Source: Ceratodon purpureus
Taxonomy: Eukaryota > Streptophyta > Bryopsida > Pseudoditrichales > Ditrichaceae
Direction of reading: 5' to 3'
Length of the DNA: 64,000 bases
Assembly (NCBI GenBank): GCA_014871385.1
Contig: CM026429.1
Location: forward strand, 4,056,083-4,120,082
The position numbers were made by a program, and so were the translations under genes. Of the stretch, positions 1-64,000 are shown piece by piece (position 1 is the first letter of the stretch; each line of letters starts with the position of its first letter). The notes beneath the pieces are model-generated. The model had not been told where the DNA came from. It did no database searches and was given only the letters and a program-made list of their open reading frames with translations.

Positions 1-3000
1 TTCTCAACAAAAATGCTTTTACAAACAACAACGTCCAGTAACACTTTGCACGACTCTAGCAAATTAGCGAAACATGGTTCGTTTCATAACTCAGACAATT
101 TGAGCATAAAAGACATCACTGCTACAAGTGAGTATAAGCCATTGTCAGTCACCCCATGTCCGACCCTTATTCTGATGTCAAAGTTCATCCCCTTGCAATG
201 CATAATCTATTACTATTGATTCACATTTTACCCAAGTTAACATCGTACTCTTCACGACTCAGGCAATCCAGGAAGAAAAAGACAAGTACGAAACATAAGA
301 ATGGTACCACGTCGCGTCAACAGAAGTACAATGAAACAATATTTCGTGAAGGCTATCACTTCGTGCACCATCGAAATTATCTAGAAAAAACCACCTCTCG
401 ACTTCTTAAAGCCTGCCCTACAAGATGGTACACCAATCAAACTTCCCTTCACAACTCCTCTCATCACCACGATTCGATCAAGGCTCTCCATACTCTCCAT
501 GCCCCCTTATCCTCAACAAAGCAGGAAGGCTCACAACAATCAAGGTCGCCTATTCAGACCTTCAGACTCCCAGAAACATCGACACACATTCCTCACACGT
601 TAATCACCGCCATCTCACACCACCAGCAGACCAGGTGTTCTTCTTCGGTGACGGCTAACTTAACGCTCAGTTAGTTGAGAGACGCGCGTGATCAGGAACA
701 ATATCTACAAGTGCGGCAACTGTTGCATGCGTGGAGTGCACTCACACGAGCAGGCTCACCAGGATGCCATGTGCAGAAACGGCCTGCGATGACGCACCAA
801 TCCACCGGTTTAGTGTACATCGAAGACGTCTGTTGGCAGGGCCTGGAAACAGTCCGGAAACCATCCTGACAGTCCGGAAACAGCAGATTGGTGCGTGGAT
901 TTTGGGGTCCCTCCCGAGATGGCTTCAGCTCTGATTTCGCTCCACAAGCAGTAAACTGTTGGTTGTAACCGCCGGCTCATTTTTTCATGTATGCTGGTTG
1001 ATTTTGCAAATTGTGGGTAAATATTTGGATTCTTTGACTAAAAGATGGTTATGTTTAGTGTTTTGGGAGGAATGTTTGTGATTGGTTCTTTAAAAATGGT
1101 TCTAATAGGTACAAGAAGGGTTTTGACTATTTTGGGGATAAAAAATTTAATATTTTATTTGTTTATGAAATTCTGCATAGTTTTTGTTATACAAGATGTC
1201 TAAGTCATACTAAGATAAAGATATTGTAAGTGAAGAGAAGTCCAATATTTACACAATATTTTTTCATTGAAATAGGCTTTGATTGTCATAAATTTTTAAA
1301 AATTAATTCAATCTACTTTGTGCATTTGTTTAGTATTGGATAGAAGAGTAGGTTGGCTTTTACACTAATTTGAAGATCATCCATCATGCTATTAGATTAA
1401 GATGGAAATTAAGGAATTCAACAAAATCTCTATACTAAAATTTATAGAAGAGATTTATGATAGATAAAAAGCATAAAGAACCACTTCTTTTTTCCAAGAT
1501 TTCTTCTTGTCTTTCAAAAAGTTGAGTCCACAAAAAAATCTTCATTTTATTGTACCATGTTTCTACCATAAAATAATAAATCAAACAAAATTGCATGAAG
1601 TACAAATAAATGTAGCAAGTAGTTAAAGTACCTTTTTCATATTCCATTCTCTTGCATGTGAAAGTCATAGAAGCTTTAAATGCATTACATGCAACATCAA
1701 CTTTAACTGCCATAAAAGTGCATGGTTGAGATAATATAGATTGCTTTGAAAAATCTCAAGAAAAGATAGAATATCATGTAAACTCCCACAATAAACACTT
1801 TTTGCCACTTAAAAACACCGATAAACAATTCCTTCCCATCCATGAAACATAACATGGCGACAATACCTTTGCCATTAGTGTGAAGGTATAAGAGGCAATT
1901 GCGATTCTATGAACCAATTATGTATAAGCACATGTGCAACCGCTCTTGCCACTTTTCACTAGTCTGAGTGGGCCTAAGTTAGCCACGAAACATTATTCGA
2001 CACCTTGATAGAATATAGTCGAGCCCAGATTGCTTTCTGCGACTCATCAAGTGCCACACAACGGTAACGTATACCATTCTAAAGCCTGACTTTACTGCAA
2101 AGATTTCACCACATTATAACACAATAATGTGGAAAACAGCAAGCTCAACAGACTAGCTCTAGATAAATGAGAAGCCCACCCAATTCAACATCCAGAGTCA
2201 GCGCATTAAAGAATTCCGAGAATAATCCAAGCAATGCACACATCACCGGTTGAGTAAATAAATTAGCACGATCATCAGTTTCATCACAAAGTGAGCTGAT
2301 ACCAGTATTATCAAGCACGAACTTGGCATGCAAAATGAACTCACACAGGTTGTAAATTGAGAACTAAAACAGTCACTCACTAGATTAAAACTACGTGGAG
2401 CACAAAAGCTCAAGATCTCTTTATACGGTGTTCAAAAGATTGCAGCTACACCGCCATCCAGATGGGTCAGGAGTTGATGGAAATTACCGTTAGTTCAAAT
2501 CTCTGTAGTGTACCTCCCAACTAAATAGATGTACAATACAAAGTGTCAACTGTGTCTAGATATTTGAGACTCAGATCCTGCTATGATGAGTCAATGCTTG
2601 AACCCTCTTTCTGAGACAGACTACAGCAAATGCAGCGTACCGTTTCGTAAGAGCCGACATATGCAAAGTTTTCCAAGACAGAGTTGTACATAAATACAAT
2701 AGGATTTGGAAAAATAAACTGCGAGTTCTTTAGTGAATAAGGTGGTGTGGTCACACGCACCTGGGAGATGGTAACAAAGCTCAAGTAGACTTTCAGGGCG
2801 AAGCAGCAGCAGCCGAGACACATAATCCATGAGTCTTGTCTTCTCGGTTCTGCAAGAACTAAATGAATCCCAATGCGTCAGTACATTTCTACCTCGATGC
2901 ACTTCCGAGTACACGGATCACAAGGAGATGCGATCAAAGAAGATGCTGAGCTTCCACATCACGTCCACATTAAGACTAGCAGAACCAGGGATGAGTAGCG

Positions 3001-3345
3001 AAGAAGTTCAGTTATCACGGAGTAAAAACAATGCGAGTGTTTTGGACTTTCATGACTTTCAAGTAAAGAGACCGGAACAAAAAGCAAGAAAGTTCCATCC
3101 TGCAAGAATGCTACGCTTGTGCTATCTAATATTTCACTGATATCCTGGCCCGAATCAGGGACGTGAGGATTGATCTTTCTAATGATCTTCTATTGGTGGC
3201 TAGACCCTAATCATCCGGCAACAAGGTATCATACAAGCAATCCTCATGAGCCAGCCGACTGTAGCAGACTGGATTCACTCTACTAGCACCTGAGGATTGA
3301 ACGAACTTAGCGCCATGTCTTCTTCTCTAGCTCTTCGGAGTACTA
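1..3345. other. Intergenic, no confident gene
   Basis: No open frame here has a recognisable domain or a set of exons whose phases close. The first 900 bases are C-rich on the plus strand and hold two copies of a short motif (acagtccggaaac) near 848-886. From about 950 to 2100 the sequence is AT-rich. Between about 2145 and 2914 the minus strand has some short frames that could be exons (for example a frame ending at a GTGCGTG donor at 2761), but I could not join them into a gene. Confidence 0.5.
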
Positions 3346-4866
3346 TCAATACATGTATCGCACGCTACTGAGTGTTTTCAGGCTCTCCAATTCTTCGCCC
3401 ATGGCGATGCCGGGCTCAATGTAGCACAGCTGGTACTCAGCTTGGTTCAGCGAGTGCATCCCTCGCTTGACGAGCTCCTCCCACCCCTGCTTTCTCTGGA
3501 GAGACCTGATAATATCGAGCGTTCTCTGCGAGGGATCCAACACGATCAAGTAGTCCTCCTCTTTGTTAGAGCCTTCCTTCTTGCACCGCTCGATTCCGAC
3601 GATGGTTCGCGAGTGGCCACGATGCTGGAAGTAGAGCGGGGAGCGGTTGCTGAAAGTGATGGATTGCTGGTCGCCGGGACCGCTCTCGGCAGAGAAGTAG
3701 TTCCAGATCCAGTTGGTCATGTACTTGTGGTTCAGATCTACGTCGGTAGGGTAGACTCCGCCACCTCCTCCGGCGGTGAAATCATCGTTCCGCTGCTCCC
3801 CAGTTATGTTTCTCGAATCACCGTTGTGGATTACTCCCTTGTGGGGGGAGGAGTGCAGGCGGTGTGAAAATCCACAGTTGTTGCGCTCCTCAACACATGT
3901 GGCACATAAGTTAGGGTTCTCCGGGCATGGTCGTAGATAGTGGAGCTCCTCTCTTTCATCAGCGACGATGACAGGAGCAACCTCAGGGGTGTTGTGTTCA
4001 GGAGAAAGATTGTCAGCGGACGGAAGTTCACTAGACTGGTCTGAAACTGTCATCCGGCCAAAATTGCCGGAGAGCTCGTCCGAGGCACCTGGGTCACTGC
4101 CTTTCTCCGTATCGGAGCCACCCTTGCCTCGCATCCCGTCCATCCCGCGCTTGCTACTTGCGGTGCGGAAGTCTATAATGCGAGCCCGGATGCCGAAGGA
4201 CCGCAGCAATGCGGCACACTCCGTGGTTCCAATCCACTTGTGCGTGCCTGTGATTTTCCAGTCGAAGTAGTCAGCTCCCAACACATCAAACCCCTTGAGC
4301 CACGCAATCTCCAGCCATTGCTGCATAGCAGGAATGTCTGGAACAAACCCAGCTCCACCGAAGAGAACATCTCTCACCTCTGGATTCTGGGCAAGCATGT
4401 ACGACGACAACATCTGGATGTTGCGCCATCCGCATCCCCACCCGAGATCTTCCTCAAGCCTGCTCTCGAAGTGTTCAATGTAACCCGAGAGAGCCACGAT
4501 AGAAGACCGTCGGCCGTCTGTATCCAAACACTTCTGCAATAAGTCCATCAATTGCCCGTCCACCACATCAAGCACAGACGCTTCGCGAATTTGCGACAAG
4601 ATCAAGCTCTTGATGGCATCGTCGACGTTCAGTCTTTGCAAAGCATCCTTGTTGCGCTGCCGCCTCCCTGGTCCCTCTCCTTGGTCCTGCTCCTGGTGAC
4701 CAAACTGCAGATCAGGGTCGTTACCATCCATCCCTCCTTTCACTGCCTCAGTGGTATCATCCGAGCCGGAAGTGCCGGAAGAGCCGGACGAGCCTTCCTC
4801 TGTGTCGTCAAGGCTCCACCCCGTGCGCTCAACCCGGTCTAGGGCTTTCTGCAGAAGTAGAGACAT
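3346..4866 (-). CDS. Peptidase family C78 protein (UFSP/ZUFSP-like), single exon
   Basis: This 506-residue intronless frame is a papain-fold cysteine peptidase of family C78, whose members release UFM1 or cut Lys63-linked ubiquitin chains (family knowledge). The sequence shows the nucleophile motif GWGCGWRN with Cys near residue 145, the His motif GHSRTIVGIE near 418 and the Asp motif LDPS near 444, so the triad looks intact. Residues 20-75 are a low-complexity Ser/Gly/acidic linker. An extra segment between Cys and His (about 240-370) is poorly ordered and contains a CPENPNLCATCVEERNNCGF stretch, which might bind zinc. The first ATG of the frame is at 4866; the frame is open further upstream to 4959 but without an ATG, so an upstream exon is possible though not needed. 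The ZUFSP-like assignment rather than UFSP1/2 is tentative because no N-terminal C2H2 finger is seen. Confidence 0.85.
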   Translation of the reverse strand: MSLLLQKALDRVERTGWSLDDTEEGSSGSSGTSGSDDTTEAVKGGMDGNDPDLQFGHQEQDQGEGPGRRQRNKDALQRLNVDDAIKSLILSQIREASVLDVVDGQLMDLLQKCLDTDGRRSSIVALSGYIEHFESRLEEDLGWGCGWRNIQMLSSYMLAQNPEVRDVLFGGAGFVPDIPAMQQWLEIAWLKGFDVLGADYFDWKITGTHKWIGTTECAALLRSFGIRARIIDFRTASSKRGMDGMRGKGGSDTEKGSDPGASDELSGNFGRMTVSDQSSELPSADNLSPEHNTPEVAPVIVADEREELHYLRPCPENPNLCATCVEERNNCGFSHRLHSSPHKGVIHNGDSRNITGEQRNDDFTAGGGGGVYPTDVDLNHKYMTNWIWNYFSAESGPGDQQSITFSNRSPLYFQHRGHSRTIVGIERCKKEGSNKEEDYLIVLDPSQRTLDIIRSLQRKQGWEELVKRGMHSLNQAEYQLCYIEPGIAMGEELESLKTLSSVRYMY

Positions 4867-6513
4867 TCCGCTTCCAACGACACCTCTACTTGCCCAGCAG
4901 TAAACTTCATGAACACAAGACACGGAAGCCAATCCCTCCTCGAAACTGCCCAACCTCACAAACTAAAAATGCCCATTTCCAGCCCACTCGGTCACAGAAA
5001 CCTCAAGCTAGCTGTTCTCAAGCTGCAAACAACCTCCCTGTGATACCAAACGAACCATCATCAACTCATCCCCCACTCCAAAAACAAAACCAAGTCCAGA
5101 ACCACATCAAGCACAGAAAAATCCAGCTCCCCGGTTCAATCCCCAAAACCACATAACAAAACTCCCAACAAGACAAGAGCTAGAACTCCGCACACCACAA
5201 TTCACCACATGAAAAACTCACCTTGTACTCCAAAACCACACTTTGGCGGTGCACAGCACCTCACCGTCACCGCCACCGCCACAGCCACCACCTCCAAGCA
5301 ATCACAGAAAGCCCATCAACTCATCCATACCACACAACGAGGACAATCAAACCAGTGAGCCAGCTTCCGAGACAAACACAAAACCTCACAACCGCATCAA
5401 ACACACCCTAAAGTAGACACAAACAACAACAACCATGATCTGGTTGCAACCGCGCATTAAACCCCAAATCCAATATCACTGTGCGCCCCAGTGCCTCCAC
5501 ATTTCCCAGTCTAAACTAGGCCTACCCCATGGCCATGGCCTCTTCCCCCTTACAAGGATCTCCTATCCCCACCTACCGGTATATGTGCAAGGTGTCACCT
5601 TCATATTGCACCTCTCAGTTTTACTCATCATTGCTCCTCTACACTCTACACTTGCTCTAAAAATCACTCATTGTGTGTATGATTTTGAGGGTTAGATGTT
5701 GGATAAGGTGTTGTTGGGTTCGTCTTTGGAAGCTTGTCGTTTTGATACCAAACTCAAGACTTGAGGTTGTGTATTGAGTGTGGGGTAACTAAAAAGGTGT
5801 TGAGTAGTGAGGGGAGAAAACCTAGTTTTTGGATGCTTGTAGGTAGTTAATTGGGTAAGGTTAAAAGATGAGCTTGTGCTCCTTGGAAAGCTATTCAGAG
5901 GTAGTAGAAGATAGAGTGATCATGTGCTTCATTTGGTGAAGAAATGATCAAGATATTGAAGGTTGAAATATAAGTACTTGAGTACTTTATTTTGTTAGTG
6001 TGTAGAAAGAGTGATTTTAGGATAAGAGCTAGAAGCCTCTAGACCCAGAACTTCTGTTAAGAAATTTCGACATTTGCTGCATCCTCATGGCACGTCTCCA
6101 TCTGCTCACAGGTACTTCAGAATTTACTCCCAGGACTCCTCAAGAGAGGTTCCAGGGAAATATTTGTTATTTTTGGAGAGATACAGTAGACTAGGTACAT
6201 GAGTGCGGTCAACTGGGAATAAACTACGCTGAATGAAGAATGAAACGATATTTCCCAACAGACAGCGAACTAAGTAAAGAACACTTCCTTACTTTCTTCC
6301 TCAGATTACCTCTGTCGACTATTAAGCAAAATCTCAACTCAGGTTGTCACAAATTTACCTGCCTAGGGGTGTCAGCAGGGATGTTAGTTGCCGGGGTATA
6401 GTGCTTGGAGTCAATACCCAACATCAGTATTCAGATGTTTAAGATTCGTAATTTGAGATTGAAGTTGCATAATGATGCAACAATCGCAAGTATGTGAATT
6501 TATTCAAAGGTCT
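4867..6513. other. Intergenic and 5' region of the C78 peptidase gene
   Basis: The stretch from 4867 to about 5560 is C/A-rich on the plus strand, which on the minus strand is the pyrimidine/GT-rich look of a plant 5' untranslated region and promoter. The rest is AT-rich spacer plus the 3' untranslated region of the next minus-strand gene. I see no coding exon. Confidence 0.5.
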
Positions 6514-8719
6514 TCAGCTGAGGAGATGTTCCTCTTTGGCAGGAGGCAGCCTTGTCAACCACTCAAGTGCAAGTGGATCGCCAGCGTCAGCTGCCTTGTC
6601 AAAGTGGTATCGAGCAGCCTCACTAAGCTCCAGTGGTTGCTCACTATCCTTCTGTGCTGATCCTTCCCTAAGCTCCATTGACTGCTCGCTAATACGATCG
6701 TCCTCATCCTTCTCTGCTGACTCCAGTTCTTCCCAATCCGCACCTAAAAGCATCATGAATCGTAAATACAGATACCAAAACATGAACATTCCTGCTGTCT
6801 AAAAGAAAGCAAGTAAGACGAATAACACATAACCGCAATGCTGTGCATCAGTTTGTGAGTTGAACTCAAGCAATAGGGATGGATCGATTGTGTACCTTTG
6901 CTAACGAGTGATGCGTACACCGTAGATGCAGGTATGTGCCCCTGCCAACAGAAAACATGTCCAAGGAAAAGCTTAGAACCTTTCCTACACCATTGCACCC
7001 CAAGATGCACATACCAAAGCTGCAAATGCAGATACTAAGCCAAAGGTATGTCTATTCGATTTTTCAGCACATTTTTAACATAACGTGACAAATGACAGCA
7101 AAGCTTCTCAGAGAGGTGCACGTAAAAGACCAACAGAAATCGACATACCTGATCAGCAGCTTTGCGGAAGCACCAGGCAGCTGCTTGAGGGTCTCGACGG
7201 ACATGTCTCCCAGAAAGATACATCGCCCCAACCAGAAACAGGGCTCCAGCATGTTTCTGGATCACTCAAACAGAAATGGGCGATCACATCACACTCTTCA
7301 CCTCGGACCATTACTCGCAAAATCACGGTAACCAAGTTGGGCGATACAAGTGTCCTGAATTTGTAATGAACAGATGAAGGCTTACCTGACAAGCGGCTGA
7401 TTCCAAATACTTGAATATCCTTTCATCCATTGCGTCCTCATCGCCTAGTAGCGCAGCCTGAAGATCATAACTCGTCCAAGGACTTAGCAAAGTAGGACAA
7501 TTCCAAATCCACAAAGAGAAAGAAACAGAACAAAGTCTGGAATAAGCTGGAGAATTTAAAATGCCGATGAAAAGGATGATCACAGAGTGAAGAGCTAAGC
7601 TTAGAGCATTCAAAGTCAGAAAATGGGTGCATAGGTATAGCTATCAAATTCTTGGGCAAAAACATGCGACTGTCTCAAGAATTATAAAGTATAGGGTTTC
7701 GAGCAACATGTAGCACCTCTGATCGGATGCGACATGCGAGCTCGTATTGGGCATCAGCGAGTCCGGCATCAGCAGCTGTTTCCAACAAGTTCGCCCCACT
7801 GCATAACCAGATTCATGATAAGCAACGACCATGCGAAGGACCTATGTAACTACCGACCATGTAGGAGGAGACACAGACTGAAGAAGTACAGAAAGAGTAC
7901 ATTCATAACATTAAACTTAACTCCAACGGTTCATCAAATGATGAAATGTGAAGTAGGTTGATCAATCCACAGCAGGACTACCTTCTCAAACAGGCTCCTG
8001 GAATGTTGTAATAGAGGTGAAGGCGGGCCAGCCATAACATGGCTACCGCATTGTCCTGCTCAACCTCCAAAGTGAGCTCGAAATTCTCCTTAGCTGTCTG
8101 CACCAGTGCACACCACCAAACCCTAGAACGTGAGCGCCCTCAACTATACGTTCAGCATGCGCTTTCTCTGATGATAGAGGAAAGAAATCAGGACCTAAAT
8201 TGAGAGCCTTTTTGCAGAGGCCGTGGTTGTGCCTACTTGCAATCGTTTGGGACATACGGAAGGAGTACAAGACATGCTCAGCCATATTGTCAGCAAATCA
8301 AAGCTTGCTCAAAAGGACTATTCACACAGAGCCTGAGTATTTTTCTTACGAAAAGCGAGAAGGCCGAATTTGAAATCCTATACCTTGAGCAATGGCCTGA
8401 GACGAATGTCATTGAAATCAGTAAACGGCGACAGCCGATCAACTTCAGCAATTGCCGTTAATCCTTTCCCCATGAACTCTCGCACATCCGGTGTAGTACT
8501 GCATTGCCGGCTCTGATTTGCAAGCACACCACCAATGCAGGCATCAGGAATTGGGTTACCTATTAATTCAGGCCTTGAGAAGTAAAATAGTGGAATTGTT
8601 CAGTCTCTGGAAACACGGCGATAAGATGGCATAAATTGACAAAGCCTTACCGGAGCAAAGGAATTGGAGAGGACAGGAACGAAACGCTTCTGGAGCTGCA
8701 CCAACCTCCGGCCCCACAT
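6514..8719 (-). CDS. Sel1/TPR-like repeat protein, likely mitochondrial, 8 exons
   Basis: Exons on the minus strand are 8651-8719, 8384-8512, 7982-8097, 7717-7798, 7386-7457, 7149-7256, 6896-6941 and 6514-6743; all junctions are GT-AG, the phases close, and the sum is 852 nt (283 residues plus stop). The N-terminus ([19 protein letters not shown]) is rich in Arg and has no acidic residue for about 30 positions, as in a mitochondrial presequence. The body holds helical-pair repeats of the Sel1 type: [11 protein letters not shown] near 182-192, [20 protein letters not shown] near 106-126 and [18 protein letters not shown] near 255-272. Sel1 repeats are protein-binding scaffolds. No enzyme domain is visible. 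The specific partner and role are unknown. It is divergent from the plus-strand gene that begins at 11517. Confidence 0.82.
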
Positions 8720-8969
8720 GGTTGTACGAAATTCGCTTCCAACAAACGTCCCCTCGCCAGCGTATCTTCCCCGTTTCCTGTAAAATGGCTAAATCTTTGC
8801 GTCCTCCATAACCCAGCTCACAAGGGTAAAAAAGTTCCTCCAAATCCTTGACCTAAATACTAAAAATGTGCAAACGCTACACCCAGAGCTCTTCTAGCGT
8901 CTGAGATTGAATTGCGACGAAATGGGCACCCGACGAACAGCAGTTTGAAACAGAGCACGCATGCAGACT

Positions 8970-8978
8970 AAACCCTAA
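8970..8978. promoter_or_regulatory. Telo-box motif
   Basis: AAACCCTAA lies about 250 bases upstream of the Sel1-like start codon. Telo-boxes of this sequence occur in many plant promoters of housekeeping and translation-related genes (established knowledge). Placement fits, but a 9-mer can occur by chance. Confidence 0.3.
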
Positions 8979-11332
8979 ACCCCACAAGCAAATTCACTCA
9001 GAACAACCGAGCAATTGGGCACGCGCGGCCTGCAACCTTGTAAGGCAACCTCGAATTCACATTCCGCAGGATAAAGCAGCTAATCACGGCCCAAAAACAT
9101 ACACCCCTAGCCCTAAAAATTTTGAAAATCCAAACCCAGTTGCGAGCCTAAGCTAAGAATTGCTCCACCTCCGTAAAAGAGTGCATGTACTGTACATAAC
9201 ACCACCAATGGTACTTCCCAAAGCTCCCAATGAACCCAATCGAACAAATCCGACTCCGTGTGCTCCACAGCACCACACCACCCGGCAACGATTCAGGAGA
9301 GTTCAAGCGCTTCTGACGAGCATAACCTATCGTTCATCACCTTGCAACTCTCGGACAGAACGACCGCTCCACCGCTGACATACTCCCATAGTCACCAGAT
9401 TGCCAAAAACTGCCAAACTCGGAACATGAATCACTAATCAATGTCGCAATGATCTCACTCCACACGGTCTACTCTAAGTCACTCACAATAATCCACAGCA
9501 ACTTACTCTATGCAAAACTGATCAAATAACCACAAAATCCATGTCACAAAATACATCTACACATCCGTAAATTACGGAGCAACATCAGGTGATGCCCAAA
9601 TTGCAATAAAATCCAAACACTGCATCAGCAACCGCCTTTGCAGATTCTCACATTTGGTTCCTGTAATTGAAACTTCACATGAAACCCATGAGCCTGGGTG
9701 CCCAAGTACAGCTCCTATTCAAAAAATCTTCATGATTGAAAACCTAGCCCTGGAATTTGAGAGATCATGATTCATGCACACCAGGTAAGTTAATGACCCT
9801 CGACATGTTACGTAACTTTAACCGAACAGGAGGTGATCATCATCTCGGTGAAATTCAATTGACATGCAGAGAGTGGCAGGCAAACAACGCATGCACTGGA
9901 AGAATGTGAGCAAAAGGATTATAAAACTAAGTAACAGTTCCCAGGCAGCTCTGCTACATGGAATAGACGGACATGAGTGGCGAGATATGTCACGCTATAA
10001 GTGCAACTCCTGCATTATTCAATAAATATTCATCATGATTCATGTGTCTGTACCATGTCACAAGATGTCGTCCGCTTTACGGTACACATCTGGCTTGAAT
10101 CCGCTGCCGCTTTGCGGGTCTTTGAAGCCTGATCCAGAGATGAAATGGCAGCCCTGTTTGCGTCAAAATCTGGAGCACAGAGTACGGTTACCCCTCACAT
10201 CACCTGACTGTAGTTTCTGGTTCGTCAGATTGCAGCACAATAAAAAAAACCTATAAAAACTATTATTACAGTGTCCAAGCTACTACTATTGTTGGCACCC
10301 CATCTTTCCTTTTGTTCTCGAACTAGATTCTTGGAAGGCATTAATACTGCTCCTCCGAAACTCCGGGGTGACGAGGTCAGTTCAATCCGGAGGATGATTC
10401 TCTCCACGAAGACAGTTAGGAGACTGTTCCAAGGCTGGAATCTCTCGATCACAAACCAAGAATAAAGAAAAAACTAAAACAAAAATATTCATCACTTCAT
10501 CGACATGCACCGGAACATGTGAATCCATTTCCAAGCCACGTAATCGGTAGATACCAATTCCAATAAAATAGTTTCTCAATCATGTTGCGGAAAATTTAAC
10601 GATGTCACTCACTCACTCTTTCTCCGAAGCGCATCTACCGCATCTCGCAAGTACAGACACAGTGAGCGCCTTGAATCTTCCTACGATTATTAATAAAAAC
10701 TCATTCACTCAGTTCAGGCTCCCTCGCTTCAACCCACACTTTTCTTTGCACGTTATGTTGACGTCCTCTTGACGAGCGCATGATCATGCCAAGAGAGACC
10801 TACGGAAGCAGCTGGTTATCGATCAGTGCCTTAAGTGCATGTGCAGGACCGCCATCGCCACTTCCCTTGCTGAGCAGGTAACATCCTCCTCCTCAACATC
10901 CTCCTCATCATCATCATCATCATCATCGCAACATAGCCCGGCTCAAGGGGCTCCGGAGGCGTGGAGTGAAGGCTCCGCAACGTTGCGAGAGAGTGGGTCG
11001 ATGCACAGTGGCTAGTACAGCAGCATAAAGAATATTTCTTTTCGTGGCAGAGAATTGCGGGGGCTTGAACAGGTGGTGTGAAGCAATCGTTCGGTGCAGC
11101 GCCCAATTGCCTGCCACTTCCTCCGTGCAGGCCACTCATCTTCTGCAACAACCTTTTGTCGCGCTTGCTTTTGCTGAGGTTAGTCAGGGAAGGACAAGGA
11201 CATACACATACACATACACACATATGCCCTCTTCTTGTTCTGTAGTTTCGGCACTGGTCTTGAAGGTTAGGGTATCTTGTGGAGTTTCGTGTCTTGGTTT
11301 TTTGATGCGTTGGGTTTTGTAGGGTTGGTTGG

Positions 11333-11358
11333 AGGTGGAGGTGGAGGTGGAGGTGTTT
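11333..11358 (+). repeat. GGAGGT tandem hexamer run
   Basis: About four copies of GGAGGT lie in the GT-rich 5' region just upstream of the gene at 11517, probably in its 5' untranslated region or promoter. Confidence 0.6.
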
Positions 11359-11516
11359 GTGTTGGTTAGGTTGGTTGTGAAGGGTTGGATGGTGGTGTGG
11401 GGAGGGTTTTGCAGGTTTTGATGGTTGCTGCAAGTTTGGGGTGAGGGGAGGAATTAGTGGAGTGAGTTGGGGGGAGTGTGGGTTGGTTGTTGGTTGAGAA
11501 GTGTGGGTTTGGAGCA

Positions 11517-13373
11517 ATGTCTTCGGCGGTAGCGGGGACGGGGGACGAGGACGTGAGCATGGCGACGCAGCAGAAGCGGAGGTGGATTAAGTATTACTGC
11601 GAGGAGTGCAAGGCGTGGGAGACGCGGGAGATGTTCGAGGTGGCGAAATTGGGGCAGGGCGGGGTGGCGACGCAGTCGACTGCATCGCCCCCGGGGAGCT
11701 CCGCATTGTGGTCGTGGGGCTGCTCCAAGCTCGTCCGCCACGCCACGTTCCAGACGTTCCGGGTGCAGGAGCTCAACGACGCCGATGGTCACGACGCCGC
11801 GCCCAAGCTTGACTTTCCTAGCACCGAGTCTCCGGCGTCCACTGAACCCGTCGGCCAGGTTTGAACCATCGTCGAGCTCTCTTGAATATTTTCTGTTTCA
11901 TCAAACTATTTCTGCAAGAAGATGAAAATTCGTCGCACTTTGTACTATTGGAGATGAATTAGGACGAGTCATGTCGACTGCAATTTCTTGGCGAAAGAAT
12001 TTGTTCGTAAATAAGCAAGCAAGGTGTCCTTCATTATTTTACTATTGCCAAGGATATTATGAACTGTAGTGGGAGCTTGTTTGCGGTGTTGTGCAAGTTG
12101 CTATACTGGGTCGGAGTTTCGAGTGCCGACTATCAGCTAGTACCGCCTAGGCGAGGTTTTGTTGTGAGTGACATGGCGCTTTGTGGTTGTTAAGGTTCAG
12201 CAGCCAACGCATCCTGGGAATACAGAAGCGACGGAGGAAGTGAGTGCGCTGCAAACAGTGCACGCTGCATCGCAGTCCAACGGATCGTCGCAAAGCAAGC
12301 GCCCGAAACGGAATGTGCGCTCCGCTTACGCGCGTGACTCAGTCACTGATCAGGCTACCTCGCCCGTCAATTCGCAAGGAGGGGTCACCTCTTCGTCGCC
12401 GGATGAGGTTGTGCCAGATGAGAATGGAGCTAGTACCGTCCATGTCAAGAACAATCCCAAGGTTACGAAGAATTCGAAAGACTCCAAAGATTCTAAAGAT
12501 TCTAAAGAGTCCAAAGACTCCAAAGACACTAAAGACTCCAAAGACTCTAAAGACGGGGAAGCAGCGACCGCTGCTGCGGACACCTCTGTTCTAGAAAGCC
12601 CAGCCGTGATCGATGCCGAGCATCATGAAAGTGAGTTCACATTCAATTTCGTTTGAAGTTCGAAAGGTTTTGGCTGTTTGGATTGATTTTTGTTCTATTT
12701 ATGAGTATTGGTTGTGCATTTAAGCAAGAGATTGGTTATTTTCCGAACTTGTTAGTGTTAGAATTTGGAATCGTTGTATCCAAGGCCATTGATCGTTGTG
12801 AAATGACTCAACAGATGGCGTTCATAAGAGACCCAGAAGGTTGACAGCCGGAGATCGGTACCTTGCGCAAGCTCTGCAGGATGAGAAGCCGTCAAGAGCG
12901 GCAGCTAAACCTCTAGCTGAAGTGAATGACGTGAAGCCATCTCAGTCTTCACTAGAAATGAAAAGACCCAAACGCGTCACTGCCGGGCTTCGAGGGGCGG
13001 TGCTCTCTGCAGAGAATGCTAAATCTTCTCCTTCTCCTAGGGTATGACTTCTTTAGGTTTCTTTGGATGTGGCATCCCACTTGTTAGGGAAACTTTTGTA
13101 GGCAAGAGAATTGTCATAATCCATCTTTTTTTGTTTGCAAAGTGGTACAGGTTTAATTCTAGGAGCTAGAGAATGTGAAAACACGGTATAAATTTATGGC
13201 CGCATTGTGATAAACTTCAATCAATAACTTGAAGTAGGTGGTTTTTTCCTTGGATTGAGCAGGTTTTGGCGAAAAAGGAGGAGAAGAAGGATGCAGTGCA
13301 CGAAGTGCGGACCAGATCTGAAACTGCAAAGAAGCCATCGAAGAAGAATAGGAAACTGGGTGACCTTTACTAG
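11517..13373 (+). CDS. Unrecognised basic/acidic protein, probably nuclear, 4 exons
   Basis: Exons are 11517-11858, 12201-12630, 12848-13041 and 13263-13373; phases close to 1077 nt (358 residues). The second acceptor could also be 12195, which keeps frame and adds Val-Gln. The first true ATG is at 11517 (MSSAVAGTG). Residues 15-45 include KRRWIKYYCEECKAWETREMFEVAK, a short Cys-containing basic stretch. KRPKR occurs twice, near 147-151 (followed by NVRSA) and 296-300 (followed by VTAGL), like two copies of one short motif and also like nuclear localisation signals. Around residues 207-236 there is a run of Ser-Lys-Asp triplets. The C-terminus is Lys-rich (KKPSKKNRKLGDLY). I do not recognise the family. 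A chromatin or RNA-related role is only a guess from composition. Confidence 0.72.
12470..12555 (+). repeat. Tandem codon triplets encoding Ser-Lys-Asp
   Basis: About nine near-copies of a 9-bp unit (tccaaagac and variants) lie in exon 2 of the gene at 11517 and keep its frame. They encode a charged, probably disordered linker. Confidence 0.8.
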
Positions 13374-14714
13374 TTCTCCTAACGACAAGGTATAAAACTA
13401 ACTTCAACATTTTATTTGTTTCGTGGGCTCGTTTCATGGATCATAAGCATTCGACTTGGTCCTGGATCAATGCTTTGTTCAATCGTATCTATTCTCAGAG
13501 CTTGCTGCTTACCCTAGTGTTCGTAACGCAGGATAAAATATGCCAGACGATGGACAGCTCCAAGCTTGTGAACATAGGGTACATCATCAACATCTGGATT
13601 GTAGGAAGGACCACATGCCTTGAAACTCTGTACAACATGCAGCAAACTCAAAGTGGATAGTGAAGACAGGTTTTGAACGAAGAGAATTTAGTTGTGATGG
13701 GCTCCAATTTAAGAGGATGAGTAGATTTTGTGCAATTATGTGAAGTAGGAGTAGTGCAGCTGGTTATGAGTGTTATAGTGTTCATAGGAGGCGGCTGAAT
13801 CTGGGAGTTTGGGACAAGACAGATCATGTATAGAAGACCCTGAAATTATCAAAAATATTGTGTACGTGGAATTCTAGTTGGCGTGATTTGCTTCAAAGCT
13901 TCAGAATTTGATTGGACAGGGTATTGTAAATATCTAGGAGTGCCAATTACTATAGTCAAAAGGGGCAGCATCTATAATATTGATGTATAGTAGATTAGAA
14001 GAAATATGGCTGCATTTTACTAGAAAGTGGTGTCATAAAGTACTCCATTATCGATCTGGATAAAATCTTTTAGGGTACAAGCTCAGGTCGCACCACTGCT
14101 TTCAACTTGTGCGTCATGATATAATTGAGGTGACGTCCTGGAGTGAGCAAGATCAGGATGAATCCAAAATTTGCCAGTTACTATTGTGATCTGGGTATGC
14201 GGCAATGTTACCAAATATTTTTGTACAGGTGCATTTGAATTCTTTCCTATCAATTGAAGTGCGTTTCTGCCAAACTTCAACACAGGATCTACGTGGTGGT
14301 TGCACATTGATGCGTAAAAGTGGGAGTTCCTATTTGAAAATTTTAAGATGTACTACATTATTAACGTGATTTGACCCATTCCAGTCGAGTCACAGGAACT
14401 TTTGAGCTGCAGTGAAATTCTGACAAATGATGTGACCAATGCTGCAAGAAAAAATCATACGGAAAACAACATTAACGCTGACAGAAACGGTCGGTCACAT
14501 TTCCATGTAGGATCAAAAGTCTTTACAGAAGGGAGTTTGAACCTCAAGAGCGTCGGAAATCCATTGGCAAACATTCCCATGAGCTGCCCACTTTGTTCAA
14601 AAACCCATCTACACCTGCAGTTTTAGCACAAAATTTACAGACTGATGTTACAACCTTGTTCACGTGCATATACAAGGTAAATATTATAAGAAGCTGATGG
14701 TAGAGTCTGTTCGT
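13374..14714. other. Intergenic between convergent genes
   Basis: This holds the 3' regions of the plus-strand gene ending at 13373 and the minus-strand gene ending at 14715. Nothing coding is seen. Confidence 0.5.
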
Positions 14715-17114
14715 TTATCCACTTGCGGCGAGCTCCTGGACATGCTTGAGATCCAAAAGACCACGAGCACCCCAACCTCTTGCACCGTCTGGAACCTCGG
14801 GCCTGAATTTCTCGTACAGATGATATGCCCGGCTGCCGATCTCCTCTGGCTCCAGCGAGTTTGCTAAAGCTTCAAATGCCTCTGCATCAACACACATTGA
14901 TCAGACAATGTATTAGCCATGTCTCAATTACTGGAGCTCTGGATTGAGACAGAGTAAGACCCCCAAAAATGGGAACATGTAGCGGAAGAATTCCAAACCA
15001 ACCTCGGACGCGATCATAGTCATCTTTAAAGGCACGATGGAGATAGGCCTTCACAGAGTTGGGAGCGATAGCTTTCCCCGACTCCAGAGCAAAACGTCCC
15101 TTGTCGGTTGTCTTCCCATACACGCTGTTACCAAAAACATCAAACTTCTCCTTCTTGGCTTTCTTTTTATCCGATTCAGCCTCTGGGTCTTTCGGACCGT
15201 CCTCTATAACACCAATCTTCTTGCCCTTTGAGTGAGCAAAAAGACCAGAAATTGCCTTGCCAAAAGTAACAGCTTCATCGAAGGTAAACCCCTGTCGCTC
15301 CGCCACTGCCGCAACCCACATGGTCAGGACCGGTGCTCGGTTTACTTTGATCTCCCCTTCCTGTTTCAACATCAAAACCTACTTCTGTGAGCATGCAAAA
15401 CAATCACTACCAAAAACATAGATGCAAAACCTTGAGAATAACCATAATGTTCAAAAGTCACGGCGTCCGTGCACACAAGAATTTGTGTAATGTACCCCAC
15501 CTTTGATGATCGAGGAGTATCGGTTCCTTCATCCTTTGCCTCGGCCTTCGGTTCCTCCTCCTCTTCCTCCTCCTCCTCCTTTACATCCTCCTTTGCATCG
15601 TCTTTGGGTTCTTCTTCCTTTTTGGCAGGCTCCTCTGCTTCATCCTTCTTCACATCTGGTACAACCGTGCTTTCCTGAGATTTCTCTTCATCAGCAGGGC
15701 CTGCCTTGCGCTTTCGCCCAGGTTTCTTTTTCTGCTCTGCTGAAGTACAAAGTACATGTCAGAAAACGAACGTCACCTCTCTCCATGTGGGTTAATCCAA
15801 ACCCAGATGACCAAACACAGAGATGCATTCGGTGTCAAAACGATACTTCAGTCCATGCAAAAGATAGAGAACATAAGTGGTATTCAACCTTCGCTTGGGC
15901 CAGGCCTATGTGCTAGTCTTTGAAAATGGCATGGTATTGTACACTCGGGACCTATGCTTCTTAACATGCCGGCTTCGTGTTCATATTTTAAACATTATTT
16001 TTATCATAGTTTAACCATTAGAGTATGAAAATAAATACGAGTATCGCCTGACCACATCCACGAGAGTTTACCTGTCTTGGCATCCTGTCCATTTTCTTTG
16101 GTTTCTCCTCCCTTGGACTGCCCCCGTGTTCGCATACTGTAGCGAGTGCCCTGTTCTTCTACCAGAGGTTCTTTGACGGGCGTCGCGTCTGTACGAACAC
16201 ACGCGGCACAAGTTAGGGATGCCGCTTGACGATACCATCTCTATTATTAGAGAACCCTACTTCAATATACTTCGTCATCCAAGACTCTGCAGGTCTTGAA
16301 GAATGACTCAACAAGGATTCCCTTCAGAGAGCATGCACCGAACTGGACTTTCGATTGTGCTGCAACCTGTCCAGTTACTTCTCTGCCTAGGACAAGCTGT
16401 ATCGTCATGAAGATGAAGATGAAGATGGAAGGTCTACCATTGCAGGAGGACCCATTTCATGCAGCCTACAAGTGTTCGTTGCTTCTCACGGTAAAACCAA
16501 GACTACATCCGTACGTTGGGCATGCTCACATTTTAAAAGAGGTTTGTGCTTCTTCTGACATGGAACCTGATGGATGTTTCAAGAAATTCTAGGCTCTTAT
16601 GGAGGTTCTCAGAAAAGTTAAACTTTTAGGCTTCTAGAAAGAAGCCCATCAACTGCATCGACTGCTTCAAAACCCCTATAGCATGAGCTTTGGAGCTTTG
16701 CAATAACTAGTGCATCCGCAAACAACAGACGAATCCTCTGTAAGGGCGGCGTAAAGAAACAGCAAAGACCACTCCTTTCACGAAACAGAGACGGGCTGTT
16801 CATTTCCAAATGGTGAGATCATACTCGACACTCATTTCACATCGAGGGACATCAGGCCTCGCAACAAGTTTGAGTAGGGAAATATAAAAATAATAACCCT
16901 CACGATGTCTGTCATCTCAAACCACCTCTACCTCACATCAGCGAGTCCTGAGCTCATGCTACCTCCCCAAACCCAAAGCTCCACAAAAACACAAAGAACA
17001 TGCACAAACTGAAACCTAGTCCAAAATTCATGAAGCACACGCACCAGCTTCCTCAGTCGCCTTGGCCGGCTGGCCATTCTTCGCGTTGCCCTTGGCAGGC
17101 CGTCCTCGAGGCAT
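14715..17114 (-). CDS. AT-hook protein with conserved C-terminal domain, 5 exons
   Basis: Minus-strand exons are 17045-17114, 16072-16188, 15501-15736, 15003-15378 and 14715-14881; phases close to 966 nt (321 residues). The protein opens with MPRGRPAKG, an AT-hook (Arg-Gly-Arg-Pro core) that would bind the minor groove of AT-rich DNA, and has a second basic patch KKPGRKRKAGP near 64-74. Residues about 85-140 are a long Glu/Lys stretch with nine consecutive Glu. From about 142 to the end there is an ordered domain (VNRAPVLTMWVAAVAERQGF, then a GKAISGLFAHSKGKKIG segment and a helical C-terminus) that resembles a widespread uncharacterised family with the INRAPVLTLWAAVVAERLG-like signature; I recall that signature but no name. 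A nuclear, chromatin-linked protein is likely; its exact role is unknown. Confidence 0.78.
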
Positions 17115-20100
17115 CTCTCCGTGTCAACTAATTATCCCCACCCCCACACACACCCCACAGTCACTCCCTCACTCACTCAAACATAAACACACACATACAC
17201 ACATAAACTCCCTCTCGCACATACATGCACATACACATACACATACAAAAACCAACCTGCAAAAGCAAACTGGAAACTTGAAAAGCTGAACTTGGGAATT
17301 AAACTCCACTGATCCAAAGAAAAAAGAACAACAACCAAAAAAAAAGAACCCCAAAGAAAAATTCCTCCGAACAACAAACTTGCATGTGGGCCCAGCCAGA
17401 CGGCCTCACCAGCTCACCAGACCTGCTCGGAGCTTGCAGCTGCTCACAAATCCTTGCACTATCTATCAAGCTATGAAGTTTGAACACTTCACCCTTCACT
17501 CTTCACTCTTGAGTCTTCAAAGTTGCCCCCAAGTTGCCATGTAAGTTAAATTAATACCACCTCTTGGATTGTCCCCTCACATTGTCTGTGTGAAGGGCTC
17601 GGACGTGAAAATAGTGAACCCGGCCCTTTTCCTGTCCCTGCCCCATGTCTCCCTGACCTGCCCTTTTTGCTTGTCCTCTCCAATGACACGTACTACTACA
17701 AACCTGTGCAAGACATCAACATGTAAACTAGGCATGGATAAGCTGTGGCACGTGTAGGACCCCTACGGAGTCTGCCCTGATTGCGAGCATCGCACACAAC
17801 CATCTCTCTCACCAGAGCTCCAGGGACAGCAGCAGCTTCGACCGGCGCCGGCAGAATTGTGTGCATCACAGCTTCGATCATCACCACGACGCAGTCACAG
17901 AGTTCTTACAGACACAGACGTTGTACTGGCTCACCTCACTTCAGTGGCAATCCAGCCCGGCCCACTTTGTTCTCTTCTGCAATAAATTTATACCAAATGA
18001 TGCTAAAACCAACACTGACTGATCTTTCCATATGGTGACATGGGCCCATCCTTCCCAGCGGTTGTTGATCTTCACACGCAAGGTGTGGAATAATGCATTT
18101 TTCCAGGTTGGTTCTGTTTAAGGTGAGAGCCTTTTTTCTACATGTAAGTTATTCAGTGAGTGAGGAGTGATAATGTTGTCATTCATTGATATTGACAACC
18201 ATGCAGTTGAGCTACAGGAGACGTGATGATGGGAGCAGGTTACAGTGGGTCAAGGTAGGGGCAGTGTTGGAGATGAATTGAAATTCTGGGCATATTGATA
18301 TGGATTTAGGGCAGGGGTGTGGGGACTGGTACTCTAGGAATGGAATATTTGTGCTAGAGAATAGGGGGAATGAGATTTGGGGGAGATTGGGGAGAGATCA
18401 TGGTTCATGTGGGTTGAGGTTGAGAGGATATAATCTTTTGAAAAGTGAGTATTGAGGTTTCTTCTTTTGATTTTTTTTAGAACTTTCACCTCATTTACTT
18501 ATCACAACACTAACTTTCTCAATTTGAGAACACAAAGCCATCTTTTTTGAAAATTAAAGATAAGTGAATTTTTAGTTTATAGGAAGAATTTTAAAACTTT
18601 TTCCTGAAATTTAGGAACTAAGATCTTGCAATGAGTTTTGATTCTAACTCTAAATTTTTGAGAGGGAGTCTTTAACAAGGTCACTGTAAATGTGCTTGGT
18701 TTAGCAAAGGTAGTAAATGACAGTTTTGAGGGGAATACATTCTTGGGTTGGTAGGGGCTAAGTAATATTGTAATTGGAAACCATTATGGACAGTGCAATT
18801 CTAGACAATGGGGCAACCCAACCTGTCAAATTATCATGATCTGGACTATGCAGGGAGTCGCTGCTGTTCCTGTCAAGCTGAGTCACCATTTCACCTTCTC
18901 AGGGTGAAACCAACTTTTGAAAAGCTCCATGTCACCTGATGATGCTAACCAGGGTGAAGGTAATGACATGTTTTAATCTTATGAAAATATTTTGATCTCA
19001 GCTTAGGCAGATCAAATGATGATTCCATTTAAATCTCAATGTTGGAGCACCTAATCTGATTTTAAGATATATCTTTGTTGGGGCCAATTTGTAAGGTATA
19101 CCTTCCCTATATCAAAATACTACGATTTAATTGAAAATCGCATATATTGTCTAAGTGGTTTAAGGCGCTTCAAACCATTAATCAATCATGTTAGGACAAT
19201 CATATTCAAGCTTTTTTTTTCATAAGGATTTTAGTTGAATTAGATCAATTATATTCATTCATATATTTACATATAAAATAATTATAGGATATCGTGGTTA
19301 TATGAAATAATGGCCATGTCTGACAATAGTCAAGTCTTTATTCTGTATCGATAGGATTTTTTTAATTTATTTGTAATATATTTTAATCTTTGAAGACTCA
19401 AATTGTTTGACGATTGGAACACATTGTTACTTTTAAAGAACCATATATGTATAAATGGAAGTGAAATATGGAAATAATAGTCATGCATCTTCAAATATAC
19501 TAGGTGAGGTTGATACAGATTATATAAGTATCATTTGGATTAAATGACCATATTGTTTCAAAATTCTAAAGTATAGTTGTTGGCACTTTTGCATATAACG
19601 TCTATTTCTGAATATTTTTTAAAAAAAATATTGATGTGTCTCTAATAACCTCCATATTTCAAGAACTAATCCAAAATTTATTAAACACTGAAGTTCAAAT
19701 TTAGACAACCTTGTAATAAAATGTTAGCTTGATCTTCAAAATACCTTTGATCAATTTGAGATTTTTATTGAAAAAAAAACTTGAATAATAATATCTTTTG
19801 ACCAATTGTATTAAAATTGAGCTCCATCTACAAAAAAGGAGATATTTAAGTATATATTAATAAAACAAGGGCATACGGTTTTTCCAAATTAGATACAAAA
19901 TAATTGGTGGTATCTTGATGTATGAAGATCATTGAAATTAAGAGTATTTAAAAAAATAAGAATTGGAGTTTTTTCGTCCAACAAATCCATCTTCTCTTCA
20001 TTATTCATTTCATCATTTTACAAGCTTTCCATCAAATCTACCCATTTCTTATTACAAAATTAGTGTAAGTCTAAAAGACATGCCTGCACAAGCTTCTAAT

Positions 20101-20473
20101 GCCATCATATCCCATAAAATAAAAACATTCTCTTAACAATGACTACCTATTCTACAAGAAACATTACTTGAATCCTAATTCACTTGTCTTTCTAAAATAT
20201 GCAACTCAGTTTATCACCCAAAGAATAATTTATATATGTTTTTAGAATCCTACACTTATTTTTTGGTCTCTTTGTAATGCATTATGAACATCTTCATACA
20301 CAATGCAAGTTGTCCTTCTATTCATGCATCCAATTCAAAATCACATAACATCTTGTTTTCTTAACACAAAATTTTAAAAGATATGTAAGTTTAAAAATAT
20401 AATTTTTTTGAAACCATCATAACAAATGCAAATTGCTTTTGCACATTCTAAATATATTTAACGTATTTTCATA

Positions 20474-20538
<65 letters not shown>

Positions 20539-20821
20539 TCATCATCATCATCACAAGGATTTGCATTTTCTAAACCAACATGTTTTCTCTGAACTATATA
20601 ATACTTTTATTTTAATCATAAGGTATTCTCAATAAATATCAAATCAAGATTTAAAAAATATATATAATTCTATTAATAAATTCAATGATTCATAGAAATG
20701 ATTATAAAAAGGGGGGCCATAAGCACTACCAGTTTGCAACAGTTAACAGGTCATTTCATAATCTGGTTCCTCTAATATAGTCAGACCCATATTTTTATAG
20801 ACACTTTGAAACGATATTATG
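17115..20821. other. 5' region of the AT-hook gene, then AT-rich spacer
   Basis: 17115-17520 is CA-rich (CACATA-type runs near 17185-17250) and probably forms the 5' untranslated region and promoter of the minus-strand gene. From about 18000 onward the sequence becomes strongly AT-rich without any gene signal. Confidence 0.5.
20479..20536. repeat. AT dinucleotide microsatellite with adjoining CAT run
   Basis: About 29 AT units are followed directly by about five CAT units (20537-20553). Confidence 0.95.
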
Positions 20822-21807
20822 TTTCTAAGTGGCCTATCTAATTCGAAGAAATCATTGGCATCGGACAAGATTCTGTTGTGTTGCATTGTAGAAATAGTAA
20901 TTTGGTGCCATGTGTGAATTGATGAAATTTACAAGGACATGTTCAAGGTGACTGAAAAACATTTTCTGTATTCTTAGTCCTACAAATAGTGTACAATGAC
21001 ATAGATATCATGTACTTTTTTAATTGAAATAAATTTCTGAATTACTCATATATTCTAGAAATTTTGGATTGGGGGAGAGATTTTCGACCTCTCAAACACG
21101 CAGCCACCTGCTGATGACGTGTCCGTGAAAAGTGTGCTGCTGACGTGGACGAAGGCCTTTATAGCTCAGTGGTAGAGCGTCAGTCTTGTAAACTGAAGGT
21201 CCGGTGTTCAATCCACCGTGGAGGCATCTCTGATTGGCTGCTGCTCCGGTCAGCGAGATAAAATTTCAGACTTCTCATGACGTCGATATTGGGACCATAG
21301 TCATTCACCTCTTCTTTCTTTCCATTTTGTCTGTTTTCATTTTTCATCTGTTGATGTCACACATGTATTCCACTTGGTAGATTTCAGTGAGACAATTTTT
21401 GAAGACTTGAAGTTGAAAATTTATGAATGTTGGTAGGATTTGGTTTGAATTTGGGTAGGCTACAACCTCTCACAATCTCCCATTTTCCACCCACACTAGG
21501 TATCATACAAAGGGCATAACGGGCCAAGACTAGTATGCAAAGGGTGGGCATTTATAACATATTAGGCCCAATGTTTTCTCATCCATAAACTTCGATGAGA
21601 ATTTTCATTCAACACGCACTTATCATATGTTGGTCAAATTTTAGCTAATTTGGTGTTTTAAAAAAAATCATTTGTTGCAATTCTCATTGCTTGTAGAGCT
21701 TGCAAATCATGGGTAGCTACTCCATCTACAAATATCCACAAAAAGAGACTTGCCTCTTGAATTTCTACAAAATACATTGATCCCTCGCAAGAATATTCAT
21801 GAATATT
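20822..21807 (+). repeat. Left arm of 986-bp inverted duplication carrying tRNA-Thr
   Basis: This arm is the reverse complement of 24079-25064. Both arms are 986 bp, so no net gap is needed, and I find only a few substitutions (for example at the outer end taagtgg versus taactgg, and ttttgg versus ttcgg near 21063). The arm holds a whole tRNA-Thr gene. No target-site duplication is obvious at the outer ends. Confidence 0.93.
21155..21226 (+). tRNA. trnT-UGU: tRNA-Thr (anticodon TGT)
   Basis: A complete cloverleaf folds: acceptor GCCTTTA pairs with TGGAGGC (including G-U pairs), the D-arm is GCTCAGTGGTAGAGC, the anticodon stem is TCAGT/ACTGA around loop CTTGTAA (anticodon at 21187-21189), and the T-arm is CCGGTGTTCAATCCACCG-like. 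A and B boxes are both present. No intron and no encoded CCA, as expected for a nuclear gene. No strong T-run terminator follows directly. Confidence 0.9.
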
Positions 21808-24078
21808 TTCTTTACTTTATTGAGGAAAATAAAAGTCGGTTATTCTTCTACTTCAAAGAACCTTAGATTATATATTATCCGACGTCCTTTGAGAACATAC
21901 TTTCCATTCTTCACCTTGAAGTTGAGAAATCCATACTCTTCTTTTAAGTAAGTTTTGAAGGTGATAAGTGCATTTGATTAACTTCTAAATCCGTATCAAT
22001 ATTATCAGCATTATGCAATATTATATATTCATTTGCACTTTCAAATAATGAATCATTTGGGGAAATGACCATTGAAGCAAAATAATTTTTTGGCACCTCA
22101 CAAGATGTCATTGGGTTTTTTGTTATGTGATGATGGAATGCTTGTACTTATGGTCATTAATTGAATCTCGTAGAGCACCTATGTAAAGTTTTCTCCTTTA
22201 GTGTCATTTTAGACCAATCAAATATATTGTAGAAAGTTTCTTCAAGAAAATATACTTAATTTTATATATTTTTATATATTATACTCGTTTCAATTTTAAA
22301 AAACTTAATATAGCCATATAGCAAGACAAAAATAATACAATTATGAGGCTTTGTCTTTAATAGCTTTATATGAACTTAAGAATTGAAGATCAATTTGTTC
22401 TTAATGTAGTTGAAGTATTTTTGAGTTATAAATAGATGAACAAGGTTTTTTATTCAGTTTTACTTCAATTAGAGTGTCTTGCACTAATCAACGACAATAC
22501 TTATATATAGTATCAATTTAAAATTCATAATTTACATCTTAAGTGATGGAATTTAATGGAAATGAAAATTAATAAAAGCCTTACGATAAGATAACCATAT
22601 ATGTGAGCTTCATAATTCATAGTGTAGGAATAAAAAAATAACCGATACCTCCAAATCCAAAGCTTATTTGGCTAACAAGGTGATAATTTTTCAAAGATAA
22701 TATTCCTTTAGTTAGTTATAGATATTGTTGCTAGCTCAAAAAAAAATATGTAAAGTTCCAAGCTAAATCCACCTATTACGTCAAGTATCTTCAATGATTT
22801 CATCATTACACCCTAACATGTTTACTCCAATCATTGATATTTCAAGTATACTAGAGTTCAATATTATCACAATAAAATATTCATGGTCAATGATAGTAGC
22901 TCCATTGTCTCCTATCCAATGTAATGTAAGGGTCCCTCAACCAATAAGCCTAGAACAAAAACCAAAATGTCTTTTATTGAACACCAATATTTTTGATTTA
23001 TTCGTATCAATTGACTTATTGTAGTCATAAATATTATGAGCATCATATCCAAATACATCATTTAAATGTTTCACTCTCATTGGTGCAGTTCAATAAATAA
23101 GGCTTTAATATGCTCCAATATGATTCATTTTAAAGCCAGATACATCATATTTAGTATGATTAAACTCATCATCACATTATAAATAACAACTTGTAAGATC
23201 ATCAATAATTATTTTATTGAAAGTACATGATAAACATACAAAAATTGCCAACTCGTCATATTAATCTACATTTTATCAAAAAGAATTTAGTTAGAAAAAA
23301 GTTGAGTTTCTTTTATTTATCATTCAAATGAACTTTGATGAAGAAAGTCCGGAACATAAACAGTTTCATGCCAATCTTGACCAGGATAATTATCTCCATT
23401 ATGCTTCTTCAAATAAATGTCTGCTTCAAGTTGCGTTTAGACATATAATAAAATCTTTATAAGCAGTAGTAATTCATGGTATGAAATAAAAATAGTACAC
23501 CGCAGTCAATTTAACAAAATTAATTCAATACTAAGTTTATATTCAAAAATGAAATGATATAAAATCAGACAATAACATCACCATTTGGAAACAAAAACTT
23601 ACTAGAGTCAACAATGATGACACATTGTTATTATGTTGCTTCTAATTCATCAACAAATAAATGTAGTTACTTCAATGGAAATCCCATTCTAACATGTGTA
23701 GTCTCTCAATTTTTCATTCCTCAATTATGGTTTTAGACTAATAGACAAAAGCATGTATATAATCTGGGTTTTCAATAGGATATGAAAATTACCCTTCTAG
23801 ATGCTATGAAATTAGAAAATGTAAAGAGATTCAATACACCAATAATATCCAAATGATACTATTTCATCATTTCCGAAATATCTTTATAAAGTATAATCTA
23901 GCATCAACACTAAAATACACTCTCTCCAAGCAATGTCAAAAATCATTCCAAAAGTGTCATTAAATCATACTATCTTCTAAATTCCAAATAACAATGATCT
24001 TTAATATATTCACAATTTTTTTATTTTTCAAAAATTCAATGCAAACTTGAATCTAAAGCACGATAAAATACTAGAGAG
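21808..24078. other. AT-rich spacer of the tRNA-Thr inverted duplication
   Basis: The 2271-bp loop between the two arms is AT-rich and broken by stop codons in all frames. It may hold decayed transposon sequence, but I cannot identify a protein domain. Confidence 0.6.
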
Positions 24079-25064
24079 AATATTCATGAATATTCTTGCG
24101 AGGGATCAATGTATTTTGTAGAAATTCAAGAGGCAAGTCTCTTTTTGTGGATATTTGTAGATGGAGTAGCTACCCATGATTTGCAAGCTCTACAAGCAAT
24201 GAGAATTGCAACAAATGATTTTTTTTAAAACACCAAATTAGCTAAAATTTGACCAACATATGATAAGTGCGTGTTGAATGAAAATTCTCATCGAAGTTTA
24301 TGGATGAGAAAACATTGGGCCTAATATGTTATAAATGCCCACCCTTTGCATACTAGTCTTGGCCCGTTATGCCCTTTGTATGATACCTAGTGTGGGTGGA
24401 AAATGGGAGATTGTGAGAGGTTGTAGCCTACCCAAATTCAAACCAAATCCTACCAACATTCATAAATTTTCAACTTCAAGTCTTCAAAAATTGTCTCACT
24501 GAAATCTACCAAGTGGAATACATGTGTGACATCAACAGATGAAAAATGAAAACAGACAAAATGGAAAGAAAGAAGAGGTGAATGACTATGGTCCCAATAT
24601 CGACGTCATGAGAAGTCTGAAATTTTATCTCGCTGACCGGAGCAGCAGCCAATCAGAGATGCCTCCACGGTGGATTGAACACCGGACCTTCAGTTTACAA
24701 GACTGACGCTCTACCACTGAGCTATAAAGGCCTTCGTCCACGTCAGCAGCACACTTTTCACGGACACGTCATCAGCAGGTGGCTGCGTGTTTGAGAGGTC
24801 GAAAATCTCTCCCCCAATCCGAAATTTCTAGAATATATGAGTAATTCAGAAATTTATTTCAATTAAAAAAGTACATGATATCTATGTCATTGTACACTAT
24901 TTGTAGGACTAAGAATACAGAAAATGTTTTTCAGTCACCTTGAACATGTCCTTGTAAATTTCATCAATTCACACATGGCACCAAATTACTATTTCTACAA
25001 TGCAACACAACAGAATCTTGTCCGATGCCAATGATTTCTTCGAATTAGATAGGCCAGTTAGAAA
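24079..25064 (-). repeat. Right arm of 986-bp inverted duplication carrying tRNA-Thr
   Basis: Reverse complement of 20822-21807 with the same length and only a few substitutions. The inner end is at the aatattcatgaatattc palindrome that also ends the left arm. Confidence 0.93.
24660..24731 (-). tRNA. trnT-UGU: tRNA-Thr (anticodon TGT), second copy
   Basis: It is identical in sequence to the copy at 21155-21226, on the opposite strand, with the anticodon complement at 24697-24699. All cloverleaf stems are intact, so both copies may be functional. Confidence 0.9.
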
Positions 25065-26117
25065 TCAGAGATTCAACTGTGAACAAATCTCAAACCACAG
25101 AAGTAGAGTGACTCAGTAAAGTAGAAAGATCCCCTCTTTGAGAATCCACTATTCCTCCTCCGAGGCTAAGATGAGATTTTCAGCAATCATTTATCAGGTC
25201 CTTGTTGATAGGAATTTTTTGTGTTAGGGAACCGCCCAATGACTTGGAATCAAGTACATGATGATTCTATGAAATGGTTTTGGTCCTCAAAGTTTGGATG
25301 TCTTGAGCAACAGTGAAGGCTCATGACTGGTGGCAACGATATTTTGGTCCCACAGGTGATGCTAGACACCTCAAGTATTGGATTGTTCTTTTTATCCAAC
25401 AATCCAGAAGCTGGAACTGTACTCGGAGCCCCAAGCATTGATCTCGTGACGCAATTTAAAAGAAAATCAGTCATATAATTCTTAAAAAGATCTGAAGGAA
25501 GAAGGTTGAAACTTTCATATATTTAAGAATCATCTGGAGTTATCAACACTGTTAAGCACACTCCTGACATCCACAAGGACTTGTAAGATGATCACAATCC
25601 TATTGAATGATCAGTAAGTTTATCATACTCATTCAGAGAGTCTACCTCGACAAAGTGATGTAGTAACATAATTTATGCTGGTCATTTTAATGTGAGCTAC
25701 TCTTCTTTTGGTCATCGAGCAGTGGAGAGTGATTGCATAGTCATGTAGAGATCAAATCTGAGGCTTAAATATAATTTCAACCGGAGTGTCATCGTCCATA
25801 ATCCAGGAATGGTCAGCATGAAGCAGATGCTCAAGATCGATCTATGTTTGCTGACTATCAGAATTGAGCTAACGTATGTATGACATTTACAGAAAAATTA
25901 CATGAATGCAGGCAATTCAAGGTCTTCACAGTTCATGCTTGAGGGGTTTCTGGACCTCGCTCTCGGCAGCTGAATCTGCACTGCGTAGCATCGACTGGCA
26001 ATCCTAGTAAATCTATTTTTTTTCGTTTCATGAGCTTAAATTTGCCCATCGATGCTATATACTACGGTCAATAGTTTTTAGAAGAAGAAAAATGAAGGAA
26101 CGTGGTTTCTGATCAGA
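25065..26117. other. Intergenic, 3' side of the transporter gene
   Basis: A spacer without a supported gene. It includes the likely 3' untranslated region of the minus-strand transporter. A 74-codon open frame on the minus strand at 25250-25474 has no recognisable features. Confidence 0.5.
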
Positions 26118-28210
26118 TTAGAGTTCTTTTTTCGTCTCGTCTTCAACTGCTTTCATTTGAATCTCCTTGTTGGGCTTGGGCTCTGAAGCTGGTATCAATC
26201 CAATCCAAAGAACAGGAAGCATGGCACAGAAAGATTGGATGAGGATTCCCGTTGGCAACCCTGAGAAGTCCTTGGCAGTGATTTGGAGATAATTTGCAAG
26301 TGCAACGCCGAGGTAACCGTTTGTAAGCCCTGCAATGGTTTGAGCAGATGCGAAGAAGGCAAAGACAGAGGCCTCACTGCCCGGAGGGCATAGTTGGGCC
26401 AAGAGGACTGTGAAGGGCAGGATCTTGAACTGGCCTATTGCTTCCACAAACGCCGATGCTCCGAGTACAAACCACTTGTCTGGAATGCCATACTCCAGGT
26501 TGATGCGCTTCACAATTATGTAATCGGTGAGCATACAGAGCGAGAGGAGTATCTGGACGGCCGCAAACATTTTCCGAAGTGGCAGGCCTTTGAGAGCCTT
26601 GTTGAAGAGCATGCTCCCGAGGAGTAAACCCACTTGCCCAACCAGCCTGGCTACGCCCAGCACTGACACATGCAGACCCAGATGTTCGGTTTGGAAGAAG
26701 AAGATGGCGCCCCCAATCCCGGGGATGACGAAATAAGATGAGAGGAACCAAAGCAGAGGCCTCCACAAAGCAGGCTTCTGTAGGGAGTCCTTGAGTGTGG
26801 CGATTTGATCCCACATTGCTGAAACTACACCTTTCCGGCCTTCCACTTCTTTGGCATCCGGGTTGTCGTCGGTGTCCTTCTTCACGGGTCCCAAGCCGAG
26901 TGCGCGTTCATTCACTGTGAAAGCTAGAAGCAGCTGTAATGCGAGAAGAAAGACAAAAACCAGTACCATGGCTTTTGGAGTTAAAAACTTCATGGCGTAA
27001 CCGGCTGACAAGTTTCCCACCACGCCACCCGCAGCCATGGCTAACCAAGCAAATGACTGTAATTCACCTGAATGGCTCACAAACAAGAGAACAGACATCA
27101 GAATACCAGCCAGATGACCAGGATTGAGCAGGTGCATGAAGAACTGAATACTGGAACTGATAACAGCGCAATCTAATATGATTTCCAAAATGCAGACAAC
27201 AAGCTTCTAACCAACTTCGATCTCCTCTCGGAGCTATATCCATTAGCTGTGCCCTAAAAAGGTATAGGAGAAGAGGGAAAAACGGAAATGAAGAAGAAAA
27301 GAAACGAACACCAAAATATGATTCCTCGGTGAGCAGATAGAGCTATCAAGTGAATTACCTTGTTGCGCACCCACTTTGTTCTTCCCGGCCTCAGCAAGCA
27401 TGGCATCCTGTACGACCTCCGCTATGCCACCCCCGAAATTGGTGATCGTGAGGAATGCTGTCAAGAGGTTAGCCGTGGATGATACTCCAGCGAACATCGC
27501 TATTGAAGCCCAAGCAAAAAGTTGAAGCCCAGCTGTGACATGAAATCAGATGCAAGATTAACATCGAGTCAAAGTACATTAAAACTACTAACTCGCGTTT
27601 GCAATGATACAAAATCTTGTTGCAGAACCTTCACATTTCCGAAAATTTGGACCTGAAGTGGTGCTACGTTAACTTAGAACTCTGGGACAGTTCTGCTGGT
27701 AATCTCACCTGCAATAATGACGTAGGGCACACGATGCGCGCCTTTAATATACACAGAGTCCGAAATGATACCATACACAGGCTTGGCAACCATGGGAAGT
27801 GCGGCCGTGGACATGAGAAATTGCATTGTGCCCGGATCGACCTACATAGAAGAGTAAAAACATCAGCCAACTTAATTTCGAAAACAGTGAACAAAGCAAA
27901 TCCCAATCTTTAAACCACCATAACTAGTGGCCCTCAAAACCTAAATCACAAGAAGAGAAAAAAGAAAATCAGAACACAACAAATGGTCAGTAATTTGCCA
28001 TTCGACTTCAATCTCAAATCAAGCACGGATCAAAGCACTCTCGAGTTTTTCAGAATTCATCACCGAACGCCTCACCTTCAAATTATCCTTGTACCAATAA
28101 GTCATGGCCATCCAGGGAAAACATCGTAATCCCTGCGTGAAGTAACAGAGCGTTATCAAGGCCAGGAACGAAGCACCATAAGTGCTGCTCAGGCGCTTGA
28201 TGCCAGCCAT
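26118..28210 (-). CDS. Folate-biopterin transporter family protein, 4 exons
   Basis: Minus-strand exons are 28076-28210, 27709-27841, 27359-27532 and 26118-27067; junctions are GT-AG and phases close to 1392 nt (463 residues). The protein is a multi-pass membrane carrier of the BT1/FBT branch of the major facilitator superfamily, which moves folates or pterins. Visible hallmarks are GLRCFPWMAMTYWYKDNL near 32-45, MSTAALPMVAKPVYGIISDS near 54-73, RVPYVIIAGLQL near 80-91, NFGGGIAEVVQDAMLAEAG near 115-133 and about twelve hydrophobic segments. It starts at the first ATG (28210) with no long transit peptide, so a plastid location, known for some plant members, is not indicated. Some eukaryotic members of this family have other substrates, so the exact cargo is open. 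Confidence 0.88.
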
Positions 28211-30813
28211 GGCTCCTGCCTTCACAGCACGACCAAACCCCTCCTCCCTTCACCTCAAAACCTGCACAAACCATCCACTCCCAAAATCACCTCCACAAAC
28301 AAAAAAACAAAAGACCAAAAAAAAAAAAACACCACAACGACAACAATGCCATTTAATTCACAACAAAACACAAAAACACCAGCAGAACAGCCTAAACCTC
28401 AAACAACAAAAAACCAAACTCACATCTCCCTCCCAACACCACCAGAAACGACATCAGAAGCACAAAAAATGTCATCGTTCACAAGAAAATTACCTCCTCC
28501 AGAAAAAGACAACCACCAGAATTCTCCAAATCCAACCTTCTCTCCAAAAAATCCTACGAGCTCAAAAACAAACTCACAGTCCCCTACTCACCACCTCACT
28601 GCTCTCCATGAGACGTCATCACCTACAGAAACACAAACACACACCAAATACACCACACCAATTCCCTCAGCAAGCTATAACTACACTAACACCCCAGTTG
28701 GGCTCCGGTGAAAGAGCTCCCAATTGACCCGGCAAGCGTGAATTGTGACCTCAAACCACCAATCTGCCCCAAACAATGAACCTGATCGAAGCTAACAAAA
28801 CGACGATGATGCCCAAAGGTGGGAGCTTGCGGACAAGAAAAGGGTGCTCAAGTGCAAACTTTGGAGAAAACTAGGCTGTGGATTTGTCTACTTGAACAAG
28901 GCCGGAGTGGAGTGACGGGTGACTAAACGTTGCGCCAGTGAATGATGGTGTCCCCTTCAAAAGGCCTTGACTCCCAGTCTGGTACCGGCGATGCGGCTCC
29001 ATCACTTTGCATCCGACGACAAGTGTTGCCTCCACCACCTCCATGTGCCTGTTTTCTGTTTTCCTTTGCCTCCTGTTTGTTTGTTTGTTTGTTTTTTTAA
29101 TTAATTTTTTTTAATTTAAAAAAAATTAAAATTTGGTTTTTGGCCGGCTGAGGGAAAGTGGGTTGGTGACACGTGGCAGATATATGGGCTATGAGTGGTG
29201 TGGGAGGTGGCGTTGCGGTGATGTGTTGAATTTGTTTGGGTGTTTTTGGGAGCTGGAGTTGTACAGCATGGCTGTTGTGGCACGGAGATTGTGGAGTAAC
29301 TTGAGCTCCGAGTGTTTGTGATCAGTGATGCTAGGGCTTCTTTATGACATTTAGACCAGGATGCTACCTCCCACATACTTGTGAAGATATGTTTTTTTAA
29401 CATGCCGCTTTTGTTGCATGAAATTCTAGAGCACTGGGTCTTTTCCAAGTTACATAAGGTTGAGGTACTTGTTCTCCATGGAGTATGCAGGTTCTCATAT
29501 GTTTTAAAACAGGACATAGTTATGAAAATGGAATTCAAACGAAGTGATTTCAAAATCTTTGGAGTTGATATGAAACAAATATGAATGAAAAAATGGCAAC
29601 AAATTAGATGGTAATTTTTCAGAAGGTCCTTCAAAAATAAAGCATATCATGTAGATAGATTCTTAGAAGAATGGTTGAATTCTTTGTATGTGTCAAATTC
29701 GCCTTGGATGGATTTCCAAAAAAAAATTTAGAAAATCATGTATATAAAAAAATAGTACAAACATATAATAATTTTATACCACTAAAATTCAATCTAAATG
29801 ACAATCTTAAAGTGTTTGATTTGTTCGATACATTGAGCCTTAAGCGTTTATGAGGACAAAAGTGTCCATTTCCATATCTATTGATTTTATATAAATCAAT
29901 CGTGTTTGATTTGTTTTAGATGTTAGTGGAAAGACAAAAGTTTGTTTTATAGTGTGGAGGATTTTGATGCATGGATGGAGTTATTATTTGGAATCATAAA
30001 GGTTTGAAGTGAAATGTTTATTTTTTGATTTAATACTTCTATAAATAAAATAATGTGTTCATATATTATATTTGGATAAATTCAAAATGAAAGGCTGAAG
30101 GTCAAATATCAAAATTGTAATCCTAGCAGTATTTCAACAATGATTTTCTAAAACTATTTTTTATGGTTGAATTATTTTTGTTCAATATAAATTGATAACT
30201 CCTCCTTTGTAGATCTGGATCTTGTAAGACCAAACTAGGCACAAACTTCTTCTTTAAAAACTTTACAGAGATAATATACATGCATAAATTTCATTTGTAA
30301 TTTGAAAGATTTTATCACATCTTACAAAAGGAATATTGAAACATATACCTATCTTAACACTTTAGATAGAGTCATAAATAAATGATGTTTTTGGTCATAT
30401 AATTGTGTGCTTTTCTGAAGAATTCAAACACAAGTTTTTCAAAGTATGCTTTAATTTTAAAGGAAGAAAAGCTGTATAGTTTTGTCTTTTTATTGTTGAA
30501 GTAATTAAAATGAAAGTTTACTCTGAATTTTTTTTAGGGTGTATGCCTATCATCTCCAAGCTGTAGAAGACAGCATAATACTAGCAATCCAAATCTAATG
30601 TCACTTCCATGGTGTTATTTTGTGATAGTATTATCATAAAATTGATTACAAAGATGCTCAATGGTCCAAAATTCTTAGAGCATTTCTAGATGTTAAATTA
30701 TAGATGGACTTTTTTGAATGTCAAAAAGTATATTTTCACATACACATACAAATACTCTGTAAAAAGAAAAGAAAAGAATCAAATACAAATATTTAAGAAT
30801 AATGTTTTTAGTA
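28211..30813. other. 5' region of the transporter gene and AT-rich spacer
   Basis: 28211-28727 is A/C-rich, the complement of the transporter 5' untranslated region; the frames in it are low-complexity. A GTTT run sits near 29078-29095. Beyond about 29600 the sequence is AT-rich with no gene seen. Confidence 0.5.
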
Positions 30814-31902
30814 TTAACCCCTAAAGCATCAACTCAACAGTTTTGGTATGCTATAGGTCCGGTCAGGCTCCATATGAGCCAAATTTTACCGGATGTGGCT
30901 ATAACTTTGGCACAACATGGGAAATTGTCATATCTTTTTAACAAGACCAAATTTTACTTTCATCGGGCCCGTAGTTAAGAAATAATTCGTGTTTAAAGAT
31001 CAAAATTCAATTTAGGGCAGCTGAGGCAGGTTTGTGGCCGATGGGAGTGGTGTACCAAATCTGTGATAGTCTACAGCGACTTCAAATGATCCTTTCTGAA
31101 ACCGTTTCACAATTATTTTAAAACTTGATTTTGAAAAATCCAACCGTAGCAACTTGTTCAAAACCATCCAATTAGTCTATGTACCAAGTTTTGTAAATTT
31201 TGACTGTACGGATCTTGAGATATATTTAGTCAAAGTTCCAAGTTTTATAAAAACTTTCAGACAGATCAATAGTGATTGGGTCACCTTTGTCACCCATTTT
31301 TCCTTCACCATTTTCTCCTCGTAAACCACATTATGTGCTGTAAAATTCATATCTATTTTGGATTTATTTATTTTTTGGATTTCTTTCCTCTACAATTTCT
31401 TTTCCATACAAATGCATATACACACCGCTCGGATTTCAAAAAACAGACGGTCTTCTTAGGCATTTGTAGTGTGGAAAAAGAGCCAGTGTATATGCATTTC
31501 ATTCGACTCCCGTCACTAGAAATGTGATTTTCCAATGCTTTTGTGTGTTGTATTGTCTTCAATTTTTTTGAGCATACTCCCAACTCACTTTAAAATCCAA
31601 AACTTAAGAGCCTCCAACCACAAGATCTCAAAAAATTGGCTGTTTCACTCTTCAAAGAGTGGTTGTTCCTGACGGCCAGTACCAAAAAAAGTTTTTCTCT
31701 CAAGTTCAAACCTTATGATCTTCCAAACAGTGAGGAGTTACAATCTCAAATTCGAATAAATTTTAAAGAATCTAACCGTAGGATCTAGTACCTAACTTAT
31801 ACATGTATGTGTACACAAATTTGCATAATTCTACTTCGAACTAAAACATGGTAGAATTGAGGCAGAATTTAGGATTTTATGGCCAAAAACTTTAGGGGTT
31901 AA
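30814..31902. mobile_element. Possible TTAA-flanked element with 13-bp terminal inverted repeats
   Basis: TTAACCCCTAAAG at 30814-30826 is mirrored exactly by CTTTAGGGGTTAA at 31890-31902. Read as a TTAA duplication plus ends beginning CCC, this fits piggyBac-type ends; read as a TTA duplication, it fits PIF/Harbinger. The 1.09-kb interior has no transposase frame and is less AT-rich than its surroundings. The call rests on one 13-bp match and could be chance. Confidence 0.35.
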
Positions 31903-34372
31903 TTGCCATGTAATCTACTCTTTGTTATAATATTATTGGTGATCTCTTAAATTGTATTTGAGTTGTGAACAATAAAATTATCAGCCTACTTCCTTCCTAA
32001 ATACTTGGACTTATTAATATTGACAAAAATATACAAAAATCCTTCAGAAAGTGCTGAATAGGAGAATAAAACCACATACTATTTTATTTTTTGGTTAATT
32101 TTACAGGTTGTAAATTAGAAGTTCAGAAAATCCAAATCACGATGCTTTCAATTTTTGTACTATAGAAATTTCCACATTATAAAAATAAATGAATTCATGA
32201 TTTCAATACAAGTCCTCTTCATCGTCACTTACAAATGATATGTTCTAGAAATTTTGTATTGGTGTTGCTTTTAGGTCTATTTCAGATCAATATAATTTAA
32301 TTTTTATATAAATTTAAAGTTAAAACCACATATTAACTTTTATTTTCTCAAAATACACACATTAGTTAAAATCATGGTGTAATTTATGTCAACGTGGAAA
32401 TTGGAGAGAGTTTTATCCCCATTAATTATGAAGAAAAATCGTCACCGTTGTAGTGACCATCGTCATCATGTCCATTGGTATTATTGGTCTTATATGGTCG
32501 TGAAAAGAAAAAAGAGATTGAAGTTGGAGTTGGAAACTTAAAAAGTTGTTTGAAAGGTTATATAGATTATATAGATAGCTTTTCAAAAAGTTATTGCAAA
32601 ACTTATTTCAAACAATAATAATAAATCAAGTGACATGTTTTAAAAACAAAAGCAAAGCTTGACTTCATCTCCTTTCATGTAAATTTTATTTTATTTCATT
32701 TTATACAAACACCTTTCATTCATATTTGTTAGTTTGGATTTTTTTGGATTTTTTTCACAAAGTGGTCTCCAAGCAATTTTCAAATTTACACACTGCAAAC
32801 TATCATTCAAAAAACGAGTAACTTTGTTTTTAACTTTACTTCAATTTTGTCAATGAGGTACTCGGAGAAGGTTTTAACCTAAGAAAATCACAAAGGAAAT
32901 AGAAAGGCGTGGGCGTTTGCGTGGTTGTGGTCATGATTGTTGTTAACCTAGCATCACTTGCAAGTTCTTAAGTATACATCTAAATTTACATTTATTAATT
33001 TACTTCCTATATGTAAGACTTCACACTTTTATGGCAAGTGCTGCAATAGAAAATTTATTGTAAAATATTCAAATTTATATTCAAATTAAAAAATTATGAT
33101 TTTTTATCGACGGTTGTATATAGCATTGTATAGCCCTACTGTATTAAATTGAAATTAATGATATAGTATATTAAATTAATTAGAGGATTGCACCCACTAC
33201 AAATCTAGAAAAGAAGAAGACTAATGTGAAAGGAAGTTGATAACAAGAAAAAGAGATCAATTATATCAATGGGTTTTTTTTATTGTTCCTTGCACTTCAT
33301 CTACTCCACCTTTTCTTCTTTGTCTCATTCAATTGATCAAAAATTAGATACATAATGCAAATGAAAGTATGAAAAATATATATTTTTCCTAAAATAAGAC
33401 TATAATTAAATTAAATTAGACCCAAACCAGCCTGGCATATACACCATCTGAATCCGGTTATACACAACCCCCAGATCCCCGTTGCAACACCCAGGTATAC
33501 ATCGACCCCCAACACATTCCCTAGTATCAGCACCAACACCCCAATATCCAGATCCGGGTATCATAAATCCACACCACAAAACCGTCACTGCACCTAGTAA
33601 CCAACATTGTCGAATGAGACGCACACCAAAAACCGCCGAAATCCATCTCTACCTATAAAAAGCTAATATTTACGAAATAATAATGTACCCATGAAGTAGA
33701 TGATGTGGGCTGAGGTCTAGTAACAGTTTTTTGGTATACAGTTCAGTACCTGAAATCTAGAAAACGCATAGATTATGCTGGTTTTTGGTACAGTGACGGG
33801 TTTGTCGTCGTCTCTCTCGCAACGCAGTGAATCCTTCGCATCGAGGTTTGTTGACAACAATCCAAAGCTTGACATCGCTTCTCCGTCTCCATCACCTCAC
33901 TAGACATCATTACTCCCATTCTGGTAACTCTCTTCGAAACTTTCTGTTCAAAAAACCGTATCTAAATCACATGTCAGATGCGTTTTTTTTCCACATGATA
34001 CTAGGGCAGAGTTTCATTGACTCGGGTCCGCAACCATGCTGAGATCGATCAGCTCTGAGCTTCCTGGTGGTGAATCTCGTAGCTTTCGTGGTACATAGAA
34101 CTGGGTTCACTTTGGTTTTGCTTCTTTTTGGATGTGTTGGGATGTTGTTGTGAGGTGATGTTTTGAGCTCACAATCTGTGGGTATGGTGGATGGGGGGAT
34201 GGGATGTGGAGCAGGGAGCTGTGAATTGTGGGGGATCGAGTGAGTGGGGGTTGTGGTTTGGTATATAGAAGTGGGATTCACTTTCGGAGCGTGAGGTGCT
34301 GGCGAGGGGAGCTCGGGAATTTGTGTGGTTTCAGGAACCCTAATCCAAGGTGGGAGAATTGGAGTTGTGAGG
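31903..34372. other. AT-rich spacer and 5' region of the FYVE-ankyrin gene
   Basis: No gene is visible. 33420-33660 is C-rich on the plus strand. The last 300 bases before 34373 are GT-rich, like a plant 5' untranslated region, and contain AACCCTAAT near 34337. Confidence 0.5.
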
Positions 34373-37300
34373 ATGGAAGATCCTCCGCCGTATGAGGAAG
34401 TGTCGCACTGCAGGGTGTGCAATTGCACGTTCACCACGTTCAAGCGCCGGGTGAGCTCCTCATCTGGGTATTATGGGCAGCTCGTGTGAGGTTGCGATTG
34501 GATCTGGGTCGGGTTTCCAGGTTTTTGGAGAAGAGGATTTTTTGGTGTAGATGAGCTGCAATAATTTTTGCATTCATTTACCCTTTCTGTGACTATGGCA
34601 GGAATACCGGTAGATAGTGACTTACTAAGATTTTTTATGTTGTGCAGCATCATTGTCGTGCTTGTGGGAGAAGCCTGTGTAACGAGCATTCTTTGAATCA
34701 GAAGGTAGGTCGAGTAATGGGGGTGTAATCAGGGTTTAGGGATGTGGAGCTGGTTATGTTCATCTATGTTTAGGATTGATTGGTTATAAACTTATTTGCA
34801 CTTGCACTTGTAATTACCTCTGTGATTGCATTTCTGGTAGGTGTTGGTTGCCGTGGTGGCTGAATATTTGTTTTGTTTTGTTTTTTTGTTTTTTTTTTGT
34901 TTTTTTTGTTTTTGAGTTAACGTGCTTTTTTAATCCTGCTGTGGAATGTATTTGACGCCCTTGAGGATGGTGTACTTTTTTCGTTTGGAATTCAGGCTCT
35001 TCCCCAATTTGGAATTTACACCCCAGTACGAGTTTGTGATGATTGCCTCAAGCCTCCCAAGTACGTATGCAAATTTATTAGTTGTTTGTTTTAAGCATTT
35101 TCAGAGATGCATTTGTTTGGGGCCAGTTGCACATTATTGTTATTCCTCTTTGCTTCTTATGGTGTGTTTTCATGAGAGTATGCTCGGATTGAGCTCGCTC
35201 AAGGCAGGTTGCGCAATCTTTCACAGCGCCTCCAATGCTAAGAAATATTAGACTGCTCTGGGGTTGAGTTGGTTACTTGCTATGTAGGGTTCCACCTGAC
35301 ATGCAATATTAAAACCTCTGTGTGGAACTGGTCAAGTACGTCACAGCCAGGTTAGACTTTTTAAATCGTTGAATTTGAAACTTGAGCTATTCTCGATTGT
35401 TCAGGGCCAGAGCGAAGTCAGTGACCAATTCTTCCAAAAATATTGGGGAAGCTGTTGAGAAGACAAGTACATCAATTAGCAAACTGAACCTTTCTTCGGT
35501 TGATCGTAAGGAGGTTGAGGCAGCTCCTGCTCCACCACCAATTCCAGCCGTCGAGTGCACTTGTGGTATGCCATTGTGCATATGTGAAGCTCCTGCGCCT
35601 GCCCCTGCTCCTGTTCCAGCGCCAGAGGTATTTTTTAAAGTCTTTAAGATACTATGCATGAATACTTTGCCGTGTGAATCTCCAAAGGAATGCATAGATT
35701 ATGGTTATATAATATGCTGAGAGGAAGCTTTCTGCTCATTTGGATGTTCTCTAGGTATTCACATGAATTTATCAATTTTGACTTTCTCTTTTTTTGTGTT
35801 TGTTTTGTTCGTTGATCCAAGTGAGAACCTGTCTCTTCGCAGATGCGCTCGCCTTCGCCATCTCCCGCCGTCCCACAAGTGAGACCAAAGAGGGTGACTC
35901 CAGCTCCTTCTGGCACACCCTCGACTTACGGAAGTAGTATGCCTAGGTACGCTTATTGCACTATCTATGATATTTTTGAATGTTGGTTAGTCTGTTTCAT
36001 GCAGAACAGGGCTAGCTCCATCATGAAGAAGTTTTCTGAAATGTAATGTTTGTGTGTACTTTTGCCTGAACTAGGTACTTTTTTTTGGCTCTCCTGAATA
36101 CTCAAAGGTTATAATGATCTATGGTTCATCTTCTACTTAATCGCTAAGTATTTTATGTGAAACTCTTCTGGGTTGTCTATGCAGTTTGTTTTTTCAAAGT
36201 GGATATACTCCACAGGGAAGCACCCGCCCTTCCTCGAAGTCATACGAGCCTACTGGAGAGGTATATTGATTTGTATGTTGTGGGTCTTAATGGAATCGGT
36301 CTATCTTATGTTTTAGGTTCTATTCTAAAGTCATCGATTCAACATGTTGTGTATGTTATAAGATGGACTTTCTACTATCACGAAGCCTTGCTTTGGTTTG
36401 TAGCTGAACAATCATGTTCCTTACAATAGTTTTTACTGTTGTGGATTTTTATCCACTTAAGCTTTGGACTTGTTGCATGTTTCACATCTTTGGGCTCTGC
36501 CATGCAGGGACTAAGGGAGGCTGTCAAAGCTGCAGATGTTGCTGCAGTGAAAGACCTGCTAGCACGGGTTGGTGTTCCATCTTTGCTTCTCTTAATAGAC
36601 CTATTTTTTGAGAGCAGCGTTTTGTTTAATTGCTGTTTCAATGGCCGTTCTTCGCTTCCACAACCGCATATTTAATTTTCTTATCACGAGCTTTTGAATT
36701 GCTAACCGACATTGTATGATCGTTTTTCTCTCTGGGATTTTACAACCATATTAAAAATCTTGCTGAGTTCAGTTTTATAAGTTTACCAGTTATACTTATA
36801 ATAGTTCATGTTGCAGGGGCTCGATCCCAACTACGTTGACAAACAAGGGATGTCATTGCTTCACTTGGTGAGTACTCACTAATACAGATTTTCTTTGATG
36901 AGAGCGCAATTTGTTTATTTGTTTGATGCAAGATTATGTTATATTCGTTTGGAGTTGAGGGCGTTACTGTGGTTGTTATTTCATGAACATGCTATTTTTA
37001 TAGCCTGCATAGTGTATTAGTGTTGTTCACTACAACCTTTCCTACCCATGCTGATTGATTTTTGGATAGTACCTGCAGGCTGCAATGTTCAACTTCACGG
37101 AGATCACCTTCATGCTGATGGATGCAGGTGCCAATGTGTCAGCTAAGAATTCACAAGGTGGGATAATGCTCATGCGAACTTTATTTTGTAAAGCTTATAT
37201 TGGTTTGTTCATGCTAGTATCAACTATCAGGGTTGCTGTGACAGTGTGATATGGTTCAGATTTTATCAGGGTACATCATCCATCTTTCTATTCCAGACCT

Positions 37301-37482
37301 TGTTCGATTGTCTAAATATATTTAGTGATCATTTAGAAGAGCGCTCAATGCGTTTGGCTCTTTGTATTGCAAAAGCTGACGAAGTAAACAATGTGCTTAC
37401 AGGAGAGAGTCCTGTTGACTGTGCTCAAACGACTTTGGGATACAAAATGCGGCAACGAATAGAGTCTTCTAGAGAGAGCTAA
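34373..37482 (+). CDS. FYVE-like zinc finger plus ankyrin-repeat protein, 10 exons
   Basis: Exons are 34373-34450, 34648-34704, 34996-35060, 35405-35627, 35843-35946, 36185-36260, 36508-36567, 36817-36867, 37079-37157 and 37403-37482; all are GT-AG and phases close to 873 nt (290 residues). Residues 10-65 form a FYVE-type double zinc finger: C13/C16, the basic RRHHCRACG motif with C29/C32, C37/H40 and C59/C62. The usual WxxD motif is absent and the sixth ligand is His instead of Cys. FYVE domains bind phosphatidylinositol 3-phosphate on endosomes. Residues about 95-200 are Pro/Ser-rich and include a small Cys cluster (CTCGMPLCIC). Residues 202-290 hold two to three ankyrin repeats (DPNYVDKQGMSLLHLAAMF, GANVSAKNSQGESPVDCA). 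A membrane-trafficking adaptor is the likely role. Confidence 0.87.
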
Positions 37483-39532
37483 AATATTTCAACAGGACTG
37501 ATAGCCGGAGAGGAAGACGCCGGTTAAAGCCTCAAGCAGTGAGATCAACTGCGTTCAACAAGGTATTGGTGTTGGAGATCTGATCATTGTCCAGCCTCTT
37601 CTTGCATGGCTATGTCGCAGGTTATAATTCAGAAGATTCTAGAGCTGACGAAGTTCGCGGGCATCCATGTACGAATCCAAACTCTTTACAGCAGCCAAGC
37701 TGCAGATAGTTGGAGACCCTATTTTATTCATTTGATCTAGAATTTTTAGTTTTCTCAATTAGCTTACGCTTTTGTTAACAAAATGAATTTACATGATTTC
37801 TGCAGTGGACAAATAAAATCGGTTTTCAATCTTTCAACGGTATCATAACATGACGATGGTCACTTCCTTGACTAGTGCAAACCAACCTCGTGTTGAAATA
37901 TTTCTTGGACGAGTCTACTTCTTGTCTCGTTCTTCCCTTTCTTGTCCTCAGCCCCAATTTTAGTTGACCGATCAGTTGTGGTAATTAGCCTTATTCCCAA
38001 CATGAATACGTCTGCATAATTACATCTAGTTCTTCAGTCTCTGGCCTTGGTACCTCATTCCATACCCAAACTGCGCAACTAAAGTTGCATTGTTGCCGAA
38101 CAAATCGCTAAGAATCGAAGGTCACCCACACCTTTGAGCATGAGGAAAAACTAGAAGTCTTCACACAAACAGCCGAATATAAGCCCTAGTGATTCGCAAC
38201 TTCTCTCATCCCAACCATGTCATGTCTACTGATCCACATATATAACACTCTCAAAGCTCGTCTAAGGCACTCATCAAACTAACCAAACAACTTCCTATTC
38301 ATTAGAAACTTGATAATATCCTTCTAAACAAAACAATCCCACTCTACAATCAAAGTCTTCATATAATAAAAACCATCACCATAATCTCATCTTCTCACAC
38401 CGCACTCAATGACTTCAAATCTTGCTACCTGGGTTTTATCTACAAAGTCCTTCGGAATTGAAAGTGGAAACAATCAGGTGAGTCTCAATTGATCAAGTCT
38501 CACTACCAGTGCGCAAACTTGTGAGATGAGGTTGAGGTAGAGCGGACTGCAGCTGGGCTTTTCCCTGCAATTGCGCAATCGCTACAAGCAAGCGCACAAT
38601 TGCACGAGGGAGACACCATGCTTCGAAGCCGAGCACACTTTCCAGTATATATATGATCAGCAATCAGTAATCGATCGGGCTGGGGAGAGTATTACCATGG
38701 CAGCGCAAGGGAGAGTTTTACCCAGGTAACCTGCGTGTATGACGTCGCCGGTTCGAACCCGGGACAAGCGCGTGCCGCATTCCCAGAGAGAGGAATTTGA
38801 GGGGGAAGCTCTGGAATGTTCTATCCTTTGTTAACATTTTCTGTTTTTCTTTGTTGACCCTCTAACGTCCCAATCCATTAATATGTTTGTAAATCTCTAC
38901 GTGAAGTGAAGATCACATCTGTACTGTACATCACATTTATCCAAAATTTTATTAATCATAATTTTAAATTAGTTTTTCAAGGCTTTCTTTTGGAATTCAA
39001 ACAAAAATCCCAAACTAAAAAACTTTTATTGAAAAAATCTGTTACGAATTTGGAATAGCTTACAGTATGTGCTGGTATAACTTCCATCATTTGATTCTAC
39101 TTATTTAATTTGGAAAATCATGTTTAAGAATGAAACTTGAATAAACCAATTTTATGGATTTTCAATATATCAGAAGATCCATACTATACAGATGTTAGTC
39201 AACTAGCTCCAAAACCAAGAGAATTTTATATGGATGAAAATTGTCCCTAGCTACAGCAATGCAACAGCTGAATTTCATGCGGCGTTCACATTCTGACGCA
39301 AGTGCGTTAAAGGATTAACCCCAAGCACCACAAAGATTTTTTTAAATATTTCACAAAATTGAAAACTGAAAATTTTAAAAAAAATAATAATAATAATAAT
39401 TCGTATGACTGCAAGCTTTTATGGACCCAATCTTAACCCCTAAGAGCCATACCAAGCCTTCAAACACAAACGAGGCAACGCTTGGTTAGTGTAAGAAACT
39501 TACTCTTTGACAAAACTGATATTATTCTTATT
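37483..39532. other. 3' region of the FYVE-ankyrin gene and spacer
   Basis: No gene is supported. The stretch contains a tRNA-like promoter segment (listed separately) and AT-rich sequence towards 39532. Confidence 0.5.
38681..38800 (+). mobile_element. Possible tRNA-derived SINE fragment
   Basis: An A-box-like sequence (TGGCAGCGCAAGGG, 38698-38711) is followed about 40 bases later by a perfect B-box (GGTTCGAACCC, 38750-38760), the layout of a Pol III promoter. No full cloverleaf folds. I cannot find the ends or a target duplication, so a SINE head is an inference. Confidence 0.35.
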
Positions 39533-40021
39533 AACCCTATGCCTAGGCTCTCCTCCAATTGGAGATTGATGTAATTTGATTTGTGTTGTGTGGTTCTTAA
39601 GGTTATGGTGAAAATACTTGCAATTTATAATCCTATATATAGCAATATGTATGATTGTTCAACATTACATTTTGCGTTGATTAGAAGTTTCAATGTGCCA
39701 TAGGGTGGAGGTCTATTCTTTTCATGGAAGACTTTAAAATAGTGCATGCATTGTTGACTCATCAAAAAGTCTAAATTGGAGATGATCTTATGGGTTTTAG
39801 GTTGGTAGGATTGTATGATGTGAGATTTAGAGGGTTGTTGGGCCACTTTGTGGAGATACAATGTCAAGAAGAGCACATTTGGGTGTACAATTGTTTCCAT
39901 TGTTTTTGAAAATATATACAACGATACAACGAAACAAAAGTGTGGTCGCAAAAAACCGCAGAGGCCTTCGAAGCGATCCACATTGTGGACGATCACTTCC
40001 GATTGCCTATAATTAATTGTT

Positions 40022-40085
40022 CGCCGACCGTGGGACTCGAACCCACGACCACGTGGTTAAAAGCCACGCGCTCTACCAGCTGAGC
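40022..40085 (-). pseudogene. tRNA-Lys (TTT), 3' part, split from its 5' end
   Basis: D-arm through acceptor 3' strand of a tRNA-Lys: D-arm GCTCAGCTGGTAGAGC, anticodon loop CTTTTAA, T-loop TTCGAGT, then GGTCGGC and discriminator G. The matching acceptor 5' strand (GCCGACC) is about 1.1 kb away at 41164-41170 because LINE sequence has been inserted between. The sequence immediately upstream is LINE tail and cannot pair. Confidence 0.88.
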
Positions 40086-40750
40086 TTAAAGTCCCTGTCC
40101 GGGTATTGATTAAAAAGTAACCAGCAAACACAAAGGGCGAGGCCCTGATCGCCCCCGAGGGGGTAGAGACGCGGGCAAGACCCGGGGGACCAGGCCCTCA
40201 CGGGCCGGCCAAAGACAACCTAAGCTGCCTAAAGGGGGGGGGTCGCCGAAGCCCGGCTGACCAAGCAGAAACCAGGGGTTTCTACTGCAAATCCGGAGGC
40301 TCCACGCCCCCCCTCAAATCAAAAGCTGATCTGCTGACACCCGGTTCAGAGTCGGTCTGAACCAACTGACACCGTGTCCAAAATCGACTCTCAACAGGTC
40401 CAAGTTCACAAGCTGAACTGAACCAAACATCTGATCTGAACCAGAAATCTACCAGCCTAGACGCTGACCTGAACCAACTATCTAAAAGCTGATCTAAAAC
40501 CCACTAACAACAAACCTACCAGCTGGTCTGAACCAACTATCTACAAATCCTAGTCAAACCCTAGGCTATCCGAGTCGAAACTAGTGTCATCTCCTTCGCT
40601 GAGAAAGTCTTCCTGCTCATCCTCTGAGAGCGATGCCGGCAAAGCTGCCAGTTGTTGCTCCCAGAATCGCACCAGTTCCTCCTGAGAAATGGGCAGACCT
40701 CTTCCCAGCTCCACCGGGGGTGGAGCCCTGACTTCACTCGGGCCAGCTTG
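40086..40750 (-). mobile_element. 5'-truncated LINE (element B) inserted in the tRNA-Lys D-arm
   Basis: It lies between two copies of the 17-bp target GCTCAGCTGGTAGAGCG (minus strand, 40751-40767 and 40069-40085). The first part (40750 to about 40550) encodes the end of a LINE ORF2, ending EQEDFLSEGDDTSFDSDSLGFD then stop, similar in style and in its DFLS and RFW motifs to the end of the full-length LINE nearby. The rest is 3' untranslated region with a G-run near 40227-40235 and a small CCC/GGG stem near the end. No poly(A) tail is present. Confidence 0.75.
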
Positions 40751-40767
40751 CGCTCTACCAGCTGAGC
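40751..40767 (-). repeat. Middle copy of the 17-bp tRNA-Lys D-arm target
   Basis: The sequence equals the target duplication at 40069-40085, 44173-44189 and 52624-52640. It separates elements A and B and is evidence that they were inserted one after the other at the same site. Confidence 0.88.
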
Positions 40768-41151
40768 TGAAAGGCCTGAATCCAGGATGAATTAAGATGA
40801 ACGGAAAATTACACACGAACGAGAACACATTCATCCAATCGAACGAATGCACCCTCATCCAACGTAACGACCGCAAAGGCCCAACCCAACAGAGGGCATC
40901 ACAGGGCAGAGCCGGTAACATCCTACGATATTACAATGGGGGGGGGGTCCATAAGACTAAAGTCCTGAATTAAGCAAACAGAACTATCGAACTACTCCTA
41001 AGCATGCAGACAAGAAATACTCTAATGAGAGCAATCTGCAGTTAGAGCAAGGCTGACTAATTTTCAATCTGGTTCGCGGGGGAAGCAGTTCGGAGACGCC
41101 GGAGACAAAGAAGGCTCCAGGGAAGGACTTGTGCTGGTGTCTGTGTGAGCG
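40768..41151 (-). mobile_element. Short LINE-derived insertion (element A) in the tRNA-Lys D-arm
   Basis: About 384 bp lie between the mutated tRNA-Lys 5' half (41152-41170) and the middle target copy. The tail has a CCTG/CAGG stem (40775-40786) a few bases before the target and shares a gtgtgta motif with the tail of the full LINE, so I read it as a truncated 3' end of a related element. No coding region remains. The LINE origin is inferred from position and tail layout. Confidence 0.55.
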
Positions 41152-41170
41152 CCAGCTAAGTTAGGTCGGC
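41152..41170 (-). pseudogene. tRNA-Lys 5' half with decayed D-stem
   Basis: GCCGACC and TA (minus strand, 41162-41170) are intact and would pair with the acceptor strand at 40023-40029. The following D-arm reads ACTTAGCTGG instead of GCTCAGCTGG, that is one G-to-A and one C-to-T transition, and is then cut off by element A. Confidence 0.8.
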
Positions 41171-41662
41171 TTTTTTATCCATCCGAATTCTTACATTCAT
41201 CCAATTCCGGGGGACCAATCGGCTCTCTGCTTCTTTGAAATCCGCACTGCGGTTAAAAACATGAAAAAGAACAACAACCAAGGCCACGAGCCCAAAGACT
41301 CGAAGCCAAGGTGCCATGCTCGCAGCCTAGATCCGAAAGCAGGCAGGCCACTACAACCCTACCACTACAACTCTACATCTACCGCAATAGCACAGCAAGG
41401 CACGAAAGAGCCAAAGAGGTCCGAGCATAAGGTAACCCTACTACCACATCAAACTAATCAAGCCCTACAACAAATAAAACAGCAATAGGTAAATTAACTT
41501 GAAAACTATCTACAACTAGCATCAACCAACTTGGTGTACCAACAAACTAGCCTGACCAGCATCAACTAACTTGGTGCACCAACTAACAAGCCTGAAGATA
41601 AATCATTATCGGTGAGGTGAGAAAACTGTGCAAACATGTCCACAGCATCTTGAAGCCCTCCT

Positions 41663-41803
41663 CCACCTTGAACAGCAAACCTCCTCTAAGACTTGGGCTG
41701 AATCCACCTTGAACAGCAAACCTCCTCCAAGACTTGGGCTGAATCCACCTTGAACAGCAAACCTCCTCCAAGACTTGGGCTGAATCCACCTTGAGCAGCG
41801 AAA
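41663..41803. repeat. 41-bp minisatellite, about 3.4 copies
   Basis: Copies start at 41663, 41704, 41745 and 41786 with an exact 41-bp period and very few changes. Because 41 is not a multiple of three, the minus-strand frame reads a different phase of the unit in each copy. Confidence 0.93.
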
Positions 41804-43171
41804 CACCACAAGCTGCTTCACCTCTTACACCCACGTCCATCTTGAGAGTTGCAGACACACGCCATATGGGCCAAAGATTGCTAAAACCAGCCTCCTTGAA
41901 GTAGTACCAAACCACTTGAGCAAGATTAAACTAAGTACAAATAGAAGAAACCACATCCACAGTCGGCTGGGGCACCTACACTCCAATAAGAGATGAACAC
42001 TAATTGGAAATGTAGAGCAAATGCCTAAACTAGAGTGTCCTTGTTCAAACCTCCGTCGCTTAGGCAATGATCCGTCTTCTGAATCCCAAGGGGACTCAAC
42101 ACAACTGCGAAGCAAGTTGCTAACATAACTGGTCGTGAAATGCGACACTACTAAATGCAAGAGTCAGACTATAATCCTTAACCTTACATCAACAAGAGTA
42201 GGAAGGAGGCTACTACGAAAGAAACAACTAACAACTACCTAAGAAGTATTCAGGTTAAAACCTCTTTCTACAAAATGGAATGGCAAGGAAGTGAAACCCC
42301 ATGTCGCCTCCGCCTCCGACCTCCATAATCACCGGCGTTGCAGACTCCGTCTCTCACCATCCTCGCAGAGCACCCATCCTCCAGCAGCCGCCGCCGCATC
42401 ACTCCTTAGACCTAAATAGAGCAAACCCGGTCAACCGTCTCGCCCCGAAGAGCGAGACCGCAGCCCCGCCCCAATCGGCTCTCTGCTTCTGCTCTCATGT
42501 CCACATCCCTCTCTACAGCTGCACATCGACTTGACCCCATAAACTCTCTCGAGCCTTGTGCACACCCAGGATTAACATCTCTACAGGAACCAGAGCCTTT
42601 ACCTGGCTATAATTACTAGTGCTAATCGCAGGAACCCTCATGCTATCATGATATGGATCATTATTAACTTGCAAGTCACAACCTCCCTCCCGCTCGATTC
42701 ACTCAACCATCATGTAAGTTAATGTACACTACATGTCATCAACCGTTTTAGTGCTTCAGGGTTGTGTGGAGTCTGGTCCGTAGAGAACTAAACAAAATAA
42801 AAATAAATACCCTATTATCAACAAAAAAAAATACCCTATTATCAACAAAAAAAAAAATGCCCTATTATCAACATGTTAGCAACGCTAAAGCACATACCAT
42901 TAGTGCTTTGAAAAACAACACAACCTTTGTCAATTACCTTATGATTTTGTTAGTGCTTTTGTTATTAAGTCATGATTCTTGGAGTTATTTTAACTAAAAT
43001 CTCACATGTCATTTTTCCAAATGTATTTTCACAAACCAATGTATTTTTGCGAGTGTTTTATATACCCAAAATGCCATTGATTGGTTCATTTTCAAACATT
43101 ACATCATCTTTCAAAAATATTGTGCACTTTTCATATAGTACATCGGGGGGAGGGGGGCACACGTGGAGCCC

Positions 43172-43256
43172 AGTTCATTTGAGGAGGGAATGTCGAGTTG
43201 AGATTCTCAACAGAGTGTTGAGAATCTCAACTCAACATTCCATCCTCAATTGAACT
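43172..43256. repeat. Hairpin with 40-bp arms and 5-base loop
   Basis: Arms 43172-43211 and 43217-43256 are reverse complements with about three mismatches; the 17 bp next to the loop (agagt) pair perfectly. It may be a small foldback element or a miRNA-like precursor. Confidence 0.85.
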
Positions 43257-43666
43257 ATAGGCAGCACAGACGCATCAATTCAACCCTCGGTTGAAAATCT
43301 CTACTGGCCAAGTCTATTCAATTGAAATGTAGGCTGCAAAGGCAAAAACTTCACTTAATGGTGGAGGATGCTCTATTGAGTTTCGAAGTGTATTTTTGAA
43401 CTGTAGGCCGCAGTGAAGAAATTTTCTCTTTTGAAGGAACCAAAATTGAGTGTTTTTATCTTGATTTAAGTTGACCTTCATGTGCGGCGTCCGGTGGAAA
43501 TCAATCTGAATCAAGAAGTTACTCAAATTTTAACTAGATAGTCTCCCTCCCCCCAATCATTCCATTATCCTCTTTAATTCATTGTCAAATGAATTACTTT
43601 TAGAATTCAAGAGCTCATAACAGATCTGATTAGAACTCAAATTTTTGATTGGAAATGATCTACCAA

Positions 43667-43726
43667 CTATACATACTATACATACTATACATACTATACA
43701 TACTATACATACTATACATATTATAC

Positions 43727-43761
<35 letters not shown>
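43667..43761. repeat. Nonamer (actatacat) tandem repeat followed by TA run
   Basis: About six to seven copies of a 9-bp unit (43667-43725) pass into a degenerate stretch and a TA microsatellite (about 43730-43761). Confidence 0.93.
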
Positions 43762-43763
<2 letters not shown>

Positions 43764-44163
43764 TTGGATATTTCAATTATTATATTGTACATTTTTTTTA
43801 AACATTTATATTATATATAATTGAAAGTTCACTTATATTATATAATTTTTAATGGTATTTTAAATTATATATGAACATGTTTTTCTTTCCCCCAAGTAGG
43901 TGGTACAAACTACACTAATAAGTATTCTGAAGCAGATTAATGCAGATTGCAGTAGATGTAGAGTTGTAGTGGTAGGGTTGTAGTGGCCTGCCTGCTTTCG
44001 GATCTAGGCTCCGAGCATGGCACCTTGGCTTCGAGTCTTTGGGCTCGTGGCCTTGGTTGTTGTTCTTTTTCATGTTTTTAACCGCAGTGCGGATTTCAAA
44101 GAAGCAGAGAGCCGATTGGTCCCCCGGAATTGGATGAATGTAAGAGTTTGGATGGATAAAAAA

Positions 44164-44189
44164 GCCGACCTAGCTCAGCTGGTAGAGCG
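44164..44189 (+). pseudogene. tRNA-Lys (TTT) 5' half, split by the LINE
   Basis: Acceptor GCCGACC, linker TA, D-arm GCTCAGCTGGTAGAGC and base 26 (G). The 3' part is at 52641-52686, 8.4 kb away. GCCGACC pairs perfectly with GGTCGGC at 52680-52686, which shows that these are two parts of one gene. Confidence 0.92.
44173..44189 (+). repeat. 5' target-site duplication of the LINE
   Basis: GCTCAGCTGGTAGAGCG, identical to 52624-52640. It covers the whole tRNA D-arm and most of the Pol III A-box. Confidence 0.95.
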
Positions 44190-44377
44190 GAGCTCCGCGG
44201 CGATGGCGGAAAGAAGCGGGGGGCGGCGAAATCTTGTTTCGACGTTTTTCTGAGTCTTTTTTGCTGTAAATCGTGCGCTGGTTTGACACACGTTGGGGTT
44301 TAGTATTTCTCGGGTTAGTTCGAGTGATTCTAGTTCTTGGGTCGTTTTTCTCGTCGATTTCTGAGTTGTAGTTTGGG

Positions 44378-47071
44378 ATGTCTGAGTGTGGGAGGGAGGA
44401 TCGTCTTGTTTCTAGTCCGGGAGGGGTTGTTAGTTTACCCGGAGGATTAGAGGAGGAGGGTTTCCATGCTTTGACTGAAGGACCACAGGTCACGATGAGA
44501 GACTGCGAGAATGTCCCCAACGAGGTACTTGCGTCTGCCATTGATAGAGATCATAGATCCCTAGAGAAGCAGACTGCTCAGCCGGAGTGTGTTGATGGAG
44601 TGGTCACGTTTCAATTCTCACCTGAGGAATTGTCTATCCTGGAGAAGCATCGCAAGGATGCGGAAGAAAGAACTGTTATAGGGCACTTTCCTGTGAAGAG
44701 TCCGGGCTTTACTGTTATTCAAGAATGGGCTAGAGGGGTTCTACACTCGTCTTTTCTTAATGTGGCTTTGATTGGGAGTGGGTTTTTCGAAGCCACTTTT
44801 TCTACCAAAGAGGGTGTTCTTGATACTCTCAAGAATTCTTACTTCTATGAAAGTAAGGAAGTTTTGTTTTCGACTTGGAGTCCTGATTTCTCAACAGAGA
44901 ATGAGAAGTCGTTTGCCGAGGTTAAGTACCCTATTTGGGCGCACTTTCTTGGTCTTCCGACTTATCTTCGGAATACAGCGTGTTTAACGTTGTTGGGGAA
45001 AAGATTGGGAGAAATCTTGACAATAGATCTTTCTGATAGCTTTGTTGGAAAGACTTCAGGACCAAAGATTCGCATTCTTGTTTCAGATGTGGATTCTTTA
45101 CCTGAGACGATGTTGTTGCCTGGTCGCAAAGAGGGCACTTCTTTGATTCATAAGATGACTTACACTGGTCGGCCTGATCAATGTGTAAGATGTAAGGCCT
45201 TCGGTCATACTCTTAGAAATTGTGCGGTGAAGAATGGTGAAGAAGTTGTTCCTCCTTCTAGAGGAGTTTCAAGAACAAGAGACAGAAGTCGTAGTAAGAG
45301 CAGGACTAGATTTCAAGAAGTACAGAACAAGAGAGGTGGCCGTGGTTTTGGGAATCGGGGTCGTGGAGTGGGTGATGGTGTTTCTGGACGGGGTGGTGTT
45401 CAAGATCGGGGCAGAACAGAGAACTTTTGTGGAAGAGGAGGAGGCTATCGCGGAAGAGGTGGAGGTTTTAAAGGAGCGAAGGTTACTTGGGGTCTTGATG
45501 GAAAGACTGGTGAGAAGCAGGATTTACATGAGAATGGTGGAGAAAAGATTCTTGATGAATCTGTATGTGCTATTCGAATTGCTACTATGGAGAAGAGTCA
45601 AGGTGAAGAGTCTCGGAATTTGGAGGAGGCTTGCGAAGGGCTACCTCGGAAAGTTAAATCTATTGTGGTGGATTTACGTGAACGGGAGGAACTTTTGGAA
45701 GTTGTTCGGGATTCTCAGGAAGAATTGATGGTGGTTGATAGAGTTCCAATTTCTAAGGGGGTTGAAGAGGAGGTTACTTGGCTAGAGGATATTCCCTTGG
45801 TTGAGGATCAAGAGGCTCACTCTGATCCAGCCACTGAGATCTTGAAACCTGACTCCGGGAAGGGTATTTCAGACATACATTTGGAGGGTTGTAACGACTC
45901 TTTGAATGGTTCTCAGGTGAAGACTTACGTTGATGTGCTTAAGGGTACTCCAACATTGGGAGTAGTTGATACTAATATCAGGGCTAGTTCTGACAGCGTA
46001 GGAGCTTCTCCTACTCGACTTGTGAGTGGGGAGCTTGACAAGTATGTTACTCCAGCGCTTAGGAGTAGAAATATCTTGACAAGCAAGGATAGGTCAGGTG
46101 ATACTTCGGTTTCTAAATCCTGGTTACAATCCGACCCTGCGACGAAACTTCAGTTGTCTCAACTGAAGAATACGTCTCTTGAGAAGGGTAAAAAGGTGAT
46201 AGATGAAGCTGATTTTTCTCTGGATACGGCAGGGGCTATGAACGATAGTCCTGTTTTGGAGAAGGGAGAAGAAGCCATTTCCAAGGCAAGATTTGACTTC
46301 CCTTGGAAAAATGGTCTTAATAGCAGGCCAGTTCCTGCTATTCCTAAGAAGGCTGTTGACCCGAATTCAACTCTGAAGAGGGGTTACCTTACGACAAATA
46401 TCCCAATGTGTTTCTGGGATGCAGCAAACATCTTAGTTCCTTTTAAGGCTAAGAATAACCGCTGCAGAGTCTATCCGATTCTTTTGGAATCAATGACAGG
46501 TGATGCGAGAAGATCTAATCAGAAATTTCTTATTCAGAAAGCTGAACCGGGGAAGTCTTTTAGTAAAGCAATTACTTTCCGTCAGTTGAGTGTCATTGAA
46601 GGAGTTAATGACTGGTCTGTGAAAGAGGCTCAGAACCATCTTGTTAATGAGGGCTCTCTTGCTCTGCGCAAGGTTATAATTAACACCAAGAATAAGGTCA
46701 ATCCCTTAAAATATTGGAAAGATGCCATGTGGTTTTACCGATGGATTAAGGTGGACAATGATAATTGCCACTGTGTTATTCTGGCTTTTATTCCAGTACT
46801 GTTAGATTCGATTCCGGTTCATAAGCCAGAATTATACTTTGCAAAACCTCTGGACATGAGTATGCAACAGTTGCTTACCGCAAGTGGGAAGCTGGGGAAG
46901 ATTGTTAAGATAATTGGAGCATCGGAGGATCAGCTCCACTCCATTATTGGAGACGAGCTTTTTGAGGGAGATCCGTCGCCGGCTCGTCCAGCGACAAAGA
47001 AGTTTAAACAGGGTGATGGAACAAAGAAGGTGCAAACGAACTCTGGTACTACTGTGCCCATTCGTCAATGA
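44378..47071 (+). CDS. LINE ORF1: DUF4283-like domain plus CCHC zinc knuckle
   Basis: An intact 897-residue frame from ATG 44378. Residues about 70-260 resemble the DUF4283 domain found in plant LINE ORF1 proteins (VIQEWARGVLHSSF, YPIWAHFLGLPTYLRN). A zinc knuckle CVRCKAFGHTLRNC follows near 269-282, then a stretch rich in Arg and Gly (about 305-375) that could bind RNA. The second half is Ser/Glu-rich, followed by an ordered C-terminal segment. ORF1 proteins of this type package the LINE RNA with ORF2. The stop TGA (47069-47071) overlaps the ORF2 ATG (47068-47070), the arrangement expected for termination-reinitiation. This is the only ORF of the element without visible damage. Confidence 0.88.
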   Translation: MSECGREDRLVSSPGGVVSLPGGLEEEGFHALTEGPQVTMRDCENVPNEVLASAIDRDHRSLEKQTAQPECVDGVVTFQFSPEELSILEKHRKDAEERTVIGHFPVKSPGFTVIQEWARGVLHSSFLNVALIGSGFFEATFSTKEGVLDTLKNSYFYESKEVLFSTWSPDFSTENEKSFAEVKYPIWAHFLGLPTYLRNTACLTLLGKRLGEILTIDLSDSFVGKTSGPKIRILVSDVDSLPETMLLPGRKEGTSLIHKMTYTGRPDQCVRCKAFGHTLRNCAVKNGEEVVPPSRGVSRTRDRSRSKSRTRFQEVQNKRGGRGFGNRGRGVGDGVSGRGGVQDRGRTENFCGRGGGYRGRGGGFKGAKVTWGLDGKTGEKQDLHENGGEKILDESVCAIRIATMEKSQGEESRNLEEACEGLPRKVKSIVVDLREREELLEVVRDSQEELMVVDRVPISKGVEEEVTWLEDIPLVEDQEAHSDPATEILKPDSGKGISDIHLEGCNDSLNGSQVKTYVDVLKGTPTLGVVDTNIRASSDSVGASPTRLVSGELDKYVTPALRSRNILTSKDRSGDTSVSKSWLQSDPATKLQLSQLKNTSLEKGKKVIDEADFSLDTAGAMNDSPVLEKGEEAISKARFDFPWKNGLNSRPVPAIPKKAVDPNSTLKRGYLTTNIPMCFWDAANILVPFKAKNNRCRVYPILLESMTGDARRSNQKFLIQKAEPGKSFSKAITFRQLSVIEGVNDWSVKEAQNHLVNEGSLALRKVIINTKNKVNPLKYWKDAMWFYRWIKVDNDNCHCVILAFIPVLLDSIPVHKPELYFAKPLDMSMQQLLTASGKLGKIVKIIGASEDQLHSIIGDELFEGDPSPARPATKKFKQGDGTKKVQTNSGTTVPIRQ

Positions 47072-50000
47072 ATGTACAGAATATAACTTTAGCTTTGTAC
47101 AATATTAGGGCCCTTGGCCACGATATTCACGGAGTTAACAAAAGGAATGAGATCAGAGATTTTTTTGATAAGGCTGTTCCTCAAGCCAACATCATTCTTT
47201 TGCAAGAGCATCACTTGCCCTTGGAGGATTGTTTGGAGAATGCTCGACAATTGGATTATAAAGGAGGGGCGTCATTTGGGAACAATGCGGTTTACAATGC
47301 GCCTGGAGATAGGTTTAAGGGGGGTACGGCTATTATTGTGGGAGCTAAGCTGGCCCCCTTTATCCTCGACTCTGGAGTTCTCATTGAATCCAGGGTTCAG
47401 TTTTTTATCTTTGACTTAGGAGAAGACTTAAAGATCGGAGTTCTGAACATCTATGCTCAGAATCATACGGTGGCAAGGCATCGTTTATGGAATAAATTAC
47501 GTTCCTGTAAGTTTCCAGAGGCAAATTGGATTTTGGCTGGGGATTTTAATATGACTGAAAATTCTGAAGACAGGAGTCCAGATTATACTGGTAAGGCGAT
47601 GGGGGAACGGGAGCGTGGTGCTTGGCTTAAGTTCACAGTGGAACTGGGAGTTAGTGATGTTTTCTACTTGGACGAGTTTCGGATGATTGGAGTTAAGCGG
47701 CACACTTGGAAACGGGAGAAGCCTACACCCATTTGGTCTCGGTTAGACCGCTTTTACTTGGATGGTGTACTACAACAGTATGGAGGGGTCATGGTATTTG
47801 GCAGAATATCGATCATATCTCAGATCACTCTGCGGTTTTTCTACAAATTTACTTGGAAAAACGCAGATATAAAGGGGCGATTCCTTTTAATAATTCTCTA
47901 CTTAAGGATGCTACATCTAAAGTGGAACTGCTGGTTATCTGGAATGATATTGTGAAGGGAAAGAGTTCCTCGTACTCTGACCGTTTCGTTCAGGCTCTTG
48001 AACAGATCAAGGAAGAGAGTGATTCGATTACTAAGATGAAGCGGAAGGAGGGACGTAAGGTGTATGAATCACAGTTTCAGGATATTCATGAAGCTGAAGA
48101 GTTACTGCAGTCAGACTGGAGTAATCTTGAGGCTTGGGAGAAGTTGAATAGAGCTCAGGAGGCATTGGAGTGTATTCGGATGGATAAGCTGGACAGGAAG
48201 AGATTTGCGGCAGGAGCTAATTGGTCAAGAATGGGAGACCGGTGTACTAAGGAGTTTTTTAGTTTTCATAAGGAGCTTAAACCGAAGGGTGGTATAAAGG
48301 AGTTGCTGGATGGTGGAAGAGTTCTGAAAACGCAAGAAGAGATTTCCAAGTTTGTTGTGGATTTTTACAAAGATCTATATACGAATGATATGGAGGTGGA
48401 GCTTAACGTTGAGATCAGGAGGGACTGTTTGCGGAGTGTGCCTGTGGTGGTTACTCCTGATCAAAATGAGTATCTGACTAAAGAGTTTTCGAATTCGGAA
48501 GTTGCTGAGGCTTGCAAGTCATTACCGAAGTTTAAGGTCTGTGGGGTTGATGGGGTACCAACGGAGTGGTACCATGAGAACTGGGACGATATCTGCGATG
48601 ATCTCACGGGTCTGGTTAATGAATCGTTTAATTTGGGAAGGATTCATGAGAAATTAAATCTCGGTTTAATGTCTTTGATTCCTAAGCCGGGCCCTTAAAC
48701 GAATATCAAGAACTATCGTCCTATTTCAGTACTTTCGAGTACTTATAAGGTGATCTCTAAGTCTTTGGCGAACAGAGCTCAGCCTTTTCTTCCAAGATGG
48801 ATAAGACCTACGCAGTCAGGTTTTGTGAAGGATCGGTACATCTTAGATAATGTTTTCACGGCGTTTGAAGCGATGGAGTATGCGAAGGAGTCGAAACAGG
48901 ATCTTGTGATTCTTTTGCTGGACATGGAGAAAGCTTATGATCGAGTTAACTGGAGTTTTCTCCAAGACTCGATGAGAGCTTTAGGTTTCAGCGAGAAGTG
49001 GATAAAGTGGTCATCCACCTTATATGTGGGGGCTAAGACTCATGTTTTAGTAAATGGTCAGAAGAGTGAAGAGTTTGTCATGCAGAGAGGAGTCCGTCAG
49101 GGTTGTCCAATGGCTCCGTATTTGTATCTTTTTGTTTCTGATGTCTTAGGATATATGATCAATGATCCTAGGTTTGGGTTAGAAGGTTTGTCTCTTCCTG
49201 ATAAGAAGACTCTCCTGGATATGTTCTTTGCAGATGATACTTCTCTTTTCCTTAGAGGTACTAGGGATAATTTGGTCCGAGCCTACTCTGTCTTAGATAT
49301 GTTTTGTAAAGCTTCTGGGGCTAAAATTAATTGGGACAAGAGTGTCGCCATCTGGGCATTGATTAGAGAGCGGGATTTTACTTGGGGTGAAGATTTAGGT
49401 CTAAAATGGTTAGTTGAGGGTCAGACTACAAAACATTTGGGTTTTCCTTTGGGTTTTAATATGCCTCAGAGGGATAAGGATGCTAAAATCCTTCAGCAAA
49501 TTCGGAACAACATTAGGAGAAAAATGAGCTCAAAATAAGGCCGTGTAAGCCTGCCCTTTCTAGGTGAACTCCCTACTTTGGGCACCTCTGCCGCTGGCAG
49601 CGGATGCCAGAGTTGCTGCCCGCACAGAACTGCGTGGCGCACTCACAACAAAGGTCCTCGGAATATTAGGTGAGACATGAATGCCTCAGCTCGGGCTTTG
49701 GTCCCAAGTGGGCAGGTTGTGTCAGCCCGACACTGTAGATGTGCCCTCCACACGCCTCCCTCGGAGATCATTGGTTCGAGCCCCCGTGGCGGTTGCTGGC
49801 ACCGCGGTGGCACCTCACATGCCATGTCAAAAAGTACGCGGGCAGCGCCCGTTTTTTTCTCTCACGTGCCGCTTACACGGCCTTTTTGTGACCTGATTTT
49901 TCTCCTAATGACTCAGTGTTTGGTCACCAAAGCCTCTTTCTTTGGCTGCTAGAATACTAGTTTCTAACCAGGTTGTTTTAGCATCTATTTCGTACATATC

Positions 50001-52234
50001 TTCTTGTGCCGACATTTCTCTTGGGGCTCTGAAGAAAGTGCGTACTCTTGTTAGGAACTTTATTTGGGGGGGTGATCCTAACAGGAATTCACGTGCTAGA
50101 GTTGCCTGGGATTCCGCTATTATGCCCACTGCTCACGGTGGCATTAAAATCTTTGATCCTTTTGCGCAAGCTCAGGCTCTTTTGGCTAAAATAATCATAC
50201 GAGGATTAGTTCCAGGTCCTGAACCGTGGAAATCGCTTTTGCTTCATAGGATTAAATCTTTGCGTTTATCCTCTGGTGGCAAGTGGGCAGAAGATGAGAG
50301 CTGGTTATTCTCTGCGAAGAGAATCTGTGATCAGGGTTCGCCTTTGTGGCAGGGGACGTGGTCTGCATGGCTTCATGTCAGGCCTGGATTGTCGAAACAG
50401 GAGCCGAAGGGTTTCGATGAAACACTGCGACAGTGTTTGTATTTTAATCCACATATAACGAATGATGAAGGTAAAATGTGGGGGGAAGTTTATCAGAGCA
50501 TGTTCCGGAATTGGTCTACCAAGGGTATTTTTCGTGTCAAGGATATCTGGGATCCTTCTCGTTCGGACATGTTGACAGCAATGGAACTTCGCAGGATGAC
50601 ACGATCTATCAACCTTGATAGGATTCGTGATGAGCTTTTTGAGAGCTTGCCTTTGAATGGAATTCCTCCTGAGGAGGGGTTCTGGTTGGTGGATGATGAG
50701 GTCGTGAGTCGAGGTGAATTCTTTCATATACAGCAGATTGTGGAAGACGGTTTTATGGTACACAAATATATTCACGCTGACGATTCGGAGAGATTGACGA
50801 GGGTTTCTGATTCTGCAGTATTTCTAAGTACTGATAGAAAGGTTTCGTCAGCCAGAGTATGTAGAAGAACGTGGGCAGGAACGGTGGTGGATATTAATCC
50901 TAAGAATTGTGCGGATTGTGGTTATTCTTTCTGGACGATTGGAGGAGGCAAAGTTCTTAACTTGCCCATCGATCCGGTGGAATGGATTTGGAAGAGGGTT
51001 GGAGTTATCAAGGAAGGTCACTTTTTTGATTACTCTACTAAACGAGGTTACAGATACATTATAGATTCTCAAAAGAAGCAGCCTCCTCTTGATAAGTTTT
51101 TAGAAGAGGCAGGATATTCGAAGTTGGAGAGGAAGAGGTACTATGTTAAGTTGTGGCACCCATGGGTTCAGAGGAAGATTGCTTCTATGATTTGGCTTAC
51201 GGGTTCAGGTGGTTTGCCACTTGCGGATTGGAGATTTCGCAAGAATATGTGTGATAGTGGAGTCTGCAATTTGTGTTCCACTGGTCTTTCAGAAACGCCA
51301 GAGCATGCTTTTATGAGGTGTCCTGCTGTTACTGAAGTATGGGATAGGTTTCGTTTCTTGAGGTCTTTGGTTAATATGCCACAGAGACCTCACACATGGG
51401 TGGAGGTATTGACTGGTTTAGATCCACCGATTGGGCCTAATCCACACAGACAGATTGCTGTACAAGCTGCTGATGATTCTACTCCGGGAAGAATCGACAA
51501 TAAGGAGACACCTTGGGACATACTCAGGGTGTGTTTAGTTTGGAGTTTGTGGTGTCAGAAGTGTGGTCATGACTTAAGAGGTGTCAATTTTCATATTGGT
51601 ATTGCCCTCTTTCGTGCTTGGCAACTGACAATTCAGGCTGGCATGGGTGCTTGGAGGGATTTACAGAAACATGTTTCTGATCCTAAGACTGAGAAACAGA
51701 AAGAAAGGGAAGCTAATTTCATTTCTATATGGACTTACAAGGGGGTCTTTTGCAAAAATGATGGGGGTTTGAGGTGGCAGATGGCACCTAATCATTATTT
51801 TTTGCCAAAAGACCTGGCGAACTTGTACAGATCGTTTCAAGGTGGTGTGGTTCATCTTGATTCGAGTTCTGTGTCCCCTGTGGATTCTTTGCCTTCGCAG
51901 ATGGAGGACACATTGGTTGCGGCGCTAGCTGGAGACCAGGAGGAGCGTGATAGAGCGGAAGAACTGGCTGATGTGATCTTGCATCAGATTGTTCAAGACA
52001 TTACGAGAGACTTGGAGCTAGAGGAGGAACGTGAAGACATGTTGCGGGAGCAGGGGAATGCTGCGCAGAATGAGGAAGAGCTCTGTTCAGGATTTCTTGA
52101 GTTCAGATTCAGAGGAGGAGTCGTCTTCTTCTTTTAGTATGGATTTACCTAGTGACTTACAGAGTCCCTCTGAACTTCGATTACAAGCGAGGTTTTGGGC
52201 TTCGGTGGAGGGACGTTCCCTTAGTGACTCTTGA
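47068..52234 (+). pseudogene. LINE ORF2: endonuclease and reverse transcriptase, broken
   Basis: Frame segments are 47068 to about 47790, about 47790 to 49510 and 49911 to about 52085, with the last part probably in a third frame to 52234. The first encodes an APE-type endonuclease (NIRALG, LLQEHHL, AGDFNM, and after a one-base loss SDHSAVF). The second has the reverse transcriptase: PISVLS, DMEKAYDRVNW, QRGVRQGCPMAPYL and the catalytic FADDT. A stop (TAA, 48696-48698) follows PKPGP. At 49511-49910 a 400-bp insertion interrupts the frame; the code resumes with SVWSPKPLSLAARILVSNQ. The third part ends with a zf-RVT-like motif (CNLCSTGLSETPEHAFMRCP). Close to 52085 the frame shifts so that the end reads DFLSSDSEEE, as in element B. 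Confidence 0.88.
49511..49910. mobile_element. 400-bp TIR element inside the LINE reverse transcriptase
   Basis: Ends 49511-49550 and 49871-49910 are inverted repeats with 36 of 40 positions matching and no gaps (CATTAGGAGAAAAAT at the outer edge, AAGGCCGTGTAAGC at the inner edge). Removal of exactly 400 bp gives in-frame RNKLSVWSPK, the expected LINE sequence, so no target-site bases were duplicated. The interior is GC-rich, has no coding frame of note and contains a B-box-like GGTTCGAGCCC near 49774-49784. I know of no named family with these ends. Confidence 0.8.
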
Positions 52235-52623
52235 TACCGAGAATTGAATCTTATCTTTTCTCATTTTCCTTTTATTTTTAGAAGGATTTGCAGGACTCTC
52301 TTGCTTAGAATCAGTCCTCATTGGATTTGGTTTTAGTTTTCTCATTTTAATTCAGGATTATAGTGAGGAAGCTTGGTTACTGTTTTAGTCAAGGGATTGC
52401 TTTATTTCTTGACTTAGTCTGCTAAATTTTTTAGTAGGCTCCTCCTTCATTCGGATCTTTCTGTTTGAAGTGAGTTAGTGGATTTTCTTCTTAGATTATC
52501 TGTTTTTGGGAGTTCCCTCTCCTTGCCAGCTTGTGGCAGCCTTTGAGCCTGGCTCTTTGGTTTCATTCTTGGATCATTCCCGGGTGTGTATGTTACTTTT
52601 ATTTAACCCGAAGCGGGTATTCG

Positions 52624-52687
52624 GCTCAGCTGGTAGAGCGCGTGGCTTTTAACCACGTGGTCGTGGGTTCGAGTCCCACGGTCGGCG
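52624..52687 (+). pseudogene. tRNA-Lys (TTT), 3' part, split by the LINE
   Basis: Starts with the second copy of the 17-bp duplication (52624-52640) and runs through anticodon stem CGTGG/CCACG, loop CTTTTAA (anticodon 52648-52650), T-arm GTGGG/CCCAC and acceptor GGTCGGC to discriminator G. The 5' neighbour is the LINE tail, which cannot pair with the acceptor strand, so a mature tRNA is not expected. A and B boxes are both present, so transcription by Pol III remains possible. Confidence 0.92.
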
Positions 52688-53183
52688 AACAATTAATTAT
52701 AGGCAATCGGAAGTGATCGTCAACAATGTGGATCGCTTCGAAGGCCTCTGCGGTTTTTTGCGACCACACTTTTGTTTCGTTGTATCGTTGTATATATTTT
52801 CAAAAACAATGGAAACAATTGTACACCCAAATGTGCTCTTCTTGACATTGTATCTCCACAAAGTGGCCCAACAACCCTCTAAATCTCACATCATACAATC
52901 CTACCAACCTAAAACCCATAAGATCATCTCCAATTTAGACTTTTTGATGAGTCAACAATGCATGCACTATTTTAAAGTCTTCCATGAAAAGAATAGACCT
53001 CCACCCTATGGCACATTGAAACTTCTAATCAACGCAAAATGTAATGTTGAACAATCATACATATTGCTATATATAGGATTATAAATTGCAAGTATTTTCA
53101 CCATAACCTTAAGAACCACACAACACAAATCAAATTACATCAATCTCCAATTGGACATGAAGGAGAGTCTAGGCATAGGGTTC

Positions 53184-54293
53184 ATATTTTGAAGCCATTG
53201 GGTGCGGTGTGGGAAGATGAGATTTCTATGAATCTCTATTCCATTATGAAATAATTGCTTCGATTAAGTTGAGGATTAATTGGCTTTTTTGTGAAAGACT
53301 AATTTGAGGTTTGATTTTGTTTTGTAGATTTTCATCATAAGAGGTGTTTGGTCGATGGTTTATCTGGAATTTCTTAAAGTGAGAAATTTGTCAAAGCCCC
53401 TTCTTCTATACTAGACTCTTGTTGAACCAAATATGAGGGTGTTCTAAAACCATTAATTAATATCATGGAAAACTGGACATAAGACTATTAAATAAATCAG
53501 AACTTGTCATTATGTGGCAAAACCTAATTGGTCCACCAAATCCTAGCTAGTTTACCAAAACCATGCAGAAATTCTCTATTTCCAGTCTACAATCTCTGTG
53601 ATTTTGGCCAACTCTACTACATGCTTGGAGGGCATTTACGGTTTTTGGTTTCTCTACCTTATCCTTTAAGTAAACTGATGAACGTTTATGCGGCATTCGA
53701 AGCGGGAGAGCCGTCCTAAACTTTCACATGTAGGTCCCAGCTGTTGTCCGGCCCATTGCAGGCAGATCATTCACAATTATTTTTATTTTACTGGAGCACT
53801 ATTTCTCTCCAAGTCCCTTTCAATCAGTCCAAACTCCAGCACCGAAGATTCACAAACTTATCACCATCACTACAGCACCTTGTTTCTTCGTTCCTTCCTC
53901 CCATACTCACAGTCCTACCTACTTTTCATACCTACTGGCGTCACCAACCGACCTCACCCCCTACCCCTCAAATTCCTGTACCACAGTCCTACCCACCAAG
54001 ACCAATTCATACTCCTGAATCGAATTTCAATGTATCTCCTTGTTCATAGTCCTTTCTAATTCAGAAATTACAAAACAATCCTTGCATCCGAATCTGAAAG
54101 TCATCTCCATCTGTAAAAAAGAAAAAGAAAAAAGAAAAACACTCGGTGAATGGGGAAAGTTTTCCAAGACAACCAATAAATACATTACATTTTGAAAATA
54201 CTACCTGATTGAAACAACAATTGCTCGAGACCTTTCACAAATGTCATCTAGGTAGAACCCAATTATCTCAAATTTCATTCAATTTCTCACCTG
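53184..54293. other. Spacer, no gene seen
   Basis: AT-rich, then C-rich on the plus strand from about 53700 to 54050. The open frames in the C-rich part are low-complexity and show no domain. Confidence 0.5.
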
Positions 54294-54306
54294 AAACATA
54301 GAATTT

Positions 54307-54472
54307 GCCACAGGGTGGAGTGTTTAGGTAACATAGGTTCGGTTTAGGTTCTTAGGTTCAGGTTTTGGTTGGTATGGTTCCGGTTCTCAATTGCTGGTAA
54401 GTTTTTCTTACCTGGTTCGTGGCGGTGTTGTATTTTTCATTTTTGCAATGGAATCTTTTCACCATTTGTCTC

Positions 54473-54509
<37 letters not shown>
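54307..54509 (+). mobile_element. SINE-like retroposon with poly(A) and 13-bp target duplication
   Basis: About 167 bp of unique sequence end in a run of 39 A (54474-54512, the last three shared with the duplication). The element is flanked by AAACATAGAATTT at 54294-54306 and 54510-54522. This layout is produced by LINE-type reverse transcription of a polyadenylated RNA. The body is rich in GGTT and has no clear tRNA head, so it may be a SINE or a short retrocopy of a cellular transcript. Confidence 0.75.
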
Positions 54510-54513
<4 letters not shown>

Positions 54514-54522
54514 ATAGAATTT

Positions 54523-55695
54523 TAACTAGTAATTCAGCCATTCAACTTGAATGACTTTACACTACCAAACCTCCCCATTCACATGTATCCCAGTCCTACC
54601 CACCTCACATACCTACTAACTCAAAATTCCTACCTCAGATCACAGTTCTACCTACCGACACCACCTAGGAACCTCCCCACTTGGCACCTCCACAGATTGC
54701 CACCTCCTCAGCCACCCTCGAAGCCAAGTCAAGACCTTCACAACAAGCACCCAGTGAAACCTAGACACGCCCATGGCTGCTCACTCAGCAACTCGGAAAC
54801 TGGGAAACTAGGATCAACCTTTGCAGGCTCCATCATCAACATCCCAATCACTTCTGCACGCTATGTCACACCAATCAATTCCAGGAAGAATTCCACTCCA
54901 GCACCAAGCAAGTTCTGATAATTTGGTGGCAATTGCAGGCACAAGTTGGATCAGGTGCTTCCTGGTTGGAGTGTAAAACCTGCACCTTGGTGAGTGCAAA
55001 CTTGTTATCAAAGGTCGTGTTTTTGTACTTTCGGTTTGGTGGTGATGAGCTCAGTTGATGAGGTGAGTTGGTGGCATTTGGGTTCTGTTTGTGGGGATTT
55101 GTTGACTGGTGTGAAGTTTGGGATTTGAGGTGTTGTTGCTGGCATTTTGTTATGTTGGAGTTTTGTGACGTTGTGGTGGTTGATGGTCGGTGGGCTGGTG
55201 GTGAAGAAAGGAGTTGGTTTTTGAAATGTGGGTGCCATATTATGGTTTGTTTGGATTGCTGTCAGCTTCTTTTGTGGTGGTTGCGTTTGGTTTCTGGATT
55301 TGAGTAGTGGCTTGATTGTTGTTGAGATTTGATGAGAAGTTGTGAGCTCAGATGGTTTTGAGGTACTGGTTGTTCTGGGCTTCGTTAACTGGACGTTGGG
55401 CACTTTAGGGTGACAGAGAAGATGTTGTCTTAGCTTTCTTTTGCATTGGGAAACGTAATCTGGTAGGTGTGTTAGTCGAATTGGCGACAGGTGAATTGAG
55501 ACTGAATTGCTTCACTTTCTGTCTCTTATTTGTTAAGAAACTGGGGGCAATTTCTGATGATTATATCTCTGCTTGATGCAGATATTTTTGAGCAAAATTT
55601 TCTGGAAGTTGCAATTTTGAGTCAGGATACAAGCGTGCGCCAATTGAGCAAGCCTGGTGTACTATTAGATAGCTCCGGGTGGTGCACTGAATGGT
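54523..55695. other. Upstream region of phospholipase D
   Basis: C-rich to about 54920, then GT-rich (about 55000-55400), like a plant 5' leader. No independent gene is supported. Confidence 0.5.
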
Positions 55696-58600
55696 ATGAC
55701 AGGGGACGTCAAGCATGGCGGATCAGGCCGTTGGGGATTGGGCAGATGGTTTTCCCCTTCACGACCGCCCGCCATAGATCCTACTACACCTGCTCCACCT
55801 CCCGACATCGTCTCAAGCCCCTCCTATCACCCTCCCAACACTTCCTTCCGAGAGGATTCTTTGAGGTCTGGACCTTCTTCAGAAGAGCTTTATCCACCTC
55901 CACAGACTTCAGGGTACACCACAGCTGTACCACAACCTCCTCCACCGGCATACAATTCACCTGGATCGGGATATCGTCAAGAAGAAGCTCTTTACCCACC
56001 TCCACATCCTCAGTATGCGCCAAATGGACCGCAGAGTCCTCTGAGTGGCACCGCTCATGGCCTTGGGCACTCTTTTCATCAAGTTGCTGATCCTATGGGT
56101 TCTTACTCCCCCAGTGAGCCACCTCATCCTCCTCAAGACTATGGAGGAATGCAGCATGGCAGCAGCAAGTATTCAGGTCAGTTTTGGGCTTAGTACCCAT
56201 TGAAGTGGCGTTGTTTATTTTAGGGTAGACACGAACTTTTGCCTTCTGCGAGTGTAATTCTTGTTTTTAATTTTGCTAGATTTGCCTGACTTTGGAGGAA
56301 CTTAGTAGATTGGCTCACATTTATTGAAGAGAATGAAGAACAGGAACTGTTGATGGAAAATTCTTGTTCTCTTCATCATTCAGACATTTAAATGTTGTTG
56401 GTGTGTGTGATCAGGCCGCATGACAGATGAAAATGAGTATGTTGTTGCACCTGGTAACTCAATTCAGGTTCACGGCGCTCTAGAATCAGGGTACTTGCTG
56501 CACGGAACTCTGGAGGCATCGGTATATGAGGCCGTGAGCTTGCCAAACATGGACATGTTTTCTGAGAGAGTTCGACTATTTGCAAACAACCTACCTGGCC
56601 CACTGGAAAAATTGAAGAAAGCGACCGGAGTACATGGTCCGACTTCTGTCATCACCAGTGATCCTTACACAGTGGTGGTTGTTGCTGGGGCAAGAGTAGC
56701 TCGCACCCGGGTGATCAGCAACAATGCGAATCCCAAGTGGAACGAGCACTTCCTCGTCCCTGTTGCTCACCATACGTTTGATATTGTCTTTGTGGTCAAA
56801 GACCAAGATGTAATGGGGTCCCAGAGAATTGGCCAAGTGAAAATCTCAGCCGGGCCTTTACTCAATGGAGGGGTTGTTGATGGTTGGTATGATCTGTTGG
56901 ACAAAGAAGGGAAGCCTTGCCATGCGGGTGCCAAACTTCGGGTTTCTGCACGGTACATTCCTGTAGAGCAGAATGTGATTTACTCTCAGGGGGTAGGAAG
57001 TGCACATGGGGTGGCCAATACTTATTTTCCTATGCGGAAAGGGTGTCGACTTACTCTTTATCAGGATGCCCATGTTTATGATCATACACTTCCCAATATC
57101 ATGCTTGATGGTGGCATTCAATATGCACATGGACGCTGTTGGGAGGATATTTGTTCTGCTATCAACGATGCGCAACACTTGATTTACATTACAGGGTGGT
57201 CGGTTTGGGACAAAGTCGCCCTAGTGCGGGATGCAAACCGTCCAATGATTGAAGGAGGTAATTTAACGTTGGGTGAATTGTTGAAGAAAAAAGCAAGCCA
57301 GGGAGTTCGTGTTTTGTTGTTACTTTGGGATGACAAATCATCTCACGACCTACACTTTGTTAAAACGGTAAGGATTACATGTTGAAGTGCCTGGGCCCTA
57401 AACTTTTTGTTGGCTGTAGGATCTTTGACATTACTAAATTTTTCGAATTGTCTTCCTTTAACTTCCATCTAGATGAACATTATGGAAATCTCTGAGCATG
57501 CGCAGTATTTTCAAAGCGGAATTGCCAATAGTCAAGCTTGTGTAGATAGAATATTTTAGTGATTGCATTGAACCGAGTTCAGGGTTCTGTTGAGTTTAAA
57601 AACATCGAATTGTTAAGTGAGTAATGTTGTAGGATAGACGGTAGTCTAATTTCAAGGTGAAATGGATTAAGGACAAAGATGCTAATTTTTAATATGCTTT
57701 GATCAGAGCGGTGTTATGAACACATTCGACGAAGAAACTAAGAAGTTTTTCAAGAATACTGGAGTTCGATGTGTTCTTGCTCCACGGTATGGGGCATCTA
57801 AGACGACTTGGTTTAGGCAACGGGTATGATCCTCTGGTATTGAAAGATTGAGACTAGCATATATGACAATTCGAGCCATTTTTACGTTGAGCTTATTATC
57901 TTGCTTTTAGAGCTTCTAGCAGAACACAGACGCTCCTGTCAGTTTCTGGCGATGTCTCCCTGCTCATATTTCCTGGCTTTCACGGTTGAATGAATGCATG
58001 AACAAAATTTGTTAAAACGTTGATGTGATTTCAGGTAGTTGGAACACTGTACACGCATCACCAGAAATGCGTCATTGTTGACAGTGGACCATACGGCCAG
58101 AGGAGGTTGTCCTCTTTTGTTGGCGGCCTGGACCTAACTGCAGGCCGATGGGATACGCCTTCTCACTACATTTTTGCATCGTTACAACGTGAGCATAAGG
58201 ACGACTTCCGTAACAAATCGTGGGAAGTGAGTGACAAATATTCATACTGATTCTTTTCATAAGCTAATTCTACATGTCTTTTAACGAAGCAATTCCTAAT
58301 TCAGTGTACCGATTTCTTACAGATCAAAACTTTAACTTGGGATGGTCACGATGGAAGGACCATGTTGCTAATAGTGGTCCGAGAACTAAGACTTATCTCT
58401 TTTCTTCCTGGAACAGTATGCACCTGGGAGTGGTGGACCTAGGGAGCCTTGGCATGATTTGCACTGCAAAATTGAAGGTCACGCTGCCTATGATGTTCTC
58501 ACCAATTTTGAGCAGCGTTGGAGAAAAGCTACTCCAAGGCATGACGACGAGCTGATTGATATCGATCGACATGAGGGGCTTTGGGGTCCATCAAACCGTG

Positions 58601-61301
58601 CTCCTGATGCTGGAGACCCAGCCCTTTTTGTTAGTGGTGATCAGGATCCAGAAACTTGGCATGTACAGGTGGTTTTTCTTACTTGTCTTGATATTTCAAA
58701 TCTGCGACTTTCAATGCAGGTCATAATTGACGATGAACTGCTGCAACTGCATATGTCTTCGCTAACGTTGTCGTCACGTGCTAATTGAGTCATCATTGTG
58801 GTAATGATTGTTTGTGGTTCAAGTGGGGCAGGCTATTAAATTATGTAGGATTGTTAATTTGGCAGATATTCAGGTCTATCGACTCAGGATCTGTTAAGGG
58901 ATTTCCGACCACAGTTGATGAGGTTCACAAGGAGGTAAGAAACCCCTTTATCCCATGAGTTTCTCTTACTGAACATCCTTGACAGACTTACTAGCCCTAA
59001 AAACTGAGCGACGAATATAGGAGATGTACAGGAGATGAGAAACTATGGACATCAGCCTCCTATTTTGCTTATAAAAGAAGAACCTTCTACCGTTTTTTTT
59101 GGAAACTACCGAGAATTTTAGTTTCAGATCATTCTCACCCATTAGACTCTGTCTTCAACAAACGGAGTTGATATCGCGAGCTTCCTTTCAACTATTGTGT
59201 CCCTTTTTTGGTGCAGAATCTCGTGTGGGGGAAAAGTGTAGCCATAGACATCAGCATTCAGATGGCGTATATCAATGCAATACGTTGTGCTCAACATTTC
59301 ATATATATTGAGAATCAATATTTTTTAGGATCTTCCTACAATTGGCCAGACTACACTTCAGCTGGTAATGTTGATTCCCATCCTTTAGTTTCTACATTGT
59401 CTTTTTGCATGATACGAAAAGCAATTTTATCATTGAAATGCTCAACAAACTGGTCAATGGAACTTGTACACAGGTGCTAATCATATCATTCCGATGGAGC
59501 TCGCGCTGAAGATCTGCAGTAAGATCAGAGAGGGCAAGAGGTTTGCAGTGTACATCGTAGTTCCTATGTGGCCTGAGGGTGTTCCCGACAGTGCTCCTGT
59601 TCAAGAAATTTTGTACTTTCAGGTAAAAGAAAATCTTGGCAATGTCCATTGCTTTACTTTGTTCTTTCCGCATGAAATATTCTATAATGCTGTAACAACA
59701 TCTATAAAGATTTCTTGTGTACGAGGTTTACAGGCAATTGACATTTTTTCTGGGATGTGCAAATGGTGGATGTCAGAGCCAAACAATGAAGATGATGTAC
59801 GGCAAAGTTGCAGATGCTTTAAGAGAAGTCGGTGCTTCCCAAGCGAAGCCAACAGATTACTTGAACTTCTACTGTCTGGGGACCAAGGAGACCGTTAATT
59901 CTGGAGAAACCATGCCACTTCAACCTCCGGATAACAACTCCAAGCATGTAAGCAAGCTGATTACTCTCCAAACTCCTGTTAGACAATCGATCAGAAGATA
60001 GCTACTAGTTCAAGATTGGATAGTCAATTTAGTTGGATTATATATTTCAGTCACTTCAGCCTTTGCCCACCATAATCTAGATATATTGAGCGAAATGCTG
60101 AGAGCTAAATAGCCCGAGTTATTCTTCTCGGAGCTTCAGGAATAGATCGGATGGAGCTCTGATCCTTTCTGTCATGGTCTTGAAATGCAGGGACTTTCGC
60201 AAATTAATAGACGAATGATGATATATGTGCATGCCAAAGGTATGGTTGTGGATGATGAGTTAGTGATAATGGGATCTGCGAACATAAACCAACGATCTAT
60301 GGATGGATCCAGAGACACGGAGATTGCCATGGGAGGTTATCAGCCGTACCACACATGGGTCCGGAAAAATGGGCATCCTCGGGGTCAGGTATGGCTTGTC
60401 TTCTGCTTTGACTCTGATGAGTGCTACAAAAAAACAGAAAAGAGATGTAGTTCGACATTTCATTAGTCTTGCTATCGACGAATAATTTTGAACTAATAAC
60501 GGAAATTCAAATTCTTTACAAAACTTCGATGCGGTGTTAGAGTTATCCTAAAAGTCATCTTGAGCTTTGAGTTTTTAGTTTTGCTTTATTGTGTTGTTAT
60601 TTTTAGTCCAAATAGTTGGGAGGCATGAAAGAATTTGGTGGTCTCAATATATTTGGTGTGGAAGAACTTGGTGGCCTCTAAACTCAAAGAAAACTAGTTT
60701 TGTTGTCATTCCATCTTCAAAACTAATTTTCTTTGAGTTTAGAGGCCACCAAGCTCTTCTATGTCTATTAGCTATTCAAAGTAAGCAAATAAGATTATGT
60801 ATAATGAAAAATCTACGATATCTAAGTCAAATATTGAATGGACCATGGAGTGCCAACATGCAAGTAATTTTTGTTTGAAGGAATCTTGAACTTAATCACC
60901 AGAGCCTACCCTCTCAGGAAGAGCTCTTTTGGAAATTTAGTTGAATGTTGGAGGTAGTGATCGATAAAAAAATCTTAATTATTTTGATTGCTTTGAAATT
61001 GCAGGTTTATGGCTACCGGATGTCATTGTGGGCAGAGCACCTGGGAGGCTTAGAACCCGTATTTGAGGAACCTGAGAGCTTGGAGTGTGTACAAAGGGTC
61101 AACTACACGGCAGATCGGAACTGGGAACAGTATGCTGCTCCGGAAATAATTGACATGAAAAGTCACCTTATTCGCTTCCCACTCAAGGTAGAGGACAATG
61201 GTGCCGTAACAAATTTGCCGGGATACCTGACCTTTCCTGATGTGGGTGGAAAGATAATGGGTTCCAATCAGCCCAAAATCCCAGATGACTTAACCACGTA
61301 G
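55696..61301 (+). CDS. Phospholipase D, C2-type (beta/gamma-like), 11 exons
   Basis: Exons are 55696-56176, 56415-57367, 57707-57823, 58035-58226, 58417-58668, 58866-58934, 59217-59364, 59474-59622, 59777-59947, 60191-60388 and 61005-61301; phases close to 3027 nt (1008 residues). The enzyme cuts phosphatidylcholine and related lipids into phosphatidic acid and a free head group. Residues 1-165 are Pro/Tyr/Gly-rich with repeated YPPP motifs, as in the beta class. A C2 domain (about 175-330, [19 protein letters not shown]) would bind calcium and membranes. The two catalytic motifs are intact: HQKCVIVD (His526, Lys528, Asp533) and HAKGMVVD (His858, Lys860, Asp865). IENQYF is at about 719 and the C-terminal LPGYLTFPD motif is present. 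The start is the first ATG of the frame; a further upstream leader exon cannot be excluded. Confidence 0.93.
60661..60759 (+). repeat. Near-perfect hairpin in the last PLD intron
   Basis: Arms 60661-60702 and 60718-60759 (42 bp each) are reverse complements at 40 of 42 positions with a 15-base loop. It lies in the intron before the last PLD exon, the longest intron of the gene, and would be transcribed with the pre-mRNA. It could be a foldback transposon or a young miRNA-type precursor. Confidence 0.88.
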
Positions 61302-62096
61302 GCAATGTAACTGTATTTACAGACTTCTTGTTTGAAACTTTTAACTCACTACTGTAATTTATCGTTTGTTCTTGATGAGTGGAAGGATGTCCTGAAAGCA
61401 GGATACGCGGAGTGAGAGTTTAGAGTTTGGTGTTGAAACCAAGTGGTGGACAATTTTGGTACAGAAATAGTTCATTGAATTTTGTTCATATTCCTGTGAA
61501 CTGTACAGTACAGTACAATGAAGCCTAGGACTCCACTAAAATTTTGTCACAACTCACACCCATTACCAAATTTTCATTCCCATATGTACGGTCTCACCTC
61601 AATACCCTTTGTCAGGCCCTGATCAAAATCTGGTTGTATATTTTGATATCTTGATAACAACGAATTGAGAGTTCAACACTGATACCGGATATCAAGAATG
61701 TACGCCGCGCATTCGCGAGAAGCAGACACCTGACTGTACGCAATCAAAGAAGCGACGATGAGGAAGAAGCTTTTCATGCCAACCAGTGGGCAAGCTCTGG
61801 GATTAGCTACACGCGCCTAAAAAACATTGACGATACTGCACTGCAGGTTGTGTAAAGAGATGGGCGCTTCAAGTTTGATGAAATACTCAGTGAAACAGCT
61901 AATCAGTCTACCGTGATGGTATTGGAACTTCAACCCACACTCCTTCAGACGTCCATCAATGAAATGCACGAGTTGGATAAGCTTGTATAACTATGGAACA
62001 AATCCCGATCATGAAATTTGTATGATCCCCAAGAATCAAATGCTCAAAAATGAAGGTTGAAAATCTAATTGATGGGCAGAATGCTCCAAGTATCAA
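61302..62096. other. Intergenic between convergent genes
   Basis: The 3' regions of phospholipase D (plus) and the methyltransferase gene (minus). No other feature is seen. Confidence 0.5.
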
Positions 62097-64000
62097 CTAT
62101 TGAACTCTTAATAAGACGTTGGTTAAATATGTTCCTTCAGGATATGCTGGATCAATGGTATGGTCCGGTGCAGCTCCTGCATAACGCAGCTGTGTAACTC
62201 GTCTATTTGCTGACAAGGCTGCCTCCTGCAACAACAGCATGAAACTAATCATTACCCTCTGATGGAAATAAAAACTTGTGGTTGCTAGTGCAGTGACAGG
62301 ATACAACGAGATGTTCCAATATCTATTGGGACCTCAATCCGCTAATTCACTTGCCTAGGAATTGTGTCCAAGTAGGCAGAAGGCATACGAATTTAAAGAT
62401 CAGGGCCAAAGGCAGGTGGCTACAGACAACTTTGTAGGATAGACCAAGTGAGCATAAAAACCTGAATAACCGAGAGAAAATTTCCACTTTGTGTCATTGC
62501 CCCCGAACACGAACATGTCATCAGCAGGCCTCCCGGTTTTATCAACCGCATTGCCATAGAATTTAAATTTCTATACCTTGTTGTCGCACGTTGTAGAACC
62601 TGCAAGACAGAACATGGTCATCACTTCAGAGAGAACTATTGCCTAGGACCACATACACTAGGCACACGCCGTTAAGGTGCATATCCATCAAGGGCATTCT
62701 TGATGAGCCACCAAAGCAGATTCGTTCCACACAATCATTCATTCCACCTGACTGAGCTCCAATCAAGACTGCTTGATCATGACAAGAAAATTGGATAGAA
62801 TTGGACATGACAACAATGACAGGGTCTGTGTAAATGTACCTTGCGATTAGGGGCCAGCTTTGGAGGGTCTAGGACCACAATATCCCACAGCTTTCCTTCA
62901 GAAAGAGCGGATTTCATATATTCTCCTACATCTGCTTTCACAAAATTGATCGAGTTTGCATCTATCTGGTTCAATGACGCATTAGCTTTTGCAAGTTCCA
63001 AGGCAGGCGCGGATGAGTCCACACCTGTAACAGCAGGCATAAGAAAAAGGTTGTTAGTTTGACGTCACCAACATGATTCTTCCACCACCACAAAAGACCA
63101 GCATATTAATACAAACCTGCTTACCAATTGTATGAGATGCACCTCCTAAAGCAGCATTTAACGCAAAACCCCCACTGTAGCAGCACAAATCTAGCACAGT
63201 AGATCCGCCTGTAATGGAACGGAGTAATAACCGGCTGTCTCGTTGATCGGCATAGAATCCTGTCTTTTGGCCGGCTAAAGATGCTAAATATCGGACTCCA
63301 TTCTCTACTACCTGCAAGTACACTCACACTATGAAAACTCCTTCCTCTTTCTTAGTTCCAATAATTACGGCAGCAACAGCAGCACGCAAAGTGACGGTAA
63401 TCAACAAGAGATTCATCAATGTCGGTGCAGAATGAAAAGTTTTCAAAAAAAAAGTAATAAGTGCAATTACCTCAAAGTCGTCCACTACGTCAAGAGCAGG
63501 TTCTAATGAAGAGTCCTTCGAAATATCGACTTGCAATCCCTCTTCCTTTAGAATCTCAACGGATGGTCTCCAAGACATTTGAGAAGTCTTAATGGCCTGG
63601 CCAATTGCCACTTCAATTGTAGCCCTGTGCCTCTCAACCCATGCTGCAGATGAGGCCACCACAACGTGCTCCCCAAGGACGTCAACGATTAATCCTGACA
63701 ACCTGCACCCATTTACATTTTGTTATTCGACTGAAAAAACTATTTAGATGAATAAGATTTATTTTTTTAAAACACAAATCATATCTTTGATGTTCTTGAA
63801 ACTATTTGTCTGTGGAATACACATTCAACAGCAGTACCAGAGATCCCAACCACCTAAGTCCAACAAACACAGAATGTGAATATTAAGCCAGCCAAATGTA
63901 TGTACTTGCCTATCACCTTCACTATTCACCAGACGAAAGACGTTGGTATGATTGGTAGACGGTAGTCCCAAAAGTTTGCGCAACTTCACAGCTGATTCGA
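62097..64000 (-). CDS. RlmI-like class I SAM-dependent RNA methyltransferase, 5' end outside window
   Basis: Minus-strand exons are 63910 to beyond 64000, 63471-63702, 63125-63311, 62840-63024, 62462-62599 and 62097-62225; phases agree across all junctions. The visible part covers the linker ([19 protein letters not shown]), the FYADQRDSR motif, SAM-binding motif I ([19 protein letters not shown]), an acidic strand end ([15 protein letters not shown]), the [12 protein letters not shown] motif IV, the TCSCSG motif with Cys residues typical of RNA m5C methyltransferases, and the end [18 protein letters not shown]. The bacterial relative RlmI makes m5C in 23S rRNA, so an organellar rRNA target is a reasonable guess. 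The N-terminal PUA-type domain and any transit peptide lie off the right edge. The first visible intron uses a GC donor. Confidence 0.88.

Follow-up and report, generated by a model that had tools for sequence, protein, structure and literature searches.

LINEs related to plant L1 within the D arm of tRNA genes in the moss Ceratodon purpureus: a probable fixed target site

A LINE in a split tRNA-Lys gene

Can a LINE related to plant L1 single out a tRNA gene, or has such a gene been struck by accident? The question is raised by a 64-kb window (the whole stretch of Ceratodon purpureus DNA analysed) in which the two halves of a tRNA-Lys(UUU) gene flank a LINE on both sides (locus A; Table 1), as the earlier note had proposed. 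Upstream of the element, the gene reads GCCGACC-TA-GCTCAGCTGGTAGAGCG; downstream (52624-52687), GCTCAGCTGGTAGAGCG is present again, followed by the anticodon arm, the T arm and GGTCGGCG. With the flanks brought together so that the duplication is kept once, ARAGORN calls the resulting 73-nt sequence, also predicted in that note, as tRNA-Lys(ttt). The duplication had been described as a perfect one of 17 bp. The 17-mer does stand on both sides, but sister copies show the base at 52623 as the target's own A (nt 9), which favours a duplication of 18 bp in which one base has been altered. Four occurrences of the 17-mer were counted in the window, versus a shuffle mean of 0.05 at three or fewer mismatches, and the six places listed for the exact 17-mer in the 362-Mb genome include all four. 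The insertion splits one copy of this tRNA-Lys gene, and others are whole.

Table 1. Features of loci A and B (positions in the window)
Feature	Position	Strand	Remark
tRNA-Lys(UUU) 5' part, locus A (acceptor 5' strand, nt 8-9, D arm)	44164..44189	+	
Target site duplication AGCTCAGCTGGTAGAGCG, 5' copy	44172..44189	+	
LINE A, 8.4 kb, full-length but broken	44190..52623	+	base 52623 probably altered target base A9
ORF1, 897 aa, DUF4283	44378..47071	+	CX2CX4HX4C zinc knuckle by eye
ORF2 apurinic-type endonuclease	47068..47787	+	frame lost near 47787
ORF2 linker and reverse transcriptase	47790..49514	+	stop at 48696-48698
Foreign insert of ~400 bp inside ORF2	49511..49910	+	40-nt inverted arms, 90% complementary
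ORF2 C-terminal part with zf-RVT	49912..52137	+	
3'-terminal hairpin ACCCG-AAG-CGGGT and 4-nt tail ATTC	52606..52622	+	
Target site duplication, 3' copy	52623..52640	+	first base G in place of A
tRNA-Lys(UUU) 3' part, locus A (anticodon arm, T arm, acceptor 3' strand)	52641..52687	+	
Locus B left flank	41152..41388	-	97.5% identical to 43946-44182; tRNA-Lys 5' part, first target copy decayed
Insert B1, 384 bp	40768..41151	-	3' hairpin and tail CCTG-GATT-CAGG-CCTTTC
D-arm copy no. 2, locus B	40751..40767	-	
Insert B2, 665 bp, 5'-truncated LINE	40086..40750	-	
D-arm copy no. 3 and tRNA-Lys 3' part, locus B	40022..40085	-	

The element (LINE A) encodes an ORF1 with DUF4283, a plant domain, followed by endonuclease, reverse transcriptase (RT) and zf-RVT domains, all exceeding Pfam cut-offs. 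The start codon of ORF2 and the stop codon of ORF1 overlap as ATGA, and at the extreme C-terminus the frame matching relatives runs to near 52234. The window copy is dead, owing to a frame change near 47787, the stop codon at 48696-48698, the insert of about 400 bp, which is missing from the sister copies L040 and L043, and a second change of frame at about 52000-52110.

A paralogous tRNA-Lys lies on the minus strand of the window (locus B, ~41170-40022) and contains two different inserts at the bond used by LINE A, marked by 17-mers at 40069-40085 and 40751-40767. The flanks of the two loci are 97.5% and 98.4% identical and their inserts differ, indicating that the hits were independent. Coding matches were sought for insert B1 and none was significant; the 3' end is all that links it to the group, with p = 0.0035 and 0.02. 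For insert B2, the C-terminal frame by itself gave p values of 0.35, 0.02 and 0.47; its probable membership in the LINE clade is drawn from L044 on C12, a longer relative reading into ORF2 C-terminal sequence. Each insertion leaves the target site in place, and insertions stack there.

Junctions across the genome

Among 21 tRNA-Lys loci examined in the genome, eight are split, 12 are uninterrupted, as judged by reading the locus sequences rather than by ARAGORN, and one (L026), with a decayed D arm, is unclear and was counted as neither. The eight split loci hold nine insertions, seven of which are located at tRNA nt 8|9. The other two (L047 and L048) lie some 8-9 nt further in, with the junction at nt 16|17 or 17|18 in the D loop, at (T)GGTAGAGCG. 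Beyond LINE A itself, tRNA-Lys genes thus hold eight further insertions, assigned to the clade by coding or having a like 3' end; LINE-clade coding is present in L044, L045, L047, L048 and L049.

The LINE A family has nine matches in the genome, and the 3' junction is readable in eight. The remaining one, L034/L043, has lost its 3' end and was for that reason kept out of the junction count; the 5' flank carries GAGCTCAGTACC. Three of the eight readable copies lie in tRNA genes (Lys, and Arg within a duplicated segment), the tRNA-Arg event being at the same tRNA site as the nt 8|9 group. In the five copies outside tRNA genes, the target copies start with AGCTC or GCTCA, the A-box core. Each of the eight readable copies shows AGCTC, GCTCA or a sequence one base different, whether at the 3' junction or in the 5' target copy; in the window, AGCTC and AGCTCA occur at frequencies of 0.0013 and 0.0004 per strand position, respectively. 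The target-blind search covered the LINE A family; the tRNA-Lys insertions came from inspecting tRNA-Lys loci and are therefore uninformative on the share of their families in tRNA genes.

Joining the flanks restored a tRNA at nine of 14 sites other than locus B (seven Lys, two Arg), the upstream piece of L040 in this test being drawn from an earlier occurrence of the motif. Of 16 rows, 13 have target duplications of 16-20 bp; shorter ones, of 9 bp and about 11 bp, belong to the tRNA-Arg pair and to B1, respectively.

The D-arm excess at the junctions of other copies, the check put forward in the earlier note, was found, both in the motif of the LINE A copies and in the additional tRNA-Lys insertions. 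That note had also regarded the insertion as a coincidence if most copies lay outside tRNA genes at unrelated sites. Most readable copies do lie outside, but their sites are related through the A-box core, and the specificity is therefore for this core, not for tRNA genes alone. As in site-specific non-LTR elements, independent copies share one exact junction in a multicopy gene. Strict site specificity, with nearly all copies in the target gene, does not describe the LINE A family (3/8).

3' ends and relationships

None of the 16 element 3' ends has a poly(A) end. Instead, a 3' hairpin with a tail of 4-7 nt is present in 13 of the 16, versus a hairpin in 2.9% of window 40-mers, by a rule devised once the first three ends had been seen and with eight of the 16 ends coming from one family; outside that family, seven of eight ends pass. 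The fold energy of the first three ends was not significant against 200 shuffles each, the number of shuffles folding as well being 13, 37 and 64 for 30-mers and 35, 66 and 159 for 60-mers. The argument for the hairpin is accordingly one from its recurring place, not from fold energy.

Twelve RTs form a single clade (100/99), within which the shifted-site pair groups at 93/93. In a quick tree, a five-row clade is sister to four plant L1 rows (Coffea, Rubroshorea and Sesamum; SH-aLRT 90), and in the larger tree with the 12 clade RTs the outgroup order is weak (82/81); no row in these trees is labelled Tx1. The relative P0008 (1.7e-55) and P0011 matched LINE-1 ORF2p, and P0002 had no match among solved structures. 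No ORF2 relatives were confirmed in viral contigs and prokaryote genomes. LINE A has an APE-type domain and a zf-RVT on the C-terminal side, with no other domain found, and so differs from R2/NeSL elements, which have a restriction-like endonuclease and lack an APE domain. Plant L1 RTs are the nearest named RTs to the moss clade, with its DUF4283 ORF1 and its ORF2 of APE, RT and zf-RVT. Plant L1 elements have a poly(A) 3' end and loose AT-rich targets, whereas the moss LINEs end in a hairpin tail and insert at a fixed target.

Target recognition and known parallels

Very probably, this LINE clade, with its apurinic-type endonuclease and plant L1 kinship, uses target-primed reverse transcription to insert at a fixed site within the tRNA A box/D arm. 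The endonuclease would recognize TAGCTCA(G) and nick the DNA between nt 8 and 9 on the strand complementary to the tRNA sense strand. The RT would hold the short 3'-terminal RNA hairpin, copying would start at the nick, and the second strand would be cut 16-20 nt downstream. What the copies themselves display is a fixed 3' junction with duplications, 5' truncation in some, a hairpin and tail that recur at the 3' end, and insertions stacked on one another.

The endonuclease might read (T)AGCTCA anywhere, with tRNA genes struck just for carrying the motif, an explanation we consider unlikely even though five of the eight readable LINE A copies lie at AGCTC or GCTCA with no tRNA. If the frequency of AGCTCA in the window applies to the whole genome, non-tRNA sites would far outnumber tRNA sites, yet two of seven LINE A events and eight other insertions lie in tRNA genes, an argument assuming that tRNA genes make up a tiny share of AGCTCA sites. 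Moreover, the two insertions at (T)GGTAGAGCG use a different D-arm sequence.

There is little chance that Pol III factors attract the element, as for TRE5 and Ty3, with little role for sequence. The hits do centre on the A box, which is bound by TFIIIC. However, the junction is base-exact inside the gene, and copies beyond tRNA genes retain the motif. Dictyostelid TRE elements, also LINEs seeking tRNA genes, land outside the gene, in agreement with the earlier note (PMC5006619, PMC3706591). PMC5006619 places TRE5/TRE3 and related elements either upstream, at a distance of about 50 bp or about 4 bp, or about 100 bp downstream of the gene, whereas moss LINE junctions are inside the gene.

A chance hit by an ordinary L1-like LINE, favoured by nothing but the generally loose insertion of L1, is refuted by the genome-wide junctions, with nine tRNA-Lys insertions at two places, one tRNA-Arg event and the motif at readable LINE A sites. 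Several element tails are followed by the D arm, as they would be if it were the element's own tRNA-derived end, but this too is refuted, as the tRNA halves on opposite sides rejoin to a tRNA and LINE A copies elsewhere precede other sequence, each with its own duplication.

In the plant L1 branch, where insertion is generally regarded as loose, a small RNA gene would thereby become a sequence-specific target, and this comes together with poly(A) loss and a 3' hairpin. It is likely that one moss L1-sister clade combines an ability to recognize the Pol III A box directly, splitting of about two-fifths of the examined tRNA-Lys(UUU) loci, a subclade cut shifted 8-9 nt within the D arm, convergence with Dada on TAGCTC, and a 3' hairpin and short tail replacing poly(A) priming. 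Because tRNA genes are multicopy, such an element has many, mostly harmless targets. With two sites in sister subclades, the change in target specificity is directly testable, and a D-arm-cutting endonuclease with a priming RNA tail might aid gene placement at safe plant sites.

Precise targeting of tRNA genes is known in other retrotransposon branches. NeSL-1_TV, LIN15_SM and LIN25_SM, LINEs of the NeSL group or its relatives that we take to carry a restriction-like endonuclease, as the group does, share tRNA-gene specificity with the moss LINEs, which differ in their apurinic-type endonuclease, plant host and DUF4283 ORF1. In PMC4640811, NeSL-1_TV is assigned to tRNA-Pro and the planarian LIN15_SM and LIN25_SM to tRNA-Arg and tRNA-Glu. 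The suggestion that a plant L1-like LINE cutting inside the A box is undescribed therefore holds in part: tRNA-specific LINEs are known, but among the listed titles and abstract openings of the open-licence literature there was no plant L1-type LINE with an APE that behaves in this way, nor any LINE inside plant tRNA genes.

As described in PMC3706591 and PMC8869645, several lineages of Dada DNA transposons target tRNA nt 8-13, TAGCTC in some, and one lineage, Dada-tK, targets tRNA-Lys. Dada and the moss LINEs thus share an A-box hexamer, reached by two unrelated kinds of mobile DNA: Dada has a DDE transposase and duplications of 6-7 bp, whereas the moss LINEs have RT coding and duplications mostly of 16-20 bp. 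Likewise tied to tRNA genes is the zebrafish site-specific non-LTR element Dewa, which, according to PMC3706591, lies in the tRNA-Leu spacer, whereas the moss LINEs lie within the gene.

Split tRNA-Lys genes in the window

The two parts of the tRNA-Lys(UUU) gene at locus A, separated by LINE A, have GCTCAGCTGGTAGAGCG in common. Rejoined at one copy of the duplication, the flanks were recognized by ARAGORN as a 73-nt tRNA-Lys, as the earlier note had claimed. ORF1 of LINE A encodes DUF4283, and pieces of ORF2 encode an apurinic-type endonuclease, a reverse transcriptase (RT) and zf-RVT. The ORF2 ATG overlaps the ORF1 stop as ATGA (47068-47071), an arrangement that would permit coupled translation. 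This copy is dead, because of frame changes, a stop and a ~400-bp insert in ORF2; the insert is absent from the sister copies L040 and L043, and a 94.8% identical copy of it is found in L042 (contig C6).

Features of the window and insertion sites across the genome (C, contig; L, numbered genomic place)
Feature	Location	Size	Remark
LINE A	44190-52623	8434 bp	splits tRNA-Lys(UUU), locus A
tRNA-Lys 5' part, locus A	44164-44189		
tRNA-Lys 3' part, locus A	52624-52687		
Frame change, LINE A	near 47787		
Stop, LINE A	48696-48698		
Insert in LINE A ORF2	49511-49910	~400 bp	40-nt inverted arms, 90% complementary
Second frame change, LINE A	between ~52000 and ~52110		
Split tRNA-Lys	locus B		two inserts
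Split tRNA-Lys	C12, L044	1.4 kb	B2 family, 95% identity to B2
Split tRNA-Lys	C5, L049	5.0 kb	
Split tRNA-Lys	C3, L045	5.1 kb	
Split tRNA-Lys	C8, L046	~180 bp	
Split tRNA-Lys	C8, L047	3.4 kb	
Split tRNA-Lys	C8, L048	7.9 kb	
Non-tRNA site, LINE A family			target copy starts AGCTCTCAGAATGTAT; 3' copy AGCACTC
Non-tRNA site, LINE A family			target copy starts GCTCAGTGAGCATGGC
Non-tRNA site, LINE A family			target copy starts AGCTCACAAGTGGTCTTG
Non-tRNA site, LINE A family			target copy starts AGCTCACGAATTA; 3' copy A for C
Non-tRNA site, LINE A family			target copy starts AGCTCATCTGTCC; 3' copy C for T

At the paralogous locus B, an Rfam tRNA match on the minus strand (40030-40086) lacks the first 8 model positions, a gap shared by the match at 52623-52679. 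Between loci A and B the flanks show 97.5% identity over 237 bp and 98.4% over 563 bp, and the two loci therefore form an inverted duplication. Two inserts other than LINE A, B1 (384 bp) and B2 (665 bp), split locus B, and the same D arm adjoins the 3' end of each. LINEs do not excise; since locus A lacks B1 and B2 and locus B lacks LINE A, all three insertions are independent and post-date the duplication.

Elsewhere in the window, an inverted duplication of 993 bp (20822-21814 and 24072-25064, 99.6% identical) carries two unsplit tRNA-Thr(UGU) genes. A hairpin at 43172-43256 (41-nt arms, 93% complementary) gave in Rfam only miRNA matches, far under their gathering scores. Over 88% of its length, a BT1-family exon (26121-27206) shares 99% identity with a protein from Ceratodon purpureus, which points to this moss or a close relative as the host.

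Insertions in tRNA-Lys genes across the genome

The genome (362,488,568 bases, 151 contigs) was searched with a 28-base piece of the tRNA 3' part, allowing up to 3 mismatches, which returned 20 places; a split gene whose 3' part has decayed further would escape this search. With one further decayed gene (L001) added by a 17-mer search, 21 tRNA-Lys loci were obtained: as read from sequence, 12 are uninterrupted, 8 are split and one (L026) is too decayed to call. These genes hold nine insertions, seven at nt 8|9, one at 16|17 (L048) and one at 17|18 (L047), a set that, having been found via a tRNA query, says nothing on the share of those families elsewhere. The split of a tRNA-Lys gene by a LINE, described in the earlier note for locus A, is confirmed and is non-random. 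Protein of the same clade is encoded by L044, L045, L047, L048 and L049, while B1 and L046 are linked to the clade by their 3' end alone.

On C8 (~1.295-1.445 Mb, L012-L021), tRNA-Lys(UUU) genes form a tandem array, several being spaced 971 bp; three of the ten (L012, L013, L015) are split.

Target sites of the LINE A family

A query with the LINE A 3' UTR, which is blind to the target, gave nine matches genome-wide, LINE A included; one copy (L034/L043) lacks its 3' end. Three of the remaining eight lie in tRNA genes, namely the tRNA-Lys of locus A and two tRNA-Arg(CCU) genes. The latter pair probably represents one event, as its members lie in the two copies of one duplicated segment, which share 97.7% identity across 6.5 kb. 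For the other five sites, ARAGORN found no tRNA in the joined flanks (those of L040 joined one motif repeat off). The earlier note's expectation of tRNA D-arm sequence at the junctions of other copies was borne out, with a qualification: five of eight copies lie outside tRNA genes, yet have a listed motif at the junction. Because their target copies start with these motifs, the A-box core is a preference of the family, and tRNA genes are a favoured target, not the sole one. Within the window, AGCTC and AGCTCA occupy 0.0013 and 0.0004 of strand positions, respectively.

Five of the nine matches (72-87% identity) lie on C6 (110.5 Mb), which may be the sex chromosome. L039 and L042 combine the LINE A 5' end (~480 bp) and part of its 3' end around a middle without blastn match to LINE A, and are possibly non-autonomous derivatives.

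Element ends, kinship and mode of insertion

A stem of 3-5 pairs closing 4-7 nt ahead of the junction occurs at 13 of 16 ends (LINE A family 6/8, others 7/8) and in 2.9% of window 40-mers, by a rule framed after the first three ends had been seen. Poly(A) is present at none of the 16 ends. Of 16 rows, 13 have duplications of 16-20 bp, some carrying one or two altered bases; the duplication of the tRNA-Arg pair is 9 bp followed by short filler, and that of B1 ~11 bp with two altered bases. Several inserts are 5'-truncated. Together, these features are typical of target-primed reverse transcription with a structured 3' end.

A quick tree of 70 RT rows places LINE A in a group with four unnamed database proteins at SH-aLRT 98; the sister of this group consists of plant proteins from Coffea, Rubroshorea and Sesamum (support 90). 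With the moss copies included, 12 RTs form one clade (100/99); LINE A, L040 and L043 cluster at 100/100, and L047 and L048, which have the shifted site in common, pair at 93/93.

The papers cited here describe NeSL-group LINEs and planarian LIN families specific for tRNA-Pro, tRNA-Arg and tRNA-Glu genes (PMC4640811), Dewa in the tRNA-Leu spacer and TRE5-A near, not within, its targets (PMC3706591), dictyostelid elements inserting outside the gene (PMC5006619), and Dada transposons targeting tRNA nt 8-13, with TAGCTC in some lineages (PMC8869645, PMC3706591). The background given in the earlier note needs one addition: site-specific LINEs in tRNA genes are a known kind. The variant that appears to be new is a plant L1-sister that carries an apurinic-type endonuclease and inserts at the A box; no such element turned up in the titles and abstract openings of the literature searched.

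Site-specific insertion is real, non-random and mechanistically coherent. What the sequences show directly is a fixed junction, together with duplications, truncated copies, hairpin tails that recur and stacked insertions at locus B. The endonuclease would recognise TAGCTCA(G) and place the first nick opposite nt 8|9, the RT would bind the 3' hairpin, and a second cut would fall 16-20 nt further on. AGCTCA is probably too common for the hexamer by itself to account for the share of insertions in tRNA genes; tRNA targeting may also owe something to a longer D-arm match or to open Pol III chromatin.
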